In this document: positions 1-64,000 of the stretch, piece by piece | Layout of the letters: each line of letters starts with the position of its first letter | Numbering within the stretch: position 1 is the first letter of the stretch | Assembly (NCBI RefSeq): GCF_003586445.1 | Contig: NZ_CP030028.1 | Location: forward strand, 3,424,501-3,488,500 | Length of the DNA stretch: 64,000 bases | From: Bacillus sp. Y1 | GTDB lineage: Bacteria > Bacillota > Bacilli > Bacillales > Cytobacillaceae | Direction of reading: 5' to 3' | Position numbers and translations under genes: made by a program | Notes under the pieces: generated by a model | The model's input: only the letters and a program-made list of their open reading frames with translations | Told to the model about the DNA's origin: nothing | Database searches by the model: none

Positions 1-126
1 TTGAGAAACTCCTTCTACTTCAGAAGCAGCAATACCAGCAATTACTTCAATTACTTCAGGTGCAATCTCTACTTTCCCAAGACCAGAGTTTCCTGGGTTC
101 ATTTCCAAGATGTTATTTTCGCTCAT
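1..126 (-). CDS. yqhY: Asp23/Gls24 family protein YqhY, N-terminal part
   Basis: Only the first 42 codons lie in the window; the gene runs off the left edge. The reverse strand starts ATG AGC GAA AAT and encodes an acidic lead followed by GKVEIAPEVIEVIAGIAAS, the characteristic opening of Asp23/Gls24 envelope-stress proteins. It lies 17 bp downstream of accC, exactly where B. subtilis has yqhY in the accB-accC-yqhY operon. In B. subtilis YqhY has been linked to control of acetyl-CoA carboxylase activity; that role here is inferred from position. The C-terminal part cannot be judged. Confidence 0.88.
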   Translation of the reverse strand, partial: MSENNILEMNPGNSGLGKVEIAPEVIEVIAGIAASEVEGVSQ

Positions 127-143
127 ACAAAGCACCTCCAACT

Positions 144-1502
144 TTATTTTCCTGTTTCCATTAAATCATACATTTCAAGAAATTTCGTGTTAAAGTCTCC
201 TTCAACAAACTTTTCATGATTTAAGAGTTTTAAGTGGAATGGAATGGTTGTATGAATTCCTTCTATGACAAATTCACTTAACGCCCTTTTCATGCGTGCG
301 ATTGCTTCTTCTCTAGTACTTCCGTACGTAATCAGCTTCGCAATCATGCTGTCATAGTATGGAGGAATCGTATAACCAGGATATGCAGCTGAATCCACAC
401 GAACTCCTAAACCTCCAGGAGGAAGATACATTTCTATTTTACCAGGTGAAGGCATGAATTTCTTCATTGGATTTTCTGCGTTAATTCTGCATTCAATCGC
501 CCACCCATTAAAAGTAACTTCTTCTTGGGTTAAACTAAGCTTTTCACCAGATGCCACTTTAATTTGTTCCTTAATAAGGTCAACGCCAGTTACCATCTCT
601 GTGACAGGATGTTCTACTTGGATACGAGTATTCATTTCCATAAAGTAAAACTTACGATTTTGATAATCATAAATAAATTCTACTGTCCCTGCACCGGAAT
701 AATCAACCGCTAGTGCTGCCTTAACGGCTGCGGTTCCCATCTCATGTCTTACTTCTCCGTCTAAGGCTGGGGATGGCGTTTCCTCAAGAAGCTTTTGAAG
801 TCTTCTTTGAATGGAGCAATCTCTTTCCCCTAAATGGATGGCATGACCATGATTATCTGCAAGAACTTGAATCTCAACATGTCGGAACTCTTCGATAAAC
901 TTTTCGATATACACACCAGGGTTACCAAAAGCAGTTAATGCTTCTTGTTGAGTAATGTTAATCCCTTTAATTAGCTCAATCTCCGTTCGGGCCACACGAA
1001 TCCCTTTTCCGCCCCCACCAGCAGTCGCTTTTATTATAACAGGGTAACCAATTTTATTGGCCAATTCGATTGCTTCTTCATCGTCTTTAATGATTCCTTG
1101 AGATCCTGGAACAATGGGAACGCCTGCTTGTTTCATTGTTTCACGTGCGACGTCCTTTGTCCCCATCTTAGAGATGGCTTCCGGAGATGGTCCAACAAAT
1201 GTGATATTCACATCTCTACAAAGATCAGCAAAGTCAGCATTTTCAGCTAAAAAACCATAACCAGGATGAATCGCGTCACAGCTTGTAAGCTTAGCTACAC
1301 TAATGATATTAGTAAAATTTAAGTAGCTGTCCTTTGATGCAGTAGGCCCAATGCAATATGCTTCGTCTGCAAGCTGAACATGTAAAGATTCACGGTCCGC
1401 TTCAGAATATACAGCAACAGATTCAATCCCAAGCTCACGACAAGCTCGTATAATACGAACGGCTATTTCTCCTCGATTCGCAATTAATAACTTTTTTATC
1501 AT
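144..1502 (-). CDS. accC: Acetyl-CoA carboxylase biotin carboxylase subunit
   Basis: A 452-residue biotin carboxylase, the usual length. It carboxylates biotin carried on AccB with bicarbonate and ATP, the first half-reaction of malonyl-CoA synthesis for fatty acids. It opens with [19 protein letters not shown], has the ATP-grasp glycine loop [10 protein letters not shown] near residue 165 and the catalytic/biotin region [14 protein letters not shown] near residue 290. It follows accB with a 13-bp gap and precedes yqhY by 17 bp, so the three form one operon. No anomalies are seen. Confidence 0.98.
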
Positions 1503-1515
1503 AGCAGACAGCTCC

Positions 1516-2028
1516 TTACTCTGGCTTCACTAAAAATAACGGTTGACCATACTCAACTAACTGTCCGTCTTTTACAAGTATTTCTACAATTTCTCCGTTA
1601 ACTTCAGCTTCAATTTCATTAAATAACTTCATTGCTTCTACGATACAAACCACTGAATCGCTTGAAACCTTTGAGCCAACCTTAACATACGCATCAGCAT
1701 CAGGTGAAGGTGATTCATAGAAAGTCCCAACCATCGGTGAAGTGATTTTATGTAAGTTTGAAGTATCAGCAACAGGTGTTTGTGCTGGTTGCACTTGAGG
1801 TGCGATTTGCTCCTCTTGCTTTACCTCTACAGCAGCCACTGGTGCTGGTGTTCTTTCAGCAACGACTACAGGCGCTGGTGTAACTTGTTCCTTTACAGTC
1901 ACTGTTCCCAGAGCCGCATTCTTTTTCATTTTAATTTTTGCACCTTCGTATTCATAAACAAATTCATCTAGACTTGATTGATCTACAAGTTTTATTATTT
2001 CTCTAATTTCTTGAACCTTTAACATCAT
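1516..2028 (-). CDS. accB: Acetyl-CoA carboxylase biotin carboxyl carrier protein
   Basis: About 170 residues. Three parts are visible: an N-terminal helical segment ([19 protein letters not shown]), a mobile Pro/Ala-rich linker, and a C-terminal biotinyl domain with the biotin-attachment motif EAMKLFNE, where the lysine is residue 134. The start is set at the ATG following GAGGTGAGT; a second ATG directly follows and is equally possible. An in-frame ATG 27 bp upstream lacks a ribosome site and overlaps the candidate operator. It carries carboxybiotin between AccC and the carboxyltransferase. Confidence 0.96.
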
Positions 2029-2048
2029 ACTCACCTCTAATTTACTTT

Positions 2049-2065
2049 TTAGCACTAGATACTAA
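2049..2065 (-). promoter_or_regulatory. Candidate FapR operator at accB
   Basis: Reading TTAGTATCTAGTGCTAA on the reverse strand, the 17-bp site is a near-palindrome (half-sites TTAGTA and TGCTAA). It resembles the FapR operator TTAGTACCTGGTACTAA with four differences. It sits immediately downstream of the -10 hexamer, overlapping the expected transcription start, which is where FapR blocks lipid genes. Assignment to FapR is inference; no FapR gene is in the window. Confidence 0.4.
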
Positions 2066-2066
2066 T

Positions 2067-2096
2067 ATCATACGATAAGACCTCATAGAAGTTCAA
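2067..2096 (-). promoter_or_regulatory. Sigma-A promoter of accB-accC-yqhY
   Basis: On the reverse strand TTGAAC (2096-2091) and TATGAT (2072-2067) are separated by 18 bp and end about 40 bp before the accB start. Both hexamers match the vegetative consensus well. Confidence 0.65.
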
Positions 2097-2238
2097 CCTT
2101 TATTCCTCTATATACATATTCGACAAAAGAACACGTTTTCATTTTTGAAATATAAGATTTTTTAAAATTTTTCCTATTCATTTTTTCTCCTACGACTAAA
2201 GTTGTAGAAAATATAGAGCTTTTTCATGAGGGAAATGA

Positions 2239-2268
2239 TTGAAATATTTTCTATTCTGTAATTATAAG
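2239..2268 (+). promoter_or_regulatory. Sigma-A-like promoter of the SDR/QueA-like operon
   Basis: TTGAAA (2239-2244), 17-18 bp, then TTATAAG (2262-2268), about 30 bp before the SDR start. It is divergent from accB. Confidence 0.5.
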
Positions 2269-2296
2269 AAACCATTTATACAGGAGGAGATTTGTA

Positions 2297-3022
2297 ATGA
2301 ATAGTAACGATGTAGTCATGATTACTGGAGCATCAAAGGGATTAGGAAAGGCTTTAACATTAGCATTTGCCAAACAGAGGAAACGGTTGTCCATTTGCGC
2401 CAGAAATACGGAAGCCTTATCTCAAGTAAAGGAAGAAGCAGAACAATTAGGAGCAGAGGTGTTTGCTATAAAGGCAGATATTTCTCTTCAAAGAGACGTA
2501 GAAAGATTTGTAGCTTTAACAGTAGAACGGTATGGACAAATCGATGTGTTAATCAATAATGCCTCAACCCTAGGACCGAGTCCAATACCTCTATTACTAG
2601 ATTATCCTGAGGATGACTTTTCTACCACATTACACGTAAATGTTCTAGGTCCTTTTTCGATAACAAAAAGAGTGCTGATTCACATGCTTTTACAAAATAA
2701 GGGGTCAGTCATTAATATTACCTCTGAAGCCGGCTCAACTGGATATGCCGGTTGGGGTGCCTATGGAGTATCAAAGTTTGCACTTGAAGGATTAACAGAA
2801 ACTTGGGCTGATGAACTACGTGAAACAAATATCCGTATCAATATGGTTGATCCTGGGGAAATGAATACCGAAATGCACGTACTAGCCGTTCCTGATTGTG
2901 ATTATCCGCTAGCAGACCCTAACGATGTGGTTGATATTTTTCTTTATTTAGCTTCCGAAGACTCAATAAATATTACCGGGAAACGGTTTGAAGCCCAAGT
3001 ATATAAGGAGGAAAGAAAATGA
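2297..3022 (+). CDS. SDR family NAD(P)-dependent oxidoreductase
   Basis: A 241-residue classical short-chain dehydrogenase. It shows the nucleotide-binding TGASKGLG (residues 10-17), the NNAS motif (87-90) and a complete catalytic set S143, Y156 and K160 in YGVSK. An arginine-containing stretch after the second strand (CARN) suggests NADPH, by family rule. Substrate is unknown. The start follows AGGAGGAGATTTGTA. Its stop overlaps the start of the QueA-like gene by 4 bp (ATGA), so the pair is translationally coupled and probably shares a pathway. The gene is absent from this place in B. subtilis. Confidence 0.9.
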   Translation: MNSNDVVMITGASKGLGKALTLAFAKQRKRLSICARNTEALSQVKEEAEQLGAEVFAIKADISLQRDVERFVALTVERYGQIDVLINNASTLGPSPIPLLLDYPEDDFSTTLHVNVLGPFSITKRVLIHMLLQNKGSVINITSEAGSTGYAGWGAYGVSKFALEGLTETWADELRETNIRINMVDPGEMNTEMHVLAVPDCDYPLADPNDVVDIFLYLASEDSINITGKRFEAQVYKEERK

Positions 3023-4047
3023 CTTCACAAGCTTTTGATTTTCATCTTCCGACACAATTGAATGCGTCAATCCCTCCTGAGCGAAGAGGAATTAGACGTG
3101 ATCAAGTGAAAATGATGGTACTTAATAAACAAAGTGGGCAAGTATACCACGATGAATTCAGTCAGCTTGAACATTATCTTCAAGCAGGTGACCTCCTTGT
3201 TCTTAACAATAGCCGAACAATCCCCGCACTATTAAGAGCTAGGTTTCATCAAAATAATCAGAAGGAACCATTGATTATAGAGATGAAACTAGCTCGAAAA
3301 ATAAATGAGTTCGAATGGGAATCTTTAATTTTAAGTGATAAGGTTTCGGCTGGAGAAGTTTTACACTTCTCCCCTACTTTGTCAGCAACCGTATCAAAAC
3401 AGAAAAGCCCTACTCCCCTTTCTCGAATTCAATTTTCAAAAGGAGGTACAGAGCTACTAGAAGAAATCTATATGATAGGAGAACCTATCCGTTATGAATA
3501 TATTCATGAACCTTGGAGTCTTGAATATTATCAAACCGTTTTTGCGACAACACCCGGATCGTTGGAAATGCCTTCAGCCGGAAGAGCCATAAGCTGGGAA
3601 CTCCTATTTAGATTACAAAAGAAAGGGATTCAGATTGCTTTTCTTCAATTGCACACAGGGCTCAGTTATTTTTCGGACGACAATTTGCTGCCAAGTCCTG
3701 AAGAAAATAGAGAAAAATATATCATTCCAGAGAAGACAATGAATAAAGTACTAGATACAAAGAAACGCGGTTCAAAGGTCATTGCGGTAGGTACGACAGT
3801 TGTCCGTGCCTTAGAAACCGCCTCGAAGACCAGCTGTCTCACTGGTTGGACAAATTTGTATATTACTGAAGAGTCAAAGTTACAGTTGGTTGATGGAATC
3901 ATTACTGGCTTTCATGAACCAAAAGCGAGTCATTTGGATATGCTTTTAGCTTTTGTACCAAAAGAAAAACTATTTCCTGCGTATGAGGAAGCCCTAAATA
4001 AACAATATTTATGGCATGAATTTGGAGATATAAATGTCATCCTTTAG
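3019..4047 (+). CDS. Divergent QueA-family protein (SAM:tRNA ribosyltransferase-isomerase-like)
   Basis: A 342-residue homologue of QueA, the enzyme that transfers a ribosyl group from SAM to 7-aminomethyl-7-deazaguanine in tRNA. Family landmarks are present: GDLLVLNNSRTIPALL, YQTVFATTPGS, GTTVVRALE and VDGIITGFHEPKASHL. Several signature segments differ from true QueA. The usual PTAGLHF is PSAGRAI, the usual GTFRPV region is GLSYFSDDN, and NFHLPKSTL is GFHEPKASH. This looks like a paralogue with altered substrate rather than the housekeeping QueA, which in Bacillus lies next to tgt. It overlaps the upstream SDR by 4 bp. Confidence 0.8.
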   Translation: MTSQAFDFHLPTQLNASIPPERRGIRRDQVKMMVLNKQSGQVYHDEFSQLEHYLQAGDLLVLNNSRTIPALLRARFHQNNQKEPLIIEMKLARKINEFEWESLILSDKVSAGEVLHFSPTLSATVSKQKSPTPLSRIQFSKGGTELLEEIYMIGEPIRYEYIHEPWSLEYYQTVFATTPGSLEMPSAGRAISWELLFRLQKKGIQIAFLQLHTGLSYFSDDNLLPSPEENREKYIIPEKTMNKVLDTKKRGSKVIAVGTTVVRALETASKTSCLTGWTNLYITEESKLQLVDGIITGFHEPKASHLDMLLAFVPKEKLFPAYEEALNKQYLWHEFGDINVIL

Positions 4048-4059
4048 GAGGTAGTCGTC

Positions 4060-4242
4060 TTGCGAGTCCATCATTATGGGATTGAAGTAAAAGATATGGA
4101 GAAATCCATATCTTTTTATAGAAAGGCACTTCATTTTCAGGTAGAAGAAAAGGTAAAATTTATGGAAGAGGATATTTTTTTTTTACGGTTAGAAGATGTT
4201 CGTTTGAAGACGATTGAATTTTTACAAATAAGTTTGCGATAG
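4060..4242 (+). pseudogene. Truncated VOC/glyoxalase-family protein
   Basis: A 60-codon reading frame starting at TTG, 8 bp after AGGAGG. It encodes VHHYGIEVKDMEKSISFYR, the first beta-alpha unit of vicinal-oxygen-chelate proteins, which are normally about 120 residues. The frame stops at DVRLKTIEFLQISLR and nothing resembling the second half follows before the kinase gene. A run of ten T occurs at about 4179-4188, a likely slippage site, but no other frame after it restores a VOC domain. I infer a decayed remnant; a short functional protein is less likely. Confidence 0.6.
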
Positions 4243-4282
4243 TATGAAAATAATAAATTTCTATTGTTTGAGGGTGGTCCTG

Positions 4283-5401
4283 ATGGGAGAGAGTTCTAGA
4301 TATAGAGAAATGAAGATACTTAAAGAAATTGCTGAAATGTTAAACGAGGGGACTGAATTGTATCATGTTCTATCTCAAGTCCTAAAAAAGCTATTGGACA
4401 TAACAGGACTTCAAACAGGTTGGATCTTCTTTATTGATGAAAAAGGCTCCCATCAACTTGTCGCACATGAAGCCCTCCCCCCTGCTCTTTCGTATGAACA
4501 AAACCTGAGAATGTGCAAAGGTTCGTGCTGGTGTGTTAATCGTTATCATCATCAGAAATTAACAAAGGCAACCAATATTATTGAGTGCCAAAGAATTGAG
4601 GAAGCAATAGAAGCAAAAATAGGAGACCATAACGGCTTAACTCATCACGCTACAGTGCCGCTTCGTGCTGGGAAGGAACGATTTGGTTTATTAAATGTGG
4701 GCTCACCCTTTAAAACCTTTTTCAAGGATGATGAGTTAGCCCTACTTGAAGCCGTTGCTTTTCAAATTGGTACGGCCATTAAGCGGATGAAGCTTGTGGA
4801 ACATGAACAAAAAACCGCCCTAAATGACGAAAGAAATCGACTTGCCCGAGATCTTCATGATTCGGTGAATCAATTATTATTTTCTTTAAGCCTAACGGCA
4901 AGAGCAGGAATAGAGATGACAAAACCAGAGGAAATGAAAAGTACCTTCACCTATATACAAGAGCTCGCTCAAGATGCACTTGGTGAAATGAGATCTTTGA
5001 TTTGGCAGTTACGTCCCCAAGGGTTAGAAGATGGGCTGCTGAGCGCCTTTCATAAATATGGCCAATTACTAGGGCTAACTGTTCATATAAACATGAAGGG
5101 TGTTCCTCACTTTTCAAGTCACGTCGAAGAAGCGCTGTGGAGAATTGGGCAAGAAGCACTTGCAAATTGTAAAAAACACGCAGGCACAACGATTGTTTAT
5201 ATTGATTTGGAAAAAAACAAAGAGGAAACAATTCTCACTATTAAAGATCTTGGCATTGGCTTTCAATATCAAAAGGGCGTTCAAACACCGTCTCTAGGTT
5301 TACAAAGTATGCAATTTCGAACTGAAGCAATTAAGGGAGAGTTTTCATTAGAAAGTAATCCCGGAAATGGGACACTTATTCAAATCAAAATACCTCATTA
5401 A
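4283..5401 (+). CDS. GAF-domain sensor histidine kinase (AirS/YhcY-like)
   Basis: About 372 residues, with no membrane segment, so a cytosolic sensor. The start is placed at the ATG following GAGGGTGG. It has a GAF domain (about 20-170), a HisKA_3 dimerisation domain with phospho-acceptor H192 in DLHDSVNQLLF, and a HATPase domain (N-box EALANCKKHA; GLGLQSM-like loop). The GAF domain carries a cysteine set, C78, C82, C84 and C102. In Staphylococcus AirS, cysteines in the same kind of domain hold a [2Fe-2S] cluster that senses redox state. By analogy this kinase may be an oxygen or redox sensor. The response regulator follows 13 bp downstream. Confidence 0.88.
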   Translation: MGESSRYREMKILKEIAEMLNEGTELYHVLSQVLKKLLDITGLQTGWIFFIDEKGSHQLVAHEALPPALSYEQNLRMCKGSCWCVNRYHHQKLTKATNIIECQRIEEAIEAKIGDHNGLTHHATVPLRAGKERFGLLNVGSPFKTFFKDDELALLEAVAFQIGTAIKRMKLVEHEQKTALNDERNRLARDLHDSVNQLLFSLSLTARAGIEMTKPEEMKSTFTYIQELAQDALGEMRSLIWQLRPQGLEDGLLSAFHKYGQLLGLTVHINMKGVPHFSSHVEEALWRIGQEALANCKKHAGTTIVYIDLEKNKEETILTIKDLGIGFQYQKGVQTPSLGLQSMQFRTEAIKGEFSLESNPGNGTLIQIKIPH

Positions 5402-5414
5402 GGAGGGGTGCAAA

Positions 5415-6056
5415 ATGACAACGAAGATTCTTGTTGTCGACGATCATCACGTCGTTCGTAGGGGACTCGTCTTTTTTCTACGCACGCAAAAAGAGATCGA
5501 AATTGTGGCCGAAGCGGGTAACGGAATAGAAGCCATTGAGCTTACGAAAAGACATCAGCCCGACCTTATATTAATGGACCTTTCCATGCCGGAAATGGAT
5601 GGCATCGAAGCTACGAAAATTATAAAAAACTTGTACCCTACGATAAAAGTCATTATTCTGACAAGCTTTTCTGAGCAGGACCATGTAATTCCTGCACTCG
5701 AGGCGGGTGCTTCTGGATATCAATTAAAGGATATTCAACCAGACGAACTTGTTCAGTCGATCCGAAATGTGATGCTAGGAACTAACCAGCTACACCCCAA
5801 GGCCACAAGTCATTTATTAGCGAAGTTATCAACCGATCGAAACCAATCTCGTCATTCAATTTATGAGTTAACCAAACGAGAAATGGATGTATTAAAAGAA
5901 ATTGCCAAAGGTAAAAGCAACAAAGAGATTGCAACAAGCCTATATATTACTGAAAAGACAGTCAAAACCCATGTTTCTAACCTTCTCTCAAAGCTTGGTT
6001 TAGCCGATCGTACTCAAGCAGCGCTTTATGCAGTTAAAAATCGGCTAGTAGAATAA
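5415..6056 (+). CDS. NarL/LuxR-family response regulator
   Basis: A 213-residue two-domain regulator. The receiver domain has D10/D11 at the acidic pocket, phospho-acceptor D55 in LILMDLSMPEMDG and the conserved T/K near residues 83-105. The C-terminal LuxR-type helix-turn-helix (about 147-208) contains ELTKREMDVLKEIAKG and NKEIATSLYITEKTVKTH. The start is the ATG after AAGGAGGGGTGCAAA. It is the partner of the kinase immediately upstream and ends at the bidirectional terminator facing spoIIIAH. Confidence 0.92.
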   Translation: MTTKILVVDDHHVVRRGLVFFLRTQKEIEIVAEAGNGIEAIELTKRHQPDLILMDLSMPEMDGIEATKIIKNLYPTIKVIILTSFSEQDHVIPALEAGASGYQLKDIQPDELVQSIRNVMLGTNQLHPKATSHLLAKLSTDRNQSRHSIYELTKREMDVLKEIAKGKSNKEIATSLYITEKTVKTHVSNLLSKLGLADRTQAALYAVKNRLVE

Positions 6057-6058
6057 GA

Positions 6059-6090
6059 AAACGGAAAGCACCTTAGGGCTTTCCGTTTTT
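6059..6090. terminator. Bidirectional terminator
   Basis: A stem of AAACGGAAAGC pairs with GCTTTCCGTTT, flanked by an A run on the left and a T run on the right. It serves the response-regulator gene (+) and the converging spoIIIA operon (-). Confidence 0.85.
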
Positions 6091-6093
6091 TTA

Positions 6094-6639
6094 TTATTTA
6101 CTAACTTGGAATTGTACCACTGGCTTCAACCCGCCTAATTCAGAGCGTACTAGCTTTAAGATTTCATTTGCAGCAGCTGGAGAGTGGCTTTTTGCTTTTA
6201 CAGTGACACGTACTTCGTCATCGCTTACTCTTACTAAAGCATCTTCATAGTCCATCGCTACAATCATTGTTTCAAGATACGCTTCTTTTTGGGTCACATC
6301 ATTTAATTCTTTAATTTTATCTAGAGCGGCATTAATGTCTTCAGTTGGTAGATCCGTAGAAGCAACTGTCGTTTCTAGCTCTTCTTTTAATTTACTTCTC
6401 TCTTCATCTAGCTCTAAGCGTAGTGCTTCAAACATTTCATCGCTAGCAGTACTAGAAATGACTGTTTCCCCAGATTCTGATTTATTTTCTCCACTTACTG
6501 TTGAATCTTCCTCTGCTTCTTTTTCTACCGTAGCCATATTGTTCATTTGCTGTTCTGGAGAAGTAATGTAATATACCGATAATACAACAACTAAGCTAAG
6601 CATTGTTAATAACCAAACCGTTTGTTTTTTCAATAACAT
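6094..6639 (-). CDS. spoIIIAH: Stage III sporulation protein AH
   Basis: 181 residues: one N-terminal membrane helix (VWLLTMLSLVVVLSVYYI), a charged linker with Glu/Ser repeats, and a C-terminal ring-building domain ending in GGLKPVVQFQVSK. In B. subtilis SpoIIIAH sits in the mother-cell membrane and binds forespore SpoIIQ across the intermembrane space, forming the channel (feeding tube) needed for sigma-G activity. It is the last gene of the eight-gene operon and is separated from AG by 15 bp. Confidence 0.97.
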   Translation of the reverse strand: MLLKKQTVWLLTMLSLVVVLSVYYITSPEQQMNNMATVEKEAEEDSTVSGENKSESGETVISSTASDEMFEALRLELDEERSKLKEELETTVASTDLPTEDINAALDKIKELNDVTQKEAYLETMIVAMDYEDALVRVSDDEVRVTVKAKSHSPAAANEILKLVRSELGGLKPVVQFQVSK

Positions 6640-6654
6640 CTATAAATCCCCCTT

Positions 6655-7335
6655 TTATTTTTTAGGCATAACAGACACTCGATGAACCGGTACATCTAAT
6701 AGTTTGGTAACGGATTCAAGTATCCATTTTTTCACTTGTATATTATCAGCTCCCTTTGCAATTACGATGACGCCGCGAATGGCAGGCTTCTTCGTTTCTA
6801 TTACAATAGGAACCTCTTTTTCCCCATCTCGGATAATCACTAACTGTTCATCCTTTGATTGGTCTTCGACTGTTCTTTGCCCACCCTCACGGTCAACCTC
6901 TTCGGTTTTTTGGGACTGAACAACCACATTTTTTTCAAGTATCTTTTTCTCTGTCGCGTCGACATTTACTGCTACAATGACTTCTCCAACGCCGACAATT
7001 CCCTCAAGCGTTTCTTTTAATTGATTCTCATAATGATCTTCATAGGCGGCAATGATTTCATTCCCATCAATTTTTTTCTGTCCAAATGTTTCGACGTCTT
7101 CGCTTGATTCCTCGGCATTTGCTCCCGTTTCTACAGCTGAAGGACTTGGATTAGGATTTATTAGCAAATTGCTTGCTAACATAATGGCGGCTCCAATTAA
7201 TAAGACGATTAAGAAGTATTGATATTTACTAGACTTTTTCTCAGGAGGGCTATCTTTACTAAATAGTTTTTTTAGGAATGTAATTGGCCCTTTATCATTG
7301 TTAGGTTCTTTATCTTTTTCTGTATCATTTTCCAC
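6655..7335 (-). CDS. spoIIIAG: Stage III sporulation protein AG
   Basis: 226 residues with a basic N-terminus, one membrane helix (YFLIVLLIGAAIMLASNLLI) and a C-terminal ring-building fold (GVGEVIVAVNVDATEKK; RGVIVIAKGADNIQVKKWI). It starts with GTG, 12 bp after a GGGGGG stretch at the end of spoIIIAF, with no gap between the two genes. It forms a large oligomeric ring in the SpoIIIA-SpoIIQ channel of the engulfed forespore. Confidence 0.96.
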   Translation of the reverse strand: MENDTEKDKEPNNDKGPITFLKKLFSKDSPPEKKSSKYQYFLIVLLIGAAIMLASNLLINPNPSPSAVETGANAEESSEDVETFGQKKIDGNEIIAAYEDHYENQLKETLEGIVGVGEVIVAVNVDATEKKILEKNVVVQSQKTEEVDREGGQRTVEDQSKDEQLVIIRDGEKEVPIVIETKKPAIRGVIVIAKGADNIQVKKWILESVTKLLDVPVHRVSVMPKK

Positions 7336-7950
7336 TTATTTGTTCCCCCCTTCTATGAAGATTTCAACAGCGTCTTTGTTTACATCCCATTTTTCAGAGA
7401 GAAGTGAAGACAGTTCCTCGTTTTTTTCACTTTCCGAATTAGATGGAAGAGGTGAGTTCGTATCAATATCAACCATTTGTACGACTTCTACTACATCCTC
7501 CGTTGTTGATTCTCGTAACGTAACAGATATCTCTTGAAGATTGTCTGGGAAGGTTGCGCTGCTCGTTTCATCCACTGATAAATCGATACTAGCAATCTCT
7601 AAACCGTACTGTTCCATCAACTCCTCTTCAACGTCCTTTTTTAATTGGACAGCCACTTCTTCTAAAGCATATGCATCAAAAGAGGCTTGTATTTCTTTTT
7701 TCTTCAATTCTATTGAATTTTCTATATTTTTTTCTGAAATGGAGTCTATTTCCGTGATGGAGGAGAGGCTCGCCTCGAAATCACTAGATAATATTTTCAG
7801 AACGGGTGAAAGAATAATTGCTATTAGCAATAATCCAGTAACCATCCTGGTATATTTTTGCATATTCGAATTCGGAAGCAGCATATCAACCACTGTTGCC
7901 AGCAAGACGAAAAGGATAATATTTGTGATCCAATCTTTTAGAAAATCCAT
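7336..7950 (-). CDS. spoIIIAF: Stage III sporulation protein AF
   Basis: 204 residues: two N-terminal membrane helices (ITNIILFVLLATVVDMLL; MVTGLLLIAIILSPVLKIL) and an acidic soluble domain. It belongs to the family of small spoIIIA membrane proteins that assemble with AE and AG. It abuts spoIIIAG and follows spoIIIAE by 10 bp. Confidence 0.96.
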   Translation of the reverse strand: MDFLKDWITNIILFVLLATVVDMLLPNSNMQKYTRMVTGLLLIAIILSPVLKILSSDFEASLSSITEIDSISEKNIENSIELKKKEIQASFDAYALEEVAVQLKKDVEEELMEQYGLEIASIDLSVDETSSATFPDNLQEISVTLRESTTEDVVEVVQMVDIDTNSPLPSNSESEKNEELSSLLSEKWDVNKDAVEIFIEGGNK

Positions 7951-7960
7951 TTCACCCCTC

Positions 7961-9178
7961 CTAACGAACCATCATCGTAAGGTTTCCTGCTGCTATGACA
8001 ACGGTTAAACTTAAAAAAAACATCATAGATACGATAGCTAAAGCAGCAAACACGAAAACAATACTTTTACTAATGATTTCTAAACAAGCGATAACTGGTC
8101 CTCCTCCTAGAGGCTGTAAAACAGCTGCTGCAAACTTATAAATAAAGGCAATCATTAATATCTTGATCGCTGGAAAAGCGACAATTAGTAATAATATAGC
8201 TACCCCTGCAATTCCAACGGTGTTTTTCAGTAAAAGAGAAGCACTAATCACCGTGTCAGTGGCATCTGTAAACATTCGTCCAATAACAGGGATGAAATTA
8301 CCGGTAATGAATTTCGCTGTTCGAATCGTAATCCCATCTGTCACAGCTGCTGAAGCTCCTTGTACACTTAGAACACCAAGGAAAACGGTAAGGAAGATCC
8401 CAAGTAATCCAATGCTCCAATTTCTTAACAGGTTGCCTAATTGAGTAACTTTGTGATGCTCTGATAAAATACTCACAATGCTTAGTACTGCTCCTAAAAA
8501 CAGAAGTGGTAAAACAACATATTGTATGAACATTCCACTGCTATTCATGAGGAATAAAATCACTGGATGGAAAAAGGCTGCAGATACAAGTCCCCCCGAC
8601 GAGGCGATTAATGCAAGAAGAAGCGGTATAAGAGCTAAGATGAAGGAAATCATAGTTGTTATCGTATCATTTGTATACTGGATGGCTACATGAAAACTAT
8701 TTAGCGCGATAATAATTAACACCATAAATACAATCGCATACGCGACTTTACTAACTGTGCTCTTTTCAAATGAGTTTTGTAGTGTTTGCAAAAACATCGA
8801 GAACACGGTAAGTAATATAAGGGTGCCAAGAAGCTTTCCATTCACAACAAATTCGTGAAAAATAAATTTTATTATTCCATTCGTCCACTCTTTTAAGGAA
8901 AATTGCTTGTCCCCTTTAATAAAATCGTATAGGCTTCCCTTTTGACTTTCCGGGAGAAACCCTCCGTATTCTGTCGTAATCTTTTCCCAAAACACCTTCA
9001 TTTCATCAATATCTAAAGCTTCAAGCTGTTCCTCCATCATTTGTTCAGGATTTAGGACTGACTGTGTAGAAGATTGAGTTTCGTCGTTTGTCTCTGCATT
9101 ACTTATTGGGGCAGACACAAATAGGATGAGAAATAAGAGAGAGATTGTTTTGAAGATCAGTTGCTTCAACTTTTTCAC
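7961..9178 (-). CDS. spoIIIAE: Stage III sporulation protein AE
   Basis: 405 residues: an N-terminal signal-like segment (FKTISLLFLILFVSAPISNA), a soluble domain to about residue 110 and then about seven hydrophobic helices. It is the main polytopic subunit of the mother-cell channel complex. The start is GTG (9178); a TTG nine bases later with AGAAGGTG in front is an alternative. No disruption is seen. Confidence 0.96.
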   Translation of the reverse strand: MKKLKQLIFKTISLLFLILFVSAPISNAETNDETQSSTQSVLNPEQMMEEQLEALDIDEMKVFWEKITTEYGGFLPESQKGSLYDFIKGDKQFSLKEWTNGIIKFIFHEFVVNGKLLGTLILLTVFSMFLQTLQNSFEKSTVSKVAYAIVFMVLIIIALNSFHVAIQYTNDTITTMISFILALIPLLLALIASSGGLVSAAFFHPVILFLMNSSGMFIQYVVLPLLFLGAVLSIVSILSEHHKVTQLGNLLRNWSIGLLGIFLTVFLGVLSVQGASAAVTDGITIRTAKFITGNFIPVIGRMFTDATDTVISASLLLKNTVGIAGVAILLLIVAFPAIKILMIAFIYKFAAAVLQPLGGGPVIACLEIISKSIVFVFAALAIVSMMFFLSLTVVIAAGNLTMMVR

Positions 9179-9205
9179 CTTCTTTTATTCTGTTCAGTGG
9201 CTCAA

Positions 9206-9601
9206 CTAATTTGGGATTAATGCAATAATTGTTTCTATCAGTACAGTCAAAATGGGAATCGCCATGGCAAGTATTAGTATTTTCCCAGCCATCTCAATTT
9301 TCGAGGCAATTGCAGCTTGTCCCGCATCCTTTGTAATTTGAGAAGCAAACTCCGCGATATAAGCAATTCCGATGATTTTCAGAATGGTTTCTACGTAAAT
9401 GATATTTACATTTGCATTTATCGCTATTTTTTCAAGCATATGAATAATCGCGTAGATTTGATCGATTAAATAGAGAAAGATGGAACATCCAACAAATACG
9501 ATTAACAAAAAGGCGAAATTTGGTTTTTGCTCCTTTACTACAAGAGCTAAAAAGGTAGCAATAAGTGCAAACCCAACTATTTGTAAAATTTCAATCGTCA
9601 A
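9206..9601 (-). CDS. spoIIIAD: Stage III sporulation protein AD
   Basis: 131 residues and almost entirely hydrophobic, with about four helices. The central segment IYVETILKIIGIAYIAEFASQITKD splits into the conserved EFASQ-containing motif of the family. It lies 8 bp after spoIIIAC, which it resembles (both carry a KIxGI core), and 27 bp before spoIIIAE. Confidence 0.95.
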   Translation of the reverse strand: MTIEILQIVGFALIATFLALVVKEQKPNFAFLLIVFVGCSIFLYLIDQIYAIIHMLEKIAINANVNIIYVETILKIIGIAYIAEFASQITKDAGQAAIASKIEMAGKILILAMAIPILTVLIETIIALIPN

Positions 9602-9609
9602 ACCCTCCT

Positions 9610-9816
9610 TTACCCTTGGAATAGGAACACTGATTTGATTTTTTGAAATAATTCATCCACAATAGAAGCAACCATAAACAATATATAAATAAAGCCAAAT
9701 AAAGTTACCCACTGAGCGTACTCTTTCTTTCCGACTTGATCGAGAATTGTGTGTAAAAACGCAACTACAATACCTACTCCAGCTATTTTAAAAATAATAT
9801 CCACTTCTAAACCCAT
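9610..9816 (-). CDS. spoIIIAC: Stage III sporulation protein AC
   Basis: 68 residues, two membrane helices (IIFKIAGVGIVVAFLHTIL and a second at about 36-55), the normal size for this family. The start ATG is preceded by AGGAGGAAAAGCG. It is part of the mother-cell channel complex. Confidence 0.95.
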   Translation of the reverse strand: MGLEVDIIFKIAGVGIVVAFLHTILDQVGKKEYAQWVTLFGFIYILFMVASIVDELFQKIKSVFLFQG

Positions 9817-9848
9817 TCGCTTTTCCTCCTAAGACCACATTCGATTTT

Positions 9849-10364
9849 TTACATCAGTAGAATAACTAAAAGTAATCCTGATAGAAATCCTAAGCTTTTC
9901 ATCATTTTTTCATATCTCGATTGCTTGTCATACGCATCCGCTTCTTCACGCTCTAGATGGGTTAACGCCAAACGAATTTGTTTTTGTTGCGAGAAACGAT
10001 CATGTCTCCCAAGCGTCTCACCAAATTGCTTCATAATCTCATATTCTCCTTGTTTTAATGCTGTGAGCTTCCAAACCTCTTGAAGACTTTCCTCCCACGC
10101 ATCTTTTACCGTAGTTTCAGAGTTGGTTAGTTTCTTCGAAAAGGATTCGAAAAACCAAGAAAGAGGCTTGGAAAGCTGTGAAGCTAATCTTCTAGCTGCT
10201 TCATGAAGAGGGGTATGACCATACATGATCTCAGCCTCAAGTGATTGTAACGCTGACTTTAATTGTCTTAGCTGGCGAGGCCTTTCTGTTAAGTGCCTAG
10301 AGGCTTCAAAGCCCGTCCAAGTAGTAGCAATGATAATAAAAACGGCTCCGATTAACTTTATCAT
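9849..10364 (-). CDS. spoIIIAB: Stage III sporulation protein AB
   Basis: 171 residues with a short membrane helix at each end (AVFIIIATTWTGF; GFLSGLLLVILLM) and a helical middle with RPRQLRQLKSALQSLEAEI and YGHTPLHEA. This part resembles the GspF-like fold proposed for the family, suggesting a platform role next to the AA ATPase. It directly abuts spoIIIAA. Confidence 0.95.
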   Translation of the reverse strand: MIKLIGAVFIIIATTWTGFEASRHLTERPRQLRQLKSALQSLEAEIMYGHTPLHEAARRLASQLSKPLSWFFESFSKKLTNSETTVKDAWEESLQEVWKLTALKQGEYEIMKQFGETLGRHDRFSQQKQIRLALTHLEREEADAYDKQSRYEKMMKSLGFLSGLLLVILLM

Positions 10365-11282
10365 TTATGTCACACTCACTTTTCTGACAATTTCCCTACC
10401 ATGTTGATCCTTCACAGAAAGTATCGTGCCTGGCCCTTCTAATCGACTTAATTCGATAAATCTTTGAAATATTCCACTATTGATAATCGGTGCTAATGTG
10501 GGTCTTTTAACAATATCTGCGTACGAATGGCCATGTGTTGTCGTTAAAAGCGAGATCCCTGCATGAACTGCTTCTAAAATAGCCTCGCCATCCTCTTCCC
10601 TACCAATTTCATCTACAACTAACACATCAGGGCTCATAGAGCGAATCATCATCATCATCCCTTCAGCTTTTGGACAAGAATCTAATACATCTACTCTCGG
10701 TCCGAATGTCAGCTGAGGAACACCATTTATACTTCCAGCAATCTCAGATCGCTCATCAACAATTCCTACCTTGGCTGCTGGGATCGTTTTTGTACCTGTT
10801 GAAATCACTCTCGCTAAATCTCTTATTAACGTTGTCTTTCCTGTCTGTGGCGGACCAATGATCATGGTATGCAACCAGTCTCCTTCATATAGAAACGGGA
10901 GGAGACTATGACAAATCCCGATTTTCTCTTTTGCTATACGGAAGTTAAAAGATGAAACATCTGTAATTGCTTTCACCTTGCCCGCCTCCAAAATAACTTT
11001 CCCAGCAAGACCCACCCGATGACCGCCTGCCACCGTAACATATCCTCTTTTTAATTCTTCCTCTAATGTATAGATAGAAAAATGACTGATTTTATTCAGC
11101 AGTTGTATCGCATCTTCTGCTTTTACTGTATAAGATAAAAAGATTGGTTTTCCCCCACAGGTGATCTCCAATGGGCGACCAATTCTGATTCGAATTTCTT
11201 CCATATCATTTAATTGAAAGGGAGACAGTTGATTCATTTGATTGGCAATTGCTTTAGGTAACATACCCATAACTTCTTCCAT
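10365..11282 (-). CDS. spoIIIAA: Stage III sporulation protein AA, secretion-type ATPase
   Basis: 305 residues. An AAA/secretion ATPase with Walker A GPPQTGKTTLIRDL and Walker B DVLVVDEIGREED; ATP hydrolysis is thought to power the SpoIIIA channel. The start is set at the ATG nine bases after AGGAGGAAAGGTT. An upstream extension of 21 codons would overlap the sigma-E-like promoter and has no ribosome site. B. subtilis SpoIIIAA is 307 residues, in agreement. Confidence 0.96.
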   Translation of the reverse strand: MEEVMGMLPKAIANQMNQLSPFQLNDMEEIRIRIGRPLEITCGGKPIFLSYTVKAEDAIQLLNKISHFSIYTLEEELKRGYVTVAGGHRVGLAGKVILEAGKVKAITDVSSFNFRIAKEKIGICHSLLPFLYEGDWLHTMIIGPPQTGKTTLIRDLARVISTGTKTIPAAKVGIVDERSEIAGSINGVPQLTFGPRVDVLDSCPKAEGMMMMIRSMSPDVLVVDEIGREEDGEAILEAVHAGISLLTTTHGHSYADIVKRPTLAPIINSGIFQRFIELSRLEGPGTILSVKDQHGREIVRKVSVT

Positions 11283-11321
11283 AACCTTTCCTCCTGTCAT
11301 CAGAACCTTTCTCATTAATTC

Positions 11322-11350
11322 ATTTGTATGCCTGCTTGGCCACATTATGA
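11322..11350 (-). promoter_or_regulatory. Sigma-E-type promoter of the spoIIIA operon
   Basis: On the reverse strand TCATAAT (11350-11344), 13 bp, then CATACAAAT (11330-11322). The -10 matches the sigma-E consensus CATACANT closely and the spacing is normal for sigma-E. It lies 40 bp before the spoIIIAA start. The spoIIIA operon is a known sigma-E target in B. subtilis. Confidence 0.6.
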
Positions 11351-11439
11351 CTCCTGAATTCTATAATTGAGAGTAGAATCTTATTACTTAGACTGCATAC
11401 ATTTTACAAAGGAGAAGTATTGAAAAAGGAGGAGTTGAT

Positions 11440-12117
11440 ATGTATCAAGATTACACGCGAGTGTGGAACCATTACCCTGCTAGAGCAACTAGTACAAATG
11501 AAATTAGGGTGATAGGGGAAGGAACAGTTGATATACAGCCAGATCAAGCCGATGTCATTATTGGGATCATTACGGAGAATAAGGAACTCGTGCCCGCACA
11601 ACGAGAAAATGCACAAGTAAGTTCTGCTGTTGTGGATGCTTTGCTTTCACTGCAAATTCCAAGAGAAAAAATTAGAACATCTGATTATTCCATTTTCCCT
11701 CAATACGACTTTGTTGATGGCGTGCAAACGTTTAGAAATTATAAAGTAGAGCATCGTTTAACTGTTACATTATCCAATATGGAGCAAATTGGCATGGTCG
11801 TTGATAAAGCAATAGAAAGTGGAGCAAACAGTATACTAGCGATTAATTTTTCAGCAAAGAATGTATCAAATCAAGAACAACAAGCACTCACTCTTGCCGT
11901 TCAGGATGCGACACAGAAAGCTGCAGCGATTGCTCAAGCCTTACGTGTTCAACTCAATCATCCTCCTATACTCATTATTGAAGGAGGCAGTGCTGTAACG
12001 ATCCCTGAGCCACTTTATACTACGATGCCTATGGTAAAAGGAGTAAGTACAACGATAGAACCAGGTTTACTACAAGTGAAAGCAACCATTACGGCTGTCT
12101 TCCAATTCTCTTCGTAA
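11440..12117 (+). CDS. SIMPL (DUF541) domain protein
   Basis: 225 residues covering one SIMPL domain: EIRVIGEGTVDIQPDQADV at the start, then IPREKIRTSDYSIFPQYD, NYKVEHRLTVTL and a final beta strand VKATITAVFQF. No signal peptide or membrane helix is visible, so it is probably cytosolic or spore-associated. The molecular function of the family is not settled. The start follows AAAAAGGAGGAGTTGAT. It occupies the gap between spoIIIAA and efp where B. subtilis has yqhV, and shares a terminator with efp. Confidence 0.88.
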   Translation: MYQDYTRVWNHYPARATSTNEIRVIGEGTVDIQPDQADVIIGIITENKELVPAQRENAQVSSAVVDALLSLQIPREKIRTSDYSIFPQYDFVDGVQTFRNYKVEHRLTVTLSNMEQIGMVVDKAIESGANSILAINFSAKNVSNQEQQALTLAVQDATQKAAAIAQALRVQLNHPPILIIEGGSAVTIPEPLYTTMPMVKGVSTTIEPGLLQVKATITAVFQFSS

Positions 12118-12121
12118 CACA

Positions 12122-12149
12122 AAAAAGACACTCATTCGAGTGTCTTTTT
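12122..12149. terminator. Bidirectional terminator between SIMPL gene and efp
   Basis: A perfect 12-bp stem AAAAAGACACTC / GAGTGTCTTTTT with a 4-nt loop lies between two converging genes. Confidence 0.88.
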
Positions 12150-12172
12150 CATTCTTAATTGTACGTGCAATA

Positions 12173-12730
12173 TTAAGCTCTTGAAACGTATGAAGATTCA
12201 GTTGTGTTAATGATTAGACGATCACCTTGGTTAATAAAGAAAGGTACTTGAACAGATAGGCCCGTTTCTAAAATAGCAGGTTTTGTTCCGCCAGATGCTG
12301 TGTCACCTTTGATTCCTGGCTCAGTTTCAACAACTTCAAGCTCAACAGTATTAGGTAGTTCAACTCCTAGTGTTTCACCTTGATACATCATGATATGAAC
12401 TTCCATGTTTTCTTTCAAAAACTTTAGTTCGTATTCAATTGCTGTTGCTGGAAGCTCGATTTGATCATATGACTCCACGTCCATGAATACATGTTGCTCT
12501 CCGTTTGCGTATAGATACTGCATTTTACGGTTGTCGATTTGCGCTTTCGCTACCTTCTCACCCGCACGGAATGTCTTCTCTTGAACCGCTCCTGTACGCA
12601 GGTTACGAAGCTTCGAACGAACAAATGCCGCACCTTTACCAGGCTTAACGTGTTGGAAATCCATTACGCGCCATAAGCCGCCATCTACTTCAATTGTTAA
12701 ACCTGTACGAAAATCGTTTACTGAAATCAT
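12173..12730 (-). CDS. efp: Elongation factor P
   Basis: 185 residues, full length, three beta-barrel domains. It relieves ribosome stalling at polyproline. The tip loop [10 protein letters not shown] carries K32, the residue that receives 5-aminopentanol in B. subtilis. The C-terminal signature [12 protein letters not shown] is present. It follows yqhT by 25 bp and both are transcribed together, as in B. subtilis. Confidence 0.98.
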
Positions 12731-12755
12731 TAATAAATCCTCCTAATAAGATGCA

Positions 12756-13820
12756 TTAAAGAATAATAAGTTCTTTTGTAGAGTAAGTGAGGGATTCATT
12801 TCCATCCTTCGTAATAATCGTATCATCTTCAATACGAACACCGCCAAGCCCTGGAATATATATACCAGGTTCAACGGTTACAATCATTCCTTCTTCAAGT
12901 ACAAGATTTGATCTTACTGATAGTGCAGGTCCTTCATGCACTTCTAGACCAATACCATGTCCCGTTGAATGACCAAAATATTCACCATACCCATGGGAAG
13001 AAATATGATTTCTTGTCAATGCGTCGGCTTCTTTTCCCGTCATTCCTGGTTTGATTCCTTCCATCCCGAGTAATTGCGCTTGTAAAACAATATTGTAAAT
13101 TTCCTTTAGCTTAGCATCAGGTTCTCCAACTGATACAGTTCTTGTAATGTCGGATACGTAGCCTTTATAATATGCCCCAAAGTCAAGTGTTACAAAATCA
13201 CCTGCTTCAATCACTTTTTCACTAGCCACTCCATGAGGAAGTGCAGATCGAATTCCCGAAGCAACAATTATATCAAAAGATGATGAAGTTGCACCTCTTT
13301 TTCTCATAAAGAACTCAAGCTCATTCGAAACCTCTAATTCTGTTATGCCAGGACGAATAAAGCCTAAAATATGTGTAAACGCAGCATCTGCAATCTTTGC
13401 TGCTTCCTTTAATATCTTAATCTCTGCGTCAGTCTTTATCAAGCGCAACTTTTCAATAACGCCTGATAATGGTACTAGTTCTGATTGCAAAGCTCCTTTA
13501 TAGGATTGATAAGAAGAATATGTAACATGTTCTTGTTCAAAGCCTAGTCTAGTAATTCCAAGCTCTTTAACTTGTGCTGCTACTTCCTCAGGTATGGTAC
13601 CGTTATGCTTTACGATTTCGAAGCCTACACATTGCTTTTCTGCTTGCTCGACGTAACGAAAATCAGTAATAAATTGTGCACGGTCATTACTTATGAGGAC
13701 AACACCTGCTGACCCAGTAAAGTTAGACATATAGCGACGATTAAAACTACTTGTAATAAGGATGCCATCGACATTTAACTTTTTTAGCTCAGCTCTTAAT
13801 TTATTTAATTTTTCCATCAT
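12756..13820 (-). CDS. yqhT: M24 family Xaa-Pro aminopeptidase YqhT
   Basis: 354 residues in pita-bread fold. The dinuclear metal ligands are visible in order: D in LDFGAYYKGY, D in VSDITRTV, H in HSTGHGIGLEVHE, E in TVEPGIYIPG and E in VRIEDD. The N-terminal creatinase-like domain begins LNKLRAELKKLNVDGILI. It removes an N-terminal residue before proline. Two adjacent ATG codons follow AGGGAGAGA; either may start it. The aroQ (yqhS) gene that follows in B. subtilis order is missing here. Confidence 0.94.
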   Translation of the reverse strand: MMEKLNKLRAELKKLNVDGILITSSFNRRYMSNFTGSAGVVLISNDRAQFITDFRYVEQAEKQCVGFEIVKHNGTIPEEVAAQVKELGITRLGFEQEHVTYSSYQSYKGALQSELVPLSGVIEKLRLIKTDAEIKILKEAAKIADAAFTHILGFIRPGITELEVSNELEFFMRKRGATSSSFDIIVASGIRSALPHGVASEKVIEAGDFVTLDFGAYYKGYVSDITRTVSVGEPDAKLKEIYNIVLQAQLLGMEGIKPGMTGKEADALTRNHISSHGYGEYFGHSTGHGIGLEVHEGPALSVRSNLVLEEGMIVTVEPGIYIPGLGGVRIEDDTIITKDGNESLTYSTKELIIL

Positions 13821-13853
13821 TCTCTCCCTTTCGTATTCTCCCTTCTATAAAAC

Positions 13854-13882
13854 GAAAAAAGAATGCTCAATAAGAACATTCT
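13854..13882 (-). terminator. Terminator of yqhR
   Basis: AGAATG pairs with CATTCT around an 11-nt loop, with a six-T tract on the reverse strand. It lies between the yqhR stop and yqhT. Confidence 0.65.
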
Positions 13883-13904
13883 AACACATCCTTTTTTCGT
13901 TACA

Positions 13905-14429
13905 CTAGTCTGGAGAGAAGGGAGGTTCATGGTTTGCCTTTTTTATTCTCTTCATTTCATGTTCCTCATAGGAAATGGAATAACCGATAAACGTCCCATA
14001 TAAAACATAAAAGCAAGCTGTAGTAATTAATGTATTTAACTCTATCTTTCTAAATGGAGGAATCCCTGGGAATATTGGGTTTAGTACGAACAATACAAAT
14101 GCCAGTAACGCAAGTCCGAAGCCCATGCTAATAAATATACTTTTAAATCGTCTAAGCGCTATGTAATACATAATGGCAACTCCAATTGAAATAACTCCGA
14201 GTAGAATAATGGAAATGACTGTACCAAGCCATTGTTTCTTCCATGCGCCGATCGCCCATGGCTCTAAGATGACCCTTGGATGAATCTCAGTGAAGTTAAA
14301 ATACCATGCAATAAATGCAAGACCACTCCATAGCATTCCTCCCACAAACCCTGTGATAATAACCATAGCCATAAATGATAATGGTTTTTCATGCTGTTCT
14401 TGCTCATATTTCCCCTTCTTTTCTGCCAT
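13905..14429 (-). CDS. yqhR: Conserved membrane protein YqhR
   Basis: 174 residues with four membrane helices (MVIITGFVGGMLWSGLAF; GTVISIILLGVISIGVAI; FGLALLAFVLFVL; TTACFYVLYGTFIGY) and charged tails, matching YqhR. The start is the ATG after GGAGGTGGTTTTA. The conserved segments ILEPWAIGAWKKQW and NPIFPGIPPFRKI lie in loops. Function is unknown. The neighbour yqhQ of the B. subtilis order is absent. Confidence 0.85.
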   Translation of the reverse strand: MAEKKGKYEQEQHEKPLSFMAMVIITGFVGGMLWSGLAFIAWYFNFTEIHPRVILEPWAIGAWKKQWLGTVISIILLGVISIGVAIMYYIALRRFKSIFISMGFGLALLAFVLFVLNPIFPGIPPFRKIELNTLITTACFYVLYGTFIGYSISYEEHEMKRIKKANHEPPFSPD

Positions 14430-14478
14430 TAAAACCACCTCCATTTGTATTATGTCCCACGGCATTTCTTTCCTTACT

Positions 14479-14508
14479 TATAAATAAAAATAATTTGATT
14501 TCTGTCAA
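14479..14508 (-). promoter_or_regulatory. Sigma-A promoter of yqhR
   Basis: Reverse strand: consensus TTGACA (14508-14503), 18 bp, then TTTATA (14484-14479), about 50 bp before the yqhR start. Confidence 0.6.
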
Positions 14509-14793
14509 TTTAAGTCTACATGATAGAGGTTTTTTTCTTTTTCTAGTAGAATAAATATAAGATAAGATTTTATTAACAAATGTAAAAACGGTGTTCCAAT
14601 ATCGTGGAAAGTAGCATAAATTAATTAATACCTTTAAAACGTTTGAAACAATAACAACCTCACCATTTAATATGTGCAAGCCCAATATCCTCACCATCTT
14701 TAACGAACAATGGGTGGAAATTGTGTAATTGTCAGAGCATCTAGTTTAAAAGCGGAAAAAAATGCTAATCATGCTTTTAGGGAGGTGGCTTTC
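14509..14793. other. AT-rich intergenic region between yqhR and yqhP
   Basis: 285 bp between divergent genes. It holds the promoter region for yqhP (no clean hexamers) and its ribosome site AGGGAGGTGG at about 14779-14788. No coding or RNA element was recognised. Confidence 0.5.
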
Positions 14794-15168
14794 ATGAAAA
14801 ATCGAACTTCGCTTATTTTTATCGTTTGTTTAGTTATTTTAGCTGCTATTGGAGTAGTTTCTAGACTTATGGTCAATCCTAGTGAATTTTTTAAAAGTAT
14901 TTTTGTGTTTGCAATTGTCGGAGTGATTCTGTACTTTTTGGTTCGACATTTTTATAAGGGAAGTCCCGACAAAAAAGAACAGCATGCGTTCCGCAAAGCT
15001 GCTAAGCGTACAAAAAAGAAGTATTTACAAAAAGAGGGTCGGAAACCTTCAGCCAAAAGCGGCTCCATTACTTCGTTAAAAAAGCATGCGAATAAATCCA
15101 AATCAGCCACACATTTAACGGTCATTGAAGGGCGAAAGGGTAAAAAGAAAAACCGAGCATCGTTTTAG
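14794..15168 (+). CDS. yqhP: SA1362 family membrane protein YqhP
   Basis: 124 residues: two membrane helices (SLIFIVCLVILAAIGVV; SIFVFAIVGVILYFLV) and a strongly basic C-terminal tail (FRKAAKRTKKKYLQKEGRK; KKKNRASF). The start is the ATG after AGGGAGGTGGCTTTC; the longer frame upstream has no ribosome site. Function is unknown. It converges on yqhO with a shared terminator overlapping the last codons. Confidence 0.82.
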   Translation: MKNRTSLIFIVCLVILAAIGVVSRLMVNPSEFFKSIFVFAIVGVILYFLVRHFYKGSPDKKEQHAFRKAAKRTKKKYLQKEGRKPSAKSGSITSLKKHANKSKSATHLTVIEGRKGKKKNRASF

Positions 15169-15183
15169 ACGCTCGGTTTTTCT
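15148..15183. terminator. Bidirectional terminator yqhP/yqhO
   Basis: Perfect stem AAAACCGAGC (15149-15158) / GCTCGGTTTT (15171-15180), overlapping the end of yqhP. Confidence 0.82.
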
Positions 15184-15185
15184 CT

Positions 15186-16070
15186 TTAATAACTCCACTT
15201 TGAAAAGAATTGGGAAGCTCTTTCCTTCCCTAAATCGAATAGGATTTGCTTTTTTTCCTCGGTCAATTCAAACTCTGTTGTTAATACCCCTTCTGTAGGG
15301 ATAAAGATGATATTTCTTTCATGCTTTCTTGAGATATACCTCGAGTCATGAGCATCCTTCATTGTCTCAAACAGCGCCTCGTATAGTTTAATTGCGTTGG
15401 TAATTTGTTTATTCGGTCGATCCTGAATACTATGAGACAGTTTAATTCCTAATACGGGTCTGACCTTCTTTACATTCTCACTATCAAATAGCCACATGGG
15501 GAAATTACTAAGAACTCCACCATCAACAACTGTACTTGTCGTATGGTCATGCTTTATTTTAACAGGTTCAAAGAAATACGGTAAGCTGCAGCTCATTCGG
15601 ATCGCTTTCGCAACTGAAAAGGAATTTGGATTAATTCCATAGTACGGCAAATCATCTGGGAGGATAATTAATCTGCCATTTGATAAATCCGAAGCGACAA
15701 CTCTTAAAGCTTGAGGTTCTAGGTCTGAAAATGTTCGAACACCTTTATGTGCAAGCTTTTCAGCAAGCCACTCTTCAAGTTTCTGTCCTTTGTAAATACC
15801 AAGTCTCCAATAAAGCAGAATCCATTTAGCCACTCGAAAGGGTAGATACGACGGACGAGTATCTAAAAACGTTTTTAAATCCAATTCATTTATAAGCTCA
15901 TACACCTCTTTGCTCGTATAACCAGCAGCGATTAACGACGCAATAATTGAGCCTGCACTCGTTCCTGCCACTCTTTTAAATCGAAAGCCTCTATTTTCAA
16001 TTGCTTCATAGGCACCAACTAAGGCAATCCCCTTAATGCCTCCTCCAGAAAAAACGCCGTCAATATACAT
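15186..16070 (-). CDS. yqhO: Patatin-like phospholipase YqhO
   Basis: 294 residues. The patatin fold is clear: oxyanion-hole loop GGGIKGIALVG, nucleophile serine in GTSAGS (residue 38) and catalytic aspartate in VVDGGVLSNFP. It should hydrolyse acyl ester bonds of lipids; the physiological substrate is not known. The ATG is taken nine bases after AAGGAG; a GTG three codons earlier sits on top of the ribosome site. Same place as in B. subtilis. Confidence 0.9.
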   Translation of the reverse strand: MYIDGVFSGGGIKGIALVGAYEAIENRGFRFKRVAGTSAGSIIASLIAAGYTSKEVYELINELDLKTFLDTRPSYLPFRVAKWILLYWRLGIYKGQKLEEWLAEKLAHKGVRTFSDLEPQALRVVASDLSNGRLIILPDDLPYYGINPNSFSVAKAIRMSCSLPYFFEPVKIKHDHTTSTVVDGGVLSNFPMWLFDSENVKKVRPVLGIKLSHSIQDRPNKQITNAIKLYEALFETMKDAHDSRYISRKHERNIIFIPTEGVLTTEFELTEEKKQILFDLGKERASQFFSKWSY

Positions 16071-16178
16071 GGAAGTCACTCCTTAGATGCACGTATATGA
16101 TACATCTTTAAGCAGTAGCTTCATGAATTAGTACGGCGGACAATCTAAATCATTTTATTTTTTTATCATATCGGCTTT

Positions 16179-17204
16179 TTACGTAAAGTAACTAACCTCT
16201 GCATTAGGAAAATACTCTTTTACATACCCTCGAATCGTTTGCTCCATTTCAGCTGCTTCATCGGTTTGATACACGTACTTACCTATTCCGTAACGCCCCC
16301 ATTTGTATTTTCTTTTTTCTTCATCCATTTCGAGCTTTGTTTTCGGGTAGCGCTTTTCAATTACCTTTTTGGCTGGCTTTGTAAATCGGTGCTGAATTAA
16401 TTCAAAGGTTAAATTAGGTAACTCAATTCCTTGTAACGAGTCACTTAGACGCTCAAATAACTCTCGATACCCTTCCTTCCAGTCGTCATGAAGGTAAATA
16501 GGAGCAACAATAAAGCCAAGTGGATATCCCGCATTCGCGACCTTCTTAGCGGCTTCAAGGCGTTCATCAAATGTTGATGTTCCCGGTTCGAAATTTTTTA
16601 TTACATACCGCGAATTCACACTAAAGCGGAATCGTGTTTTCCCATTATGTTTCGCATCTAGCAGATGGTCGACATGATGATATTTCGTTACAAAACGAAG
16701 CTGACCATACTCTGTTTGACCGATAAACTCGATCGTTTTTTTTAGGGAATGAGTTAAATGATCTAAACCAACAATGTCTGATGTACAAGCGGCTTCGAAT
16801 CGAGTGATCTCTGGAGCTCGTTCATCCATATATTTTTGAGCCTGATTAAAAATATCCTCGAGATTTACGTATGTTCGAATATACGGCTTACTTCCTAATG
16901 TGGTTTGTAAATAACAGTAGTGACAATGCCCCATGCAGCCCGTTGCTAAAGGAATGGCGTATTCGGCTGAAGGCTTGGATGTATCAAACTTTAATGTTCT
17001 TCTTACACCAACAACTAAAGTGGACTTTGCATTCCGGTATTGCTGAAGCTCATTGTCTCCAGGAATTCCACGAATTTGATTATGTGAAGTTGTTTCTCTT
17101 ATTTCAAGGCCCATATCTTCAAACTTTTGTTTCAATTCTTTACCGAGTTCATACTCCAGTGCACCTGGTTCTATATAAACAAGCTGTGGAACGAATGGCT
17201 TCAT
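16179..17204 (-). CDS. splB: Spore photoproduct lyase
   Basis: 341 residues, a radical-SAM enzyme that repairs 5-thyminyl-5,6-dihydrothymine in UV-damaged spore DNA during germination. The cluster cysteines are C90, C94 and C97 in TGCMGHCHYC. C140 (RFEAACTSD) is at the place of the conserved hydrogen-donor cysteine C141 of B. subtilis SplB. The regulator splA does not precede it, so the splAB pairing of B. subtilis is not kept. This gene is not in the B. subtilis yqh order and has been placed beside yqhO. Confidence 0.95.
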   Translation of the reverse strand: MKPFVPQLVYIEPGALEYELGKELKQKFEDMGLEIRETTSHNQIRGIPGDNELQQYRNAKSTLVVGVRRTLKFDTSKPSAEYAIPLATGCMGHCHYCYLQTTLGSKPYIRTYVNLEDIFNQAQKYMDERAPEITRFEAACTSDIVGLDHLTHSLKKTIEFIGQTEYGQLRFVTKYHHVDHLLDAKHNGKTRFRFSVNSRYVIKNFEPGTSTFDERLEAAKKVANAGYPLGFIVAPIYLHDDWKEGYRELFERLSDSLQGIELPNLTFELIQHRFTKPAKKVIEKRYPKTKLEMDEEKRKYKWGRYGIGKYVYQTDEAAEMEQTIRGYVKEYFPNAEVSYFT

Positions 17205-17239
17205 TGTTTTCCCTCATTTCATCAACCTAGTTATACAGG

Positions 17240-17246
17240 TAGTATG
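17240..17246 (-). promoter_or_regulatory. Possible sigma-G -10 element before splB
   Basis: CATACTA on the reverse strand matches the sigma-G -10 consensus about 35 bp upstream of splB, and spl genes are sigma-G targets in B. subtilis. No convincing TGAATA -35 is seen 17-18 bp upstream, where the sequence is pyrimidine-rich, so this is tentative. Confidence 0.3.
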
Positions 17247-17269
17247 AACAAAAAAAGAAAGAAACGAAA

Positions 17270-17302
17270 AAAGAGGATGGAACAATTATTTCCATCCTCT
17301 TT
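17270..17302 (-). terminator. Terminator of nrdJ
   Basis: AAGAGGATGGA pairs with TCCATCCTCTT, followed on the reverse strand by a T-rich tract, 10 bp after the nrdJ stop. Confidence 0.8.
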
Positions 17303-17311
17303 AACCTCAAA

Positions 17312-20185
17312 TTATAGACCACACTTTAACTGTGCGTTACAGTTTGTACAAGTGTTACAGCCACCGATTTCTTTTACTTTTCCTTTACGACATACAGGAC
17401 AAGTATTTCCAACTTCAGAACCAATAGTCACATCTGTTGAACGAAGATCCGAAATGGTATCAACTAATACTACATGTGTTTTCTCCACATTTGGCTCAAA
17501 TTCATCAACCGTATTTTCTTCTGCCTTAAGTGTTAATACCTGGCTATCACGTGATCCATCCACATAAACGGTACCACCCTTGGCTCCACCGCGGTATAGA
17601 CGCTCATACACCTTTTCTACCTGCTCAACGCTATATCCTTTTGGTGCATTTACTGTTTTACTAATTGAACTATCAATCCATCTTTGGATGACACATTGTA
17701 CGTCCGCATGCGCTTCAGGTGAAAGCTCCATCGCTGACACGAACCAGCTTGGTAATTGGTCAGGATCCGCTTCTGGATTACGGTCAAGATAATCTTGTAC
17801 AATATCTGCTTTTACTTCAATAAATTTCCCAAGACGTCCGCTGCGGAAGTATGAGAATGAGAAGTATGGCTCAAGACCCGTTGAAACACCAACCATTGTT
17901 CCAGTAGATCCTGTAGGAGCTACTGTTAACAAGTGAGAATTACGAATTCCGTTTTCTAGAATAGCTTCTCTCACATGCTCAGGCATCTTTTGCATAAAGC
18001 CCGTTTGCGTAAATGCTTGACGAAGACGATTCGTTTCTACATCTGTATTCCCTACAAGGAACGGGAAGCTTCCTTTTTCCTTCGCCAGTTCAACAGATGT
18101 TTCATACGCTGTCGTTGCAATCGTTTCAAACACTTTATCAATAAGAACATTTCCTTCTTCCGAACCGTATTCTGTCTCACAATAAATCAGTAAATCATGT
18201 AAGCCCATTACACCAAGTCCTACACGTCTTTCCCCTAATGCTTGGTTCTTATTGTCTTCAAGGAAGTATGGAGTTGCATCAATAACGTTATCCTGCATAC
18301 GAACTCCTACTGCGACCGTTTGTCTTAACTTTTCAAAATTAACCGTTTTTGTCTCTTTATCTGCCATCTCCGCTAAGTTAACAGCAGCAAGGTTACAAAC
18401 GGAATATGGTGCTAGTGGTTGTTCTCCACATGGATTTGTAGCTACTACTTGTTGACCATATGCTTTTGCATTTGTCATGTCGTTTGCGTTGTCGATGAAG
18501 AAAATTCCAGGCTCAGCTGAGTATGTCGCACAGATGTTAATAAGATTCCATAATTCTTTTGCTTGGATCTTTCTGTACACTCGTACTTTATGGCCTTGTT
18601 TTTCCCACTCACGAACGTCCCCTACTTTATGCCACTCTTCGTTGTAAATTTTCATTTCCTCAGCATCGTAGCTTTCCACATCTGGGAAACGAAGTTCGTA
18701 CACAGTATCATTTTCAACTGCTGTCATAAACTCTTTCGTTAAACAGATAGAAATATTCGCACCTGTTAAGAATTCCGAGTTATGAACCGAGAAATTCCCT
18801 CCAGTAGTAAGCTTTTCTTCAGCGTCTGCAATGTTTTTCTCAGAAAAACCACCATGACCTGGAATCGTTTTGTAATTAGCAATTCCTTGGTACATAGAAC
18901 GCTCACTCTCTGTAAGAGGAGAAAACTTTAGTTTTTCTTTCGCATATTTTTTAATCGTTTCATCTTTTGTTGTCTCAAGTAAGAAACGAAGAATTCTTGG
19001 GTTTTGCATTTTTGAAATAATGAATTCAATAATGTCAGGATGCCAGTCCGCTAACATGATCATTTGGGCCAAATATGTTACGTTGATTCGTTACATCAAC
19101 TCTTTAGGTCACCCTAAAGTTCAGACCATATCTTACACTCTAAGAGTGTCCTCGCGCTTCGGAATCACTTGATCCCTACTCTACTCACTTCCACATATTG
19201 TGTGTTTTCGATGGTCGTTGGACCTTTCCCATTTTAAAGGGACTTGGCTGCTGATTGTCTTTTTCCACTTGCTGTTTTCAAGCGTTCACGTTTACCGTTT
19301 CCAGTTACGTTGTAGCCAGCAAGTCATGCATAAAGAGTTTCCAGCATTTCACGAGGTTTTTTTAGAGACGAGGCACACTTATGCTACTTTACCACGTCTT
19401 GATCCACCTTGCTCTACCAAATGCGTTAACTTTGCAATATCATCTAACCACGATACTGAACCAGATGATTTGCCGTTTACTCCACGAGCAAGTGTGTTTC
19501 TTGGTCTTAGGGTTGAACCATTCGTTCCAACTCCACCACCACGACTCATGATTTCCATTACTTGCTTACGATGCTCTGAAATTCCTTCACGAGAATCTTG
19601 AACAAATGGCATAACATAACAATTAAAGAATGTTACTTCTGTTCCAGCACCTGCTCCATAAAGAACTCGTCCTGCTGGAATGAAATTTAAGTTAACTAGT
19701 TCCTGATAAAACTTCTGGAACCATTCAGCCTTCTTTTCTTCTGTTCTCTCTACTGAGGCCAAGCCTGTTGCGTTGCGTTTCGCAATTTGCTCATAGAACA
19801 CTTCCAATGGCTTTTCAATGACATCAAGTGAACGATTAATAACTCCTGTACTAGCTTCTTCCGGGTCATCTAGAACACCTCTAAACTCCTCATCAACAAG
19901 CACTTTAGCCATCTTTTGGTCCCAATCAATTTCAAGAATAAATCCAAGACCTCTCGCAGGAAACTTTGGATCTTCTTTAATTGTAAGAACAACAAAATCT
20001 CCGTTCGATAATGTTAGCTTTTCCGTATCTTTAAATGTATAACGGTCAAGCATAACAAGTCTTGATACCCCTTTATGAGTAATCTTCATATCTGGGGTTA
20101 CTGGATGCACCTGAGGAAACAAGCTAATATCCTTGTTCAAGCTCTCGACATCAATATTCATTTTTTTTCTAAACGCAACAGACAT
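17312..20185 (-). CDS. nrdJ: Vitamin B12-dependent ribonucleotide reductase, split by a group I intron
   Basis: Two exons: 20185-19391 (265 codons) and 19069-17312 (585 codons plus stop). Joined, they give an 850-residue class II reductase that makes deoxyribonucleotides using adenosylcobalamin. The junction reads SRRG|AQMIMLADWHPD, the unbroken family sequence. The first exon has the FFNCYVMP cysteine. The second has NPCGEQPLAPY, the APTGSTG loop and a C-terminal zinc ribbon (CPVCRKG, CNTCTNC). Without splicing, translation stops three codons into the intron (KVA-stop). The start ATG follows AAAGGAG by 8 bp. B. subtilis lacks this gene. Confidence 0.93.
19070..19390 (-). ncRNA. Group I self-splicing intron in nrdJ (321 nt, subgroup IA-like, no ORF)
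   Basis: The boundaries fit group I rules: the 5' exon ends in U (19391) and the intron ends in G (19070). P1: exon GACGUGGU with guide GCCUCGUC, ending in a U.G wobble at the splice site. P3: CCUCGUG (19356-19350) / CGCGAGG (19156-19150). P4: UGCUG (19346-19342) / CAGCA (19253-19249). P5: ACUUGCUG / CAGCAAGU. P7: GACCA (19216-19212) / UGGUC (19128-19124), with AAGAUAUGGUC as the S box. P8: ACACUC / GAGUGU. P7.1 CACA/UGUG and P7.2 GGGAUC/GAUUCC place it in group IA. P9 hairpins CUUUAG/CUAAAG and GUUGAU/AUCAAC precede the end. No endonuclease gene. Confidence 0.92.
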
Positions 20186-20542
20186 ACACACAACTCCTTT
20201 AAAATATACAAATGCTTCTTTTAATCTACTCTGTAAAAAACTACTAATAGAAATCCAGAATCTAGCGCAGCTAGGAATATTCTTAAATTACCACAGTCCA
20301 ATTGTGAAATCAACTATATTGTCTACATATAGTATATATTTTTCCAAAACAACCACTATATATTGTGTTTAGGTCAAACGCCATCAAATTTGTCAAACTC
20401 AAAAAAATTAAGAATCTAGCGAAAAGAGATGATTTTTGTAGATTTTCGAGCGAAAGCGATAAATTTTAACAAATTTCGCTCCTTGCTTTTTCTAACAATG
20501 AGACAAACCTACGTACTATAGGCTTTTTTCCTATAACTTTAC
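20186..20542. other. nrdJ upstream region
   Basis: About 360 bp without a gene. Apart from the NrdR boxes it is AT-rich. I looked for a cobalamin riboswitch (B12 box GCCACTG) as might suit a B12 enzyme and did not see one on the nrdJ strand. A short CTATAGG / CCTATAG inverted repeat lies at about 20516-20536. No other element was recognised. Confidence 0.5.
20321..20367 (-). promoter_or_regulatory. Pair of NrdR boxes upstream of nrdJ
   Basis: CACTATATATTGTG (20354-20367) fits the NrdR consensus CACWATATATWGTG perfectly. A weaker copy, GTCTACATATAGTA (20321-20334, 10 of 14), starts 33 bp away, about three helical turns, the usual layout of tandem NrdR boxes. They lie 135-180 bp before the nrdJ start. 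TATACT and TATAGT hexamers overlap the area, so repression of the nrdJ promoter by NrdR is the likely function. Confidence 0.65.
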
Positions 20543-20578
20543 AAAAAAAAGAAAAGCGACATATTTCGACGCTTATCT
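20543..20578 (-). terminator. Terminator of lipM
   Basis: Reverse strand GATAAGCG...CGCTTTTC (one mismatch) followed by eight T. The stem overlaps the lipM stop codon. Confidence 0.65.
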
Positions 20579-21409
20579 TTTAAAATTCCACTCATCACTT
20601 TCATATCGTTCGCTCGCTAGTTTATGAACATATTCTAGCTGCTCTTCCGATAGTTCAAATGGTTGCAATTCTATATTTAGCCCTTGTTCGAATCCCTCTT
20701 TAAAAGCATGTTTGGCTTCTTCTACCTCTATTTTTCTTGAACTAATCTCATTAATAGCCACAGCCTTGTTTTTAAAGGCTTTTTGCATACGTTCTTTTAC
20801 TCTTTCGTTCGGATATTTAAAAAGACTAAACAGCTTATCTTCATCTATATCTAGTAGGATCGAACCATGCTGCAAAATAACACCTTTTTGTCTTGTTTGT
20901 GCACTTCCTGCCACTTTTCTTCCCTCTACAACGAGCTCATACCAGCTTGGAGCATCAAAGCAAACAGCTGAACGAGGATTTTTTAGAGAATCTCTTTCCT
21001 CTGCTGTTTTAGGAACCGCAAAGTAAGCATCTAACCCTAGTAGCTGAAAACCTTTTAATATGCCTTCAGAAATCACACGGTATGCTTCTGTTACCGTTCT
21101 AGGCATGTCGGGATGTTCTTCTGTCACAATAACACTATAGGTCAGCTCTTGGTCATGAAGTACCCCTCTCCCACCGGTTGGTCTACGTACGAAACCGAGG
21201 TGATGTTCTTTCACCTTATCAAGATCGATTTCCTTCTCAACCTTTTGGAAATATCCTATAGAAAGAGTAGCCGGATTCCAGCCATAAAAACGGATGATTG
21301 GCGGAATCTCACCTTTACTATGCCAATCAAGTAATGCTTCATCCATAGCCATATTAAAAGAAGGAGATCCTTCTCCTGAATCAATGAAACCCCATATTTC
21401 TTTGTTCAT
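20573..21409 (-). CDS. lipM: Octanoyltransferase LipM
   Basis: 278 residues, the same length as B. subtilis LipM. It transfers octanoate from acyl carrier protein to GcvH in the lipoate pathway. The BPL/LplA fold is visible: [28 protein letters not shown], the catalytic cysteine in [13 protein letters not shown] and [23 protein letters not shown]. The start is the ATG after AAAGAGGTTTCATT; a longer frame lacks a ribosome site. It lies near the glycine cleavage genes, whose H protein is its substrate. Confidence 0.95.
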
Positions 21410-21510
21410 AATGAAACCTCTTTTTCTAATGTTGAAATCTAGCTCTATTAGCTTAACAAATGAAACGAGTGAAAGAAAGTAACATGTACTCAAAAATTAA
21501 GTTGTTCCTC

Positions 21511-21539
21511 TTTACCCAAAGTCTCAACACCGATATAAT
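21511..21539 (+). promoter_or_regulatory. Sigma-A promoter of yqhL
   Basis: TTTACC (21511-21516), 17 bp, TATAAT (21534-21539), 44 bp before the yqhL start. Confidence 0.65.
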
Positions 21540-21582
21540 ATAACTTGGCGTGATGCTTGTTCGAAAGGAGACATGTAACTTT

Positions 21583-21963
21583 ATGGATACTCTTTATTTT
21601 ATCCTTATACTAGTAGTTGCCATTATCGCTTACTCTGTGATTACTTGGCTCTACCAACGTAAAATTGTAAAAACACTGAATGAACAACAATTCCGTGAAG
21701 GCTATCGAAAAGCTCAACTAATTGATGTGCGTGAACCGAACGAGTATGAAGCAGGACATATTTTAGGAGCTAGAAACATTCCTCTATCGCAATTTAAAAT
21801 GCGCATGAAAGAAATTCGTCCTGACAAACCGGTTTATCTATATTGCCAAAGTGGGATGAGAAGTGGCCGTGCAGCACAAACACTATACCGTAAAGGTTAT
21901 AAAGATCTTTCTCACCTTGAAGGCGGATTCAAAAAGTGGTCTGGTAAAATTAAAGTGAAGTAA
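21583..21963 (+). CDS. yqhL: Membrane-anchored rhodanese-like protein YqhL
   Basis: 126 residues: an N-terminal membrane helix (LYFILILVVAIIAYSVITWLY) and a cytosolic rhodanese domain with LIDVREPNEYEAGHILGARNI and the active-site loop YCQSGMRSG, whose cysteine would carry a persulfide. Its sulfur acceptor is unknown. The ribosome site AAAGGAG is 12 bp from the ATG, rather long. It diverges from lipM as in B. subtilis. Confidence 0.93.
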   Translation: MDTLYFILILVVAIIAYSVITWLYQRKIVKTLNEQQFREGYRKAQLIDVREPNEYEAGHILGARNIPLSQFKMRMKEIRPDKPVYLYCQSGMRSGRAAQTLYRKGYKDLSHLEGGFKKWSGKIKVK

Positions 21964-21966
21964 GAG

Positions 21967-22005
21967 AAAAGGATTCCTAGCTCTTTAGAGCGGAATCCTT
22001 TTTTT
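21967..22005 (+). terminator. Terminator of yqhL
   Basis: Stem AAAAGGATTCC / GGAATCCTTTT with an inner GCTCT/AGAGC extension and a T run. Confidence 0.85.
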
Positions 22006-22012
22006 GTTTTTC

Positions 22013-22050
22013 CTAAAAAACAAGCACGACATCTGACGTGCTTGTTTCCT
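22013..22050 (-). terminator. Terminator of the gcv operon
   Basis: Perfect 11-bp stem AAACAAGCACG (22018-22028) / CGTGCTTGTTT (22037-22047), with a T-rich tract on the reverse strand after gcvPB. Confidence 0.85.
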
Positions 22051-22058
22051 TAAAACCT

Positions 22059-23516
22059 TTATGCTTGATACCTTAAAATCGGCTTTCTCGCAGCTGTCGT
22101 TTCATCCAATCTTCCAACAACCGTTGTGTGGGGTGCTTCTTGAACGATTTCAGGGTTCTCTTCTGCTTCTTTTGCAATTTGAATCATTGCTTCGATAAAT
22201 GCATCTAGAGTTTCCTTTGACTCTGTTTCTGTTGGCTCAATCATGATGCACTCCTCTACATTTAGAGGGAAGTAAATAGTTGGTGGGTGATATCCGAAGT
22301 CCAACAGGCGCTTCGCTATATCTAATGTACGAACACCAAGCTTCTTTTGTCTCTTTCCACTTAAAACGAACTCATGTTTACAATGTCTGTCAAACGGTAA
22401 ATCAAAATAAGGTTCAAGGCGTCTCATCATATAATTCGCATTTAAAACCGCGTATTCAGTCACTGCTTTTAATCCATCAGGGCCCATTGTACGAATATAC
22501 GTATATGCTCTTACATTAATCCCAAAATTACCGTAGTACGGTTTTACACGTCCAATTGACTGTGGACGATCGTAGTCCAATACAAATACTCCGTCCTTTT
22601 TCGTAACGACTGGCTTTGGTAAGAATGGAATTAAATCTTTCTTTACCCCAACAGGACCAGAACCTGGACCACCCCCACCATGTGGACCAGTGAATGTTTT
22701 ATGAAGGTTTAAATGGACAACATCAAAGCCCATATCTCCTGGTCTAGCTTTGGAAAGAACTGCATTTAGGTTTGCTCCATCATAATAAAGCTTTCCACCA
22801 GCTTCGTGAACGATCTGCGCCATTTCAAGAATATTTTCCTCAAATAAACCAAGAGTATTTGGATTGGTTAGCATTAATGCAGCAGTGTCTTCTCCAACAA
22901 CGCTTCTTAGGTCATTTAAATCAACCAATCCATTTTCATCGGACTTAACAGTGATTGTTTCAAACCCTGCGACCGTTGCTGAAGCTGGATTTGTCCCATG
23001 AGCGGAGTCAGGTACAATCACCTTTGTTCTTTTTGAGTCGCCATTTGCTTCATGGAAGGCACGAATGAGCATAAGACCCGTCCACTCACCATGTGCTCCC
23101 GCTGCAGGCTGTAATGTAACTTCATCCATACCCGTAATCTCAATTAGATGCTCCTGAAGATCATACATAAGCTCCAATGCACCTTGAACAGAGCTTTCAT
23201 CTTGAAGTGGATGTAGATGAGCAAAACCAGCCATACGAGCAACATTTTCGTTGATCTTTGGGTTGTATTTCATCGTACAAGATCCAAGAGGGTAAAAACC
23301 GGAATCAACGCCATGATTTCTTTTTGAAAGAGCTGTATAATGACGCATGATATCAAGCTCAGAAACCTCAGGTAGATTTGGTTCAACAGCTCGTAAATAT
23401 TCTACTGGAATTAAATCATCTAAGTTTACCTCTGGGACATCCATCTCTGGGAGACTATACCCTACTCGGCCAGAGGTACTTAATTCAAAAATGAGCGCTT
23501 GGTCTTCCTTATGCAT
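22059..23516 (-). CDS. gcvPB: Glycine dehydrogenase (decarboxylating) subunit 2
   Basis: 485 residues, the C-terminal half of the P protein, which is split in Bacillus. It holds the PLP lysine in [16 protein letters not shown] and the glycine-rich loop next to it. With GcvPA it decarboxylates glycine and passes the aminomethyl group to lipoylated GcvH. The start is the ATG after GGGGGATTATC. It overlaps the end of gcvPA by 8 bp, so the subunits are translationally coupled. Confidence 0.97.
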
Positions 23517-24855
23517 GATAATCCCCCATTCTATCAACAAATAGATCTATTTCTTCTTTTGTACGTAGTTCGGTTACTGCCACAAGCATGTGATTTTTCA
23601 ACTCTGGATAATCACGACCGAGATCGTAACCTCCAATGATTCCTTCCTGTAAAAGCTGTTGGTTCACTTCTTTCACAGGCTTATTTAATACAACTACAAA
23701 TTCGTTAAAACTTGGTCCATTAAAGGCAATTGTGAATCCTTTATTTTCAAATGCTTTCTTTGCATAGTGAGCTCTTTGAATATTGCTCACAGCCATTTCC
23801 TTGACTCCTTTTTTCCCTAAGGCAGTCATAGCGACAGAGGCAGCTAAAGCATTCAACGCTTGGTTTGAACAAATATTAGATGTTGCCTTGTCACGACGGA
23901 TATGTTGTTCTCTTGCTTGAAGCGTTAAAACAAATCCTCTTCTTCCTTGATCATCTTTTGTTTGACCAACCAGACGACCAGGAATTTTACGAACCAATTT
24001 ATTCGTTACAGCAAAATAACCGCAATGTGGTCCACCGAATGAAGTTGGAATTCCAAACGGCTGTGCATCTCCCGCTACAATATCAGCACCAAAGACTCCC
24101 GGAGGTGTTAAAGCGCCAAGGGACAAAGGATTACTCGATACAACAAACATTGCTTTGTTCGCGTGAATGATTTCCTCGAGTTCTTTCATCGGCTCGATTC
24201 TTCCAAAGAAGTTTGGATACTGGACGATAACGGCTGCAATATCATCACCCATTTCGCTCTTTAAAGCATCTAAATCAGTGACACCATCTTTGTATGGAAT
24301 CTCTAGGACTTCTACGTATTGTCCTTTTGCATATGTCTTGACTACATCCTTTGTTTCTGGATGTACCGTACTAGAGAGAAGCACCTTTTTACGCTTCGTA
24401 TGACCTGAGCTTAGCATCGCTGCTTCTGCCAAAGCGGTCCCTCCATCGTACATAGAAGAGTTAGCAACGTCCATACCTGTTAATTCACAAATCATTGTTT
24501 GAAATTCAAAGATCGCCTGTAACTCACCTTGTGAGATTTCCGGTTGATAAGGTGTATACGCTGTGTAAAATTCTGAACGTGAAAGAACATGATCAACAAT
24601 GACAGGCATGTAATGATCATACACACCAGCTCCTAAAAAGGAAGTATGTGAGCGTAAGTCGGCATTTTTAGAAGCCAAAAATGTTAATTCTTTTAATAAG
24701 GCTGTCTCCGATTTAGCTTTTTTAATATTATATTCTCCCTTAAACTGAACACTTTCTGGAATATCGTTAAAAAGCTCCTGTACATCGGAAATTCCGATCT
24801 CTTCTAGCATGGCTTTTTTATCGGTTTCTGTCATTGGTAAGTAGCGATGCTTCAT
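23509..24855 (-). CDS. gcvPA: Glycine dehydrogenase (decarboxylating) subunit 1
   Basis: 448 residues, the N-terminal half of the P protein. It has the family's opening [19 protein letters not shown], an aminotransferase class V-type fold with [10 protein letters not shown], and [11 protein letters not shown]. It lacks a PLP lysine, as expected, since that is on GcvPB. It lies 16 bp after gcvT in a three-gene operon. Confidence 0.97.
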
Positions 24856-24871
24856 GACTTTTGTTCCTCCC

Positions 24872-25978
24872 TTATTTCTTTTCCCTTTTATAAAATGGTG
24901 TTGGTACTACCTTCACCTTCAAGCGTTTCCCACGAATCTCAATTGTTAGCTCCGACTCTCTAGATACGACTGCTGAATCAACTAACGCTAAGCCAATATT
25001 TCTTTTCAAAGTAGGTGATTGTGTTCCAGTTGTTACTTCTCCTACTAGTTGTTCACCCACATACACCGGATATCCATGTCTTGGGATGCCTCGGTCAATC
25101 ATTTCAATTCCTATTAGTTTACGAGGGACTCCAGCTTCCTTTTGATGCTTTAAAGCTTGTTTCCCAATAAAATCTTCTTCCTTATTTACTTTTACAGCGA
25201 AACCAATACCCGCTTCTAACGGAGAAATCGTGGAAGAAAGTTCCTGTCCATAAAGGGCCAAATTAGCCTCGAAGCGAAGGGTATCACGAGCGCCTAAGCC
25301 ACAAGGAAGAACGCCTTCTTCTTTACCTGCCTCAAGAATTGTTTCCCATAGGAAAGACGCATCCTCACTTTTACAGTACACCTCAAAGCCATCTTCTCCG
25401 GTGTACCCAGTTCTTGAAACAAGCGCCACTTTTCCTCCAATCGAAACATTCTCTTGGAATTTAAAATATCCAATTGTCGAAAGGTCAACTGTTTCGACTA
25501 GCTTCTGGAGAACCTGTTCAGCAAGCGGCCCTTGAAGAGCTAACTGGCCCATTTGTTCAGAAAGATTTTGAAGCCTTACATCCCCTTCAACATGATCCTT
25601 TAACCATGTAAAGTCTTTTTCGATATTTGAAGCATTTACAACAAGCAAATAATAGTCGTCATTCAATTTATAGATTAGAAGATCATCGACAGTACCACCA
25701 TTCTCGTAGCACATAGCAGTATATTGTGCACCACCAATTTGCAGCTTCGATACATCATTGGTCATCATTTTTTGAAGAAAGGCCAAACTGTCTGTCCCTT
25801 TCACTTCAATTTCTCCCATATGAGAAACATCGAACAATCCTGCCTTCGTTCTTACAGCCTCATGTTCTTCTTTAATGCTTGAAAATTGAACAGGCAGTTC
25901 CCATCCTCCAAAGTCAATGGTTTTCCCACCATACTGTTGATACACGTCAAAAAGCGGTGTTCTTTTTAGTTGCGCCAC
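24872..25978 (-). CDS. gcvT: Aminomethyltransferase (glycine cleavage T protein)
   Basis: About 368 residues. It releases ammonia from the aminomethyl-GcvH intermediate and forms 5,10-methylene-THF. Motifs include [33 protein letters not shown], the catalytic aspartate in [12 protein letters not shown] and [15 protein letters not shown] favour the GTG at 25978, eight bases after AAGGGGG; an ATG six bases earlier sits too close to that site. It is the first gene of the operon controlled by the glycine riboswitch. Confidence 0.95.
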
Positions 25979-26001
25979 TATCATTTCCCCCTTATAAAAT
26001 C

Positions 26002-26051
26002 ATAAAAAAAGGACAGAGACCCCCCTCTTTACTTAAGAAAGGTCTCTGTCC
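26002..26051 (-). terminator. Riboswitch-controlled terminator before gcvT
   Basis: GGACAGAGACC (26011-26021) pairs with GGTCTCTGTCC (26041-26051), with a seven-base A/T tract. The left arm's complement is continuous with the end of the second glycine aptamer, so ligand binding can prevent the terminator. Confidence 0.88.
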
Positions 26052-26212
26052 TGGCACCTGAAAGTTTACCGTTTGGCTGTCCCCTTTGGTGGCTTCAAAT
26101 GAATGAAGCGCTCTCCAGAGCTGCGTCAAACAAGAGTTCTTTTGCCTGAGAGATTCACAAATTTTTGTTTGCTCCTTCGGCGCTACTTTGAAGTAGTCTC
26201 TCCCCTTGTTCT
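26050..26212 (-). ncRNA. Tandem glycine riboswitch
   Basis: The reverse strand shows both aptamers of the gcvT-type riboswitch. Aptamer 1: GGGGAGAGAC, GCGCCGAAGGAGCAA and AATCTCTCAGGCAAAAG. Aptamer 2: GAACTCTTG..., CTCTGGAGAGC, CCACCAAAGGGG and AAACTTTCAGGTGCCAGGAC. The linker is short, as usual. It is followed by a terminator hairpin and then gcvT, so glycine should turn on the cleavage operon by antitermination. Confidence 0.95.
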
Positions 26213-26383
26213 CATTCGCATTATAAAAATTCCTAATTTGGATAATACTAAGCTGTACTTATAGAACATTCGTCAAAATAAATTATAATGTGACAAATTT
26301 CAAAACTTTTAAGATATTATCATCCTACCATTTCGAAACCCATACGGCAATATATTTATCGATCAAAAAAGGGAGTTGTTTTT

Positions 26384-28072
26384 ATGACGGTAGAGATTGA
26401 GTTTGATTCCTCTTGGCAGGAGGGGCTGATAGAGAAAATTTCAAATGACGGCCCTTGGGGGAACTTTGAGTTATATAAGCTAGCGGTAGAGGTAGAAAAA
26501 CATACGGTTATTGATAATTTCGAGGGATTACAAGCTCCCAAACATCTTCCCAATTTAACACCGCTTCCCCATCAGCTAGAAGTCGCCAAGCAAGTAGTTG
26601 AAAACATGAACGGAAAAGCCATCCTTGCAGATGAAGTAGGTTTAGGGAAAACGATCGAAGCAGGACTTATTTTAAAAGAATATATGATCAGAGGTCTTGT
26701 AAAAAAAGTTCTCATTCTTGTTCCCGCCTCCCTCGTTACCCAATGGTCATATGAGTTAACAAGTAAGTTTTATATTCCGGCAGTTTCACAACGTAAAAGC
26801 TATGTGTGGGAACAATGTGATGTGGTCGTATCTTCTATTGATACAGCTAAACGGGCTCCACATAGAGAAATCATTCTCTCCCTAGATTATGATCTTATTA
26901 TTATTGATGAAGCACATAAATTAAAAAACAATAAAACAAAAAACTATGAATTTGTACAAAGCTTAAAGAAAAAATTCTGCTTACTTCTTACAGCAACCCC
27001 AATTCAAAATCGAGTTGGTGAGATTTTCAACCTTGTCTCTCTCTTAAAACCTGGTCACTTAGGAAATGAATCTGTGTTTAATGAAAAATATAAGAAGGAT
27101 TCCCGAGATATTAACGATAATGAACATTTAAAAGAGCTTGTGAATAAAGTGATGATCAGAAATCGTCGAGCAGACACAGGTATTGAATGGACGAAGAGAC
27201 AAGTTGAAACAATCCCTATTGAGCTTACTAAGGAAGAGCAGGATTTGTATGATTCTGTTTCTGAACTACGGTCAGAGGGAGACTGGACAACTACATCCGC
27301 TTTCTCAGTTATGACTCTGCAAAGAGAAGCATGCAGCAGTAGAGAAGCCGTCTTTTTCACATTAAAAAATATGCTTGAAAAGAAGGAAAACCCATCAAAG
27401 GAATATCAAGATCAAATCACATATTTAATCGAGAAAGTAAACACCGTTCATACGAATTCTAAGGCCGTTAAAGCTCTTGAACTGATTCAAAAGGTAAATG
27501 ATAAAGTCATTATCTTTACGGAATATCGAGCCACTCAACTCTATCTTCAATGGTTTCTAAAGCAAAATGGAATCAGCTCCGTTCCCTTCCGCGGAGGATT
27601 TAAAAGAGGAAAAAAAGATTGGATGAGACAGCTTTTTGAAAACAATGTACAGGTCCTTATTGCAACCGAAGCAGGAGGAGAAGGAATCAATCTTCAGTTC
27701 TGTAATCATATTATTAATTTTGATCTGCCTTGGAATCCTATGAGACTAGAGCAACGAATCGGAAGAATTCATCGCCTAGGGCAAGAAAAAGACGTGATGA
27801 TTTATAACTTTGCAACTAAAGGGACAGTGGAAGAACATGTCCTTAAGCTACTACATGAAAAAATTAATTTATTTGAAAAAGTGATTGGTGATCTCGATGA
27901 TATTCTTACTCGTTTAGAGTTTGGTAGCTTTGAGGATCATCTTTCAGATATATTCGGAAACTCCACCTCTGAAGGGGAAATGCGAATAAAAATGGACAAC
28001 CTAGCTTCCATGATTCAATTTGCTGAAGAAGTAAAGGATGGTGATTATCGTGCAGCAACAGGAAATTCATAA
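26384..28072 (+). CDS. yqhH: SNF2-family helicase YqhH
   Basis: 562 residues. SF2/SNF2 ATPase motifs in order: DEVGLGKTIEAGLIL (I), PASLVTQW (Ia), IIDEAHKLKN (II), LLTATPIQN (III), FTEYRATQLYLQWFL (IV), TEAGGEGINLQF (V) and QRIGRIHRLGQ (VI). It is an ATP-dependent nucleic-acid translocase of the RapA/HepA-like group; its role in Bacillus is not established. The ribosome site is AAAGGGAG. It overlaps yqhG and diverges from gcvT, as in B. subtilis. Confidence 0.93.
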   Translation: MTVEIEFDSSWQEGLIEKISNDGPWGNFELYKLAVEVEKHTVIDNFEGLQAPKHLPNLTPLPHQLEVAKQVVENMNGKAILADEVGLGKTIEAGLILKEYMIRGLVKKVLILVPASLVTQWSYELTSKFYIPAVSQRKSYVWEQCDVVVSSIDTAKRAPHREIILSLDYDLIIIDEAHKLKNNKTKNYEFVQSLKKKFCLLLTATPIQNRVGEIFNLVSLLKPGHLGNESVFNEKYKKDSRDINDNEHLKELVNKVMIRNRRADTGIEWTKRQVETIPIELTKEEQDLYDSVSELRSEGDWTTTSAFSVMTLQREACSSREAVFFTLKNMLEKKENPSKEYQDQITYLIEKVNTVHTNSKAVKALELIQKVNDKVIIFTEYRATQLYLQWFLKQNGISSVPFRGGFKRGKKDWMRQLFENNVQVLIATEAGGEGINLQFCNHIINFDLPWNPMRLEQRIGRIHRLGQEKDVMIYNFATKGTVEEHVLKLLHEKINLFEKVIGDLDDILTRLEFGSFEDHLSDIFGNSTSEGEMRIKMDNLASMIQFAEEVKDGDYRAATGNS

Positions 28073-28844
28073 TTTTTTAGTGAAGTACTTTACTGCTAAC
28101 CAATGTGAAATACTCGAGAATACAGGTTCATATTTAACTGTGCAATTAACGATTGAACTAGATAAGGAATTAATGAATCGCCCGTTTTACTGGCATTACT
28201 TAGAAAAAACAGGTGGAGTTCCAAACCCTATGAAACTTACGCTTATTACGGATCAAAAAAAGACACCTGACGATATCAAAGGAGAGGTCATACACTTTGG
28301 TTCACCAAGACTTCATCAAATATTTAACTCAACTAAAAACCTTGCTGGGTATATTCGGCTCTATGAAGATCATCAAGCAACCATGGGTCAACAAGTACCA
28401 TTGCGTCCTTGGTTAGGTATGAATGTAAAAATCTCCTATCAATGTGACCGTAAAAGAGACGTCTTTCGGTCGATAGGTCTACAATTAATTAATGGACAAA
28501 TAATCGAGAACTTCCACGATGAACTAATAAGATTACAATTAGCTCGCAAAATACCTGATTACTCCTTTACCTTATCACCACTTATTATGCCGAATAGTGG
28601 GGTAACACGAATTCAGAATATGATTCGTTCAAACATTCTAGAAGAAGATCATTCCTGGGCAAACGAGGCTAGAGAACGCTGGTCAAAAGACTTGAGATTG
28701 CTGGAGCATTTTTATGAAGAAGTGGAGGATAAAGGGGAAAGCTATGAAAATGAAAAACGAGCTTTACAGGAGCAATACGAGCCAAAAGTTCAGATTTCGA
28801 TTATAAACGGAGGTATTTTTTACTTATCTGAAAAAGCGATTTAA
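28050..28844 (+). CDS. yqhG: YqhG family protein
   Basis: 264 residues matching YqhG (HNFLVKYFTANQCEILE; NRPFYWHYLEKTGG; HFGSPRLHQIF). Cytosolic, with no recognised domain; function unknown. The GTG at 28050 follows AAAGGATGG by about 8 bp and is preferred over an ATG twelve bases earlier, which overlaps that site. The start lies inside the 3' end of yqhH, so the two are translationally coupled and probably functionally linked. It ends 10 bp from the converging yqzE. Confidence 0.85.
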   Translation: MQQQEIHNFLVKYFTANQCEILENTGSYLTVQLTIELDKELMNRPFYWHYLEKTGGVPNPMKLTLITDQKKTPDDIKGEVIHFGSPRLHQIFNSTKNLAGYIRLYEDHQATMGQQVPLRPWLGMNVKISYQCDRKRDVFRSIGLQLINGQIIENFHDELIRLQLARKIPDYSFTLSPLIMPNSGVTRIQNMIRSNILEEDHSWANEARERWSKDLRLLEHFYEEVEDKGESYENEKRALQEQYEPKVQISIINGGIFYLSEKAI

Positions 28845-28872
28845 AGGGAACGACTCATTTGTCATTCCCTTT
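28843..28872. terminator. Shared hairpin at the yqhG/yqzE convergence
   Basis: AAAGGGAACGAC (28843-28854) and GTCATTCCCTTT (28861-28872) form a 12-bp stem with one mismatch. The stem overlaps the stop codon of both genes. A T run is weak on either side, so efficiency is uncertain. Confidence 0.55.
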
Positions 28873-29061
28873 AAATGATTTCTCTCTCTTTCCTCTGTTC
28901 ATCATAATGACATATGGAATAATACCAAACCAGCGAAAAGCAAATGCTTCTCTCGTTTCTTTTTTTTCCTTCCTGATCTTTTTTCTTTCTTCCTTCGGTT
29001 GATCAATATATTTCGTAATCGTTTGTGTAATGTATTTTACATAATCATTTACTGCGCTCAT
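28855..29061 (-). CDS. yqzE: YqzE family protein
   Basis: 68 residues: NDYVKYITQTITKYIDQPKEER, a basic/acidic heptad region (KKIRKEKKETREA) and the family's RWFGIIPYVIMM ending. It matches B. subtilis YqzE, located just downstream of comGG. In B. subtilis it belongs to the competence regulon; its function is unknown. The start follows GGGAGGAAAAAAC. Confidence 0.85.
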   Translation of the reverse strand: MSAVNDYVKYITQTITKYIDQPKEERKKIRKEKKETREAFAFRWFGIIPYVIMMNRGKREKSFKGNDK

Positions 29062-29128
29062 GTTTTTTCCTCCCTTATAGTCATTAACAGTATGACCAAA
29101 TACTAGTTAACTAAACCCCTAGGGGGAG

Positions 29129-29500
29129 CTACACGGGTAACAACCATCTTACTAATTTTCCGCTTCCCACCTCGTACTGAGCTATCGCTTTAACAGAAAG
29201 TGTCCCCTGGATCATAAAATAAGTAACTTCCACATATTGGCTAGAAATTTGCTTTACAGTATACGTCACTAAGGTGTCTGAATATGTTGTCATTCCATCT
29301 ACTGGAATCACACCTCCTGCCATTTCCTCAGAAATCTTCTTTGATGTGAGCAAAAATAAATACTGTCGTCTTTCTTGTTGATTGACCGAAGCCACTATCC
29401 CTTTTTCCGATACGTACTGATTAAACTCAATCGTTAAAAATAGAGAGACTAGTAGAAAAATACATAAACTAATAGGATACATAAACCCCTGTTCATTCAT
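29129..29500 (-). CDS. comGG: Competence pseudopilin ComGG
   Basis: 123 residues. It has an N-terminal hydrophobic helix (FMYPISLCIFLLVSLFLTI) preceded by NEQG, a degenerate prepilin site without the glutamate at +5, typical for ComGG. It is thought to be a minor pseudopilin with ComGE/GF. It overlaps comGF by 4 bp. Confidence 0.9.
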   Translation of the reverse strand: MNEQGFMYPISLCIFLLVSLFLTIEFNQYVSEKGIVASVNQQERRQYLFLLTSKKISEEMAGGVIPVDGMTTYSDTLVTYTVKQISSQYVEVTYFMIQGTLSVKAIAQYEVGSGKLVRWLLPV

Positions 29501-29970
29501 GGGCCTCCCACCACCTGAAGGAAAGGAAACAGTTGGTCCTCATATACAACATTATTGTTACCAATAACAAGAATTGAGATACTTTTTTGATTTTGTTTGA
29601 ACTCAACACTATTAATATTTTGCAAAACTATTTCATGACCTTGAGATTGTACCAATCGACGGATATATGGCCCATATTTCTCATACGTGACTAATTCCCC
29701 AACACTCTGAATATAAAGCTTCCCGTTTTTCACCTCAACATAATCACAACCTTGAAGTTCCGTATTTAACTGACTAATAAAGAGCTCGAATTCTAGTTGT
29801 TGTGTACGGTTCGCAACATGGTTCATGTTCAAAATAATTGAAAAAATATAGGGTAAAAAAGAAGCAAGCATACAATAAATCGAGAAAGATACCAACATCT
29901 CTATTAAAGTAAATCCCTGATTATTAAAAACTGTCACATATGAGAACTTCCTTCTTAAAGGAATTTTCAT
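29497..29970 (-). CDS. comGF: Competence minor pseudopilin ComGF
   Basis: 157 residues with prepilin cleavage site NNQGFTLIEMLVS preceded by a 16-residue leader. A GAGGTG site lies 10 bp before the ATG. It overlaps the 3' end of comGE by 47 bp, a compact arrangement also seen in other comG operons. Confidence 0.9.
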   Translation of the reverse strand: MKIPLRRKFSYVTVFNNQGFTLIEMLVSFSIYCMLASFLPYIFSIILNMNHVANRTQQLEFELFISQLNTELQGCDYVEVKNGKLYIQSVGELVTYEKYGPYIRRLVQSQGHEIVLQNINSVEFKQNQKSISILVIGNNNVVYEDQLFPFLQVVGGP

Positions 29971-30244
29971 ATCTTACACACACCTCATTTTTAGACACTT
30001 CCTTTGTCACAGTAAATGACTTCCCTTTTCTCTCTACTGTTAAATGGTCTTTGATCGTTCCGGTAAACATTGCTTCCTGTAAGGAATCATATAATATCTT
30101 TGATGCCTCCCGACTATATTGAGTGTTAAGCGACTGCTTGCTCACCTGAATAAACATTGGTAGTAAAAATAAAGTTAGTACCAACCAAATTGACAGAGAA
30201 AGCAAAAGTTCAACAAGGAAAAAGCCATTAGTTTTGTACAACAT
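29924..30244 (-). CDS. comGE: Competence minor pseudopilin ComGE
   Basis: 106 residues. The N-terminal TNGFFLVELLLSLSIWL is a prepilin-type segment with the glutamate at +5. It is a component of the transformation pseudopilus and overlaps comGD by 17 bp. Confidence 0.88.
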   Translation of the reverse strand: MLYKTNGFFLVELLLSLSIWLVLTLFLLPMFIQVSKQSLNTQYSREASKILYDSLQEAMFTGTIKDHLTVERKGKSFTVTKEVSKNEVCVRYENSFKKEVLICDSF

Positions 30245-30662
30245 AAAATCTCCCCTTTCCTATGTTAAACGTAAATTTATACCGTTCTTCTTGTATGTCA
30301 ATATACAAAGTCCCAAAGGTATTTATATTTCCAGAGGTGTTATATCGAAAATACAAGTTTTGTGAACCTTCTCTAATGTTCACCTTGTTTGAGTAGGTTC
30401 GATCCACAATATATTTCCCATTCTGATCCTTAGCGTAATATCGATGAGATAGGGGGAGGATATTTACAGAAACAACTGTATGATTTGAAATAGCATATTG
30501 TTGCATATAATAAAGGTCATCTTTGAATTGAGAAAAAAAGAGCTGTTTATCGAGGAAAAACATTTGAGGACGAACAAAAAGAAAAGAAAACGAGACAATC
30601 AAAGCAAACATACTTAACACAAAAATAGATTCTATTAAAGTAAACCCATGATTGTTATTCAT
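30228..30662 (-). CDS. comGD: Competence minor pseudopilin ComGD
   Basis: 144 residues. The cleavage motif NNNHGFTLIESIFVLSMF is near the start, followed by a GspH-like globular domain with QFKDDLYYMQQYAIS. It overlaps comGC by 8 bp. Confidence 0.92.
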   Translation of the reverse strand: MNNNHGFTLIESIFVLSMFALIVSFSFLFVRPQMFFLDKQLFFSQFKDDLYYMQQYAISNHTVVSVNILPLSHRYYAKDQNGKYIVDRTYSNKVNIREGSQNLYFRYNTSGNINTFGTLYIDIQEERYKFTFNIGKGRFYVVQN

Positions 30663-30975
30663 TATTAGCTGTGACAGCTCCTGTAGACGAGATCGTCACG
30701 ATATCTCCATTTGGACAGGTTGATTGGTTTTCTTGTAAAAATCCTTCTGTTTGCAATTCTGCCAAACCAGTTGGCAAACGATTTTTGTCCATTTCAAAAG
30801 ACTGAACCTGTGCTTCTACCATTTTTATAAAAGCTTCACATCCTTTTTCCTTAATATTGCTGTTATGCTTGCTGATATTCGGTACCGCAATGATTAATAA
30901 TACTGAAATTACAAGCAAAACAATCATCATTTCAATAAGTGTAAAAGCCTTCTCATTTTGGATGAATTTTTTCAT
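30655..30975 (-). CDS. comGC: Major competence pseudopilin ComGC
   Basis: 106 residues. The prepilin site is EKAFTLIEMMIVLLVIS, with alanine before the scissile bond. Two cysteines (KEKGCEAF and QSTCPNGD) match the intramolecular disulfide of ComGC. It forms the shaft of the transformation pilus after processing by ComC. Confidence 0.94.
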   Translation of the reverse strand: MKKFIQNEKAFTLIEMMIVLLVISVLLIIAVPNISKHNSNIKEKGCEAFIKMVEAQVQSFEMDKNRLPTGLAELQTEGFLQENQSTCPNGDIVTISSTGAVTANNE

Positions 30976-30994
30976 TTTTTTCTCTCCTTAAGAT

Positions 30995-32026
30995 TTATAT
31001 ACCATCCATTAAATGAAACATTGGAAGTAGGATGGATAAATACATTGAAATAACCAATAATCCTACGAGTAGGTAAATAGACGGTTGAATAAATTTCATT
31101 ATATATATCACTTTTTCTTGGAATCTATTCAAACAATAGCTGCTAAAGAAATGAAGCTCTTGATCAAGCCGGCCATTTTTTTGCCCGTGCTGGATGACCA
31201 TTGATAAATCACGTTCAAATATCGTCTGCTTTTTAATGATTTCTTCTAGACTAGTCCCTGTTAATAGATGTTGCTTTAAATACACTCCTAGTTCTTGATC
31301 AAACTTGTTTTCCTTATTCCCTTCGAAGAGACTAACCGCCTCATAAATCGAAAGCCCCCCTCCTAACAAATAGCTCATCTGCACAGAAAAATAGTGAGTG
31401 ATTAATAATTGGAAAAACGGACCACACCACGGAATGGATACTAAAATCTTTTTTTGTTTCATGGCGGAATAATTTTTGAACGCAAAAAGATAGTAACTAG
31501 CAAAAATAAGTAGAGTTACGACTAAGAGAGTACCAACGAAGGGGAAAGTAGAGCCAATAAGGATAATAACCCTTGTAAAGAGGTTTGAAGGCAAGCCCAT
31601 GGATTGAAAGAGAGATACAAACTTTGGTAAAAGAAATTGATCAACAAATACAAATAGGAGAATAGTAGTAAAAACAAGAATAAGTGGATAAGTTAATACT
31701 TTAAGTAGTTCTTTCTTATCTTTCTGCTGCTTCATCATATATTTACTTGCTTCTATATACGCATGAGCTTGGCCACCATGTTGCTCTGCAAAATACACAT
31801 AGCTAACTAAGGTTTGGTGAAATCCTAATTTTTGAATAACTAACGAAAAAGCGAAACCCTCTCTTAGTAATTTTATACTGTTATTAAGCTGGATTTTCTT
31901 CCCTTCTGCCATCTGCAAGGAAGTAGATTCCAACGCTTCGGCAAGAGAGTACCCCCTATCCAGTAATTCTCCCACATGTTTTAGCAAGTTGGATTGTTCC
32001 GTTAATAACCACTTATTTGATTTCAT
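30995..32026 (-). CDS. comGB: Competence pilus platform protein ComGB
   Basis: 343 residues, GspF/PilC family. It has two repeats of the T2SF domain, each starting with a helical part (LLDRGYSLAEALEST; LLGGGLSIYEAVSLF), and three membrane helices. It anchors the pseudopilus assembly in the membrane. It overlaps comGA by 14 bp. Confidence 0.94.
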   Translation of the reverse strand: MKSNKWLLTEQSNLLKHVGELLDRGYSLAEALESTSLQMAEGKKIQLNNSIKLLREGFAFSLVIQKLGFHQTLVSYVYFAEQHGGQAHAYIEASKYMMKQQKDKKELLKVLTYPLILVFTTILLFVFVDQFLLPKFVSLFQSMGLPSNLFTRVIILIGSTFPFVGTLLVVTLLIFASYYLFAFKNYSAMKQKKILVSIPWCGPFFQLLITHYFSVQMSYLLGGGLSIYEAVSLFEGNKENKFDQELGVYLKQHLLTGTSLEEIIKKQTIFERDLSMVIQHGQKNGRLDQELHFFSSYCLNRFQEKVIYIMKFIQPSIYLLVGLLVISMYLSILLPMFHLMDGI

Positions 32027-33086
32027 TGTCTAACACCCATCGATCATACTCCGTTTCTTTAATAAAACCGAGTGCAATCCCCTTCGATATGACCTTTCTT
32101 AGTGTCGTATAGTCATACGCTCTTTTCTCTCCTCGTGCCTCATTAATGACATGACTTAATGGTTGACCAGCTAATATCTCAAAGACACATGCTTTCTTTG
32201 AACGCTCGCAAACAAAACAAGTACTTGAACATTCGGTTGTACAGAGTGTACAACTAAGTTCTACTAACCTTTGAGCTGTTACAGCTACAAGAGTTTGTTC
32301 AATTTCAATCCAATCTACTCCAAACTCTAGGAGTCGATAAATGGCCCCCTTTGCATCTCGAGTGTGCATGGTTGATAACACAAGATGGCCTGTTAACGCT
32401 GCTCTCACTGCCGTTTTGGCTGTCTCACTGTCCCGAATTTCCCCCACCATAATAATATCTGGATCATGACGAAGGATCGCTTTTAATCCAGCCGCGTATG
32501 ATATTCCAGCTTTTTCATTCACTTGAACCTGTAAAACAGCATCACTTTCCTTTTCAATTGGATCTTCTAAAGCAATTACATTTCGGTCAAATAAATTCGT
32601 GCTCTTTTCGAGCAAGGTGTATAAGGTTGTGGTTTTCCCACTTCCGGTTGGACCAGTCAAGATAATTAATCCGTGGGCATGTTTAAGTAAGGCAAGAAGC
32701 TTATTTGTCATATAAGGGAATAAGGAAACTTGGTAGGAAGGATTTGATTGGTGTTCGGGGAGTAGTCGTATGACTAAACTTTCTTTCTTGTTACCTGGAA
32801 GAGTGGAGAGGCGCAAACCAATTTGCTGATGATCGACCACTATCGAATAGGCACCGTTTTGGGGACGTCTTTTTTCTCCAATATCCATGGATGCACTGAA
32901 TTTAAAGTGGGAGATTAACCTTTCGCATTCATCAATTGGGAACGAGTAGCGAGTGACGAGGCGATGTGCCACTCTGAATTGAACAAGAGTGTCATGCTTT
33001 CGGGGGATAATGTGGATATCGGTTGCTTGCTTTGTAACAGCATCCTTCAACATTCGATCGGCTAATTCTTCAATCGAAGTCACCAA
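32013..33086 (-). CDS. comGA: Competence traffic ATPase ComGA
   Basis: 357 residues, GspE/PilB-type ATPase: Walker A TGPTGSGKTTTLYTLL, Asp box, Walker B PDIIMVGEIRDSET and His box. A cysteine cluster (CTLC, C, C, CERSKKAC) near residues 275-300 is the zinc-binding element of the family. It drives pilus assembly for DNA uptake. First gene of the operon. I looked for a perfect ComK box (AAAAN5TTTT) in the 140 bp upstream and did not see one. Confidence 0.95.
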   Translation of the reverse strand: MVTSIEELADRMLKDAVTKQATDIHIIPRKHDTLVQFRVAHRLVTRYSFPIDECERLISHFKFSASMDIGEKRRPQNGAYSIVVDHQQIGLRLSTLPGNKKESLVIRLLPEHQSNPSYQVSLFPYMTNKLLALLKHAHGLIILTGPTGSGKTTTLYTLLEKSTNLFDRNVIALEDPIEKESDAVLQVQVNEKAGISYAAGLKAILRHDPDIIMVGEIRDSETAKTAVRAALTGHLVLSTMHTRDAKGAIYRLLEFGVDWIEIEQTLVAVTAQRLVELSCTLCTTECSSTCFVCERSKKACVFEILAGQPLSHVINEARGEKRAYDYTTLRKVISKGIALGFIKETEYDRWVLDNEIK

Positions 33087-33229
33087 TAAGACACCACCTT
33101 TACATTTGGATAAACCTATCGTATCACTTCAATAGTCAATGATGGGAGAAAAAGTGTGTATATTTTTCAACAAAGCAACCATAATAAATAGTACAAACAC
33201 GGTAGTTACATCATTAATTATTACGAAGA

Positions 33230-33301
33230 TGGGCTATAGCCAAGCGGTAAGGCAACGGACTTTGACTCCGTCATGCGTTGGTTCGAATCCAGCTAGCCCA
33301 G
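33230..33301 (+). tRNA. tRNA-Gln (anticodon TTG)
   Basis: A 72-nt cloverleaf. Acceptor arms TGGGCTA / TAGCCCA with discriminator G, D arm AGCCAAGCGGTAAGGC, anticodon stem ACGGA / TCCGT around CTTTGAC (anticodon TTG) and T loop GGTTCGAATCC. The CCA end is not encoded. It stands alone between comGA and a repeat pair. Confidence 0.96.
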
Positions 33302-33305
33302 TTAG

Positions 33306-33450
33306 AAAAGCGGAAGCGCCTGTTCAGCGACGTATGGACTGGAGCGCTTTGACTGAGATAAAGGAAACACGAAGAGCAAAGCGATTCGATGTTGACTTAT
33401 CGTAGGGAAAAGAGCGAAGTACACTAGTCGCTAGGCGCTGGAGCTAGACA
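33306..33450 (+). repeat. Structured intergenic repeat, copy 1 (about 145 bp)
   Basis: It begins AAAAGCGGAAGCGCC and ends GGCGCTGGAGCTAGACA. Outer arms AAGCGCC / GGCGCT and CAGCGAC / GTCGCTAG pair, with further inner pairing, giving a long folded RNA or cruciform. I recognise this as the kind of bcr-like non-coding repeat scattered in Bacillaceae genomes. It begins 5 bp after the tRNA-Gln. Confidence 0.7.
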
Positions 33451-33453
33451 ATG

Positions 33454-33569
33454 AAAAGCGGAGAAAGCTTGTTCAGCCCCGACAGGCATAAGTCGAATCT
33501 TGTAGGAAGGCCTGCCTTCCGGAGAGATTTGGCTTATGACCCCGAGGGGCTAGCTTTCGTAGCTGGACA
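33454..33569 (+). repeat. Structured intergenic repeat, copy 2 (about 116 bp)
   Basis: It starts three bases after copy 1 with the same AAAAGCGGA and ends AGCTGGACA. Pairing is clear: AAAGCT / AGCTTT, AGCCCC / GGGGCT, CATAAG / CTTATG and GGAAGGC / GCCTTCC around a central loop. The middle differs from copy 1 but the ends are shared, so the two are related variants of one family placed in tandem. Confidence 0.68.
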
Positions 33570-33575
33570 ACCAAG

Positions 33576-33605
33576 AAAAAGGGAAGACTTCGGTCTTCCC
33601 TTTTT
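33576..33605 (-). terminator. Terminator of mgsR
   Basis: A perfect 13-bp stem AAAAAGGGAAGAC / GTCTTCCCTTTTT with a TTCG tetraloop, 8 bp after the mgsR stop. Confidence 0.88.
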
Positions 33606-33612
33606 CTTACTA

Positions 33613-33990
33613 TTAGCTACTTTTTTTAATCATTTTTTTATTCGCGATGCTCTTCAATGCATCTGGATTGTAACCGACCACTAACTTTTTGCCATCAGTA
33701 ACAATAGGTCGTTTTAGCAATCTAGGTTCTTCAACGAGCATTTTGATTACCTGTGAAAGAGTAAGATCATTCACATCCTGATTTAGACTTTTAAATATTC
33801 GACTTCTTGTGGCAAGCAATTCGTCCAATCCCTCTGTGGTAAGAGAAAGTAATTCTTTTAGCTCCTCACTTGTCGGTGTTTCTTTAAATAAATGCCTCTC
33901 CTCATATGTAACTGCATTGGCTGTCAGCCACTTTTTCGTTTTACGACAAGATGTACAACTTGGATAAGTGAAAAATATCAAATCATTCAT
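33613..33990 (-). CDS. mgsR: Spx/ArsC-family regulator, MgsR-like
   Basis: 125 residues. Thioredoxin-like Spx fold: FFTYPSCTSCRKTKKWL with the redox switch C12-x-x-C15, and RLLKRPIVTDGKKLVVGY. Spx paralogues bind the RNA polymerase alpha subunit; MgsR (YqgZ) controls part of the general stress regulon in B. subtilis. The assignment to MgsR rather than Spx rests on position in the yqg region. The start is the ATG after GGCGGGGAAAAGG; a TTG ten codons earlier is less likely. Confidence 0.85.
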   Translation of the reverse strand: MNDLIFFTYPSCTSCRKTKKWLTANAVTYEERHLFKETPTSEELKELLSLTTEGLDELLATRSRIFKSLNQDVNDLTLSQVIKMLVEEPRLLKRPIVTDGKKLVVGYNPDALKSIANKKMIKKSS

Positions 33991-34182
33991 CCTTTTCCCC
34001 GCCTTTGAAGTTGTTTTCAATAATTTGTTAAATATATTTTAACCTTTTGTATAACATTTGTATAGTTATTTGTTCAATATTTCGCCAACAAGTTGTGAAC
34101 ATTTTATAAACTTATAGTGAATACAGTTTTTACTACCGTCGCCTGTATTATAATGGAATAAATTTAAGGAGATCCGAGAGGT

Positions 34183-34890
34183 GTGGCTAAGATGGAACAA
34201 ACATTGAAAATAACAAATGTATTATCGGACCCAACTCGTTATTACATTTATCAGTACATTACAAAAAGACATCAGGAAGTTACCGTTCAAGAAATTGCAG
34301 ACAATTTTAATATTCATCCGAACGTAGCAAGATTACATCTTTCTAAGCTTGAAGATGTTAATATGCTGATCTCGGAAACAAAAAAAACAGGCAAAGGTGG
34401 TAGACCAAGTAGGTTGTACCGATTGTCCGATGACGTCATTCAGTTAAATTTCCCATTCCGAGACTATCAAATGTTAGCTAAAATTACTATGGAATCCATG
34501 CTCTCTCTCGGAGAAGAAGGTCATAGAGTATTACGAATGACCGGGAAAAGATTTGGTAAGGAAATGATTGAGCAAGAAATGGCCCGATCTCATAATGGAG
34601 AGTTCCCTACGTTTGAACAAAAGTTAAACACGTTAAAAAATGCAGCAACAATGGCTGGCTTCTATCCAGAATTCGAAGTGAGTGAAGACCAGACTCGTAT
34701 ATACTTCCAAATTTTCAACTGTCCATTTAAAGAAATTGCTACAGAACATCCAGATGCTGTTTGTGAAACACATCACGAATTTTTAAAAGGGATGTTTGAG
34801 TCACTTTTTAATGACGTTGAGCTCATAGAAAAGCAAAACTTAATCAATGGCTGCGATGCTTGTGCTTATCAAGCATTAATCACGAATTAA
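34183..34890 (+). CDS. HTH regulator with C-terminal cysteine motif (SufR/ArsR-like)
   Basis: 235 residues. A winged HTH (about 8-75) contains SDPTRYYIYQYI, VQEIADNFNIHPNVARLHLSKLE and the wing KGGRPSRLYRL. The C-terminal domain carries FNCPFKE, a cysteine at AVCETHHEFLKG and a final GCDACAYQ, a metal- or cluster-binding pattern like that of SufR-type regulators. It probably senses iron-sulfur or redox state; target unknown. GTG at 34183 follows AAGGAGA by 10 bp. ATG at 34192 after AGAGGTG is the alternative. Confidence 0.8.
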   Translation: MAKMEQTLKITNVLSDPTRYYIYQYITKRHQEVTVQEIADNFNIHPNVARLHLSKLEDVNMLISETKKTGKGGRPSRLYRLSDDVIQLNFPFRDYQMLAKITMESMLSLGEEGHRVLRMTGKRFGKEMIEQEMARSHNGEFPTFEQKLNTLKNAATMAGFYPEFEVSEDQTRIYFQIFNCPFKEIATEHPDAVCETHHEFLKGMFESLFNDVELIEKQNLINGCDACAYQALITN

Positions 34891-34904
34891 AAAACAAACT
34901 CCTG

Positions 34905-34934
34905 TTTACTTTTTCATAGCGTTTACATTATAAT
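34905..34934 (+). promoter_or_regulatory. Sigma-A promoter of yqgY
   Basis: TTTACT (34905-34910), 18 bp, TATAAT (34929-34934), 43 bp before the start codon. Confidence 0.6.
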
Positions 34935-34976
34935 ATTGTAAGGTAAGGGACTTATAGGGTGAAAAGGAGGGATCAT

Positions 34977-35222
34977 ATGGATCGTATGTTTAGAGTAATG
35001 GGGTTTTGGACAGGTATTTTTGCCGTTATGTTCTACCTAGGGCATATGCCACAAACATCATTGCTATTCTTTGGTCAAACGGGGTTTTTCATTCTGTTAA
35101 GCTACCTAAAGCTTTCTGAACGTATGTATATTTATATTTTCGGTGCCTATTTAACAGTGTTCTTCGTTGGCTTTACATACTGGACAACATTTATGATGAC
35201 ACCAGGAGCTGGCGGGCATTAA
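34977..35222 (+). CDS. yqgY: DUF2626 small membrane protein YqgY
   Basis: 81 residues with three hydrophobic helices (VMGFWTGIFAVMFYLG; LLFFGQTGFFILLSYL; IYIFGAYLTVFFVGFTYWTTF), matching the DUF2626 family (YqgY). Function is unknown. A strong ribosome site AAAAGGAGGGATCAT precedes the ATG; an ATG six codons upstream overlaps that site. Confidence 0.86.
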   Translation: MDRMFRVMGFWTGIFAVMFYLGHMPQTSLLFFGQTGFFILLSYLKLSERMYIYIFGAYLTVFFVGFTYWTTFMMTPGAGGH

Positions 35223-35249
35223 TAGGAACGAAGCCCCATGAAAAGGGGG

Positions 35250-35280
35250 AAAAAGCGATGGAATTGATCCATCGCTTTTT
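35250..35280. terminator. Bidirectional terminator yqgY / methyltransferase gene
   Basis: A perfect 13-bp stem AAAAAGCGATGGA / TCCATCGCTTTTT with a 5-nt loop between converging genes. Confidence 0.88.
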
Positions 35281-35281
35281 A

Positions 35282-36364
35282 TTATATAGAGAACTCCTTT
35301 GATAAATTTTTCGATTGAACGACTACTTGAAAATGGCTACTCATTCCACCCGGAGTGATTAAACTCCGAATCGCTCGGTTTCGTTTACTTTGTTCCGAAA
35401 AAGGATTTGGATCATAATGATCTTTTAATAAATCCAAGATACCAATTTCTAAGAAGAATTCATCTTGCCTCATTAATCGTTCTAAGTTAAGGTCATACTT
35501 TTTTCCAATCCGAATGAAAGGATCCCACTGCACATGTGAGGTGATATCCATTTCGCCTGGGTGTGCAAGAAGGTTTGTTATCATTGTGTGCTTCGAATAT
35601 CCCCTTAAGCTACCTTGTGATCGAGCTGGTTCTTCCCATTCTGAGTCAGTATAACCGTAATCAACAGATAGCAAAATTCCTGAGTCAATTATTTTTGAAA
35701 TCTCTTTAATGAATTCAACCATTGCTACGGGTACTTCTGCTCGCTCGTGTTCTCGCAAGTCTCGCATATATTCTGAAACATAGGATTGAACATTCGTGTT
35801 TGCTAGCGGTACTAATATCTCCTTTAAGTCCTCGTTCTCTACCGTAATCATCACTTCATGAAGGATCCCCTTTTTCTTCTCGATAACATGTACCGGGAGA
35901 GCATCGAATAACTCATTCGAAAAAATCATTCCATGGAAGCCTTTAAGCTTACTTAAGCTATCAATTATTTTAATTTTCCCATCATCTATCTCTTTTTGTA
36001 TAAGTTGCTGATGAAAAGGACTGGCCTCTAAAACGAAATATGTAATAGGTTCGGTAGTTATTAGACTCCATTCTTCCAAAAATGCTTGGGCAAATCTTCC
36101 TGATCCAGCTCCGATTTCACAAACATTAGCAGGGATATTCCCCTTGGATACTTGCTTATAGTACCACCTTGCAATCAGCTGGCCATAAATATTTCCAATG
36201 TTACTTGTTGTAATAAAATCTCCTTGACGACCAACCTTCTCACCAGCTTTCATATAATAGCCACTCTCCCTATCATATAAAGCTACTGACATATATTCAG
36301 CATAAGAGATTTGCTGATGTTTGGATGAAGTGATCATTTCCTTTATCTTTTCCTTCACTATCAT
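35282..36364 (-). CDS. MidA-type (DUF185/NDUFAF7) SAM-dependent methyltransferase
   Basis: 360 residues. The SAM-binding motif VCEIGAGSGRFAQAFLEEW is followed by IIFSNELFDALPVHV and VDYGYTDSEW, the landmark segments of the DUF185 family, whose mitochondrial member methylates an arginine of complex I. The bacterial substrate is unknown. The N-terminal SYAEYMSVALYDRESGYYM is also typical. Start choice: ATG 11 bp after GAGG; a GTG eight codons earlier is possible. Confidence 0.86.
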   Translation of the reverse strand: MIVKEKIKEMITSSKHQQISYAEYMSVALYDRESGYYMKAGEKVGRQGDFITTSNIGNIYGQLIARWYYKQVSKGNIPANVCEIGAGSGRFAQAFLEEWSLITTEPITYFVLEASPFHQQLIQKEIDDGKIKIIDSLSKLKGFHGMIFSNELFDALPVHVIEKKKGILHEVMITVENEDLKEILVPLANTNVQSYVSEYMRDLREHERAEVPVAMVEFIKEISKIIDSGILLSVDYGYTDSEWEEPARSQGSLRGYSKHTMITNLLAHPGEMDITSHVQWDPFIRIGKKYDLNLERLMRQDEFFLEIGILDLLKDHYDPNPFSEQSKRNRAIRSLITPGGMSSHFQVVVQSKNLSKEFSI

Positions 36365-36458
36365 ATCCCCACTATCCTCTATTGACACAGTATTTATTTT
36401 GTAATATCGTAATAGTAATTAAAACCTCCCTCCCAAAGAAGGAATGGAAGTATCCCTA

Positions 36459-36492
36459 TAAAAGACCCTACTCACATGAGAAGGGTCTTTTC
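36459..36492 (-). terminator. Terminator of yqgX
   Basis: AAAAGACCCT pairs with AGGGTCTTTT, with T-rich sequence on the reverse strand directly after the yqgX stop. Confidence 0.75.
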
Positions 36493-36497
36493 ATTTG

Positions 36498-37130
36498 TTA
36501 AAAACCATTCAAAAACGGATTCGAATCCATCTCGTCACCAATGGTAGTTGTGTATCCATGTCCAGGCAATACTAACGTTTGCTCGGGAAGTACAAGTAGT
36601 TTACTATGAATACTCTTAAGAAGCTGATCATGATTTCCCCCAGGCAGGTCAGTTCTCCCGATGCTCTGATGAAACAACGCATCTCCTGAAATAACAAATT
36701 CTGCTTCCTCAAAGTAAAACGAGACACTACCAGGAGAGTGTCCAGGCGTCTCAAACACGGAAAAAGTAAAGTCTCCAATGGTTATTGCTTCTTCCTTTTC
36801 AAAGAAAATATTTGCAGGCTTTACTGATGTAGAGACTGGCATCATAAAGAACTTAGAACCATTTAAAGAAGGATCTCCTAACCAGTTTTCTTCTTTCTTA
36901 TGTATGTATACGGGTACACGATAATGGTCTCTAATAATGTCCACTGCTCCAATATGGTCAAAATGAGCATGTGTCAACAGGATTGCTTGTGGTACCACTT
37001 TTCTTTTCTCTAGTAATTGAATAAGTTTTTTCCCTTCATCACCCGGGTCAATAACGAGGCAATGATTCCCTTCGGTTACGATATAACTGTTGGTTTGTAA
37101 CGGACCGAGGGGGACCTGTTCCCATTTCAT
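36498..37130 (-). CDS. yqgX: Metallo-beta-lactamase fold hydrolase YqgX
   Basis: 210 residues, glyoxalase-II-like. The metal-binding HxHxDH is in LTHAHFDHIG; further ligands are in ETPGHSPGS, SGDALF and LPGHGYTT. The family hydrolyses thioesters; in B. subtilis YqgX is a small MBL protein related to glyoxalase II. It lies in the same order as in B. subtilis. Confidence 0.92.
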   Translation of the reverse strand: MKWEQVPLGPLQTNSYIVTEGNHCLVIDPGDEGKKLIQLLEKRKVVPQAILLTHAHFDHIGAVDIIRDHYRVPVYIHKKEENWLGDPSLNGSKFFMMPVSTSVKPANIFFEKEEAITIGDFTFSVFETPGHSPGSVSFYFEEAEFVISGDALFHQSIGRTDLPGGNHDQLLKSIHSKLLVLPEQTLVLPGHGYTTTIGDEMDSNPFLNGF

Positions 37131-37238
37131 AAGATTTCCTCCATATCATTTGATCTTAAGAATATTTTACACTAGTTTTATGGAAAGGAGAAATTTTGCT
37201 CTACAGAATTAACGTCAAGAAAGTGTCATTTTTAGACC

Positions 37239-37267
37239 TCGACAAATGGGATAAAAACCGATACAAT
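37239..37267 (+). promoter_or_regulatory. Sigma-A promoter of yqgW
   Basis: TCGACA (37239-37244), 17 bp, TACAAT (37262-37267), 100 bp before the start codon. Confidence 0.55.
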
Positions 37268-37366
37268 AAAATACGAATGTAAACACTTACGTTACATAAA
37301 ATACTGAATATGCACGAAATGATAAAAGGCATTTGTCTTTACCATTTGATAAAGGGGGCTGTCAAA

Positions 37367-37540
37367 GTGGGATTGGTCATTATATTTGCTTTAGTTACAT
37401 TGCTAGCAGCATACGGAGCATTTAGTTCACTAAAAAACAAAAATTTCCTAGGTTTATTTTTTGCTGTAGGAACTTTAGCTGTTTTCGGTTTCTTTACAGT
37501 TATGACTGTGATTCACCATGGATATCCAGCAACGCACTAA
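37367..37540 (+). CDS. yqgW: DUF2759 small membrane protein YqgW
   Basis: 57 residues with two membrane helices (LVIIFALVTLLAAYGAF; GLFFAVGTLAVFGFFTVMTVI) and a short HHGYPATH tail, as in the DUF2759 family. The start is GTG, eight bases after AAGGGGG. The longer ATG frame has no ribosome site. Function unknown. Confidence 0.8.
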   Translation: MGLVIIFALVTLLAAYGAFSSLKNKNFLGLFFAVGTLAVFGFFTVMTVIHHGYPATH

Positions 37541-37558
37541 CTAAAATAGCGATGCGAC

Positions 37559-37598
37559 AAAAAGGACTGTGAAAAGAAATTTTCTCAGTCCTTTTTTA
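37559..37598. terminator. Bidirectional terminator yqgW / yqgU
   Basis: AAAAAGGACTG-GAAAA pairs with TTTTC-CAGTCCTTTTT. It overlaps the yqgU stop. Confidence 0.82.
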
Positions 37599-38741
37599 TT
37601 CTTCTATCAACCCTAATACCTTTTTCTCACCAAGGAGGAGGAGGTTCTCTAGGCTGTACCCGTATAGACATAATGTTCCGTTAGGGGAGCAGCTAATAGG
37701 TTCATTTACTAAGTCTTCGATTAAAACAAGCTCCTCATTAGACTCGACTGAAAACCTTATAAGATCGAAGGTCCCTTCGTAGGTGTCCATCTCCGAACTA
37801 TATTGTGGCTTAAATGTATAGAATGCATGAGAATCCTTGTTATAATCATAAAATGGAACAGACCATCCTGAAAAATTCGACAACTGCGGCAACAACAATC
37901 GCGATTTCACTTGAAAGTCCTGGTCATAAAATGTGTAGTTTCCTACAGATGATTCCTCACTGGGGTCTATGGTTATGGTAAGCGTGTGTTTCGGAAAAAC
38001 ATCTACCTGATAGACATCCTTCAAGACATCCTTACTTACTTTACTATTGATATTATATTTTTTTAACGGCGCAGAAAGCGATGGACTGTCCGTACGCCAA
38101 TCGAGATATAGAATTTCGTTTACATTACTCCAATACGCAAATGGTTGAGGAATGGTTATTTGAGCAAGTGTATTATTGCTTATATCTAATGTATAGGTGT
38201 GATATTGCCAATCTTCTGTAAAGCTCGTTATTAGCAAAAGATTTTCATTATACTCATTCCATTCGATAGCTAATTCATTCGAAGGTATTTCTGACGACAA
38301 GATGATTTTTCCACTAGACGAGATAATCGTCACCAATCCCGTACTTGAATTAGGTGAGGAATGAATAAGTATGCTGCTTCTAGTAGGGCTAACAGTTACC
38401 GAAACAATAGGATAGACACTCGAATACAACAGTGTCGACTGACCTTCCACTAAGTCATAGGAATATAATGCCGAGCCCTCACTAGTATCTGTTACATACA
38501 ATATTGTTTGATTATCTAACCAGCCACTAGTGGAAGAAAAGCTTCCCTTCATCTCTTTAATTGGTAGCATAACTTCACCACCAATAAATGATAGGGGTAT
38601 TTCCTTCTTTTTTAACTCAATATTATGTAATGATTGAGGTAAGCTTTTTGGTACACTTTCCTTACTACACCCAAATAATAGAACAACAAAAAGAAGGAAA
38701 AGAAAGAAATAAAGTGCCTGTTTAATTTTTACTGAAAACAC
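37596..38741 (-). CDS. yqgU: Lipoprotein YqgU
   Basis: 381 residues. The N-terminal signal (ALYFFLFLLFVVLLFGC) ends in a lipobox LFGC, so it is a membrane-anchored lipoprotein outside the cell. The rest is beta-rich with repeated short strands (WLDNQTILYVTDTSEGSAL; WNEYNENLLLITSF; YWSNVNEILYLDW) that suggest a beta-propeller. B. subtilis YqgU has the same layout; function unknown. The start is GTG, nine bases after AAGGAGG; an upstream TTG overlaps this site. Confidence 0.84.
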   Translation of the reverse strand: MFSVKIKQALYFFLFLLFVVLLFGCSKESVPKSLPQSLHNIELKKKEIPLSFIGGEVMLPIKEMKGSFSSTSGWLDNQTILYVTDTSEGSALYSYDLVEGQSTLLYSSVYPIVSVTVSPTRSSILIHSSPNSSTGLVTIISSSGKIILSSEIPSNELAIEWNEYNENLLLITSFTEDWQYHTYTLDISNNTLAQITIPQPFAYWSNVNEILYLDWRTDSPSLSAPLKKYNINSKVSKDVLKDVYQVDVFPKHTLTITIDPSEESSVGNYTFYDQDFQVKSRLLLPQLSNFSGWSVPFYDYNKDSHAFYTFKPQYSSEMDTYEGTFDLIRFSVESNEELVLIEDLVNEPISCSPNGTLCLYGYSLENLLLLGEKKVLGLIEE

Positions 38742-38814
38742 TATTCTTTTCCTCCTTAAAGACAATTAAATTTATTTTACCTTTCTCTATTGCGGTGAAC
38801 AAGTAAAAACTTTC

Positions 38815-40002
38815 CTAAACATACATAGCAGCTAAAAAAACCCCTAGCATCTCATGGTATATCTTTCTATACTGTGATAATGGGAGTGGATTGATTCCTT
38901 TCCCAAGTTCAAACGTAAACCCGCACTTTTTAAACTCTTGTATAAACCAATCCTTATAACCTGCATGGCTGTCAATATACTGTACAGAACGGTATCCACT
39001 GACACGTTCAAACTCGTTTGCAAGCGAATGTGCCTCCGAAGGTTCTAACCCCTCATAACCCCAATAAAACTCTTCTCCTTGTGTGTGAAAGGCCAATAGT
39101 CGATGAAAATTTCTCTCATTAGCCAGTTGAGCCATTGCGATTGCCTCAGGTTCTGTTAAAGGTTCATTACCAGGGAAATCTCTAGCCGACGGTGCTTTTG
39201 GTATTTTCCTCTCTTTTTCAATTTCCCATTTTGCAGGAAATTGATTATTTAGATCAACTCCACGAATATTTGCTTTCCAACCTACAAAATCACTACTGCC
39301 ACCGTTGTACGTTATTAAATTATCCCTTTCACTTTCTAACGGACCATGTAAAACCAAATCCACTCCATCTGGATTCACCATAGGTACGATAGAAACATCC
39401 ACACGGTTATAAAGAGCCTGAATATCTATTCCTCTGATCGGTCTTTGATTGGTTAATGCTAAAAGAAAGGTATTCACTAACTGTAGGAGAATCGGGGTAG
39501 TAATCCATTCATTCGCATGAAAAGAAGCATTATAGTGTATTTTTAAATCTCCCTTGCCGAACCGCAACTCATGAATTGGATTACCACGTACACTTTGCCC
39601 AATGGTACTTGTTGAGACAAAAGGATACATTTCAACAAGCTTTTTAATATCTGTTTCAAGTTGGGCTGAATCATAGAATGTCTGCCCATGTATGATTGGT
39701 TTAATCATTCGCTTTGGAATATTAACAGCTTCACCTTGCTCAAAACTGTTTGGATTACGCTTCTGATTGACTAACAATAATGCATCAATGGAAAGATTAT
39801 AGTGAAGAGCTAGTCTCCAGAAAGCATCATTCTGGCCGATACAACGAGTTTCTAGCTCAAATCCTGGAATCTGTATCGTTTGCCCTTTTTCAAGGATCGT
39901 ATTTTTTGTCAGTTTGTTAGCGTCTAGCAGCAAATGAATTGGCAACATAAATAATTGACTATAATAGTCCAATGAGTCTCCAGTCCGAACCTTAACTTTC
40001 AA
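38815..40002 (-). CDS. yqgT: M14 peptidase with LysM domains, YqgT (gamma-D-glutamyl-L-diamino acid endopeptidase type)
   Basis: About 395 residues. Two N-terminal LysM-like modules (to about residue 100) bind peptidoglycan. The M14 zinc carboxypeptidase domain follows, with HANE ligands (NASFHANEWITTP), VPMVNPDGVDLV, the third ligand in LAFHTQGEE and the catalytic glutamate in FTFELGKG. It resembles endopeptidase I of Bacillus spores, which cuts peptide side chains of the wall. I favour a TTG start nine bases after GGAAGGAG; the ATG codons lie on top of that site. Confidence 0.88.
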   Translation of the reverse strand: MKVKVRTGDSLDYYSQLFMLPIHLLLDANKLTKNTILEKGQTIQIPGFELETRCIGQNDAFWRLALHYNLSIDALLLVNQKRNPNSFEQGEAVNIPKRMIKPIIHGQTFYDSAQLETDIKKLVEMYPFVSTSTIGQSVRGNPIHELRFGKGDLKIHYNASFHANEWITTPILLQLVNTFLLALTNQRPIRGIDIQALYNRVDVSIVPMVNPDGVDLVLHGPLESERDNLITYNGGSSDFVGWKANIRGVDLNNQFPAKWEIEKERKIPKAPSARDFPGNEPLTEPEAIAMAQLANERNFHRLLAFHTQGEEFYWGYEGLEPSEAHSLANEFERVSGYRSVQYIDSHAGYKDWFIQEFKKCGFTFELGKGINPLPLSQYRKIYHEMLGVFLAAMYV

Positions 40003-40086
40003 GACCATCATCTCCTTCCTTTATCGATTCATATGAAGAAGATGAAAAAAGATTCCTAGAAAGAATAGGGAAATCTGAGCTATAAA

Positions 40087-40115
40087 AAAGAGCCTACAAA
40101 AAGTAGGCTTCTCTT
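40087..40115 (-). terminator. Terminator of yqgS
   Basis: AGCCTAC / GTAGGCT with a five-A loop, followed on the reverse strand by TCTTTTTTAT. It lies 4 bp after the yqgS stop. Confidence 0.75.
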
Positions 40116-40118
40116 TGA

Positions 40119-41999
40119 TTACTCATTTGTCTTTTTTTTGATATTCCCAGATTTTTCGTAAAACCGAAGCAAATCTCCGTAAACAATTTTATCAGAGTAC
40201 TCTAGCTCATTTTTTGCTTTTTCCATGTATGGCTCGCAAGCATCAACAGAATCAATTGCTTCCCCTGTAGATTTGTCATAACATGTGCCTTTCGTGTATA
40301 CATAGTCCTTCGTAATAAAACTTCCATCACGAAGCACTGTAAACTCTGTATAGTCTTTAGAAAACAGATCCGAACCAAAATCAATATTTTGCTTGGTATC
40401 AATTCCAAGTAAGTGAAGGATTGTAGGCTTTAAATCAACCTGACCTGAAACATTGTGAATAACCTTTCCTTCTTGCCCAGGAATATGAATAATTAATGGT
40501 ACTCTTTGAAGCTGTGTACTCTCTAACGGTGTAATTTCTTTTCCTAAAAACTCACCCATTGTCTTATTATGATTTTCCGATATTCCGTAATGATCACCAT
40601 AAAGGATGATAATTGATTCCTCATACAATCCAGTTTCCTTTAAATCTTCAATAAAAAGTTTTAATGCTTCATCTTGATAACGGACCGTAGGGAAATAGTT
40701 ATTTACTGTTTTATTAGTAGAATCATAAGGTTGAATATACAAATCTTCTTCACCAAGTTCAAATGGGAAGTGATTAGTTAGAGTAATAAATTTCGAGTAA
40801 AACGGTTTTGGCATATTTAATAAATGATCAACTGATTGTTCAAAGAAAGGAATATCTTTAAGTCCCCAACCAATCGAGTTTGTTTCATCTACGTCATAAT
40901 CACCAAGGGCATAGAATCTTGTATAGCCTAATGAATCATACATTAAATCACGATTCCAGAAGCTCTTGTTATTGGCATGAAGAGAAGCTGTGTAATACCC
41001 ATTTTCATTTAGAATTTCTGGTGTCGCTCGATACTCATTTTCTGAATGAGTAAAGAATACTGCCCCACGGCTTAAGCCATATAGAGAATTTTCAACGATA
41101 AACTCAGAATCTGACGTTTTGCCTTGTGCGGTTTGGTGATAGAAGTTATCAAAATAATAACTTTCCTTAATAAATTGATTTAGGAAGGGAGTAATTTCTT
41201 GGCCATTTACTTCCTGATTAATGACAAAGCTTTGGGTTGATTCCATTGAAATTAAAATCACATTTTTTCCTTTGGCAATTCCAAACATATCATCACTAGG
41301 ACGCTTGTAATTCGCCCGAACATAGTTTTCAATATCCACCAATTCACTGCCATCTGCTAATGCTCTTTGAGCAGATGATTTAGACTGTAAAAAGGCATCG
41401 TAAATATGGTAATTGTATGTTCCAATATTTTTAACAAGCATTTCTCTATCAAATGTTCGAGTAAGGAGCTGTGGTCTTTCTGCTTCAGCCAAACCTAAAT
41501 TAAAAAATGCAATGGCAGCAGTAAGTAAATAATACGCACTTATCACTACTTTATTACGATTCTTCTGTTCAGTTAAGGTTGGTCTCAATAAGACAAAAGC
41601 AACAATAAGAAAGAAATCAGTGAAATATAAAAGATCCTTCCATTCTAATAGTTCATTCACACTGCTTCCTAAGTCCGCCATATTACTTGTTTGAAACAAT
41701 ACCGGTATCGTTAAGAAATCATTAAAGAAACGATAAAAAACAACATTACCAAACAATACGGCCGACATAAGAAAACTTGTCGTAATAATGAATCGGTTTT
41801 GACTTTTTCCCTTTAAAAACAAGCCAATACCAAAGATAAACATAAGAAAACTTAACGGGTTTATAAATAAAATAAACTCTTGTCTCCAGTTTTCAATTTT
41901 AATATCAAAGCTAGTTTTATAAACGATATACGTTTTTATCCAGAGCAATACGATTGCAATTGCAATCAAAGGAAACTTTGACCATTTCAACTTGTTCAT
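40119..41999 (-). CDS. yqgS: LTA synthase family protein YqgS
   Basis: 626 residues: five N-terminal membrane helices and an extracellular sulfatase-like domain. The catalytic threonine is in [11 protein letters not shown], with metal-binding regions [25 protein letters not shown] and [13 protein letters not shown]. It polymerises glycerol phosphate from phosphatidylglycerol into lipoteichoic acid; YqgS is one of four LtaS paralogues in B. subtilis. The start is the ATG after AGGAGGTACTAGCTGC. Ends in basic residues ([10 protein letters not shown]). Confidence 0.93.
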
Positions 42000-42206
42000 G
42001 CAGCTAGTACCTCCTGTATCTTTGGTCAATGGTATATTTTGGTAGAATTATAGTTAACCAAAAATAATCTTAATACTTTTTTAACGAAAAATCAAACTCA
42101 TCATTATAATTGTTTTATAGAATATTAAATTACTGACCTCCATATTACCCTAATAATAGACGTTTGAAACCTAAAATAGTTTCAACTTTGTCCCATTTTT
42201 TTTAAA

Positions 42207-42241
42207 TAAAAAAAGAACCTCCACAATAATTGTAGAGGCTC
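42207..42241 (-). terminator. Terminator of yqgQ-glcK
   Basis: Reverse strand GCCTCTACAAT / TTGTGGAGGT followed by seven T, 9 bp after the glcK stop. Confidence 0.8.
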
Positions 42242-42249
42242 CTCCCATA

Positions 42250-43227
42250 TTATTTACTTACATAATCCCTTATTAACCAAGCTGCGCCAATAACACCTGC
42301 GTCATTTCCGAGTGTCGCAACAGCGATTTTTGTTGATTCCTTTACTCTTGAGAAGGCATATTTCTCAAAGTTTTGACGAACGCTGTCTAGTAAAATATCT
42401 CCCGCTTTTGAAACTCCTCCACCAAGAACAATTTTTTCTGGGTTAAGGGTATTTGCAATATTTGCTAATGCTAACCCAAGATGGAAACTTACTTCCTCGA
42501 TTATTTCTTTTGCAAGGACATCCCCATTTCTCGCAGCATCGAATATATTTTTGGCTGAAATGGTACCCTCTTCACGATAAATCTGTGCTAATTCTCCACT
42601 TGAATCCTGTGCCGCCTGAAGCTTTTCTTTTCCTATTCGAACGATACCTGTTGCTGAAGCAATGGTCTCCAAGCAGCCTGTTTTTCCACAGTTACAAGGT
42701 GCTCCACCCACAGGGAGGGAGGTAATATGACCAATTTCACCAGCCGCCCCACTTACACCTTGAACAATATGCCCGTTAGCGATCACACCGCCTCCTACAC
42801 CTGTTCCTAATGTGACAGCAACGATATCCTTCCCACCGTTTCCAGCACCCTTCCACATTTCACCAAGTGCCGCACAGTTAGCATCATTATCAATGATGGC
42901 AGGTAAAGATGTTTCTACTTCTAATAAATCCTTTAAAGGATAGTTATCTTCCCAGCCTAAGTTTACAACGTTGTAGATAATGCCTGTTGCATAATCCACT
43001 GGACCAGGTGCACCCATTCCTATCCCTAAAAGCTTACTTTTAGGCTGATCTAATTCTTCAAGTGCCTGATCAATTGATTTAGCAATATTTATCGTAATAT
43101 TTTTCCCCTTATTGCTATTATCTGTAGGAATTTCCCATTTCTTTAAAATTTCACCGTATTGATTAATAAAAGCAAGTTTTGTTGTTGTTCCTCCTAAATC
43201 TACCCCAACCAACCACTTATCTGTCAT
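42250..43227 (-). CDS. glcK: Glucokinase (ROK family)
   Basis: 325 residues. ROK kinase with phosphate loop [14 protein letters not shown], catalytic aspartate in [20 protein letters not shown] and the zinc signature [20 protein letters not shown]. It phosphorylates glucose with ATP. It sits 11 bp after yqgQ as in B. subtilis. The start is taken at the ATG; a GTG two codons earlier is possible. Confidence 0.95.
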
Positions 43228-43238
43228 ATTCACACCTA

Positions 43239-43439
43239 CTATTCTTTATTTTTTAATTGTTGAATTTCATGACGGACAATAAATAATGCCGTTTGAAAGT
43301 CCTGTTCTTCAATCAACTGAGATTGATATAATTCCTTCAGTTCTTCCTCCATCAACTCTAAATCAGCAAGGCGGTCACCAACGTAAATAATGGTTCCAAA
43401 TTTCTTTAAAAATTGTTGAATATCATATGTATTCTTCAT
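43239..43439 (-). CDS. yqgQ: YqgQ family protein (DUF910)
   Basis: 66 residues: [33 protein letters not shown] splits into the conserved three-helix bundle of DUF910. A small cytosolic protein always next to glcK in Bacillus. Function is unknown; co-transcription suggests a link to GlcK. Confidence 0.9.
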
Positions 43440-43532
43440 GTATTTACCTCAAGCACTAAATTGTGAAAGCTTGTACAAACGCTTTCATAAAAAGTATAAT
43501 CGAAAATCACGCTTTACTCAATACTGCAAAAA

Positions 43533-43562
43533 AAATATGCCTTTCTAAAAAGAAAGACATGC
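43533..43562 (-). terminator. Terminator of the SpoVAF-like gene
   Basis: ATGCCTTTCT (43537-43546) pairs with AGAAAGACAT (43551-43560) with one mismatch, and eight T follow on the reverse strand. Confidence 0.65.
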
Positions 43563-43563
43563 G

Positions 43564-45081
43564 TTATCTATCAGGATCTTGTGGATGTAAAATTTCTGGT
43601 CTCTTACTTTTTAAAGGAATTGGTGATCGAATTAATACATCTTTTAGTGCTTTTATATCAAAGGGGATGAACGGCCAAAGATATGGGACACCAAAAGATT
43701 TCATATTTGCGAGCAACAGAATTAGTAATACGGTACCTACCACAAACCCAATTGTATGAAATAGTGCTGTAAAAATTAGTAAGCACAGCCTCACTAATCT
43801 TGATGCTAAGCTTAACTCATAGCTTGGTGTTGCAAACGTTCCAAGCGCTGCAATAGAGAAGTATAATATGACTTCGTTACTTAATAATCCTACTTCGACA
43901 GCAACTTGTCCAATCATCAAGGCTGCAACAAGACCAAGTGCAGTTGCTAAAGCTGATGGAGTATGAATAGCTGCCATCCTTAGCACGTCGAGCCCAATCT
44001 CAATCAGCAGAAACTGTAAAAACAGTGGGATTTGCCCCATCTCATTGGGCCCAATAAAGGCAAGTGTTTTTGGCAACAATTCTTTATTCGTCGCTAATAA
44101 ATACCACATTGGCAACAAAAAGATAGAAGACCAAACCGCAATAAAACGTACTAATCTAAGATACGCACCAACAATGGGTTTGTTCCGATACTCCTCTGCA
44201 TGCTGTAGATGATGCCAAAAGGTAACCGGTGCAATGATCACACTCGGTGACCCATCAACGATAATACATACATGTCCTTCATATAAGTGTGTAGCAGCTG
44301 TATCCGGCCGTTCCGTATATCGAATAACAGGAAACGGGTTCCAATGTCTACCTGACAAATATTCCTCGATTGTTTTGTCTGCCATTGGTAAGCCGTCCGT
44401 ATCAATTTTTGATAGAGATTCTTTCAGTTGTTCAACCATATGAGGATCGGCAATATCTTCTATATAACTAATAACGATATCAGTCTTTGATCTTCTTCCG
44501 ACCTGCAAATATTCCATCCGTAATGTACGGTCTCTTACTCTTCTTCGGGTCAATGCTGTGTTAAAAACTAGTGTCTCAACAAAGCCATCTCTTGCTCCTC
44601 TAACCACCCTTTCAATATCCGGCTCTTGAGGGCCACGAACTGGGTAGGTTCTTGCGTCAATTAGAATGGCCGTTGGTATCCCATCTACAAGAAGAGCTGT
44701 AGGACCTGCTAATACGGTGTCAACAACCTTATCCAAATCGTCGGTAGTTTCTACTTCGACATAAGGAATATACGTTTTTAGCAACGCACTCAGTGCATCA
44801 GGCTCAAGCTGCTCCTTCTTTAAATCTGCTAACAGCTTCATTAAATAGTGAAGAATATCATCTTTTACAAAGCCATCGACAAAATAAAACGCCATTCCTT
44901 TTTCAGCGTATTCTACATCTAACTGAATAACATCAAAGCTTTTATCAACACCAAGAGCATCCCTTAAATACCTTGTATTGGTATGTAGTTTTGAACTCAC
45001 CTTATGTTTTGCTGCTTCCATAGCGTCCACCTCGTTCAATTGAAGAGCTTGCTCCAAACATTTCCATGTATACTTCAACAT
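43564..45081 (-). CDS. GerA-family spore germination protein, SpoVAF-like
   Basis: 505 residues. A soluble N-terminal half with the family landmarks DVIQLDVEYAEKGMAFYFVDGF, ALLVDGIPTAILIDARTYPVRGPQEPD and RVVRGARDGFVETL, then about five membrane helices (SSIFLLPMWYLLA; ALGLVAALMIGQVAVE; LIFTALFHTIGFVVG) and a basic tail. This is the A-subunit architecture of germinant receptors; the sequence looks closer to SpoVAF. No B or C subunit accompanies it. SpoVAF-type proteins form an ion channel that amplifies germination. The start is the ATG ten bases after GGGGGG. Confidence 0.82.
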   Translation of the reverse strand: MLKYTWKCLEQALQLNEVDAMEAAKHKVSSKLHTNTRYLRDALGVDKSFDVIQLDVEYAEKGMAFYFVDGFVKDDILHYLMKLLADLKKEQLEPDALSALLKTYIPYVEVETTDDLDKVVDTVLAGPTALLVDGIPTAILIDARTYPVRGPQEPDIERVVRGARDGFVETLVFNTALTRRRVRDRTLRMEYLQVGRRSKTDIVISYIEDIADPHMVEQLKESLSKIDTDGLPMADKTIEEYLSGRHWNPFPVIRYTERPDTAATHLYEGHVCIIVDGSPSVIIAPVTFWHHLQHAEEYRNKPIVGAYLRLVRFIAVWSSIFLLPMWYLLATNKELLPKTLAFIGPNEMGQIPLFLQFLLIEIGLDVLRMAAIHTPSALATALGLVAALMIGQVAVEVGLLSNEVILYFSIAALGTFATPSYELSLASRLVRLCLLIFTALFHTIGFVVGTVLLILLLANMKSFGVPYLWPFIPFDIKALKDVLIRSPIPLKSKRPEILHPQDPDR

Positions 45082-45118
45082 CTTAGACATACCCCCCAAA
45101 AAACATACTCTTCAATTG

Positions 45119-45148
45119 AAAAAGGTGATGCTAAAAAACATCACCTGG
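45119..45148 (-). terminator. Terminator of gluP
   Basis: AGGTGATG (45123-45130) / CATCACCT (45139-45146) with TTTTTC following on the reverse strand, 13 bp after the gluP stop. Confidence 0.8.
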
Positions 45149-45160
45149 AGGAAAATGGAT

Positions 45161-46681
45161 TTATTCTTGTAATTTTTCTATAAAACTTTGATACTCCTCT
45201 TGATCGGGAGCAAGTTCTGCTGCTTTTTGTGCATATGTTAGTGACTCTTCTTTGTTTCCTAATTCATAATAAATGAGGGAAAGATTATAGTATGCCTCAT
45301 GAAAGTACGGATCCAGTTCAATTGCTCTTTGCAAATGATTTTCCGCAGAAGATAGATCAGTTCGTTTAATCTCAACATAAGAAAGCTGAAAAAATAATTC
45401 TGCAGAGGACTGATGAGTTTGAATGGCATTTGTCAATAAACGATATGCTTTATCATAGTTCTCATCTTGAAGGTACACCTGAGACAAGACCATCACCGAT
45501 TGTGTATCTGTAATTTTTTCTGGATTTGCGTAACCATACCATAACACACTACCCATCGCTGCTAGAGTAAGGAATAAAAACAATAGTTGTTGTACCCATT
45601 TTTTTTGTTTAGGAAAATGGACAATCGCTGTGGCTAGAAATCCTCCTACAAGACCACCAAGATGACCCGCGTTATCAATTCCCGGGATCGTAAAACCAAG
45701 AGACAGGTTGATGGCAATGACAACAAGAACATTAAAGCCCATTGTCCGAAAGAAAAGGGAACGATAGTTAAGCCCAAAGTATAGAAGAGCTCCAAAGCAA
45801 CCAAAGATTGCACCACTTGCACCAGCCGAAAGACTTGTAGTGAATAAAAAACTTGCCAGTGAGCCGCTAAACCCAGCGACCAAATATATAAAAAGAAATC
45901 TCATTCGTCCATATATTCTTTCAATCGTAGGGCCAAGATAATACAAAGCCAATGTATTCATAAATAAATGGAAAAATCCGATATGAAGTAGGATGGGTGT
46001 TAAAAACCTCCACCATTCTCCCTCTAAAATAAGCGGATTGAACTTCGCGCCATACTTAATGAGTGTGGCCGTATTTGTGCTTCCACCTTTCCATTCAAGA
46101 AAAAGGAAGGCGATGATTTGAAGGACTATGAAGACATATGTAAAAAAGGGTTTTCCATTTTCAAACAAGGACTTTTCAATTTTTATGCGTTCTATAGCTG
46201 TTTCTAACGTAGCATTTTTTAAGAGCTCGATTTCATTTAGAGAGTATTCCTCCTTGCTCTCAAGTGGTATCTCTTCACTGAATACATGTTCTAATTCAGA
46301 TATTTCCTTAATATATGTGTCCCGTGTAATCACCTTTGTGGTGACATTTGTTTTCAGAATCTTTTTTTCGGAAAGTAGAAAATCATAGTCATCGACCGGT
46401 GGATAGGCTGACACATATATATTTAATACGTTTGCCTCGCCGCGAATCAATTGACGCCGGATTGCTTCACCATTGTTTCCACTATTCTCAATATCCCGAG
46501 CAAGCCAATTGCTCCAGTCTAAGTCTATCCGCCTGAGACGAATAATTGGTACTTGTTTGTTTTCTACTTTTTCAAACCACAATTCCTCTTGCGAAGGAGA
46601 GGTCCTTAACAGTCGATACTCCTTTTTATGAATAAGAAAATGTGCAAGCTTCCAAAATAAATAATCTTCTAATTTATTCAA
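45161..46681 (-). CDS. gluP: Rhomboid intramembrane protease GluP (YqgP) with TPR tail
   Basis: 506 residues (B. subtilis 507). A cytosolic N-terminal domain to about 170, then seven membrane helices with the catalytic serine in LSAGASGAIFG and histidine in DNAGHLGGLVGG, and the HLFMNTLALYYLG motif. C-terminal TPR repeats follow (YLQDENYDKAYRLL; AIELDPYFHEAYYNLSLIYY). It cleaves membrane proteins; in B. subtilis it helps degrade the magnesium transporter MgtE. The TTG start follows AGAGGGGGAAGC; an ATG nine codons earlier lacks a site. Confidence 0.93.
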   Translation of the reverse strand: MNKLEDYLFWKLAHFLIHKKEYRLLRTSPSQEELWFEKVENKQVPIIRLRRIDLDWSNWLARDIENSGNNGEAIRRQLIRGEANVLNIYVSAYPPVDDYDFLLSEKKILKTNVTTKVITRDTYIKEISELEHVFSEEIPLESKEEYSLNEIELLKNATLETAIERIKIEKSLFENGKPFFTYVFIVLQIIAFLFLEWKGGSTNTATLIKYGAKFNPLILEGEWWRFLTPILLHIGFFHLFMNTLALYYLGPTIERIYGRMRFLFIYLVAGFSGSLASFLFTTSLSAGASGAIFGCFGALLYFGLNYRSLFFRTMGFNVLVVIAINLSLGFTIPGIDNAGHLGGLVGGFLATAIVHFPKQKKWVQQLLFLFLTLAAMGSVLWYGYANPEKITDTQSVMVLSQVYLQDENYDKAYRLLTNAIQTHQSSAELFFQLSYVEIKRTDLSSAENHLQRAIELDPYFHEAYYNLSLIYYELGNKEESLTYAQKAAELAPDQEEYQSFIEKLQE

Positions 46682-46786
46682 GCTTCCCCCTCTTTCCTTT
46701 ACAAACATTTACTCACATTATATACGAGATTAGTTCCTAATAAAAAAGTTTTGAGTTTGGTACTTTCATAAATGTTAAACGCACAT

Positions 46787-46820
46787 AAAAAAGACCAAAG
46801 TACGAAAACTTTGGTCTTTC
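46787..46820 (-). terminator. Terminator hairpin after the 63-aa gene
   Basis: AAAGACCAAAGT / ACTTTGGTCTTT with flanking A/T runs, just after the stop of the small gene. Confidence 0.85.
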
Positions 46821-46823
46821 TTA

Positions 46824-47015
46824 TTAATAGGCAGGACGTCCTGAGAATACCGTTTTTGTCATTAGATTTCGAACAAATGGTACATTCATTAAGGAACTAA
46901 CAACAATTCTTCTTATCATTGGACTACCGAGTACGATATTAACCAATCGAAAACGATTCTTATAGGCATAATATCCACCAATACCAACTAATACCATGGA
47001 AAATAAACGTGACAT
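46824..47015 (-). CDS. Small hydrophobic protein, possibly YqgO
   Basis: 63 residues beginning SRLFSMVLVGIGGYYAYKNRF, one membrane-leaning helix, then a stretch rich in I/V/R (MIRRIVVSSLMNVPFVRN). AGGAGG lies seven bases before the chosen ATG. Its place between gluP and the ldh/yqgN block corresponds to yqgO of B. subtilis, but I cannot confirm the family. Function is unknown. Confidence 0.65.
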   Translation of the reverse strand: MSRLFSMVLVGIGGYYAYKNRFRLVNIVLGSPMIRRIVVSSLMNVPFVRNLMTKTVFSGRPAY

Positions 47016-47077
47016 TTTCATCCCTCCTACCTATAGTTTGAAACGTCAAATTCATTTTTATCCATGACAAATGAAAA

Positions 47078-48046
<969 letters not shown>

Positions 48047-48090
48047 TTAGTTCATTACTTATGGTTTCCACATTACATTATTTTCATGAC

Positions 48091-48867
48091 CTAATACATT
48101 AACAATATCGCAACCGCAGGAGCAAAGCCAGACATAAAGTTAACAACGTCATTATTAAAGAATTTTCTTCCTCTAATTAAGGCTGTTTTTCTTTGACAAT
48201 GAACCATTTTCTCGGTTTCCACTCCACAACGTGAACACTTATACAATGCTTGTACATATGCACCAAGGAAAGTATCAATGACATTGCCGAGAAACCCAAA
48301 TAGGAAAATCACCCAAAATTCAGATATTTGTAAGTGAAATAGTACATAAGATGAATAGGCAATCACCATTGCACCTACTACCGCTGCCATTGTCCCTAAC
48401 AAACTGACCGCTCCCGACGTTCCTCTATCGACAACAGAGAATGTACGAACAGAGTAAGGGCGTCTTTTACTTAACGTCCCAATTTCCGATGCCCAAGTAT
48501 CAGAGTTAGAAGTAGCAATAAAAACACAAAAAGCTAAAATTAAACTATTGGTTTGAAAGAATCCATACAAAACACTTATTAGTGCCGCCATTCCACCATT
48601 TGCCAACACTTGTTGATAATCCCGCCTAGAACCCTTTGCATGCTTCTCCTCTACTACCATCTTGTCCTTCCTTTTGTATACAGACCAAAGACTTGAAGAA
48701 GCAAAAAATACCCCTAATAAAATCAATCCTTTTATCCCTAAGCCAAAGTAAATCAGTAACCCGACAAATACGGCTGAAACACTTCCTGACTTTGTCAAAA
48801 AGCGCAAGGCATACCCAAGAAGAGATGCCAAAATGATAAAGGAAGGTATTAGGATATATTCAATCAA
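48091..48867 (-). CDS. DUF92 family membrane protein
   Basis: 258 residues, about six helices. Family landmarks are SGSVSAVFVGLLIYFGLG, VLANGGMAALISVLYGF, SNSDTWASEIGTLSKRRP and the loop TFSVVDRGTSGAVSLLGT. Some DUF92 members are phytyl- or polyprenyl-phosphate kinases, so a CTP-dependent lipid kinase is possible. A cysteine pair CSRCG lies in a late loop. It overlaps yqgN by 8 bp. Confidence 0.85.
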   Translation of the reverse strand: MIEYILIPSFIILASLLGYALRFLTKSGSVSAVFVGLLIYFGLGIKGLILLGVFFASSSLWSVYKRKDKMVVEEKHAKGSRRDYQQVLANGGMAALISVLYGFFQTNSLILAFCVFIATSNSDTWASEIGTLSKRRPYSVRTFSVVDRGTSGAVSLLGTMAAVVGAMVIAYSSYVLFHLQISEFWVIFLFGFLGNVIDTFLGAYVQALYKCSRCGVETEKMVHCQRKTALIRGRKFFNNDVVNFMSGFAPAVAILLMY

Positions 48868-49426
48868 TACTAATAACCTCCTCTGGGGAAATAAGCTTTT
48901 TTACAGGAATATCATGTGGTTCTAACGGAAGAGAAGGTAAGATTTGTTCTGGAAAAGCCAAAGAGATGGTGTTACCTTCATATTCACTTAGAAAACGATC
49001 ATAATAACCACCACCGAAACCTATACGGTAGCCATTTGTTGTATACCCTAAGCCTGGGACAATAACTAAATCTATTTTATTTTTATGAACTTCAACCGTT
49101 TGACTGACAATTGGTTCTAGTAGACCAAAAAAGACGGATTCTAGTTGTTCAAAAGATTGAATAACATGAAAAGTCATTGTACGAGTCAGGTTGTGACACT
49201 TTGGAACAACAATCGTTTTCCCTGTTTGCCAGGCTTCACGAATGATGGGGTATGTATCTACTTCAGGTGTTCTTGAAATGGTGATTGCAATAGTAGTAGC
49301 GTCCTTCCACTCCTCTGTTTTGAATAAACGAGTAGCAATCTGAGTGGATTGGTTTTCATATTGTTGTTGCGGCTTTTGCTGAAGATCTTGTTGAAGGATG
49401 GAGCGAAGGGACCTTTTACTAGTCAA
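48860..49426 (-). CDS. yqgN: 5-formyltetrahydrofolate cyclo-ligase YqgN
   Basis: 188 residues. It converts 5-formyl-THF to 5,10-methenyl-THF with ATP. The signature LVIVPGLGYTTNGYRIGFGGGYYDRFL is spread near residues 115-150, with the phosphate-binding GGGYYDR. The start is TTG, eight bases after AGGAGG; an ATG fourteen codons earlier has no ribosome site. It is coupled to the DUF92 gene by an 8-bp overlap. Confidence 0.93.
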   Translation of the reverse strand: MTSKRSLRSILQQDLQQKPQQQYENQSTQIATRLFKTEEWKDATTIAITISRTPEVDTYPIIREAWQTGKTIVVPKCHNLTRTMTFHVIQSFEQLESVFFGLLEPIVSQTVEVHKNKIDLVIVPGLGYTTNGYRIGFGGGYYDRFLSEYEGNTISLAFPEQILPSLPLEPHDIPVKKLISPEEVISID

Positions 49427-49466
49427 TGAATTTCCTCCTGGTATCTGAATATTTGTTTGTAAACAC

Positions 49467-49499
49467 AAAAAAAAGCAGTGGGAATGACCCTACTGCTTA
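49467..49499 (-). terminator. Terminator of rpmG
   Basis: Reverse strand AGCAGT-AGGG...CCC-ACTGCT followed by eight T, overlapping the rpmG stop. Confidence 0.8.
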
Positions 49500-49646
49500 T
49501 TTTGTTTCACGGTGTAAAGTAACTCGCTTTAATCTTGGGCAATATTTTTTCAGCTCGATACGATCTGGGTTATTGCGCTTATTTTTTGTAGTGATATAGT
49601 TACGATCACCAGTTTCAGTGCAAGCTAATGTAATGTTCACACGCAT
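49497..49646 (-). CDS. rpmG: 50S ribosomal protein L33
   Basis: 49 residues: [18 protein letters not shown], then [18 protein letters not shown] and [10 protein letters not shown]. It is full length for L33. It has CTETGD and KKYCPR, with only one cysteine in each half, so the four-cysteine zinc site of the C+ form is incomplete and this is the zinc-independent (C-) type. A strong site GGAGGGATAAAT precedes the ATG. It is a ribosomal large-subunit component at the E site. Confidence 0.95.
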
Positions 49647-49720
49647 ATTTATCCCTCCAAACTCTATCTGTTCAGACTTGTTCGTTATTTGTTCATACGA
49701 CTTTTCTATAATACCATTAT

Positions 49721-50350
49721 TTATTTTGAAATGCTAGTGTGTTTTTTTAAAATTGTATCATTAAGATGTAGAAGCAAATTTTTCTCAGTTCCTTGAATAA
49801 CCCATGCGGTGCCTTTTTTAAAAGTTTGAGCAGGAATGGTTAAATCGAGTGTAAAGATGCTTGCAGCAGCTCCCTTTCCCATCGGTTGATATTTCAATAT
49901 GCCTTTTGTTTGATCTGCCCATATTTGTTCAGTAGGAATATTCCAAAGAGGCTGAACGGTTTGCTGAATTGTTCCTTCTTCAGACCGACCATTTACTAGA
50001 AACATTTTTTCACCTGAATGATGAAAAATTACTTTTTCAAGGGGCGATACAAACGAGAGGTGCTCGGTCGCTACTTCGTGGTGACGGCTCATAAAGACTA
50101 GCTTCATGTTCTTTTCCACTTCGTTATGATTTCTGACATAAACTTGGAACAAACGAACTTTTGAATGGATACTTTCTTCTTTAACATGAATGGAAATCGA
50201 CTCTGAAGAAATTAATTTTTCATGCCCATTTGAAATCCAGTGCATATTCCCACCTATCCAAATACCAGGAATAGTTGAAAACTGTTTTCTCATATTAGGA
50301 GTGTGCTCAACTGAATCCTTTTCCATTGACAAATACGTATTTGTTATCAT
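49721..50350 (-). CDS. Protein of unknown function in glycan cluster
   Basis: 209 residues and soluble, with no signal peptide. It contains beta-rich segments [49 protein letters not shown] and [21 protein letters not shown] do not recognise the family. It starts after AAGGGGTGTAAA, one base after the stop of the nucleotidyltransferase gene, and is last in the four-gene unit, so it probably acts with those enzymes. Confidence 0.75.
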
Positions 50351-50351
50351 T

Positions 50352-51794
50352 TTACACCCCTTGATAGATCGTTATTTGGTTACGGCATTCATAAGCCATT
50401 GCTCTAGCAACTTCGATACTCTCCGCATGTGTATAGATGGTAATATACTCTTCCATTTCGAACGGAAAAATATATACCCAACGATTATCACTCAAGTGGA
50501 GCTTGATTCCTTCTTTTATGTTTATATCCTTTGTCTTTTCAAGCATACTCTCAATGAGTATTCTAACCATTTTACTTTTTAAATTTGATGGACAGTGAAT
50601 TTTTGTTACCGTCACTATTGCATCAAATGGAATTTTAGATTCAAGTTTCTCCATACTGTATTCACTACCGGGATGATCCTCTTGCTCATAGGTGGGTCCA
50701 CTTTCAAAAAAATCCACAGGTTTAGAAGCGACACTTCTACTTATTTTACTCTGTATCTCTTTCTTTCCAAAAACCAACATATTATCCACCATACTTGCTC
50801 CCTCTTCAACCACAACCAATGAAGCAATGACACAATTTACAATGTGTGAATCCTTTTTTATTTGAACTCCGTCCCATAGAATAGAATCTTCAATAAAACA
50901 GTCACTCTCAATTACACAATTATTACCGATGACGGTGTTGGCACCGATGATCGTATTTGAACTAAGTTGAGAACCTTCACCAATAAGAACCGGACCTTCA
51001 ATTCTACACAATGGATCAATCTCACAGTTCGGACCAACCCACACACCCTTTTTAATCTCCTTGTATCCTCTTTTTTCTTCCCATCCCAAGAAGGGTGACA
51101 AGTAATCTCGATGAACTTGGTGGTATGTATGAATCTGACCAATATCAATCCAATAGCCCTCCAAACTAAAGCTGTAAAGAGCAACATTCTTCTGTAGTAG
51201 TAAAGGAAATAAATCATGGCTAAAATCGAATGGACGGTCGCTTGGAATATAGTTTAATATGGATGGTTCAATAATATAAATTCCTGTATTAATTTGATCA
51301 CTAAAGATTAAGTGCTGTGGTGGCTTTTCTAAAAAGCAACGAACTTTTCCTTTCTTATCTTTAATGACTATCCCATAATGCTCTGGGTGTGCTATCGAGG
51401 TTGTTATTACCGTAAGGTCACTTCTTGACTCAAAATGGAATGTAACAGCCTTTTGAAGATCAAATTGATTAACTACATCTGAAGATATCACAATAAATGT
51501 TCCATCAATAAACTCCTTTAAAGCTTGAAGACCACCTGCGGTACCCATTGGGTTTGTCTCATAAAAATAAACAAGCTTTACTCCATATTTGCTCCCGTCA
51601 CCACAATGTTTTTGTATTTTCGTCGCTAGATGATGGATTGTTATGGCTATTTCAGTTACCCCCTGTGATTTTAACCATGAGATACAAAGATCAATTACAG
51701 GAATATTCATAATGGGTACGAGAGGTTTAGGAGTTAATAATGTAAGTGGCGACATCCGGGACCCTTTCCCACCAGCCAAAATCACGCCCTTCAT
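50352..51794 (-). CDS. Sugar nucleotidyltransferase with hexapeptide repeats and partial phosphomannomutase tail
   Basis: 480 residues. Residues 1-235 are an NTP-transferase domain (GVILAGGKGSRMSPLTLLTPKPLVPI; NTGIYIIEPSIL; EGYWIDIGQIHTYHQ). About 250-345 are left-handed beta-helix hexapeptides (VLIGEGSQLSSNTIIGANTVIG). About 387-478 resemble domain IV of phosphomannomutases (IHCPSNLKSKMVRILIES; EGIKLHLSDNRWVYIFP). The catalytic PMM domains I-III are absent, and the phosphate-binding loop is degenerate (FPFEMEE). It likely makes an NDP-sugar (GDP-mannose or similar) for the GT4 enzyme next to it. Confidence 0.85.
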   Translation of the reverse strand: MKGVILAGGKGSRMSPLTLLTPKPLVPIMNIPVIDLCISWLKSQGVTEIAITIHHLATKIQKHCGDGSKYGVKLVYFYETNPMGTAGGLQALKEFIDGTFIVISSDVVNQFDLQKAVTFHFESRSDLTVITTSIAHPEHYGIVIKDKKGKVRCFLEKPPQHLIFSDQINTGIYIIEPSILNYIPSDRPFDFSHDLFPLLLQKNVALYSFSLEGYWIDIGQIHTYHQVHRDYLSPFLGWEEKRGYKEIKKGVWVGPNCEIDPLCRIEGPVLIGEGSQLSSNTIIGANTVIGNNCVIESDCFIEDSILWDGVQIKKDSHIVNCVIASLVVVEEGASMVDNMLVFGKKEIQSKISRSVASKPVDFFESGPTYEQEDHPGSEYSMEKLESKIPFDAIVTVTKIHCPSNLKSKMVRILIESMLEKTKDINIKEGIKLHLSDNRWVYIFPFEMEEYITIYTHAESIEVARAMAYECRNQITIYQGV

Positions 51795-51834
51795 TCTTAT
51801 CTCTCCCCTACATCCTTTGTTTGTGCGAACTTAG

Positions 51835-53028
51835 TTATAACCTAATCTGCAAAACTGTTTCTTCAAAAACTCGGTGTGTATCCTCCGCAATTCTTTTCCA
51901 GCTATACATAGCCTCAACCATTCTTTTCCCACTCTCACCTAATTGAATAGCAAGTTCTTCATTGTCTAAAAGAATCGTTGCCTGCTCAATAAAACTCTTT
52001 GGATTATTGCTGCTCATTAATAAACCCGTGTTTAGATGATGAATAATGCTCTTTAGACCTCCAACATTTGATACAATCGTTGGTTTCGAATAGGCCATAG
52101 CTTCTAGCGCAACAATCCCAAAAGGCTCATACAAACTTGGAAACACAGCTAAATAACATTGCTTAAAAAGGGCTTCTCTCTCAGCATCTGTAACAAATCC
52201 AATAAAATGAATATTTTTCAGCCCGAGCATTTCCACTCGATGTCTAAACTCTTGGAGCATCGGACCTTTCCCAGCAATAATAAAGTAAACATCAGGTCGA
52301 CTTCTTTCCATTTCTTTCGCTGCCTCAATAAGAGTATGGAAACCCTTTTCCTTTACCATCCTACCAATTGAAAACACCATTTTTTTCTCTAAATGGATAG
52401 GGAATTTTCCCAATACTTCTTTACTATAAATAATGTTGGCAATGCTTGTATCTATTCCATTGGGAATCATGACAATTTTATGGGGCTCTATATCAAAAAT
52501 GTGAAGTACTTCTTCTTTCATAGATGTACTGCAAATAATGACTTTATCTGAATGATGAATGAGCTCTTTCTCTTGTTCATAAATTTTCTTTTGCATTTCA
52601 GTATATATGCCTTCGTTCCTACCATGTTCAGTAGCGTGAATTGTAGTAACTAAAGGTAATTTTCGTTTTTCTTTCAATGTCACCGCAGCAGCACCTACGA
52701 GCCAATCATGAGCATGAATCAAAGCATATTCATGTTCTTCCATAAGATCCATAGCTTGATGAATAATTGCTAAGTTCAAACCACCGACCCAACGAATAAA
52801 ACTGGGGTCTCCCTCATTTAAGGGAACCACTCTAAAAATTTCTATATTTCCTATTCTTTCATACATAGGAAGCTCCTCAATCCAAGTCGTTATGATATGG
52901 ATCTTATAGCCAATTGAGGTTAATGCTTTAGCTAATCCTTCCACATGTCTGGACAAGCCTCCAACAACATTAGGAGGGTACTCCCATGAAAGCATAAGAA
53001 TTTTCTTATTGTTCACGTTCCCACTCAC
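51835..53028 (-). CDS. GT4-family glycosyltransferase, glycogen-synthase-like (YqgM position)
   Basis: 397 residues with a GT-B fold. N-terminal ILMLSWEYPPNVVGGLSRHVEGLAKAL is typical of starch/glycogen-synthase-like GT4 enzymes; C-terminal FSIGRMVKEKGFHTLIEAAK and YEPFGIVALEAMAYSKP hold the donor-binding EX7E motif. B. subtilis has the glycosyltransferase yqgM in this position. The 5' end overlaps the DUF4912 gene by 23 bp. The GTG start is uncertain; a GTG four codons later is possible. Confidence 0.88.
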   Translation of the reverse strand: MSGNVNNKKILMLSWEYPPNVVGGLSRHVEGLAKALTSIGYKIHIITTWIEELPMYERIGNIEIFRVVPLNEGDPSFIRWVGGLNLAIIHQAMDLMEEHEYALIHAHDWLVGAAAVTLKEKRKLPLVTTIHATEHGRNEGIYTEMQKKIYEQEKELIHHSDKVIICSTSMKEEVLHIFDIEPHKIVMIPNGIDTSIANIIYSKEVLGKFPIHLEKKMVFSIGRMVKEKGFHTLIEAAKEMERSRPDVYFIIAGKGPMLQEFRHRVEMLGLKNIHFIGFVTDAEREALFKQCYLAVFPSLYEPFGIVALEAMAYSKPTIVSNVGGLKSIIHHLNTGLLMSSNNPKSFIEQATILLDNEELAIQLGESGKRMVEAMYSWKRIAEDTHRVFEETVLQIRL

Positions 53029-53494
53029 TTTCCTTCACATTTTCATAGAAGCTGTATGTACTTACATATTCATTCCAGCCACGTGAATTTCTTACAATCA
53101 CATGAAGTGATTTTTGTTCTTCAATGAAATCAGTGTGTTCTATTTGAATAAACTCAGACCGATGAACTGGGAAGTATTGATCTTCAAAGAAAAACCCTAA
53201 TTCCAGCAAATATACCTTGTTATCCTTCAAACCTTTTAACGTCCAATAGTTTTGTTGTAGGGGAACTCTTATATCTAGGTAAGGACAAGTTGCCTCATTA
53301 TTAAGTAATTTCTTGGTCACGTCATACACTCTCACAATCTGACCTTCTATAGACTGTTTAAAAAAGCGTTGAATAACATCCTTTTTTAGCGGTGATGTAT
53401 ACCAACATACGAAAAGCTTGTCTTTAGTCATAAATTGAGTGTGTATCCCATCCTTTTCTTTTGTTTTAGCCAATGTATTGGAAATAAACGTCAT
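53006..53494 (-). CDS. DUF4912 domain protein
   Basis: 162 residues. LFVCWYTSPLKKDVIQRFF, IVRVYDVTK, YLDIRVPLQQNYWTLKGLKDNKVYLLELGF and VRNSRGWNEYV are the pattern of DUF4912, a family often encoded next to glycogen-type glycosyltransferases. Possible carbohydrate-binding role, not proven. The start is ATG after GAGGTGCATA. First gene of the four-gene cluster and coupled to the GT4 gene by overlap. Confidence 0.82.
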   Translation of the reverse strand: MTFISNTLAKTKEKDGIHTQFMTKDKLFVCWYTSPLKKDVIQRFFKQSIEGQIVRVYDVTKKLLNNEATCPYLDIRVPLQQNYWTLKGLKDNKVYLLELGFFFEDQYFPVHRSEFIQIEHTDFIEEQKSLHVIVRNSRGWNEYVSTYSFYENVKESEWEREQ

Positions 53495-53807
53495 TATGCA
53501 CCTCAAGAATTTAGAAATTAACAGTATATGTTTTCTTTCTTTAAAAATACCTATTTGTTAGTTTCATCGTAGCATTGATAGGTTTCTCTAACAATAAACA
53601 CATTTTGTCGTAATCTGCTTATCCCCGTCACACCTTCTTTATAGGAAGAATTATTTTTTTTATTTACAAGTCTTGTAAGAAAAACTAGTCATTTCGACCT
53701 TTTTTTCTCATTTCCCTCGACAAAACCCTCTTATCTTCTTACTTTGATTCGAAAATTGTCGTATATAGTGATACAATGTTTTTATTGATTTTTAAGAGGT
53801 GAAAGAA
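53495..53807. other. Divergent promoter region, DUF4912 cluster / yqzD-like
   Basis: 313 bp, AT-rich. On the reverse strand CATATACT (about 53528-53535) with a GGTATTT-like element 14 bp upstream weakly resembles a sigma-E promoter for the glycan cluster. On the forward strand TACAAT (53772-53777) could be a -10. Neither is convincing and nothing else was recognised. Confidence 0.35.
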
Positions 53808-54176
53808 ATGGAATATGTGTTATTAAGTTTATTGGTTGTATCAATACTACTCTTCGTCCTATCCTTTTTTGTAAAGGATCCGGTAAAAGAGCTTAAGAGT
53901 GAAATCGATCAGTTATCCCTAAACCAAATTCAAGAGCTATACCAAATGAAGAGAAAAATAAAGATTCTTGAAGAGGAACTTCTAGTACCTGATTCAGACT
54001 TCTCTGGTACTGCTTCTCAAAAAAGAGAAGTTCATGCAATATTAAAGAATCAAGTTTGGTCACTATCCCAACAAGGTCTCTCAATTGAACAAATTGCAAA
54101 GCAATCTTCTCTTCCAATCGAGGATGTTGAGATTATTTTAAATGAATTTTCTATGAGGGGAGAAACCTATGAATAA
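53808..54176 (+). CDS. Membrane-anchored helix-turn-helix protein, YqzD-like
   Basis: 122 residues: an N-terminal membrane helix (VLLSLLVVSILLFVLSFFV), a coiled-coil segment (DPVKELKSEIDQLSLNQIQELYQMKRKIKILEEE is heptad-like) and a C-terminal HTH (LSQQGLSIEQIAKQSSLP). B. subtilis has yqzD/yqzC between pst and yqgL, which this pair matches in place. The ATG follows AAGAGGTG. The next gene starts 8 bp before its stop. Confidence 0.72.
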   Translation: MEYVLLSLLVVSILLFVLSFFVKDPVKELKSEIDQLSLNQIQELYQMKRKIKILEEELLVPDSDFSGTASQKREVHAILKNQVWSLSQQGLSIEQIAKQSSLPIEDVEIILNEFSMRGETYE

Positions 54177-54684
54177 GATTCACCTTAGAGCATTTGCTTT
54201 TGGTCTCCTCTTATCAACTTGTATATTTGGGACCTATTATTATTTTTCTGGTGATAATGGAGCAGCAGCAAAATTAAGCAATGAAGAGTTAATTGCTCAA
54301 GTAGAAGACAAGGGATATAAAGTAGTTGATGAAAAAGCATACGAAGAGTTAGAAGCAAAGGCAAAAGACGCTGAAGCAACACCTACTGAAGAAGAAACAA
54401 AAGAGACAGAGACAGAACAAACAGATACAACGAAAGAAGAGTCAGCAAAAGAAGAGGAAAAGCCTGCAGAAGCTGTTAAGGAGTACAAACTTAACATTAT
54501 TAGTGGTATGCAATCAAGCGAAATTGCCACACTTTTAAAGGACGCAGGAATCATCACTGATGCTTTTGAATTCGAGCAATATTTAATCAATACGGGTTAT
54601 CATACAAAAGTTCAACTAGGTGAGTTTGTCGTAAAAAGTGATATGACTTACGAACAACTCGCAAAGATCATAACAAAAAGCTGA
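54169..54684 (+). CDS. YqzC-like membrane protein with MltG/YceG-type N-domain
   Basis: 171 residues: a membrane helix (FAFGLLLSTCIFGTYYYF), an acidic low-complexity linker (about 65-105, rich in E, T and K) and a C-terminal module IISGMQSSEIATLLKDAGII...LGEFVVKSDMTYEQLAKII. This module resembles the LysM-like subdomain of endolytic transglycosylase MltG, but the catalytic domain is missing. It is probably exposed on the outer side of the membrane. Role unknown; a wall-related adapter is plausible. Confidence 0.75.
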   Translation: MNKIHLRAFAFGLLLSTCIFGTYYYFSGDNGAAAKLSNEELIAQVEDKGYKVVDEKAYEELEAKAKDAEATPTEEETKETETEQTDTTKEESAKEEEKPAEAVKEYKLNIISGMQSSEIATLLKDAGIITDAFEFEQYLINTGYHTKVQLGEFVVKSDMTYEQLAKIITKS

Positions 54685-54710
54685 AGATGAATCTCTTCAG
54701 CTTTTTATTT
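54679..54710. terminator. Bidirectional terminator yqzC-like / phoU
   Basis: AAGCTGAAGA / TCTTCAGCTT with a T run, overlapping the stop of the forward gene and next to the phoU stop. Confidence 0.8.
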
Positions 54711-55369
54711 TATTCATTTAAGTCATAGTGTCTACCTTTTACAAGGTAAAACGTGTGTTCAGCAATATTGGTCACATGATCCGCTGCTCTTTCTAAATAA
54801 CGGCAAGTAAACGATAGTTGTGTGATTTGCGCCAAAAATTCCGGCTTTTCCTGATTGATTCTTAATAGTTCCTGAATCGTTTGACCGTATAAATTATCAA
54901 CCTCATCGTCCATATCCGCAACTTGTTTTGCTTTTTGTACATCTTCCTCGATGAATGATTCTAACGATAGCTTTAACATTTTAGATGTTGCCTCGTACAT
55001 TTCTCTAATACGGACAATTGGCTTCACATGTTCCTCACTACCAATTCGAATAGCTGATTTAGCTACGTTTACGGCAAAATCGGCTATCCGTTCGATATCT
55101 GTTGCAATTTTAATGGCAACAATAATTCGACGTAAGTCAATCGCAACAGGTTGTTGCTTTGCAATTAATAGAATAGCAAAGTCATTAATTTCTTCATACA
55201 TGACATCTGCTCTCGTATCATTCTCCATAATTTCTAAAGCGAGTTCCACATTTTTTGTTTCTAATGCTTTAATTGCTTCGCTTAATGCATGATCGGCAAA
55301 CTCACCGAGTTCAATCAGCTTATTCTGAAGTTCCTTAAGATCAAAATGAAATTTTTCACGTACAACCAT
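54710..55369 (-). CDS. phoU: Phosphate uptake regulator PhoU
   Basis: 219 residues, two three-helix bundles with the repeated metal-binding motif (EINDFAILLIAKQQPVAIDLRRI; EVDNLYGQTIQELL; ERAADHVTNIAEHTFYL). It damps phosphate uptake through PstSCAB and phosphate signalling. Last gene of the pst operon. Note that B. subtilis 168 has two pstB copies and no phoU at this locus, so this differs. Confidence 0.95.
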   Translation of the reverse strand: MVVREKFHFDLKELQNKLIELGEFADHALSEAIKALETKNVELALEIMENDTRADVMYEEINDFAILLIAKQQPVAIDLRRIIVAIKIATDIERIADFAVNVAKSAIRIGSEEHVKPIVRIREMYEATSKMLKLSLESFIEEDVQKAKQVADMDDEVDNLYGQTIQELLRINQEKPEFLAQITQLSFTCRYLERAADHVTNIAEHTFYLVKGRHYDLNE

Positions 55370-55431
55370 ATTTGACTTCCTTTCATCTCCGATTGGTGTT
55401 CTTTAAAATCAAATCGTTTGTTTTGTGTATA

Positions 55432-56265
55432 TTACCCGAAGCGACCAGTAATATAGTCTTCTGTACGTTGATCAGAAGGAGTTGAGAATATTTTATTCGT
55501 ATCGTCAAATTCAACTACTTCTCCATTTAAGAAAAATGCCGTTTTATCCGAAATACGTGCTGCTTGCTGCATATTATGTGTAACAATTATGATACTATAT
55601 TCCTTTTTTAGTTCTTGAACCAACTGCTCTACTTTAAGAGTTGAAATAGGGTCAAGGGCTGACGTAGGTTCATCCATTAAGATAACATCTGGCTCAATTG
55701 CTAAGCAGCGTGCAATACAAAGACGTTGTTGTTGACCACCGGATAGACCATAGGCATTCTCATTCAAACGATCCTTTACTTCATCCCAAATTGCGGCACC
55801 GCGCAAGCTCTTTTCAACGATCTCATCAAGTACTTTTTTATTGCGAATTCCATGAATTTTAGGTCCATATGCAATATTTTCATAAATGGATTTTGGGAAT
55901 GGATTTGGCTTTTGGAAAACCATTCCTACATTTGTTCGTAAATCTTCCACTTTATATGATCTATCTAGTATACTTCTTTCTCGATACAATATATCTCCAG
56001 AAATTTTCACCACTGGAATCAATTCAACCATTCGATTTAACGTTTTAATAAATGTTGATTTCCCACATCCTGAAGGGCCAATTATGGCTGTTACTTCCCT
56101 CTCATTTATATCAAGGTTAATGTTCTTTAATGCATGGTCTGTACCGTACCAAAGATTTAAATCCTTTGTTTGATAAGCAAGGCTCTTCTTACTTCCCTTG
56201 TTTACACTCATATTATCACTAGACTCTTCTGCTGTTTTATTTTCACTGTATGTTGAAACAACCAT
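55432..56265 (-). CDS. pstB: Phosphate ABC transporter ATP-binding protein
   Basis: 277 residues. Walker [17 protein letters not shown], signature [15 protein letters not shown], Walker [14 protein letters not shown] and H-loop VTHNM. The first 25 residues, ahead of [13 protein letters not shown], are an extra polar stretch. The ATG follows GGAGGGGTTTTACG. A single copy here, unlike the pstBA/pstBB pair of B. subtilis. Confidence 0.97.
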
Positions 56266-56285
56266 CGTAAAACCCCTCCACCCAA

Positions 56286-57170
56286 TTAAAATCTTCTTTG
56301 AAATTTGTTTCTTATTAACACTGCTATTGAGTTCATAATGAATAAGACTAATAACAGAATAACAATCGTTGCTGCAGCCAGGTTTGCATATTCATCCACT
56401 AAAGCTGAATCAATGGTCCAGTAATAAATTTGCAGCGGCATAACTGTAAATTTATCTAACAAACCTTCAGGAAGTGGAATAATAAATGCTGGAATACCAA
56501 TTACTACAAGTGGTGCTGTTTCACCAATTGCACGGGATAATGCTAAAATAACACCAGTTAATATCCCAGGTAGTGCTGCAGGTAAAACTACATTTTTAAT
56601 TGTTTGCCATTTCGTAGCTCCCATTCCATAGGAAGCTTCCCTTAAAAACTGAGGAACCGCACGAATGGCTTCCTGACTCGCAACGACTACTACAGGAAGA
56701 ACTAATAGAGCCATTGTAAAACCACCGGCTAAAACAACTGCCCCTAAATTTAATCCTCTTACAAATATCGTTAATCCCAAAATCCCAAAAACGATTGAAG
56801 GAACTCCAGCTAGATTAGATATATTCATTTGAATAAAGGCTTGTAAACGCCCTTTTTTTGCATACTCCTCCAAATAAATGGCAGTACCTACTCCTAAGAT
56901 TAACGTCACAGGTGCGACCACTAGCATTAACCACAAGGTACCCATAATAGCTCCCTTTATTCCGGCTCTCTCTGGGTTTGTAGAAAGTCTATTATTTAAG
57001 AAATCAAAATCAACCCAGCCAAGGCTCTGTGCAACTACTCGATAAATTAATACGACCAAAACCAGTAGTCCAAATAAAGTAGCTAAAAGAAACAAAGTTT
57101 TTGCTATACGATTAGTAAGTAGACGAGATGACATCTTTTTTTGAACTTGAGTTGTATCAACATATTTCAT
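56286..57170 (-). CDS. pstA: Phosphate ABC transporter permease PstA
   Basis: 294 residues, six membrane helices, with the EAA loop in [29 protein letters not shown]. The start is the ATG after AGGGAGGAATATTAAG; a longer frame would overlap pstC. The gene begins right at the stop of pstC. Confidence 0.96.
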
Positions 57171-57171
57171 C

Positions 57172-58125
57172 TTAATATTCCTCCCTAAATTTACGAGAGA
57201 TATATTGGGCAATTAAATTCATAACTAATGTAAAAACAAATAATGTCATTGCCACTGCGTAAAGACTGTAATAAAGGGTGGAACCTGCAGGAGCATCTCC
57301 TCCAGTAACTTCTACTATATATGCAGTCATTGTTTGCATGGATTGAGTAATATCAAATGTGAAGACTTTGTTACTTCCACTTGCTATCGTTACGATCATC
57401 GTTTCACCAATTGCACGAGAAATTCCGAGAACAAATGACGCAACAATTCCAGATATAGCAGCGGGAACAACTACCTTCCAGGTTACTTCGAATTTTGTCG
57501 ACCCTAATCCTAAGGCTCCTTCCCTCATTGCATTAGGCACGGAGCTCATTGCGTCTTCTGATAGAGAAGCAACCATTGGGATAATCATAATTCCCATAAC
57601 TATACCAGGACTGAGGATATTAGTAGGCTCTAGTGTAGGTATTAGCTTTGTTAATAGGGGAGTAACAAATGTAAAAGCAAAGAAACCATATACAATCGTT
57701 GGAATACCCGCAAGTATTTCTAACATTGGTTTTAGTAGTTTTCTAACTCTGTCAGATGCATACTCACTTAAGTACACAGCTGTCATTAATCCAATAGGAA
57801 TCGCTACTAACATAGCTATGGTCGAAGAAATAATCGTTGCAGTTAGTAATGGCAAAACTCCGAACTGTGCATTTTCCCCTAGTGGCTTTAGGATAGTACT
57901 AGTAAAAAACTCAACGAAGGACACCTCTCTAAAGAAGGCGACTGTCTCTGTTAATAAAGTTAGTACAATACCTATAGTTGTTAAAATAGAAATAATAGCA
58001 ATTGTAAGTAATATTTTAGGCATTAACCCCTCTAAAATACTAGCCGTACTAACAGATTGCTTGTTTTTCGCAATCATCTCTCGAACACTTAACGTGTTTG
58101 ATTCCCTTGTTACATCTTTTTCCAA
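57172..58125 (-). CDS. pstC: Phosphate ABC transporter permease PstC
   Basis: About 317 residues with six helices and EAA loop EGALGLGSTKFEVTWKVVVPAAISGI. I place the start at a TTG eight bases after AAAGGGG. An ATG 15 bp earlier or one further upstream would extend the polar N-terminus; none has a ribosome site. It pairs with PstA to form the channel. Confidence 0.93.
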   Translation of the reverse strand: MEKDVTRESNTLSVREMIAKNKQSVSTASILEGLMPKILLTIAIISILTTIGIVLTLLTETVAFFREVSFVEFFTSTILKPLGENAQFGVLPLLTATIISSTIAMLVAIPIGLMTAVYLSEYASDRVRKLLKPMLEILAGIPTIVYGFFAFTFVTPLLTKLIPTLEPTNILSPGIVMGIMIIPMVASLSEDAMSSVPNAMREGALGLGSTKFEVTWKVVVPAAISGIVASFVLGISRAIGETMIVTIASGSNKVFTFDITQSMQTMTAYIVEVTGGDAPAGSTLYYSLYAVAMTLFVFTLVMNLIAQYISRKFREEY

Positions 58126-58203
58126 GGATAAAACCCCTTTCATCCAAACCCTATCATCCTTATCATGCAAAGAATGACTCATTTTATTCTAATTTTAAAC
58201 AGC

Positions 58204-58238
58204 TAAGAAGATGAGAATGAACCCATCTCATCTTCTTA
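58204..58238. other. Perfect inverted repeat between pstS and pstC
   Basis: TAAGAAGATGAGA (58204-58216) and TCTCATCTTCTTA (58226-58238) form a 13-bp perfect stem with a 9-nt loop. No T run follows in the operon's direction. It probably protects the 3' end of pstS mRNA or partially ends transcription, which would give more binding protein than permease. Confidence 0.7.
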
Positions 58239-58271
58239 GTACGTCAGATTGGTATCTGAATACCTTGTTTA

Positions 58272-59246
58272 TTATTTTAATCCTTCAAGAGTGCTGATTG
58301 TTGCTTCCACTTCTTCGTCTGTTAATGGAGCGAAACCAGTATTTTTAGCAACATCTTGAGCATTCTCCATTGTATAGATTGCATAATCTAAAACTTGCGG
58401 CTTTTCTTTTGCCATGTTTACGTTTAAGTAAGTGAACACTGGGCGAGTGAACGGAGAATAAGCAAACTCTTCACCTTCACCGATTGTATCTAAAGTAGGC
58501 TCAACTGCACCGTTACCAAAGTCAACTTTAACAGCTTTTAATTTATCTTTGTTGTTTTCATAGTAACCGTAACCGAAGAAAGCAATAGCATTCTTTTCTT
58601 TAGAAACTAAGTCCACAAGTGTAGAATAATCTTGCTGTAGATTCACACCTTCAACTAAGTCTTGCTCTTCAAGAATTTTCTCCCAGAAGAACTCATATGT
58701 TCCGTGGTTTTCATTAGGTCCCATTGTTACAATTGGCTCATTCGGGAAATCCGGGTTAATATCTGACCAGTTTTTCTTTTCACCTAAGAAGATTTGTTTT
58801 ACTTCGTCTTGAGTAAGCTCTTCAGCCCAGTCATTATCTTGGTTAATTACAAATGTTAATCCATCTAAAGCAACTTTCATTTCTTGAACTTCAATTCCTA
58901 AATCTTCAGCAGTTGCAGCTTCTTCTTCCTTGATTTGACGAGAAGCATCATTGAAGTCTGTACCATCTTCAACTAAAAATTTCTTAAAACCGGCAGAAGT
59001 ACCAGCACGTCCAACTTCAACTGAAACATTTTCTTGAGCATTTGTCATATATTGTTCAGCCATTTCAACCATGAACGGGTAAACTGTACCTGAACCATCA
59101 ATTACTACAGATCCTTCTAATTCAGCTGTTTCACTAGTACCTTCCGTACCTTCAGTAGCTTCATCTTCTCCACCACCACAAGCAGCAATAATGGACATAA
59201 CGGCTGCAAGCATTAGAAGTAGGCTGAGTTTCTTGAGATTTTTCAT
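58272..59246 (-). CDS. pstS: Phosphate-binding lipoprotein PstS
   Basis: 324 residues. Lipoprotein signal (LSLLLMLAAVMSIIAAC) with lipobox IAAC, an acidic/threonine linker, and a PBP-type phosphate-binding domain with VVIDGSGTVYPFM, GRAGTSAGFKKFL and FNDASRQIKEEE, whose S/T/R residues bind phosphate. First gene of pstSCAB-phoU and behind the Pho box. Confidence 0.96.
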   Translation of the reverse strand: MKNLKKLSLLLMLAAVMSIIAACGGGEDEATEGTEGTSETAELEGSVVIDGSGTVYPFMVEMAEQYMTNAQENVSVEVGRAGTSAGFKKFLVEDGTDFNDASRQIKEEEAATAEDLGIEVQEMKVALDGLTFVINQDNDWAEELTQDEVKQIFLGEKKNWSDINPDFPNEPIVTMGPNENHGTYEFFWEKILEEQDLVEGVNLQQDYSTLVDLVSKEKNAIAFFGYGYYENNKDKLKAVKVDFGNGAVEPTLDTIGEGEEFAYSPFTRPVFTYLNVNMAKEKPQVLDYAIYTMENAQDVAKNTGFAPLTDEEVEATISTLEGLK

Positions 59247-59302
59247 TCGGTAATTCCTCCTAAGAAATAAAGGTTGTTTTATTGTGTCCTACAAGTAATA
59301 CA

Positions 59303-59374
59303 ATAATACTGAACTGTTAAAGGGGTTTTAATCGATTGTAAAGGTTTTGTAAATTAAGTAGAAATGTGTGTAAA
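59303..59374 (-). promoter_or_regulatory. Pho box and promoter of the pst operon
   Basis: Reverse strand: four repeats TTTACA, TTCTAC, TTTACA and TTTACA begin at 59374, 59363, 59353 and 59342, at intervals of 11, 10 and 11 bp. This is the direct-repeat pattern bound by PhoP (TTHACA). A -10 TATTAT is at 59308-59303. No good -35 is seen, consistent with PhoP activation under phosphate starvation. Confidence 0.75.
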
Positions 59375-59397
59375 CCTGTCGGAATTTGGGCATAGTA

Positions 59398-61482
59398 TTA
59401 TTTTGTTTTTTTTAAGTGAAAGTACGCATCCAGAACTTTTCTCCCTATTTCCAAATTAGGAGAAGGTCCTTTTTCCCCTGTATATACCCATGGGACAACA
59501 ACAGCCATTGAAATCTCAGGATTGTCGGAAGGTGCATACGCCACTAGGCTCAAATTCATAACGGCTGGCGGCTCTTTATATAAATGCCTTGAAGGTCCGT
59601 CATAAAAGGCCTGTGCGGTTCCCGTTTTTCCAGCTGGTGAATAGGTAGCATCCTTAAATTCTTTATAAGCCGTTCCTAACGGATGCTGCATGACTTGGCG
59701 AAAGCCCTCTTGTACCCTCTTAATATTCGCCTCATTAACATCAATTCGATTTAGTATTTTTGGTTTTATCTCCCTCACGAGTGTCCCAGGAGCATGTATA
59801 TCCTGAAGATTCGTTTGCCGTATCTCCTTCACCATTCTTGGCTGTAGCCGATTTCCCCCATTTGCGATTGTACAAACATATTGGGCAAGCTGCATGGGTG
59901 TGTATGTATCATATTGCCCGATCACTAAATCCAATAAAAACCCAGGCTTTGTACTTGTCCCTTTATAACCTATGGTTTCATTGGGAAGATCAATTCCCGT
60001 TCTAGTTCCGAGACCAAATTGACCGAAGGAATCGCGAACTATATGAAAGGTGTTCGGTTCTAGAATTAATGGTTTATCGTATGCATAATGACCTTTTCCA
60101 ATTTTTATTGCGGTATGAAACATATACACATTAGAAGATCTTCTTAGTGCGTATACATCATCAATCGGACCAAAATTCTTCCAAGATTTCTTCACCGGTG
60201 TTCCTTTTATTTTCATAGGGGCATCTACTAGTATGGTTCTAGGCTTTATTACTCCCCGTTGATAGCCTGTCAAAATAGTTGCACCCTTTACAGTCGAACC
60301 AACATTGTAGGAAGTAGTAATATTCCCTAATGAAAAATCTTCTGCTTCATAGTTCCCATCATCATTCTGCACCAATAACTTTCCAGCCATTGTTAAAACT
60401 TCACCTGTACGGGGATCCATTAAGACGACAAATGCTCGGTCTAAAAACTCGGTATCCTTATTTGCCTTCGTTTTCATTAGCACGTCTTCAATTATTTTTT
60501 CGACGGCTAGTTGCAATCCCATATCAATACTTAATATAAGGTCATTCCCTTGTTCACCTTCAGATATGGTCTCTGACTCAATTATTTCTCCAGATTTGTT
60601 TGTGACCTTCTTAATCTTTGATTTTTGCCCGCTAAGGACGTCCTCGTACTGATATTCAATATAACTTTTACCAACCCGGTCATTGCGGTTATACTCTCTT
60701 GCAACGTAGTAATCCAGATGATCTCTCGGTATCCCTTCCTTTGTGTCAGTCACTTTTCCAAGGACTGTTTTTAACGTATTGTTAAACTTATACACTCTTT
60801 CCCAATCAGTAATCGTTTCTATACCAGGTAAAGATTGCAAGCTTTCACTTACTTCTGCAAACTCTTTATCTGACACATCTTTATTTTTTATCACTTGCGG
60901 AGTAAATTCCGTACTGTTTCTTAATTCCTTCCATATGGATATGACCTCCAAATCATGATCTTTGAATTGTTCAATCTCCTCTTGAGTTATTCTTTCTAGT
61001 GTTAATTGGTAAATCTTTTTATTCCACTCTTGGGTGGTTAGTCCTTTTTTAAATGTTTTCCTTTCTTTTTCCTTTACCTTGTTTTCTGCTTCATCAGGGA
61101 AACGCATCACCCAATACTCTTTTTTGTCTCGATCGGAAATCCTGCTTGAATCCATCATAATAATTGAAGCTAATCTCTCTGCAACCTGTAACATTTCTTT
61201 TGGTCCATGTCCTTGATTTATATAAGCGATTGCCTTTTGAGGAGCATTATGAACAATCATTCTAAAATTTCTATCGTACATACGACCTCTTGGAACAGGA
61301 TGATTGATAGTAACATCCTCTGTTCTTTCTATCTCCCTACGATAATCTTCTCCATAGACTATTTGGATAAAGCCAAGGCGAAGTACAAGAATGGAAAAGA
61401 GCAAAAACACGAAAAAAAACAGCATATTTAACCGAACAGGTAGCTGCTTTCTCTTCTTTTTTTTCTTCTTTTCCTGATGCAT
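59398..61482 (-). CDS. pbpA: Class B penicillin-binding protein (PBP2A-type)
   Basis: 694 residues. A basic tail, a membrane helix (MLFFFVFLLFSILVLRLGFI), the pedestal domain (RGRMYDRNFRMIV) and a transpeptidase domain with S396-x-x-K399 (STVK), S449-x-N451 and K618-T-G. It crosslinks peptidoglycan, probably in cell elongation, as PbpA does in B. subtilis. The ATG follows GAGGTGGAGAA. Position between pst and yqgE matches pbpA. Confidence 0.94.
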   Translation of the reverse strand: MHQEKKKKKKRKQLPVRLNMLFFFVFLLFSILVLRLGFIQIVYGEDYRREIERTEDVTINHPVPRGRMYDRNFRMIVHNAPQKAIAYINQGHGPKEMLQVAERLASIIMMDSSRISDRDKKEYWVMRFPDEAENKVKEKERKTFKKGLTTQEWNKKIYQLTLERITQEEIEQFKDHDLEVISIWKELRNSTEFTPQVIKNKDVSDKEFAEVSESLQSLPGIETITDWERVYKFNNTLKTVLGKVTDTKEGIPRDHLDYYVAREYNRNDRVGKSYIEYQYEDVLSGQKSKIKKVTNKSGEIIESETISEGEQGNDLILSIDMGLQLAVEKIIEDVLMKTKANKDTEFLDRAFVVLMDPRTGEVLTMAGKLLVQNDDGNYEAEDFSLGNITTSYNVGSTVKGATILTGYQRGVIKPRTILVDAPMKIKGTPVKKSWKNFGPIDDVYALRRSSNVYMFHTAIKIGKGHYAYDKPLILEPNTFHIVRDSFGQFGLGTRTGIDLPNETIGYKGTSTKPGFLLDLVIGQYDTYTPMQLAQYVCTIANGGNRLQPRMVKEIRQTNLQDIHAPGTLVREIKPKILNRIDVNEANIKRVQEGFRQVMQHPLGTAYKEFKDATYSPAGKTGTAQAFYDGPSRHLYKEPPAVMNLSLVAYAPSDNPEISMAVVVPWVYTGEKGPSPNLEIGRKVLDAYFHLKKTK

Positions 61483-61537
61483 TTCTCCACCTCATTTCAG
61501 TGCCCCTCCCAATATTCAATAGGAGAGGCGGTTACGA

Positions 61538-62749
61538 TCAATGAAATTCGATTTTCCTAACAAAAAAATAAATTAGACTATGCCCCGTTCCGATAAATAA
61601 TAAAAGGATTGGGATACTTTCCTTCGGATCAAAAATTGATACAGCCATTAAAAAGATAAGAATTGAGACAATTCTTCCCGAATTCAGAAAAATTTCTCTG
61701 ACCACAATATATTCAATTCTCATTTCTGCAGCATTCCAGCCTTTACCAATTACATCGTAGGTCATCGATAAATATGGTACCAAAAGCATCGGATAAGCAA
61801 TGGCGATGATCGAAGCGTAAATTAAAAGCTTTGTATACGTAAGGTTAAATACTAATAACAAAATAGCTAAATACAATAGTATACCACCGAGAAGAATGGC
61901 TTTTTTTCGATGCTGTTTTTTAATCCAACGTGAAGCAAAATAATACCCAATAAAGGCAATCCCTGAATTCACCAATCCAAAGGTTCCTAGTGCCATTTCG
62001 CTTCCAGTCGTAATAAATACAAATACCGAAACTACAAATACAAACGTTCCTTCTCTAACTCCCTGGACAAAATGCGCATTCGTAATTTGCCTCCAATTAA
62101 AGTTGTTTTTTCTCTCTTCCAAAATCCTTAAGAACATGTAACTTCCATTCGCAGGCCTTCTCTTTAAGAAAAAACTTAAAATAACGGCAACGGAAAATAA
62201 CCCTAAAGAAGTAGCAAAGATAACGGAATACCCTGTGAATTTCTCTAGTTTTGAAATCACAGTTCCAGCAGCAATAGGACCGATCATTCCTCCAACAGAA
62301 GAAAGAATTCCCAAAAAGCCGTTAAAGAAATCTCTTGTTTCTGGTTCCGTAATTTCAAAGGTTAACACATTAAAGGCCAGCCAGTAAAAACCATAACCAA
62401 TCCCTAGTAATCCTCCTAACACCATTAAAAATTGCGAAGCATTGGCTCCTATTGTTAAAACGGTTAAGTAGAAAATAGCTAAAAAAATGACTCCTATACG
62501 CAAAACAATTACTCGGTCAATCTTTTTAGCCCATCTGCCTGCAAGGATAAATGTTAAAGGCTGGAGAACAACAACTGAGAGGTTATAAATAGCTAAATCT
62601 TTAAAGTCACCGGATTGTTTCCATAAATAAATATTTACAAATGTATTGGATAAAGCAACACTTAAGGAATACAGACCTCCTATTAACAAAAGCAAAAGCA
62701 AATCCTTTGTCAGATCAATGTCACCAATTAATTTTTTAACTTTACTCAT
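61538..62749 (-). CDS. yqgE: MFS transporter YqgE
   Basis: 403 residues with about twelve membrane helices, including LLLLLLIGGLYSLSVALSNTF and LGGLLGIGYGFYWLAFNVL. Substrate unknown. The ATG follows GGGGAG by nine bases; an ATG 21 codons earlier lacks a site. Same position as yqgE of B. subtilis, between pbpA and sodA. Confidence 0.88.
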   Translation of the reverse strand: MSKVKKLIGDIDLTKDLLLLLLIGGLYSLSVALSNTFVNIYLWKQSGDFKDLAIYNLSVVVLQPLTFILAGRWAKKIDRVIVLRIGVIFLAIFYLTVLTIGANASQFLMVLGGLLGIGYGFYWLAFNVLTFEITEPETRDFFNGFLGILSSVGGMIGPIAAGTVISKLEKFTGYSVIFATSLGLFSVAVILSFFLKRRPANGSYMFLRILEERKNNFNWRQITNAHFVQGVREGTFVFVVSVFVFITTGSEMALGTFGLVNSGIAFIGYYFASRWIKKQHRKKAILLGGILLYLAILLLVFNLTYTKLLIYASIIAIAYPMLLVPYLSMTYDVIGKGWNAAEMRIEYIVVREIFLNSGRIVSILIFLMAVSIFDPKESIPILLLFIGTGHSLIYFFVRKIEFH

Positions 62750-62823
62750 GAATAGAAACTCCCCTTCGTATCTAAGGGTAGTTTTCAACAAGCTCACCTT
62801 AATTATGTACAAAAATAAACAAA

Positions 62824-62849
62824 AACGACGTGGAATTATCCACGTCGTT
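62824..62849 (-). terminator. Terminator of sodA
   Basis: Perfect 11-bp stem AACGACGTGGA / TCCACGTCGTT with a 4-nt loop and a T-rich tract on the reverse strand. Confidence 0.85.
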
Positions 62850-62859
62850 ACTTGTTTTT

Positions 62860-63468
62860 TTATTTTGCTTCAGCATATCTCTTTGAAACTTCATCCCAAT
62901 TTACAACGTTCCAGAAAGTATTGATATAGTCTGGACGACGGTTTTGGAATTTTAAGTAGTAAGCGTGCTCCCAAACATCAAGACCAAGGATTGGCGTTTT
63001 CCCTTCCATTAATGGAGAGTCTTGATTTGGTGTGCTTGTCACTTCTAGTTCTCCGTTATTTACCGCAAGCCAAGCCCAACCAGAACCAAAGCAAGTTGTA
63101 GCAGCTTTTGCGAATTCTTCTTTAAAGCTATCAAGATTTCCAAACTTTGCATTGATTGCATCTAGAAGATCGCCAGTAGGTTCTCCTCCCCCATTTGGAG
63201 ATAAGATCTGCCAGAATAATGTGTGGTTAGCGTGTCCACCACCGTTGTTACGCACTGCTGTGCGAGCAGCTTCTGGTACTGCATCAAGATTAGCAATTAC
63301 TTCTTCAACTGACTTTGACAGTAATTCTTCATTTCCAGCTAAAGCATTATTCAAGTTCGTTACGTATGCGTTGTGATGTTTTGAGTGGTGAATGTTCATT
63401 GTTTCCTTGTCAATATGTGGTTCTAGAGCGTCGTAAGCATAAGGTAATTGCGGTAATTCGAATGCCAT
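62860..63468 (-). CDS. sodA: Manganese superoxide dismutase
   Basis: 202 residues, full length. Metal ligands lie in [21 protein letters not shown] and [20 protein letters not shown] (DxWEHAYY signature). The GGG-x-P loop (PNGGGEPTG) and the second-sphere glutamine pattern suggest the manganese form. The ATG follows GGAGGAGTTATTC. Confidence 0.97.
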
Positions 63469-63559
63469 GAATAACTCCTCCTAAATATGTATAATGATTT
63501 TTTCTTTAGAAAAATCCTTTCGTTTTTAACATTTGGATATTCCTAAAGTTATTAACTTA

Positions 63560-63588
63560 AGATTACCAAACTTGGCAACATTGTTCAA
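63560..63588 (-). promoter_or_regulatory. Sigma-A promoter of sodA
   Basis: Reverse strand TTGAAC (63588-63583), 17 bp, TAATCT (63565-63560), about 95 bp before sodA. Confidence 0.5.
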
Positions 63589-63841
63589 ATATTAAGCTTA
63601 AGCCAACAGATTTACATTACCCTTTCTACAAAGAAATATTCGCATTACTAGATGGTATTTCCTCCTTTCATCATACCATTTCTGATGTTTCGATAATTTG
63701 TCAAAATTGTAAATATTAGCGTCATGTCAATGATTTAAGTCATAGCAGCTGTTTGTTGTTCTTTTTAAAGGACGCTACGTTATTGACACTCTTTATGTAT
63801 TTTTATTAAATCAAAGAGAGGAGAGAAAGGGCGGGTATTAT
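63589..63841. other. Intergenic region between sodA and the Crp-like gene
   Basis: AT-rich. TTGACA at about 63782-63787 is a -35 candidate for the forward gene, with TATTAAAT roughly 15-17 bp after it. No operator or RNA element was recognised. Confidence 0.4.
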
Positions 63842-64000
63842 ATGAATGAAATAAATGTTTCATTATATAGCTTACTTATACAAGAATTTATAGATAAAGA
63901 AAATATACAGAAAATAAAAGCAGGTACAACTATATTTAATGAAAGAGATTCAGTGAGTCATATTTATATTCTATTACAGGGAAGTCTGTCTCTTGGAAGA
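63842..64000 (+). CDS. Crp/Fnr-family regulator, N-terminal part
   Basis: 53 codons before the window ends. The sequence reaches KIKAGTTIFNERDSVSHIYIL and LQGSLSLGR, the opening of a cyclic-nucleotide-binding (CAP_ED) beta-barrel. No N-terminal cysteine cluster of the kind found in Fnr is present. The HTH lies outside the window. The start follows AGGAGAGAAAGGGCGGG. Divergent from sodA; B. subtilis has no such gene here. Confidence 0.75.
   Translation, partial: MNEINVSLYSLLIQEFIDKENIQKIKAGTTIFNERDSVSHIYILLQGSLSLGR

Follow-up and report, generated by a model that had tools for sequence, protein, structure and literature searches.

Group I introns are known from several ribonucleotide reductase genes. 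The portions of the literature drawn on here describe them for nrdE, nrdF, nrdB and nrdD of phages, next to inteins in environmental nrdJ genes and a Thermus phage nrdJ that is split by 12 nt (PMC3653736); a second source names introns of recA, nrdE, nrdF and flagellin genes, and nrdJ does not occur in the sections drawn on (PMC3984707). More than 100 group I introns in reductase genes have been curated (PMC2795772), and as the genes are unnamed in the portion of that text consulted, earlier nrdJ cases may be among them. Within the open-access literature searched, part of it as excerpts, we found no description of a group I intron in a bacterial nrdJ. This fits the statement in a first-pass annotation of the sequence that a well-described case is not known, although such introns are common in sequence data (see below).

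The closest described systems, as far as the consulted parts of the sources go, are: i) the introns in the class Ib genes nrdE and nrdF of Bacillus, its prophages and related phages, likewise group I ribozymes within a reductase gene, some of which carry an endonuclease gene and some of which do not (PMC3653736, PMC3984707), whereas the host here is a chromosomal class II gene, nrdJ, and the phage introns share core parts only; ii) the flagellin introns of thermophilic Bacillus and Geobacillus, which interrupt genes on Bacillus-like chromosomes in the same manner but differ in gene and site (PMC3984707); iii) the c-di-GMP riboswitch-group I intron of Clostridium difficile, also a ribozyme in a bacterial message (PMC3984707), from which the nrdJ intron differs in lying inside the coding region and not in a 5' untranslated region, and in having no Rfam aptamer; and iv) the EDxHD homing endonucleases such as I-Bth0305I (PMC3943268, in part), to which we liken the DUF559 ORFs in three relatives of the present intron (L024, L026 and L035), the gene being absent from the copy studied here.

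We analysed a stretch of 64,000 nucleotides of Bacillus sp. Y1 (the window), in which nrdJ lies in two halves (Table 1). Sequence comparison confirms that the interruption is a group I intron, which most likely removes itself from the RNA and is very probably an endonuclease-free descendant of a mobile intron spread by homing and transfer, with a host effect that is probably near-neutral. The first-pass annotation had placed the halves 321 nt apart and joined them in frame by removing 19070-19390, and these coordinates proved exact: exon 1 ends in ...TCAAGACGTGGT at 19391, exon 2 starts with GCCCAAATG at 19069, and excision of 19390-19070 leaves one open frame (...GGSRRG|AQMIM...), the insertion separating the Gly codon from the Ala codon in GGSRRG|AQM. 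The joined protein of 850 aa matches class II reductase models, i.e. NCBIfam PRK08115 (vitamin B12-dependent ribonucleotide reductase) over residues 2-850 (1691 bits, cut-off 854) and TIGR02504 (593.7 bits, cut-off 399.95). A cut moved by one base yields an identical protein (GGG in place of GGT), so that the reading frame alone is insufficient to fix the splice site, which is fixed by the U.G pair and the last G. Counted from the GTG, the intron follows codon 267 (265 when counted from the ATG). In our reading of the alignment the site lies between residues 209 and 210 of Thermotoga maritima NrdJ, six residues past Q203, which like K202 belongs to loop 2, the link from the effector site to the substrate site (PMC3267527, in the part drawn on). 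One practical consequence is that nrdJ genes of this kind are cut in two by ORF callers, as happened in the ORF list of the window. A site shared with class I was considered, since the alignment places GGSRRG|A of NrdJ opposite GQRQG|A of NrdE. The only nrdE split looked at, that of Listeria phage AG20, lies near residue 455-457, and this single case gives a shared site no support.

Table 1. Features of the interrupted nrdJ gene (positions in the window)
Feature	Position	Strand	Basis or remark
nrdJ exon 1	19391..20185	minus	ATG at 20185; frame open already from GTG 20191; ORF list, start region
nrdJ exon 2, through stop codon	17312..19069	minus	ORF list, joined frame
Group I intron of 321 nt, ending in G (19070)	19070..19390	minus	RF00028 and same-site alignment
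In-frame stop TAA, three codons into intron	19379..19381	minus	End of exon 1 ORF at 19379
P1 exon strand AGACGUGGU	19391..19399	minus	Hand-drawn structure
P1 internal guide GCCUCGUCU	19366..19374	minus	Hand-drawn structure and pair counts
P3 5' strand, partner 19156-19150	19350..19356	minus	99.3% of cells paired; both-side changes in 3/7 pairs
P4 5' strand, partner 19254-19249	19341..19346	minus	100% of cells paired
End of P5 and loop; endonuclease-gene position in relatives	19325..19332	minus	Mapped onto window by alignment
P7 5' strand, partner 19129-19124	19211..19216	minus	98.0% of cells paired
S-box AAGAUAUGGUC with P7 3' strand	19134-19124	minus	Read from sequence
P7.2 hairpin	19161..19176	minus	98.4% of cells paired; both-side changes in 5/6 pairs
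P8 hairpin	19135..19149	minus	96.4% of cells paired; both-side changes in 6/6 pairs
P9 hairpin	19102..19119	minus	97.6% of cells paired
P9.1 hairpin	19082..19100	minus	97.2% of cells paired

The covariance search on the reverse strand that had been proposed in the first-pass annotation gave a match of RF00028 (group I intron) to 19400-19102 on the minus strand (81.5 bits, E 3.7e-19, cut-off 50); the match stops at 19102, so that the Rfam model covers neither P9.1 nor the final 32 bases. On the window RNA we could draw P1, P3, P4, P5, P5a, P5b, P6, P6a, P7, P7.1, P7.2, P8, P9 and P9.1. Structural support was sought in an alignment of 42 same-site introns, taken from the 44 that do not exceed 420 nt (two were left out: L047, which nearly duplicates L037, and L070, which has 399 nt including an insert). 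In these 42 the hand-drawn P1-P9.1 pair in 94.7% of 3388 cells, against 34.5-42.0% for slid partners, and 43 of the 81 pairs show changes on both sides; the P3-P8 and P4-P6 core with the P7 guanosine site is supported by covariation, with both-side changes in one P7 pair and three P3 pairs. The intron also folds better than 100 of 100 dinucleotide shuffles (z -3.28). The claim of a group I intron inside a class II nrdJ at GGSRRG is in this way borne out by the covariance model and the covariation, together with the uninterrupted orthologues and the many same-site relatives described below. Present as well are the individual elements that had been listed, namely P1 (8 pairs, one mismatch), P3, P4, P5, P7, P7.2, P8 and the S-box, but the P7.1 that was listed with them, although it can be drawn, is a weak helix (58.9% of cells paired). 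P7.1 and P7.2 between P7 and P3 define subgroup IA, and the intron may be IA-like, having P7.2 and probably P7.1.

Of the nine positions of P1, seven are Watson-Crick pairs, one is a U.U mismatch and one is the splice-site U.G, which corresponds to the 8 pairs with one mismatch of the first-pass annotation. This U.G is found in 42 of the 42 aligned introns, though 33 of them were picked by a pattern that fixes it, and the near-invariance of P1 as a whole has to be read with the same 33 rows in mind, that pattern fixing most of the helix; the U.U mismatch, at positions that the pattern leaves free, is kept in 40/42. Among all 60 same-site introns with set boundaries the first three bases are AAA without exception and the last base is G in 57 and A in three (3/60), the A-ending copies being counted against the preferred reading. 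From this anatomy we infer that the window intron is spliced from the nrdJ message: a guanosine held by P7 would attack the U.G splice site in P1, and exon 1 would then attack after the terminal G, restoring the NrdJ frame. Were the intron instead defective and nrdJ a decaying pseudogene in this strain, the uninterrupted class I reductase of the genome and the mismatch in P1 would find an easy place, but each exon has an open frame, congeners with an uninterrupted gene encode an NrdJ that is 98-99% identical, the core helices are all intact and the mismatch is the common state at this site, which makes decay hardly credible. As a separate observation, the three introns ending in A (L009, L035 and L058) may be defective or use another 3' site.

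The pairing of guide and exon could be followed in the spelling of the codons. The spelling AGACG(T/C)GGT occurs in 42 of the 42 aligned intron-bearing genes, being imposed by the pattern in 33 and independently true in nine; among 32 orthologues that carry no intron here, most of which are those nearest to the window's NrdJ, it occurs in five and CGCAGAGGN in 15. An nrdJ paralogue on a plasmid record of Priestia megaterium (L134; NZ_CP045273.1, 846565-852839) has an intron at the same codon, with exon CGCAGAGGU facing guide GCCUCUGCG in nine pairs, U.G at the splice site included, so that its spelling CGCAGAGGT is matched perfectly by the guide; this intron scores 40.4 bits against RF00028, under the cut-off of 50 (E 7.2e-08). 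The change on both strands is independent support, from one locus, for P1 as predicted. A pattern for the CGCAGAGGT version of the guide had no matches in 397 genomes of the order, and the compensated version accordingly rests on one locus. An arms race at the allosteric-loop codons of NrdJ, with AGA CGT GGT open to invasion, CGC AGA GGN closed to it, and one intron lineage having re-fitted its guide, seems to us an unlikely scenario. Upstream of this paralogue lies a cobalamin riboswitch (RF00174, 70.3 bits), and the gene is interrupted a second time at codon 483.

Relatives at the same site are numerous. An exact pattern of exon, intron start and guide, run on GTDB species genomes, found the same junction in 55 stretches, from genera including Rossellomorea, Oceanobacillus, Lentibacillus, Gracilibacillus, Sutcliffiella, Sporosarcina, Domibacillus, Virgibacillus and Neobacillus. 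These 55, the window and nine loci from blastn make up 65 for which boundaries were tried, and both could be set in 60 (the remainder being L027, L056, L062, L072 and L117). Within the window's family, blastn with the intron gave some match in 89 of 193 genomes, several of the partial ones that were examined lying in flagellin genes or at other nrdJ sites; essentially the whole element was present in 17/193, once in two pieces (our count of the blastn matches listed). The spliced NrdJ found a match in 185 of the 193, of which 86 have one uninterrupted copy (our count, again of the matches listed); some of the remaining 99 are perhaps broken merely by contig ends. In the window's own genus the intron is absent at this codon from all four genomes searched (4/4): nrdJ is uninterrupted in two (G003 and G004); in a third (G001) codon 275 is the site of a 1128-nt interruption that contains an HNH endonuclease ORF; and in the fourth (G002, 66% complete) the gene is interrupted at codon 483, where Rfam had no match over cut-off in the interruption.

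Further sites are used in the same gene: 12 of the 55 named loci have another break at codons 482-484 (10 of them with both flanks covered) and five have one at 654/655, and in one locus (L120) two RF00028 introns are no more than about ten codons apart. NPCG lies next to the 482 site and APTG|S next to the 654 site, motifs that we take to be part of the active site. Inteins and group I introns of the small-subunit gene are mainly found near radical and metal residues, according to the part of PMC8772380 drawn on, and the nrdJ sites seen here parallel that pattern. In Bacillus-like bacteria nrdJ is a hot spot where such introns often lodge, the gene being interrupted near codons 265, 267, 275, 482 and 654; the window intron is neither unique nor a new class of element, but belongs to a known kind of mobile element. 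In two loci (L046 and L054) nrdJ is broken at three places, near codons 267, 482 and 654, and three genomes (G016, G138 and G184) have a second, uninterrupted NrdJ-like gene of ~830-835 aa that is 71-72% identical to the window's NrdJ.

The same-site introns (n=60) fall into nine of more than 1 kb, eight of 399-752 nt and 43 of 309-354 nt. The window intron has no endonuclease gene and, at 321 nt, is too short for one. Four of the nine long introns were scanned for endonuclease ORFs and all four have one with a domain over the Pfam cut-off: DUF559 in L024, L026 and L035, with a resemblance to Vsr that stays below its cut-off, and LAGLIDADG in L077. The three DUF559 ORFs would, on sequence resemblance, be EDxHD enzymes. 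The extra DNA sits at intron nt 57-61, the end of P5, in 15 of the 17 long and intermediate introns compared, the exceptions being L061 and L077, and L035 has a second insert. A close comparison is offered by Sutcliffiella horikoshii and its close relatives, where a 920-nt insert in L073 (ORF of 227 aa, against 308 aa in L024) is missing at the same base from L031, L042, L048 and L060, the introns being 97-98% identical outside it. The nine long copies require 8 changes on the exon tree, which is not below the expectation for scattered labels (118 of 500 shuffles as low), and the tree cannot tell gain of the endonuclease from loss. The window copy looks to be descended from an intron that moves horizontally, and its lineage would have lost the endonuclease gene from the P5 loop, loss appearing the better reading than gain; that no relative of the DUF559-type ORF of L024 was found in the window's genome is counted against the preferred reading. 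At site 267 living genomes hold introns with an endonuclease gene, with shorter inserts and with none, and this variety opens the cycle of gain, decay and loss proposed for homing introns to direct test in bacteria that can be cultured.

Transfer was examined by comparing intron and exon phylogenies. Each tree fails the AU test on the alignment of the other (p 1.6e-54 for the exon tree on intron data, 5e-5 for the intron tree on exon data), a conflict that rests on a short alignment of 317 columns; 10 of 39 splits are shared, and of the 13 strongly supported intron splits 4 are at odds with splits that the exons strongly support. Distances in intron and exons are weakly correlated (r 0.19), a value as high in 102 of 2000 permutations, and this residual correlation is counted against the preferred reading. 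On the exon tree of 92 rows, in which the 30 uninterrupted ones taken from the spliced-NrdJ search are those closest to the window's NrdJ and not random, the pattern of presence and absence takes a minimum of 10 changes (well supported branches force 5), fewer than the mean of 26.8 for shuffled labels. One row, L039, is broken in its exon (end branch 10), which makes its tree position meaningless; its intron is long and stood outside the intron-exon tree comparison. That the intron is ancient at this site, inherited vertically and lost many times with little transfer would suit its presence at one codon in many genera, its clustering on the exon tree and the lack of a conversion tract (see below), but it is doubtful in view of the mutual rejection of the two trees and the contradicted splits. 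Homing is what we infer as the means of spread: the intron would have spread at this codon among Bacillus-like bacteria by homing at the DNA level and by horizontal transfer.

A donor was looked for in several ways. A conversion tract left by recent transfer was suggested by 20 differences in 200 nt between the window and its uninterrupted congener G004 at gene nt 600-800, just before the site, but was rejected as evidence after a five-genome alignment in which none of the window-only substitutions (0/21) falls in nt 601-861. That no donor-derived tract was found beside the window copy argues against very recent homing from a distant donor and is counted against the preferred reading. No donor was found among phages: 201 of 50,697 phage records share part of the intron and none covers 80% of it; the phage matches to exon 2 reach at best 68% identity, and the exact junction pattern had no matches in IMG/VR. 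Plasmids gave two matching records among 72,556, one of them the Priestia nrdJ paralogue, which at 70.9% is too distant. That no donor was found in the phage, plasmid and viral-contig records is likewise counted against the preferred reading.

The first-pass annotation had further proposed that the intron gates dNTP synthesis. The window's genome encodes a class I reductase. Its large subunit is uninterrupted (C1:579485-581077, 504.5 bits, no internal stops), its small subunit lies at C1:581245-582066 (261.4 bits), and NrdD had no match in the genome; splicing of nrdJ is consequently unlikely as the only gate to dNTPs. The Rfam gathering search of the window gave the intron, a glycine riboswitch (26124-26215) and one tRNA (tRNA-Gln by ARAGORN), and no known aptamer next to or inside the intron. 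With the class I genes present, the intron missing at this codon in the four congeners searched and no Rfam aptamer at nrdJ, the proposal lacks support. A stop codon follows exon 1 in its own frame within the first five intron codons in 44 of the 60 same-site introns, against 6/60 and 2/60 in the other frames, and within the first 19 codons in 60, 51 and 37 of 60, respectively, counts in which the 60 introns share descent and are not independent cases. According to the portion of a review drawn on (PMC3073962; also PMC3984707), ribosomes translating into introns can hinder splicing, and in the simplest reading the early stop keeps ribosomes out of the intron core. The same stop would end translation of an unspliced message, and a loop 2 residue in the allosteric pathway lies six residues before the site, features that would fit a domesticated switch in which growth-state-, translation- or ligand-dependent splicing sets the NrdJ level. 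We hold such a switch to be quite improbable, given the points raised against a gate and the uninterrupted copy in 86/193 family genomes; the common stop, moreover, is explicable by shared descent alone, besides shielding splicing from ribosomes. An intron that is probably near-neutral to its host is the reading that we prefer.

Some observations concern other features of the genome. A second RF00028 intron (L001; G000:C1:4639276-4639612, minus strand, 88 bits) lies at the 3' end of a flagellin gene, and the core of the nrdJ intron is ~74% identical to this flagellin intron over 97 nt. A complete C-terminus (QPQGVLQLLR-stop or similar) is already encoded upstream of L001, and the same end is encoded a second time downstream of it. 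Outside nrdJ and the class I genes, a reductase large-subunit domain is partially matched in a long open frame (L133; G000:C1:3833873-3834226, minus strand; PF02867, 39.3 bits, positions 203-318). The glycine riboswitch of the window (RF00504, minus strand, 73.6 bits) has one aptamer over cut-off and is located upstream of ORFs resembling a glycine cleavage operon.
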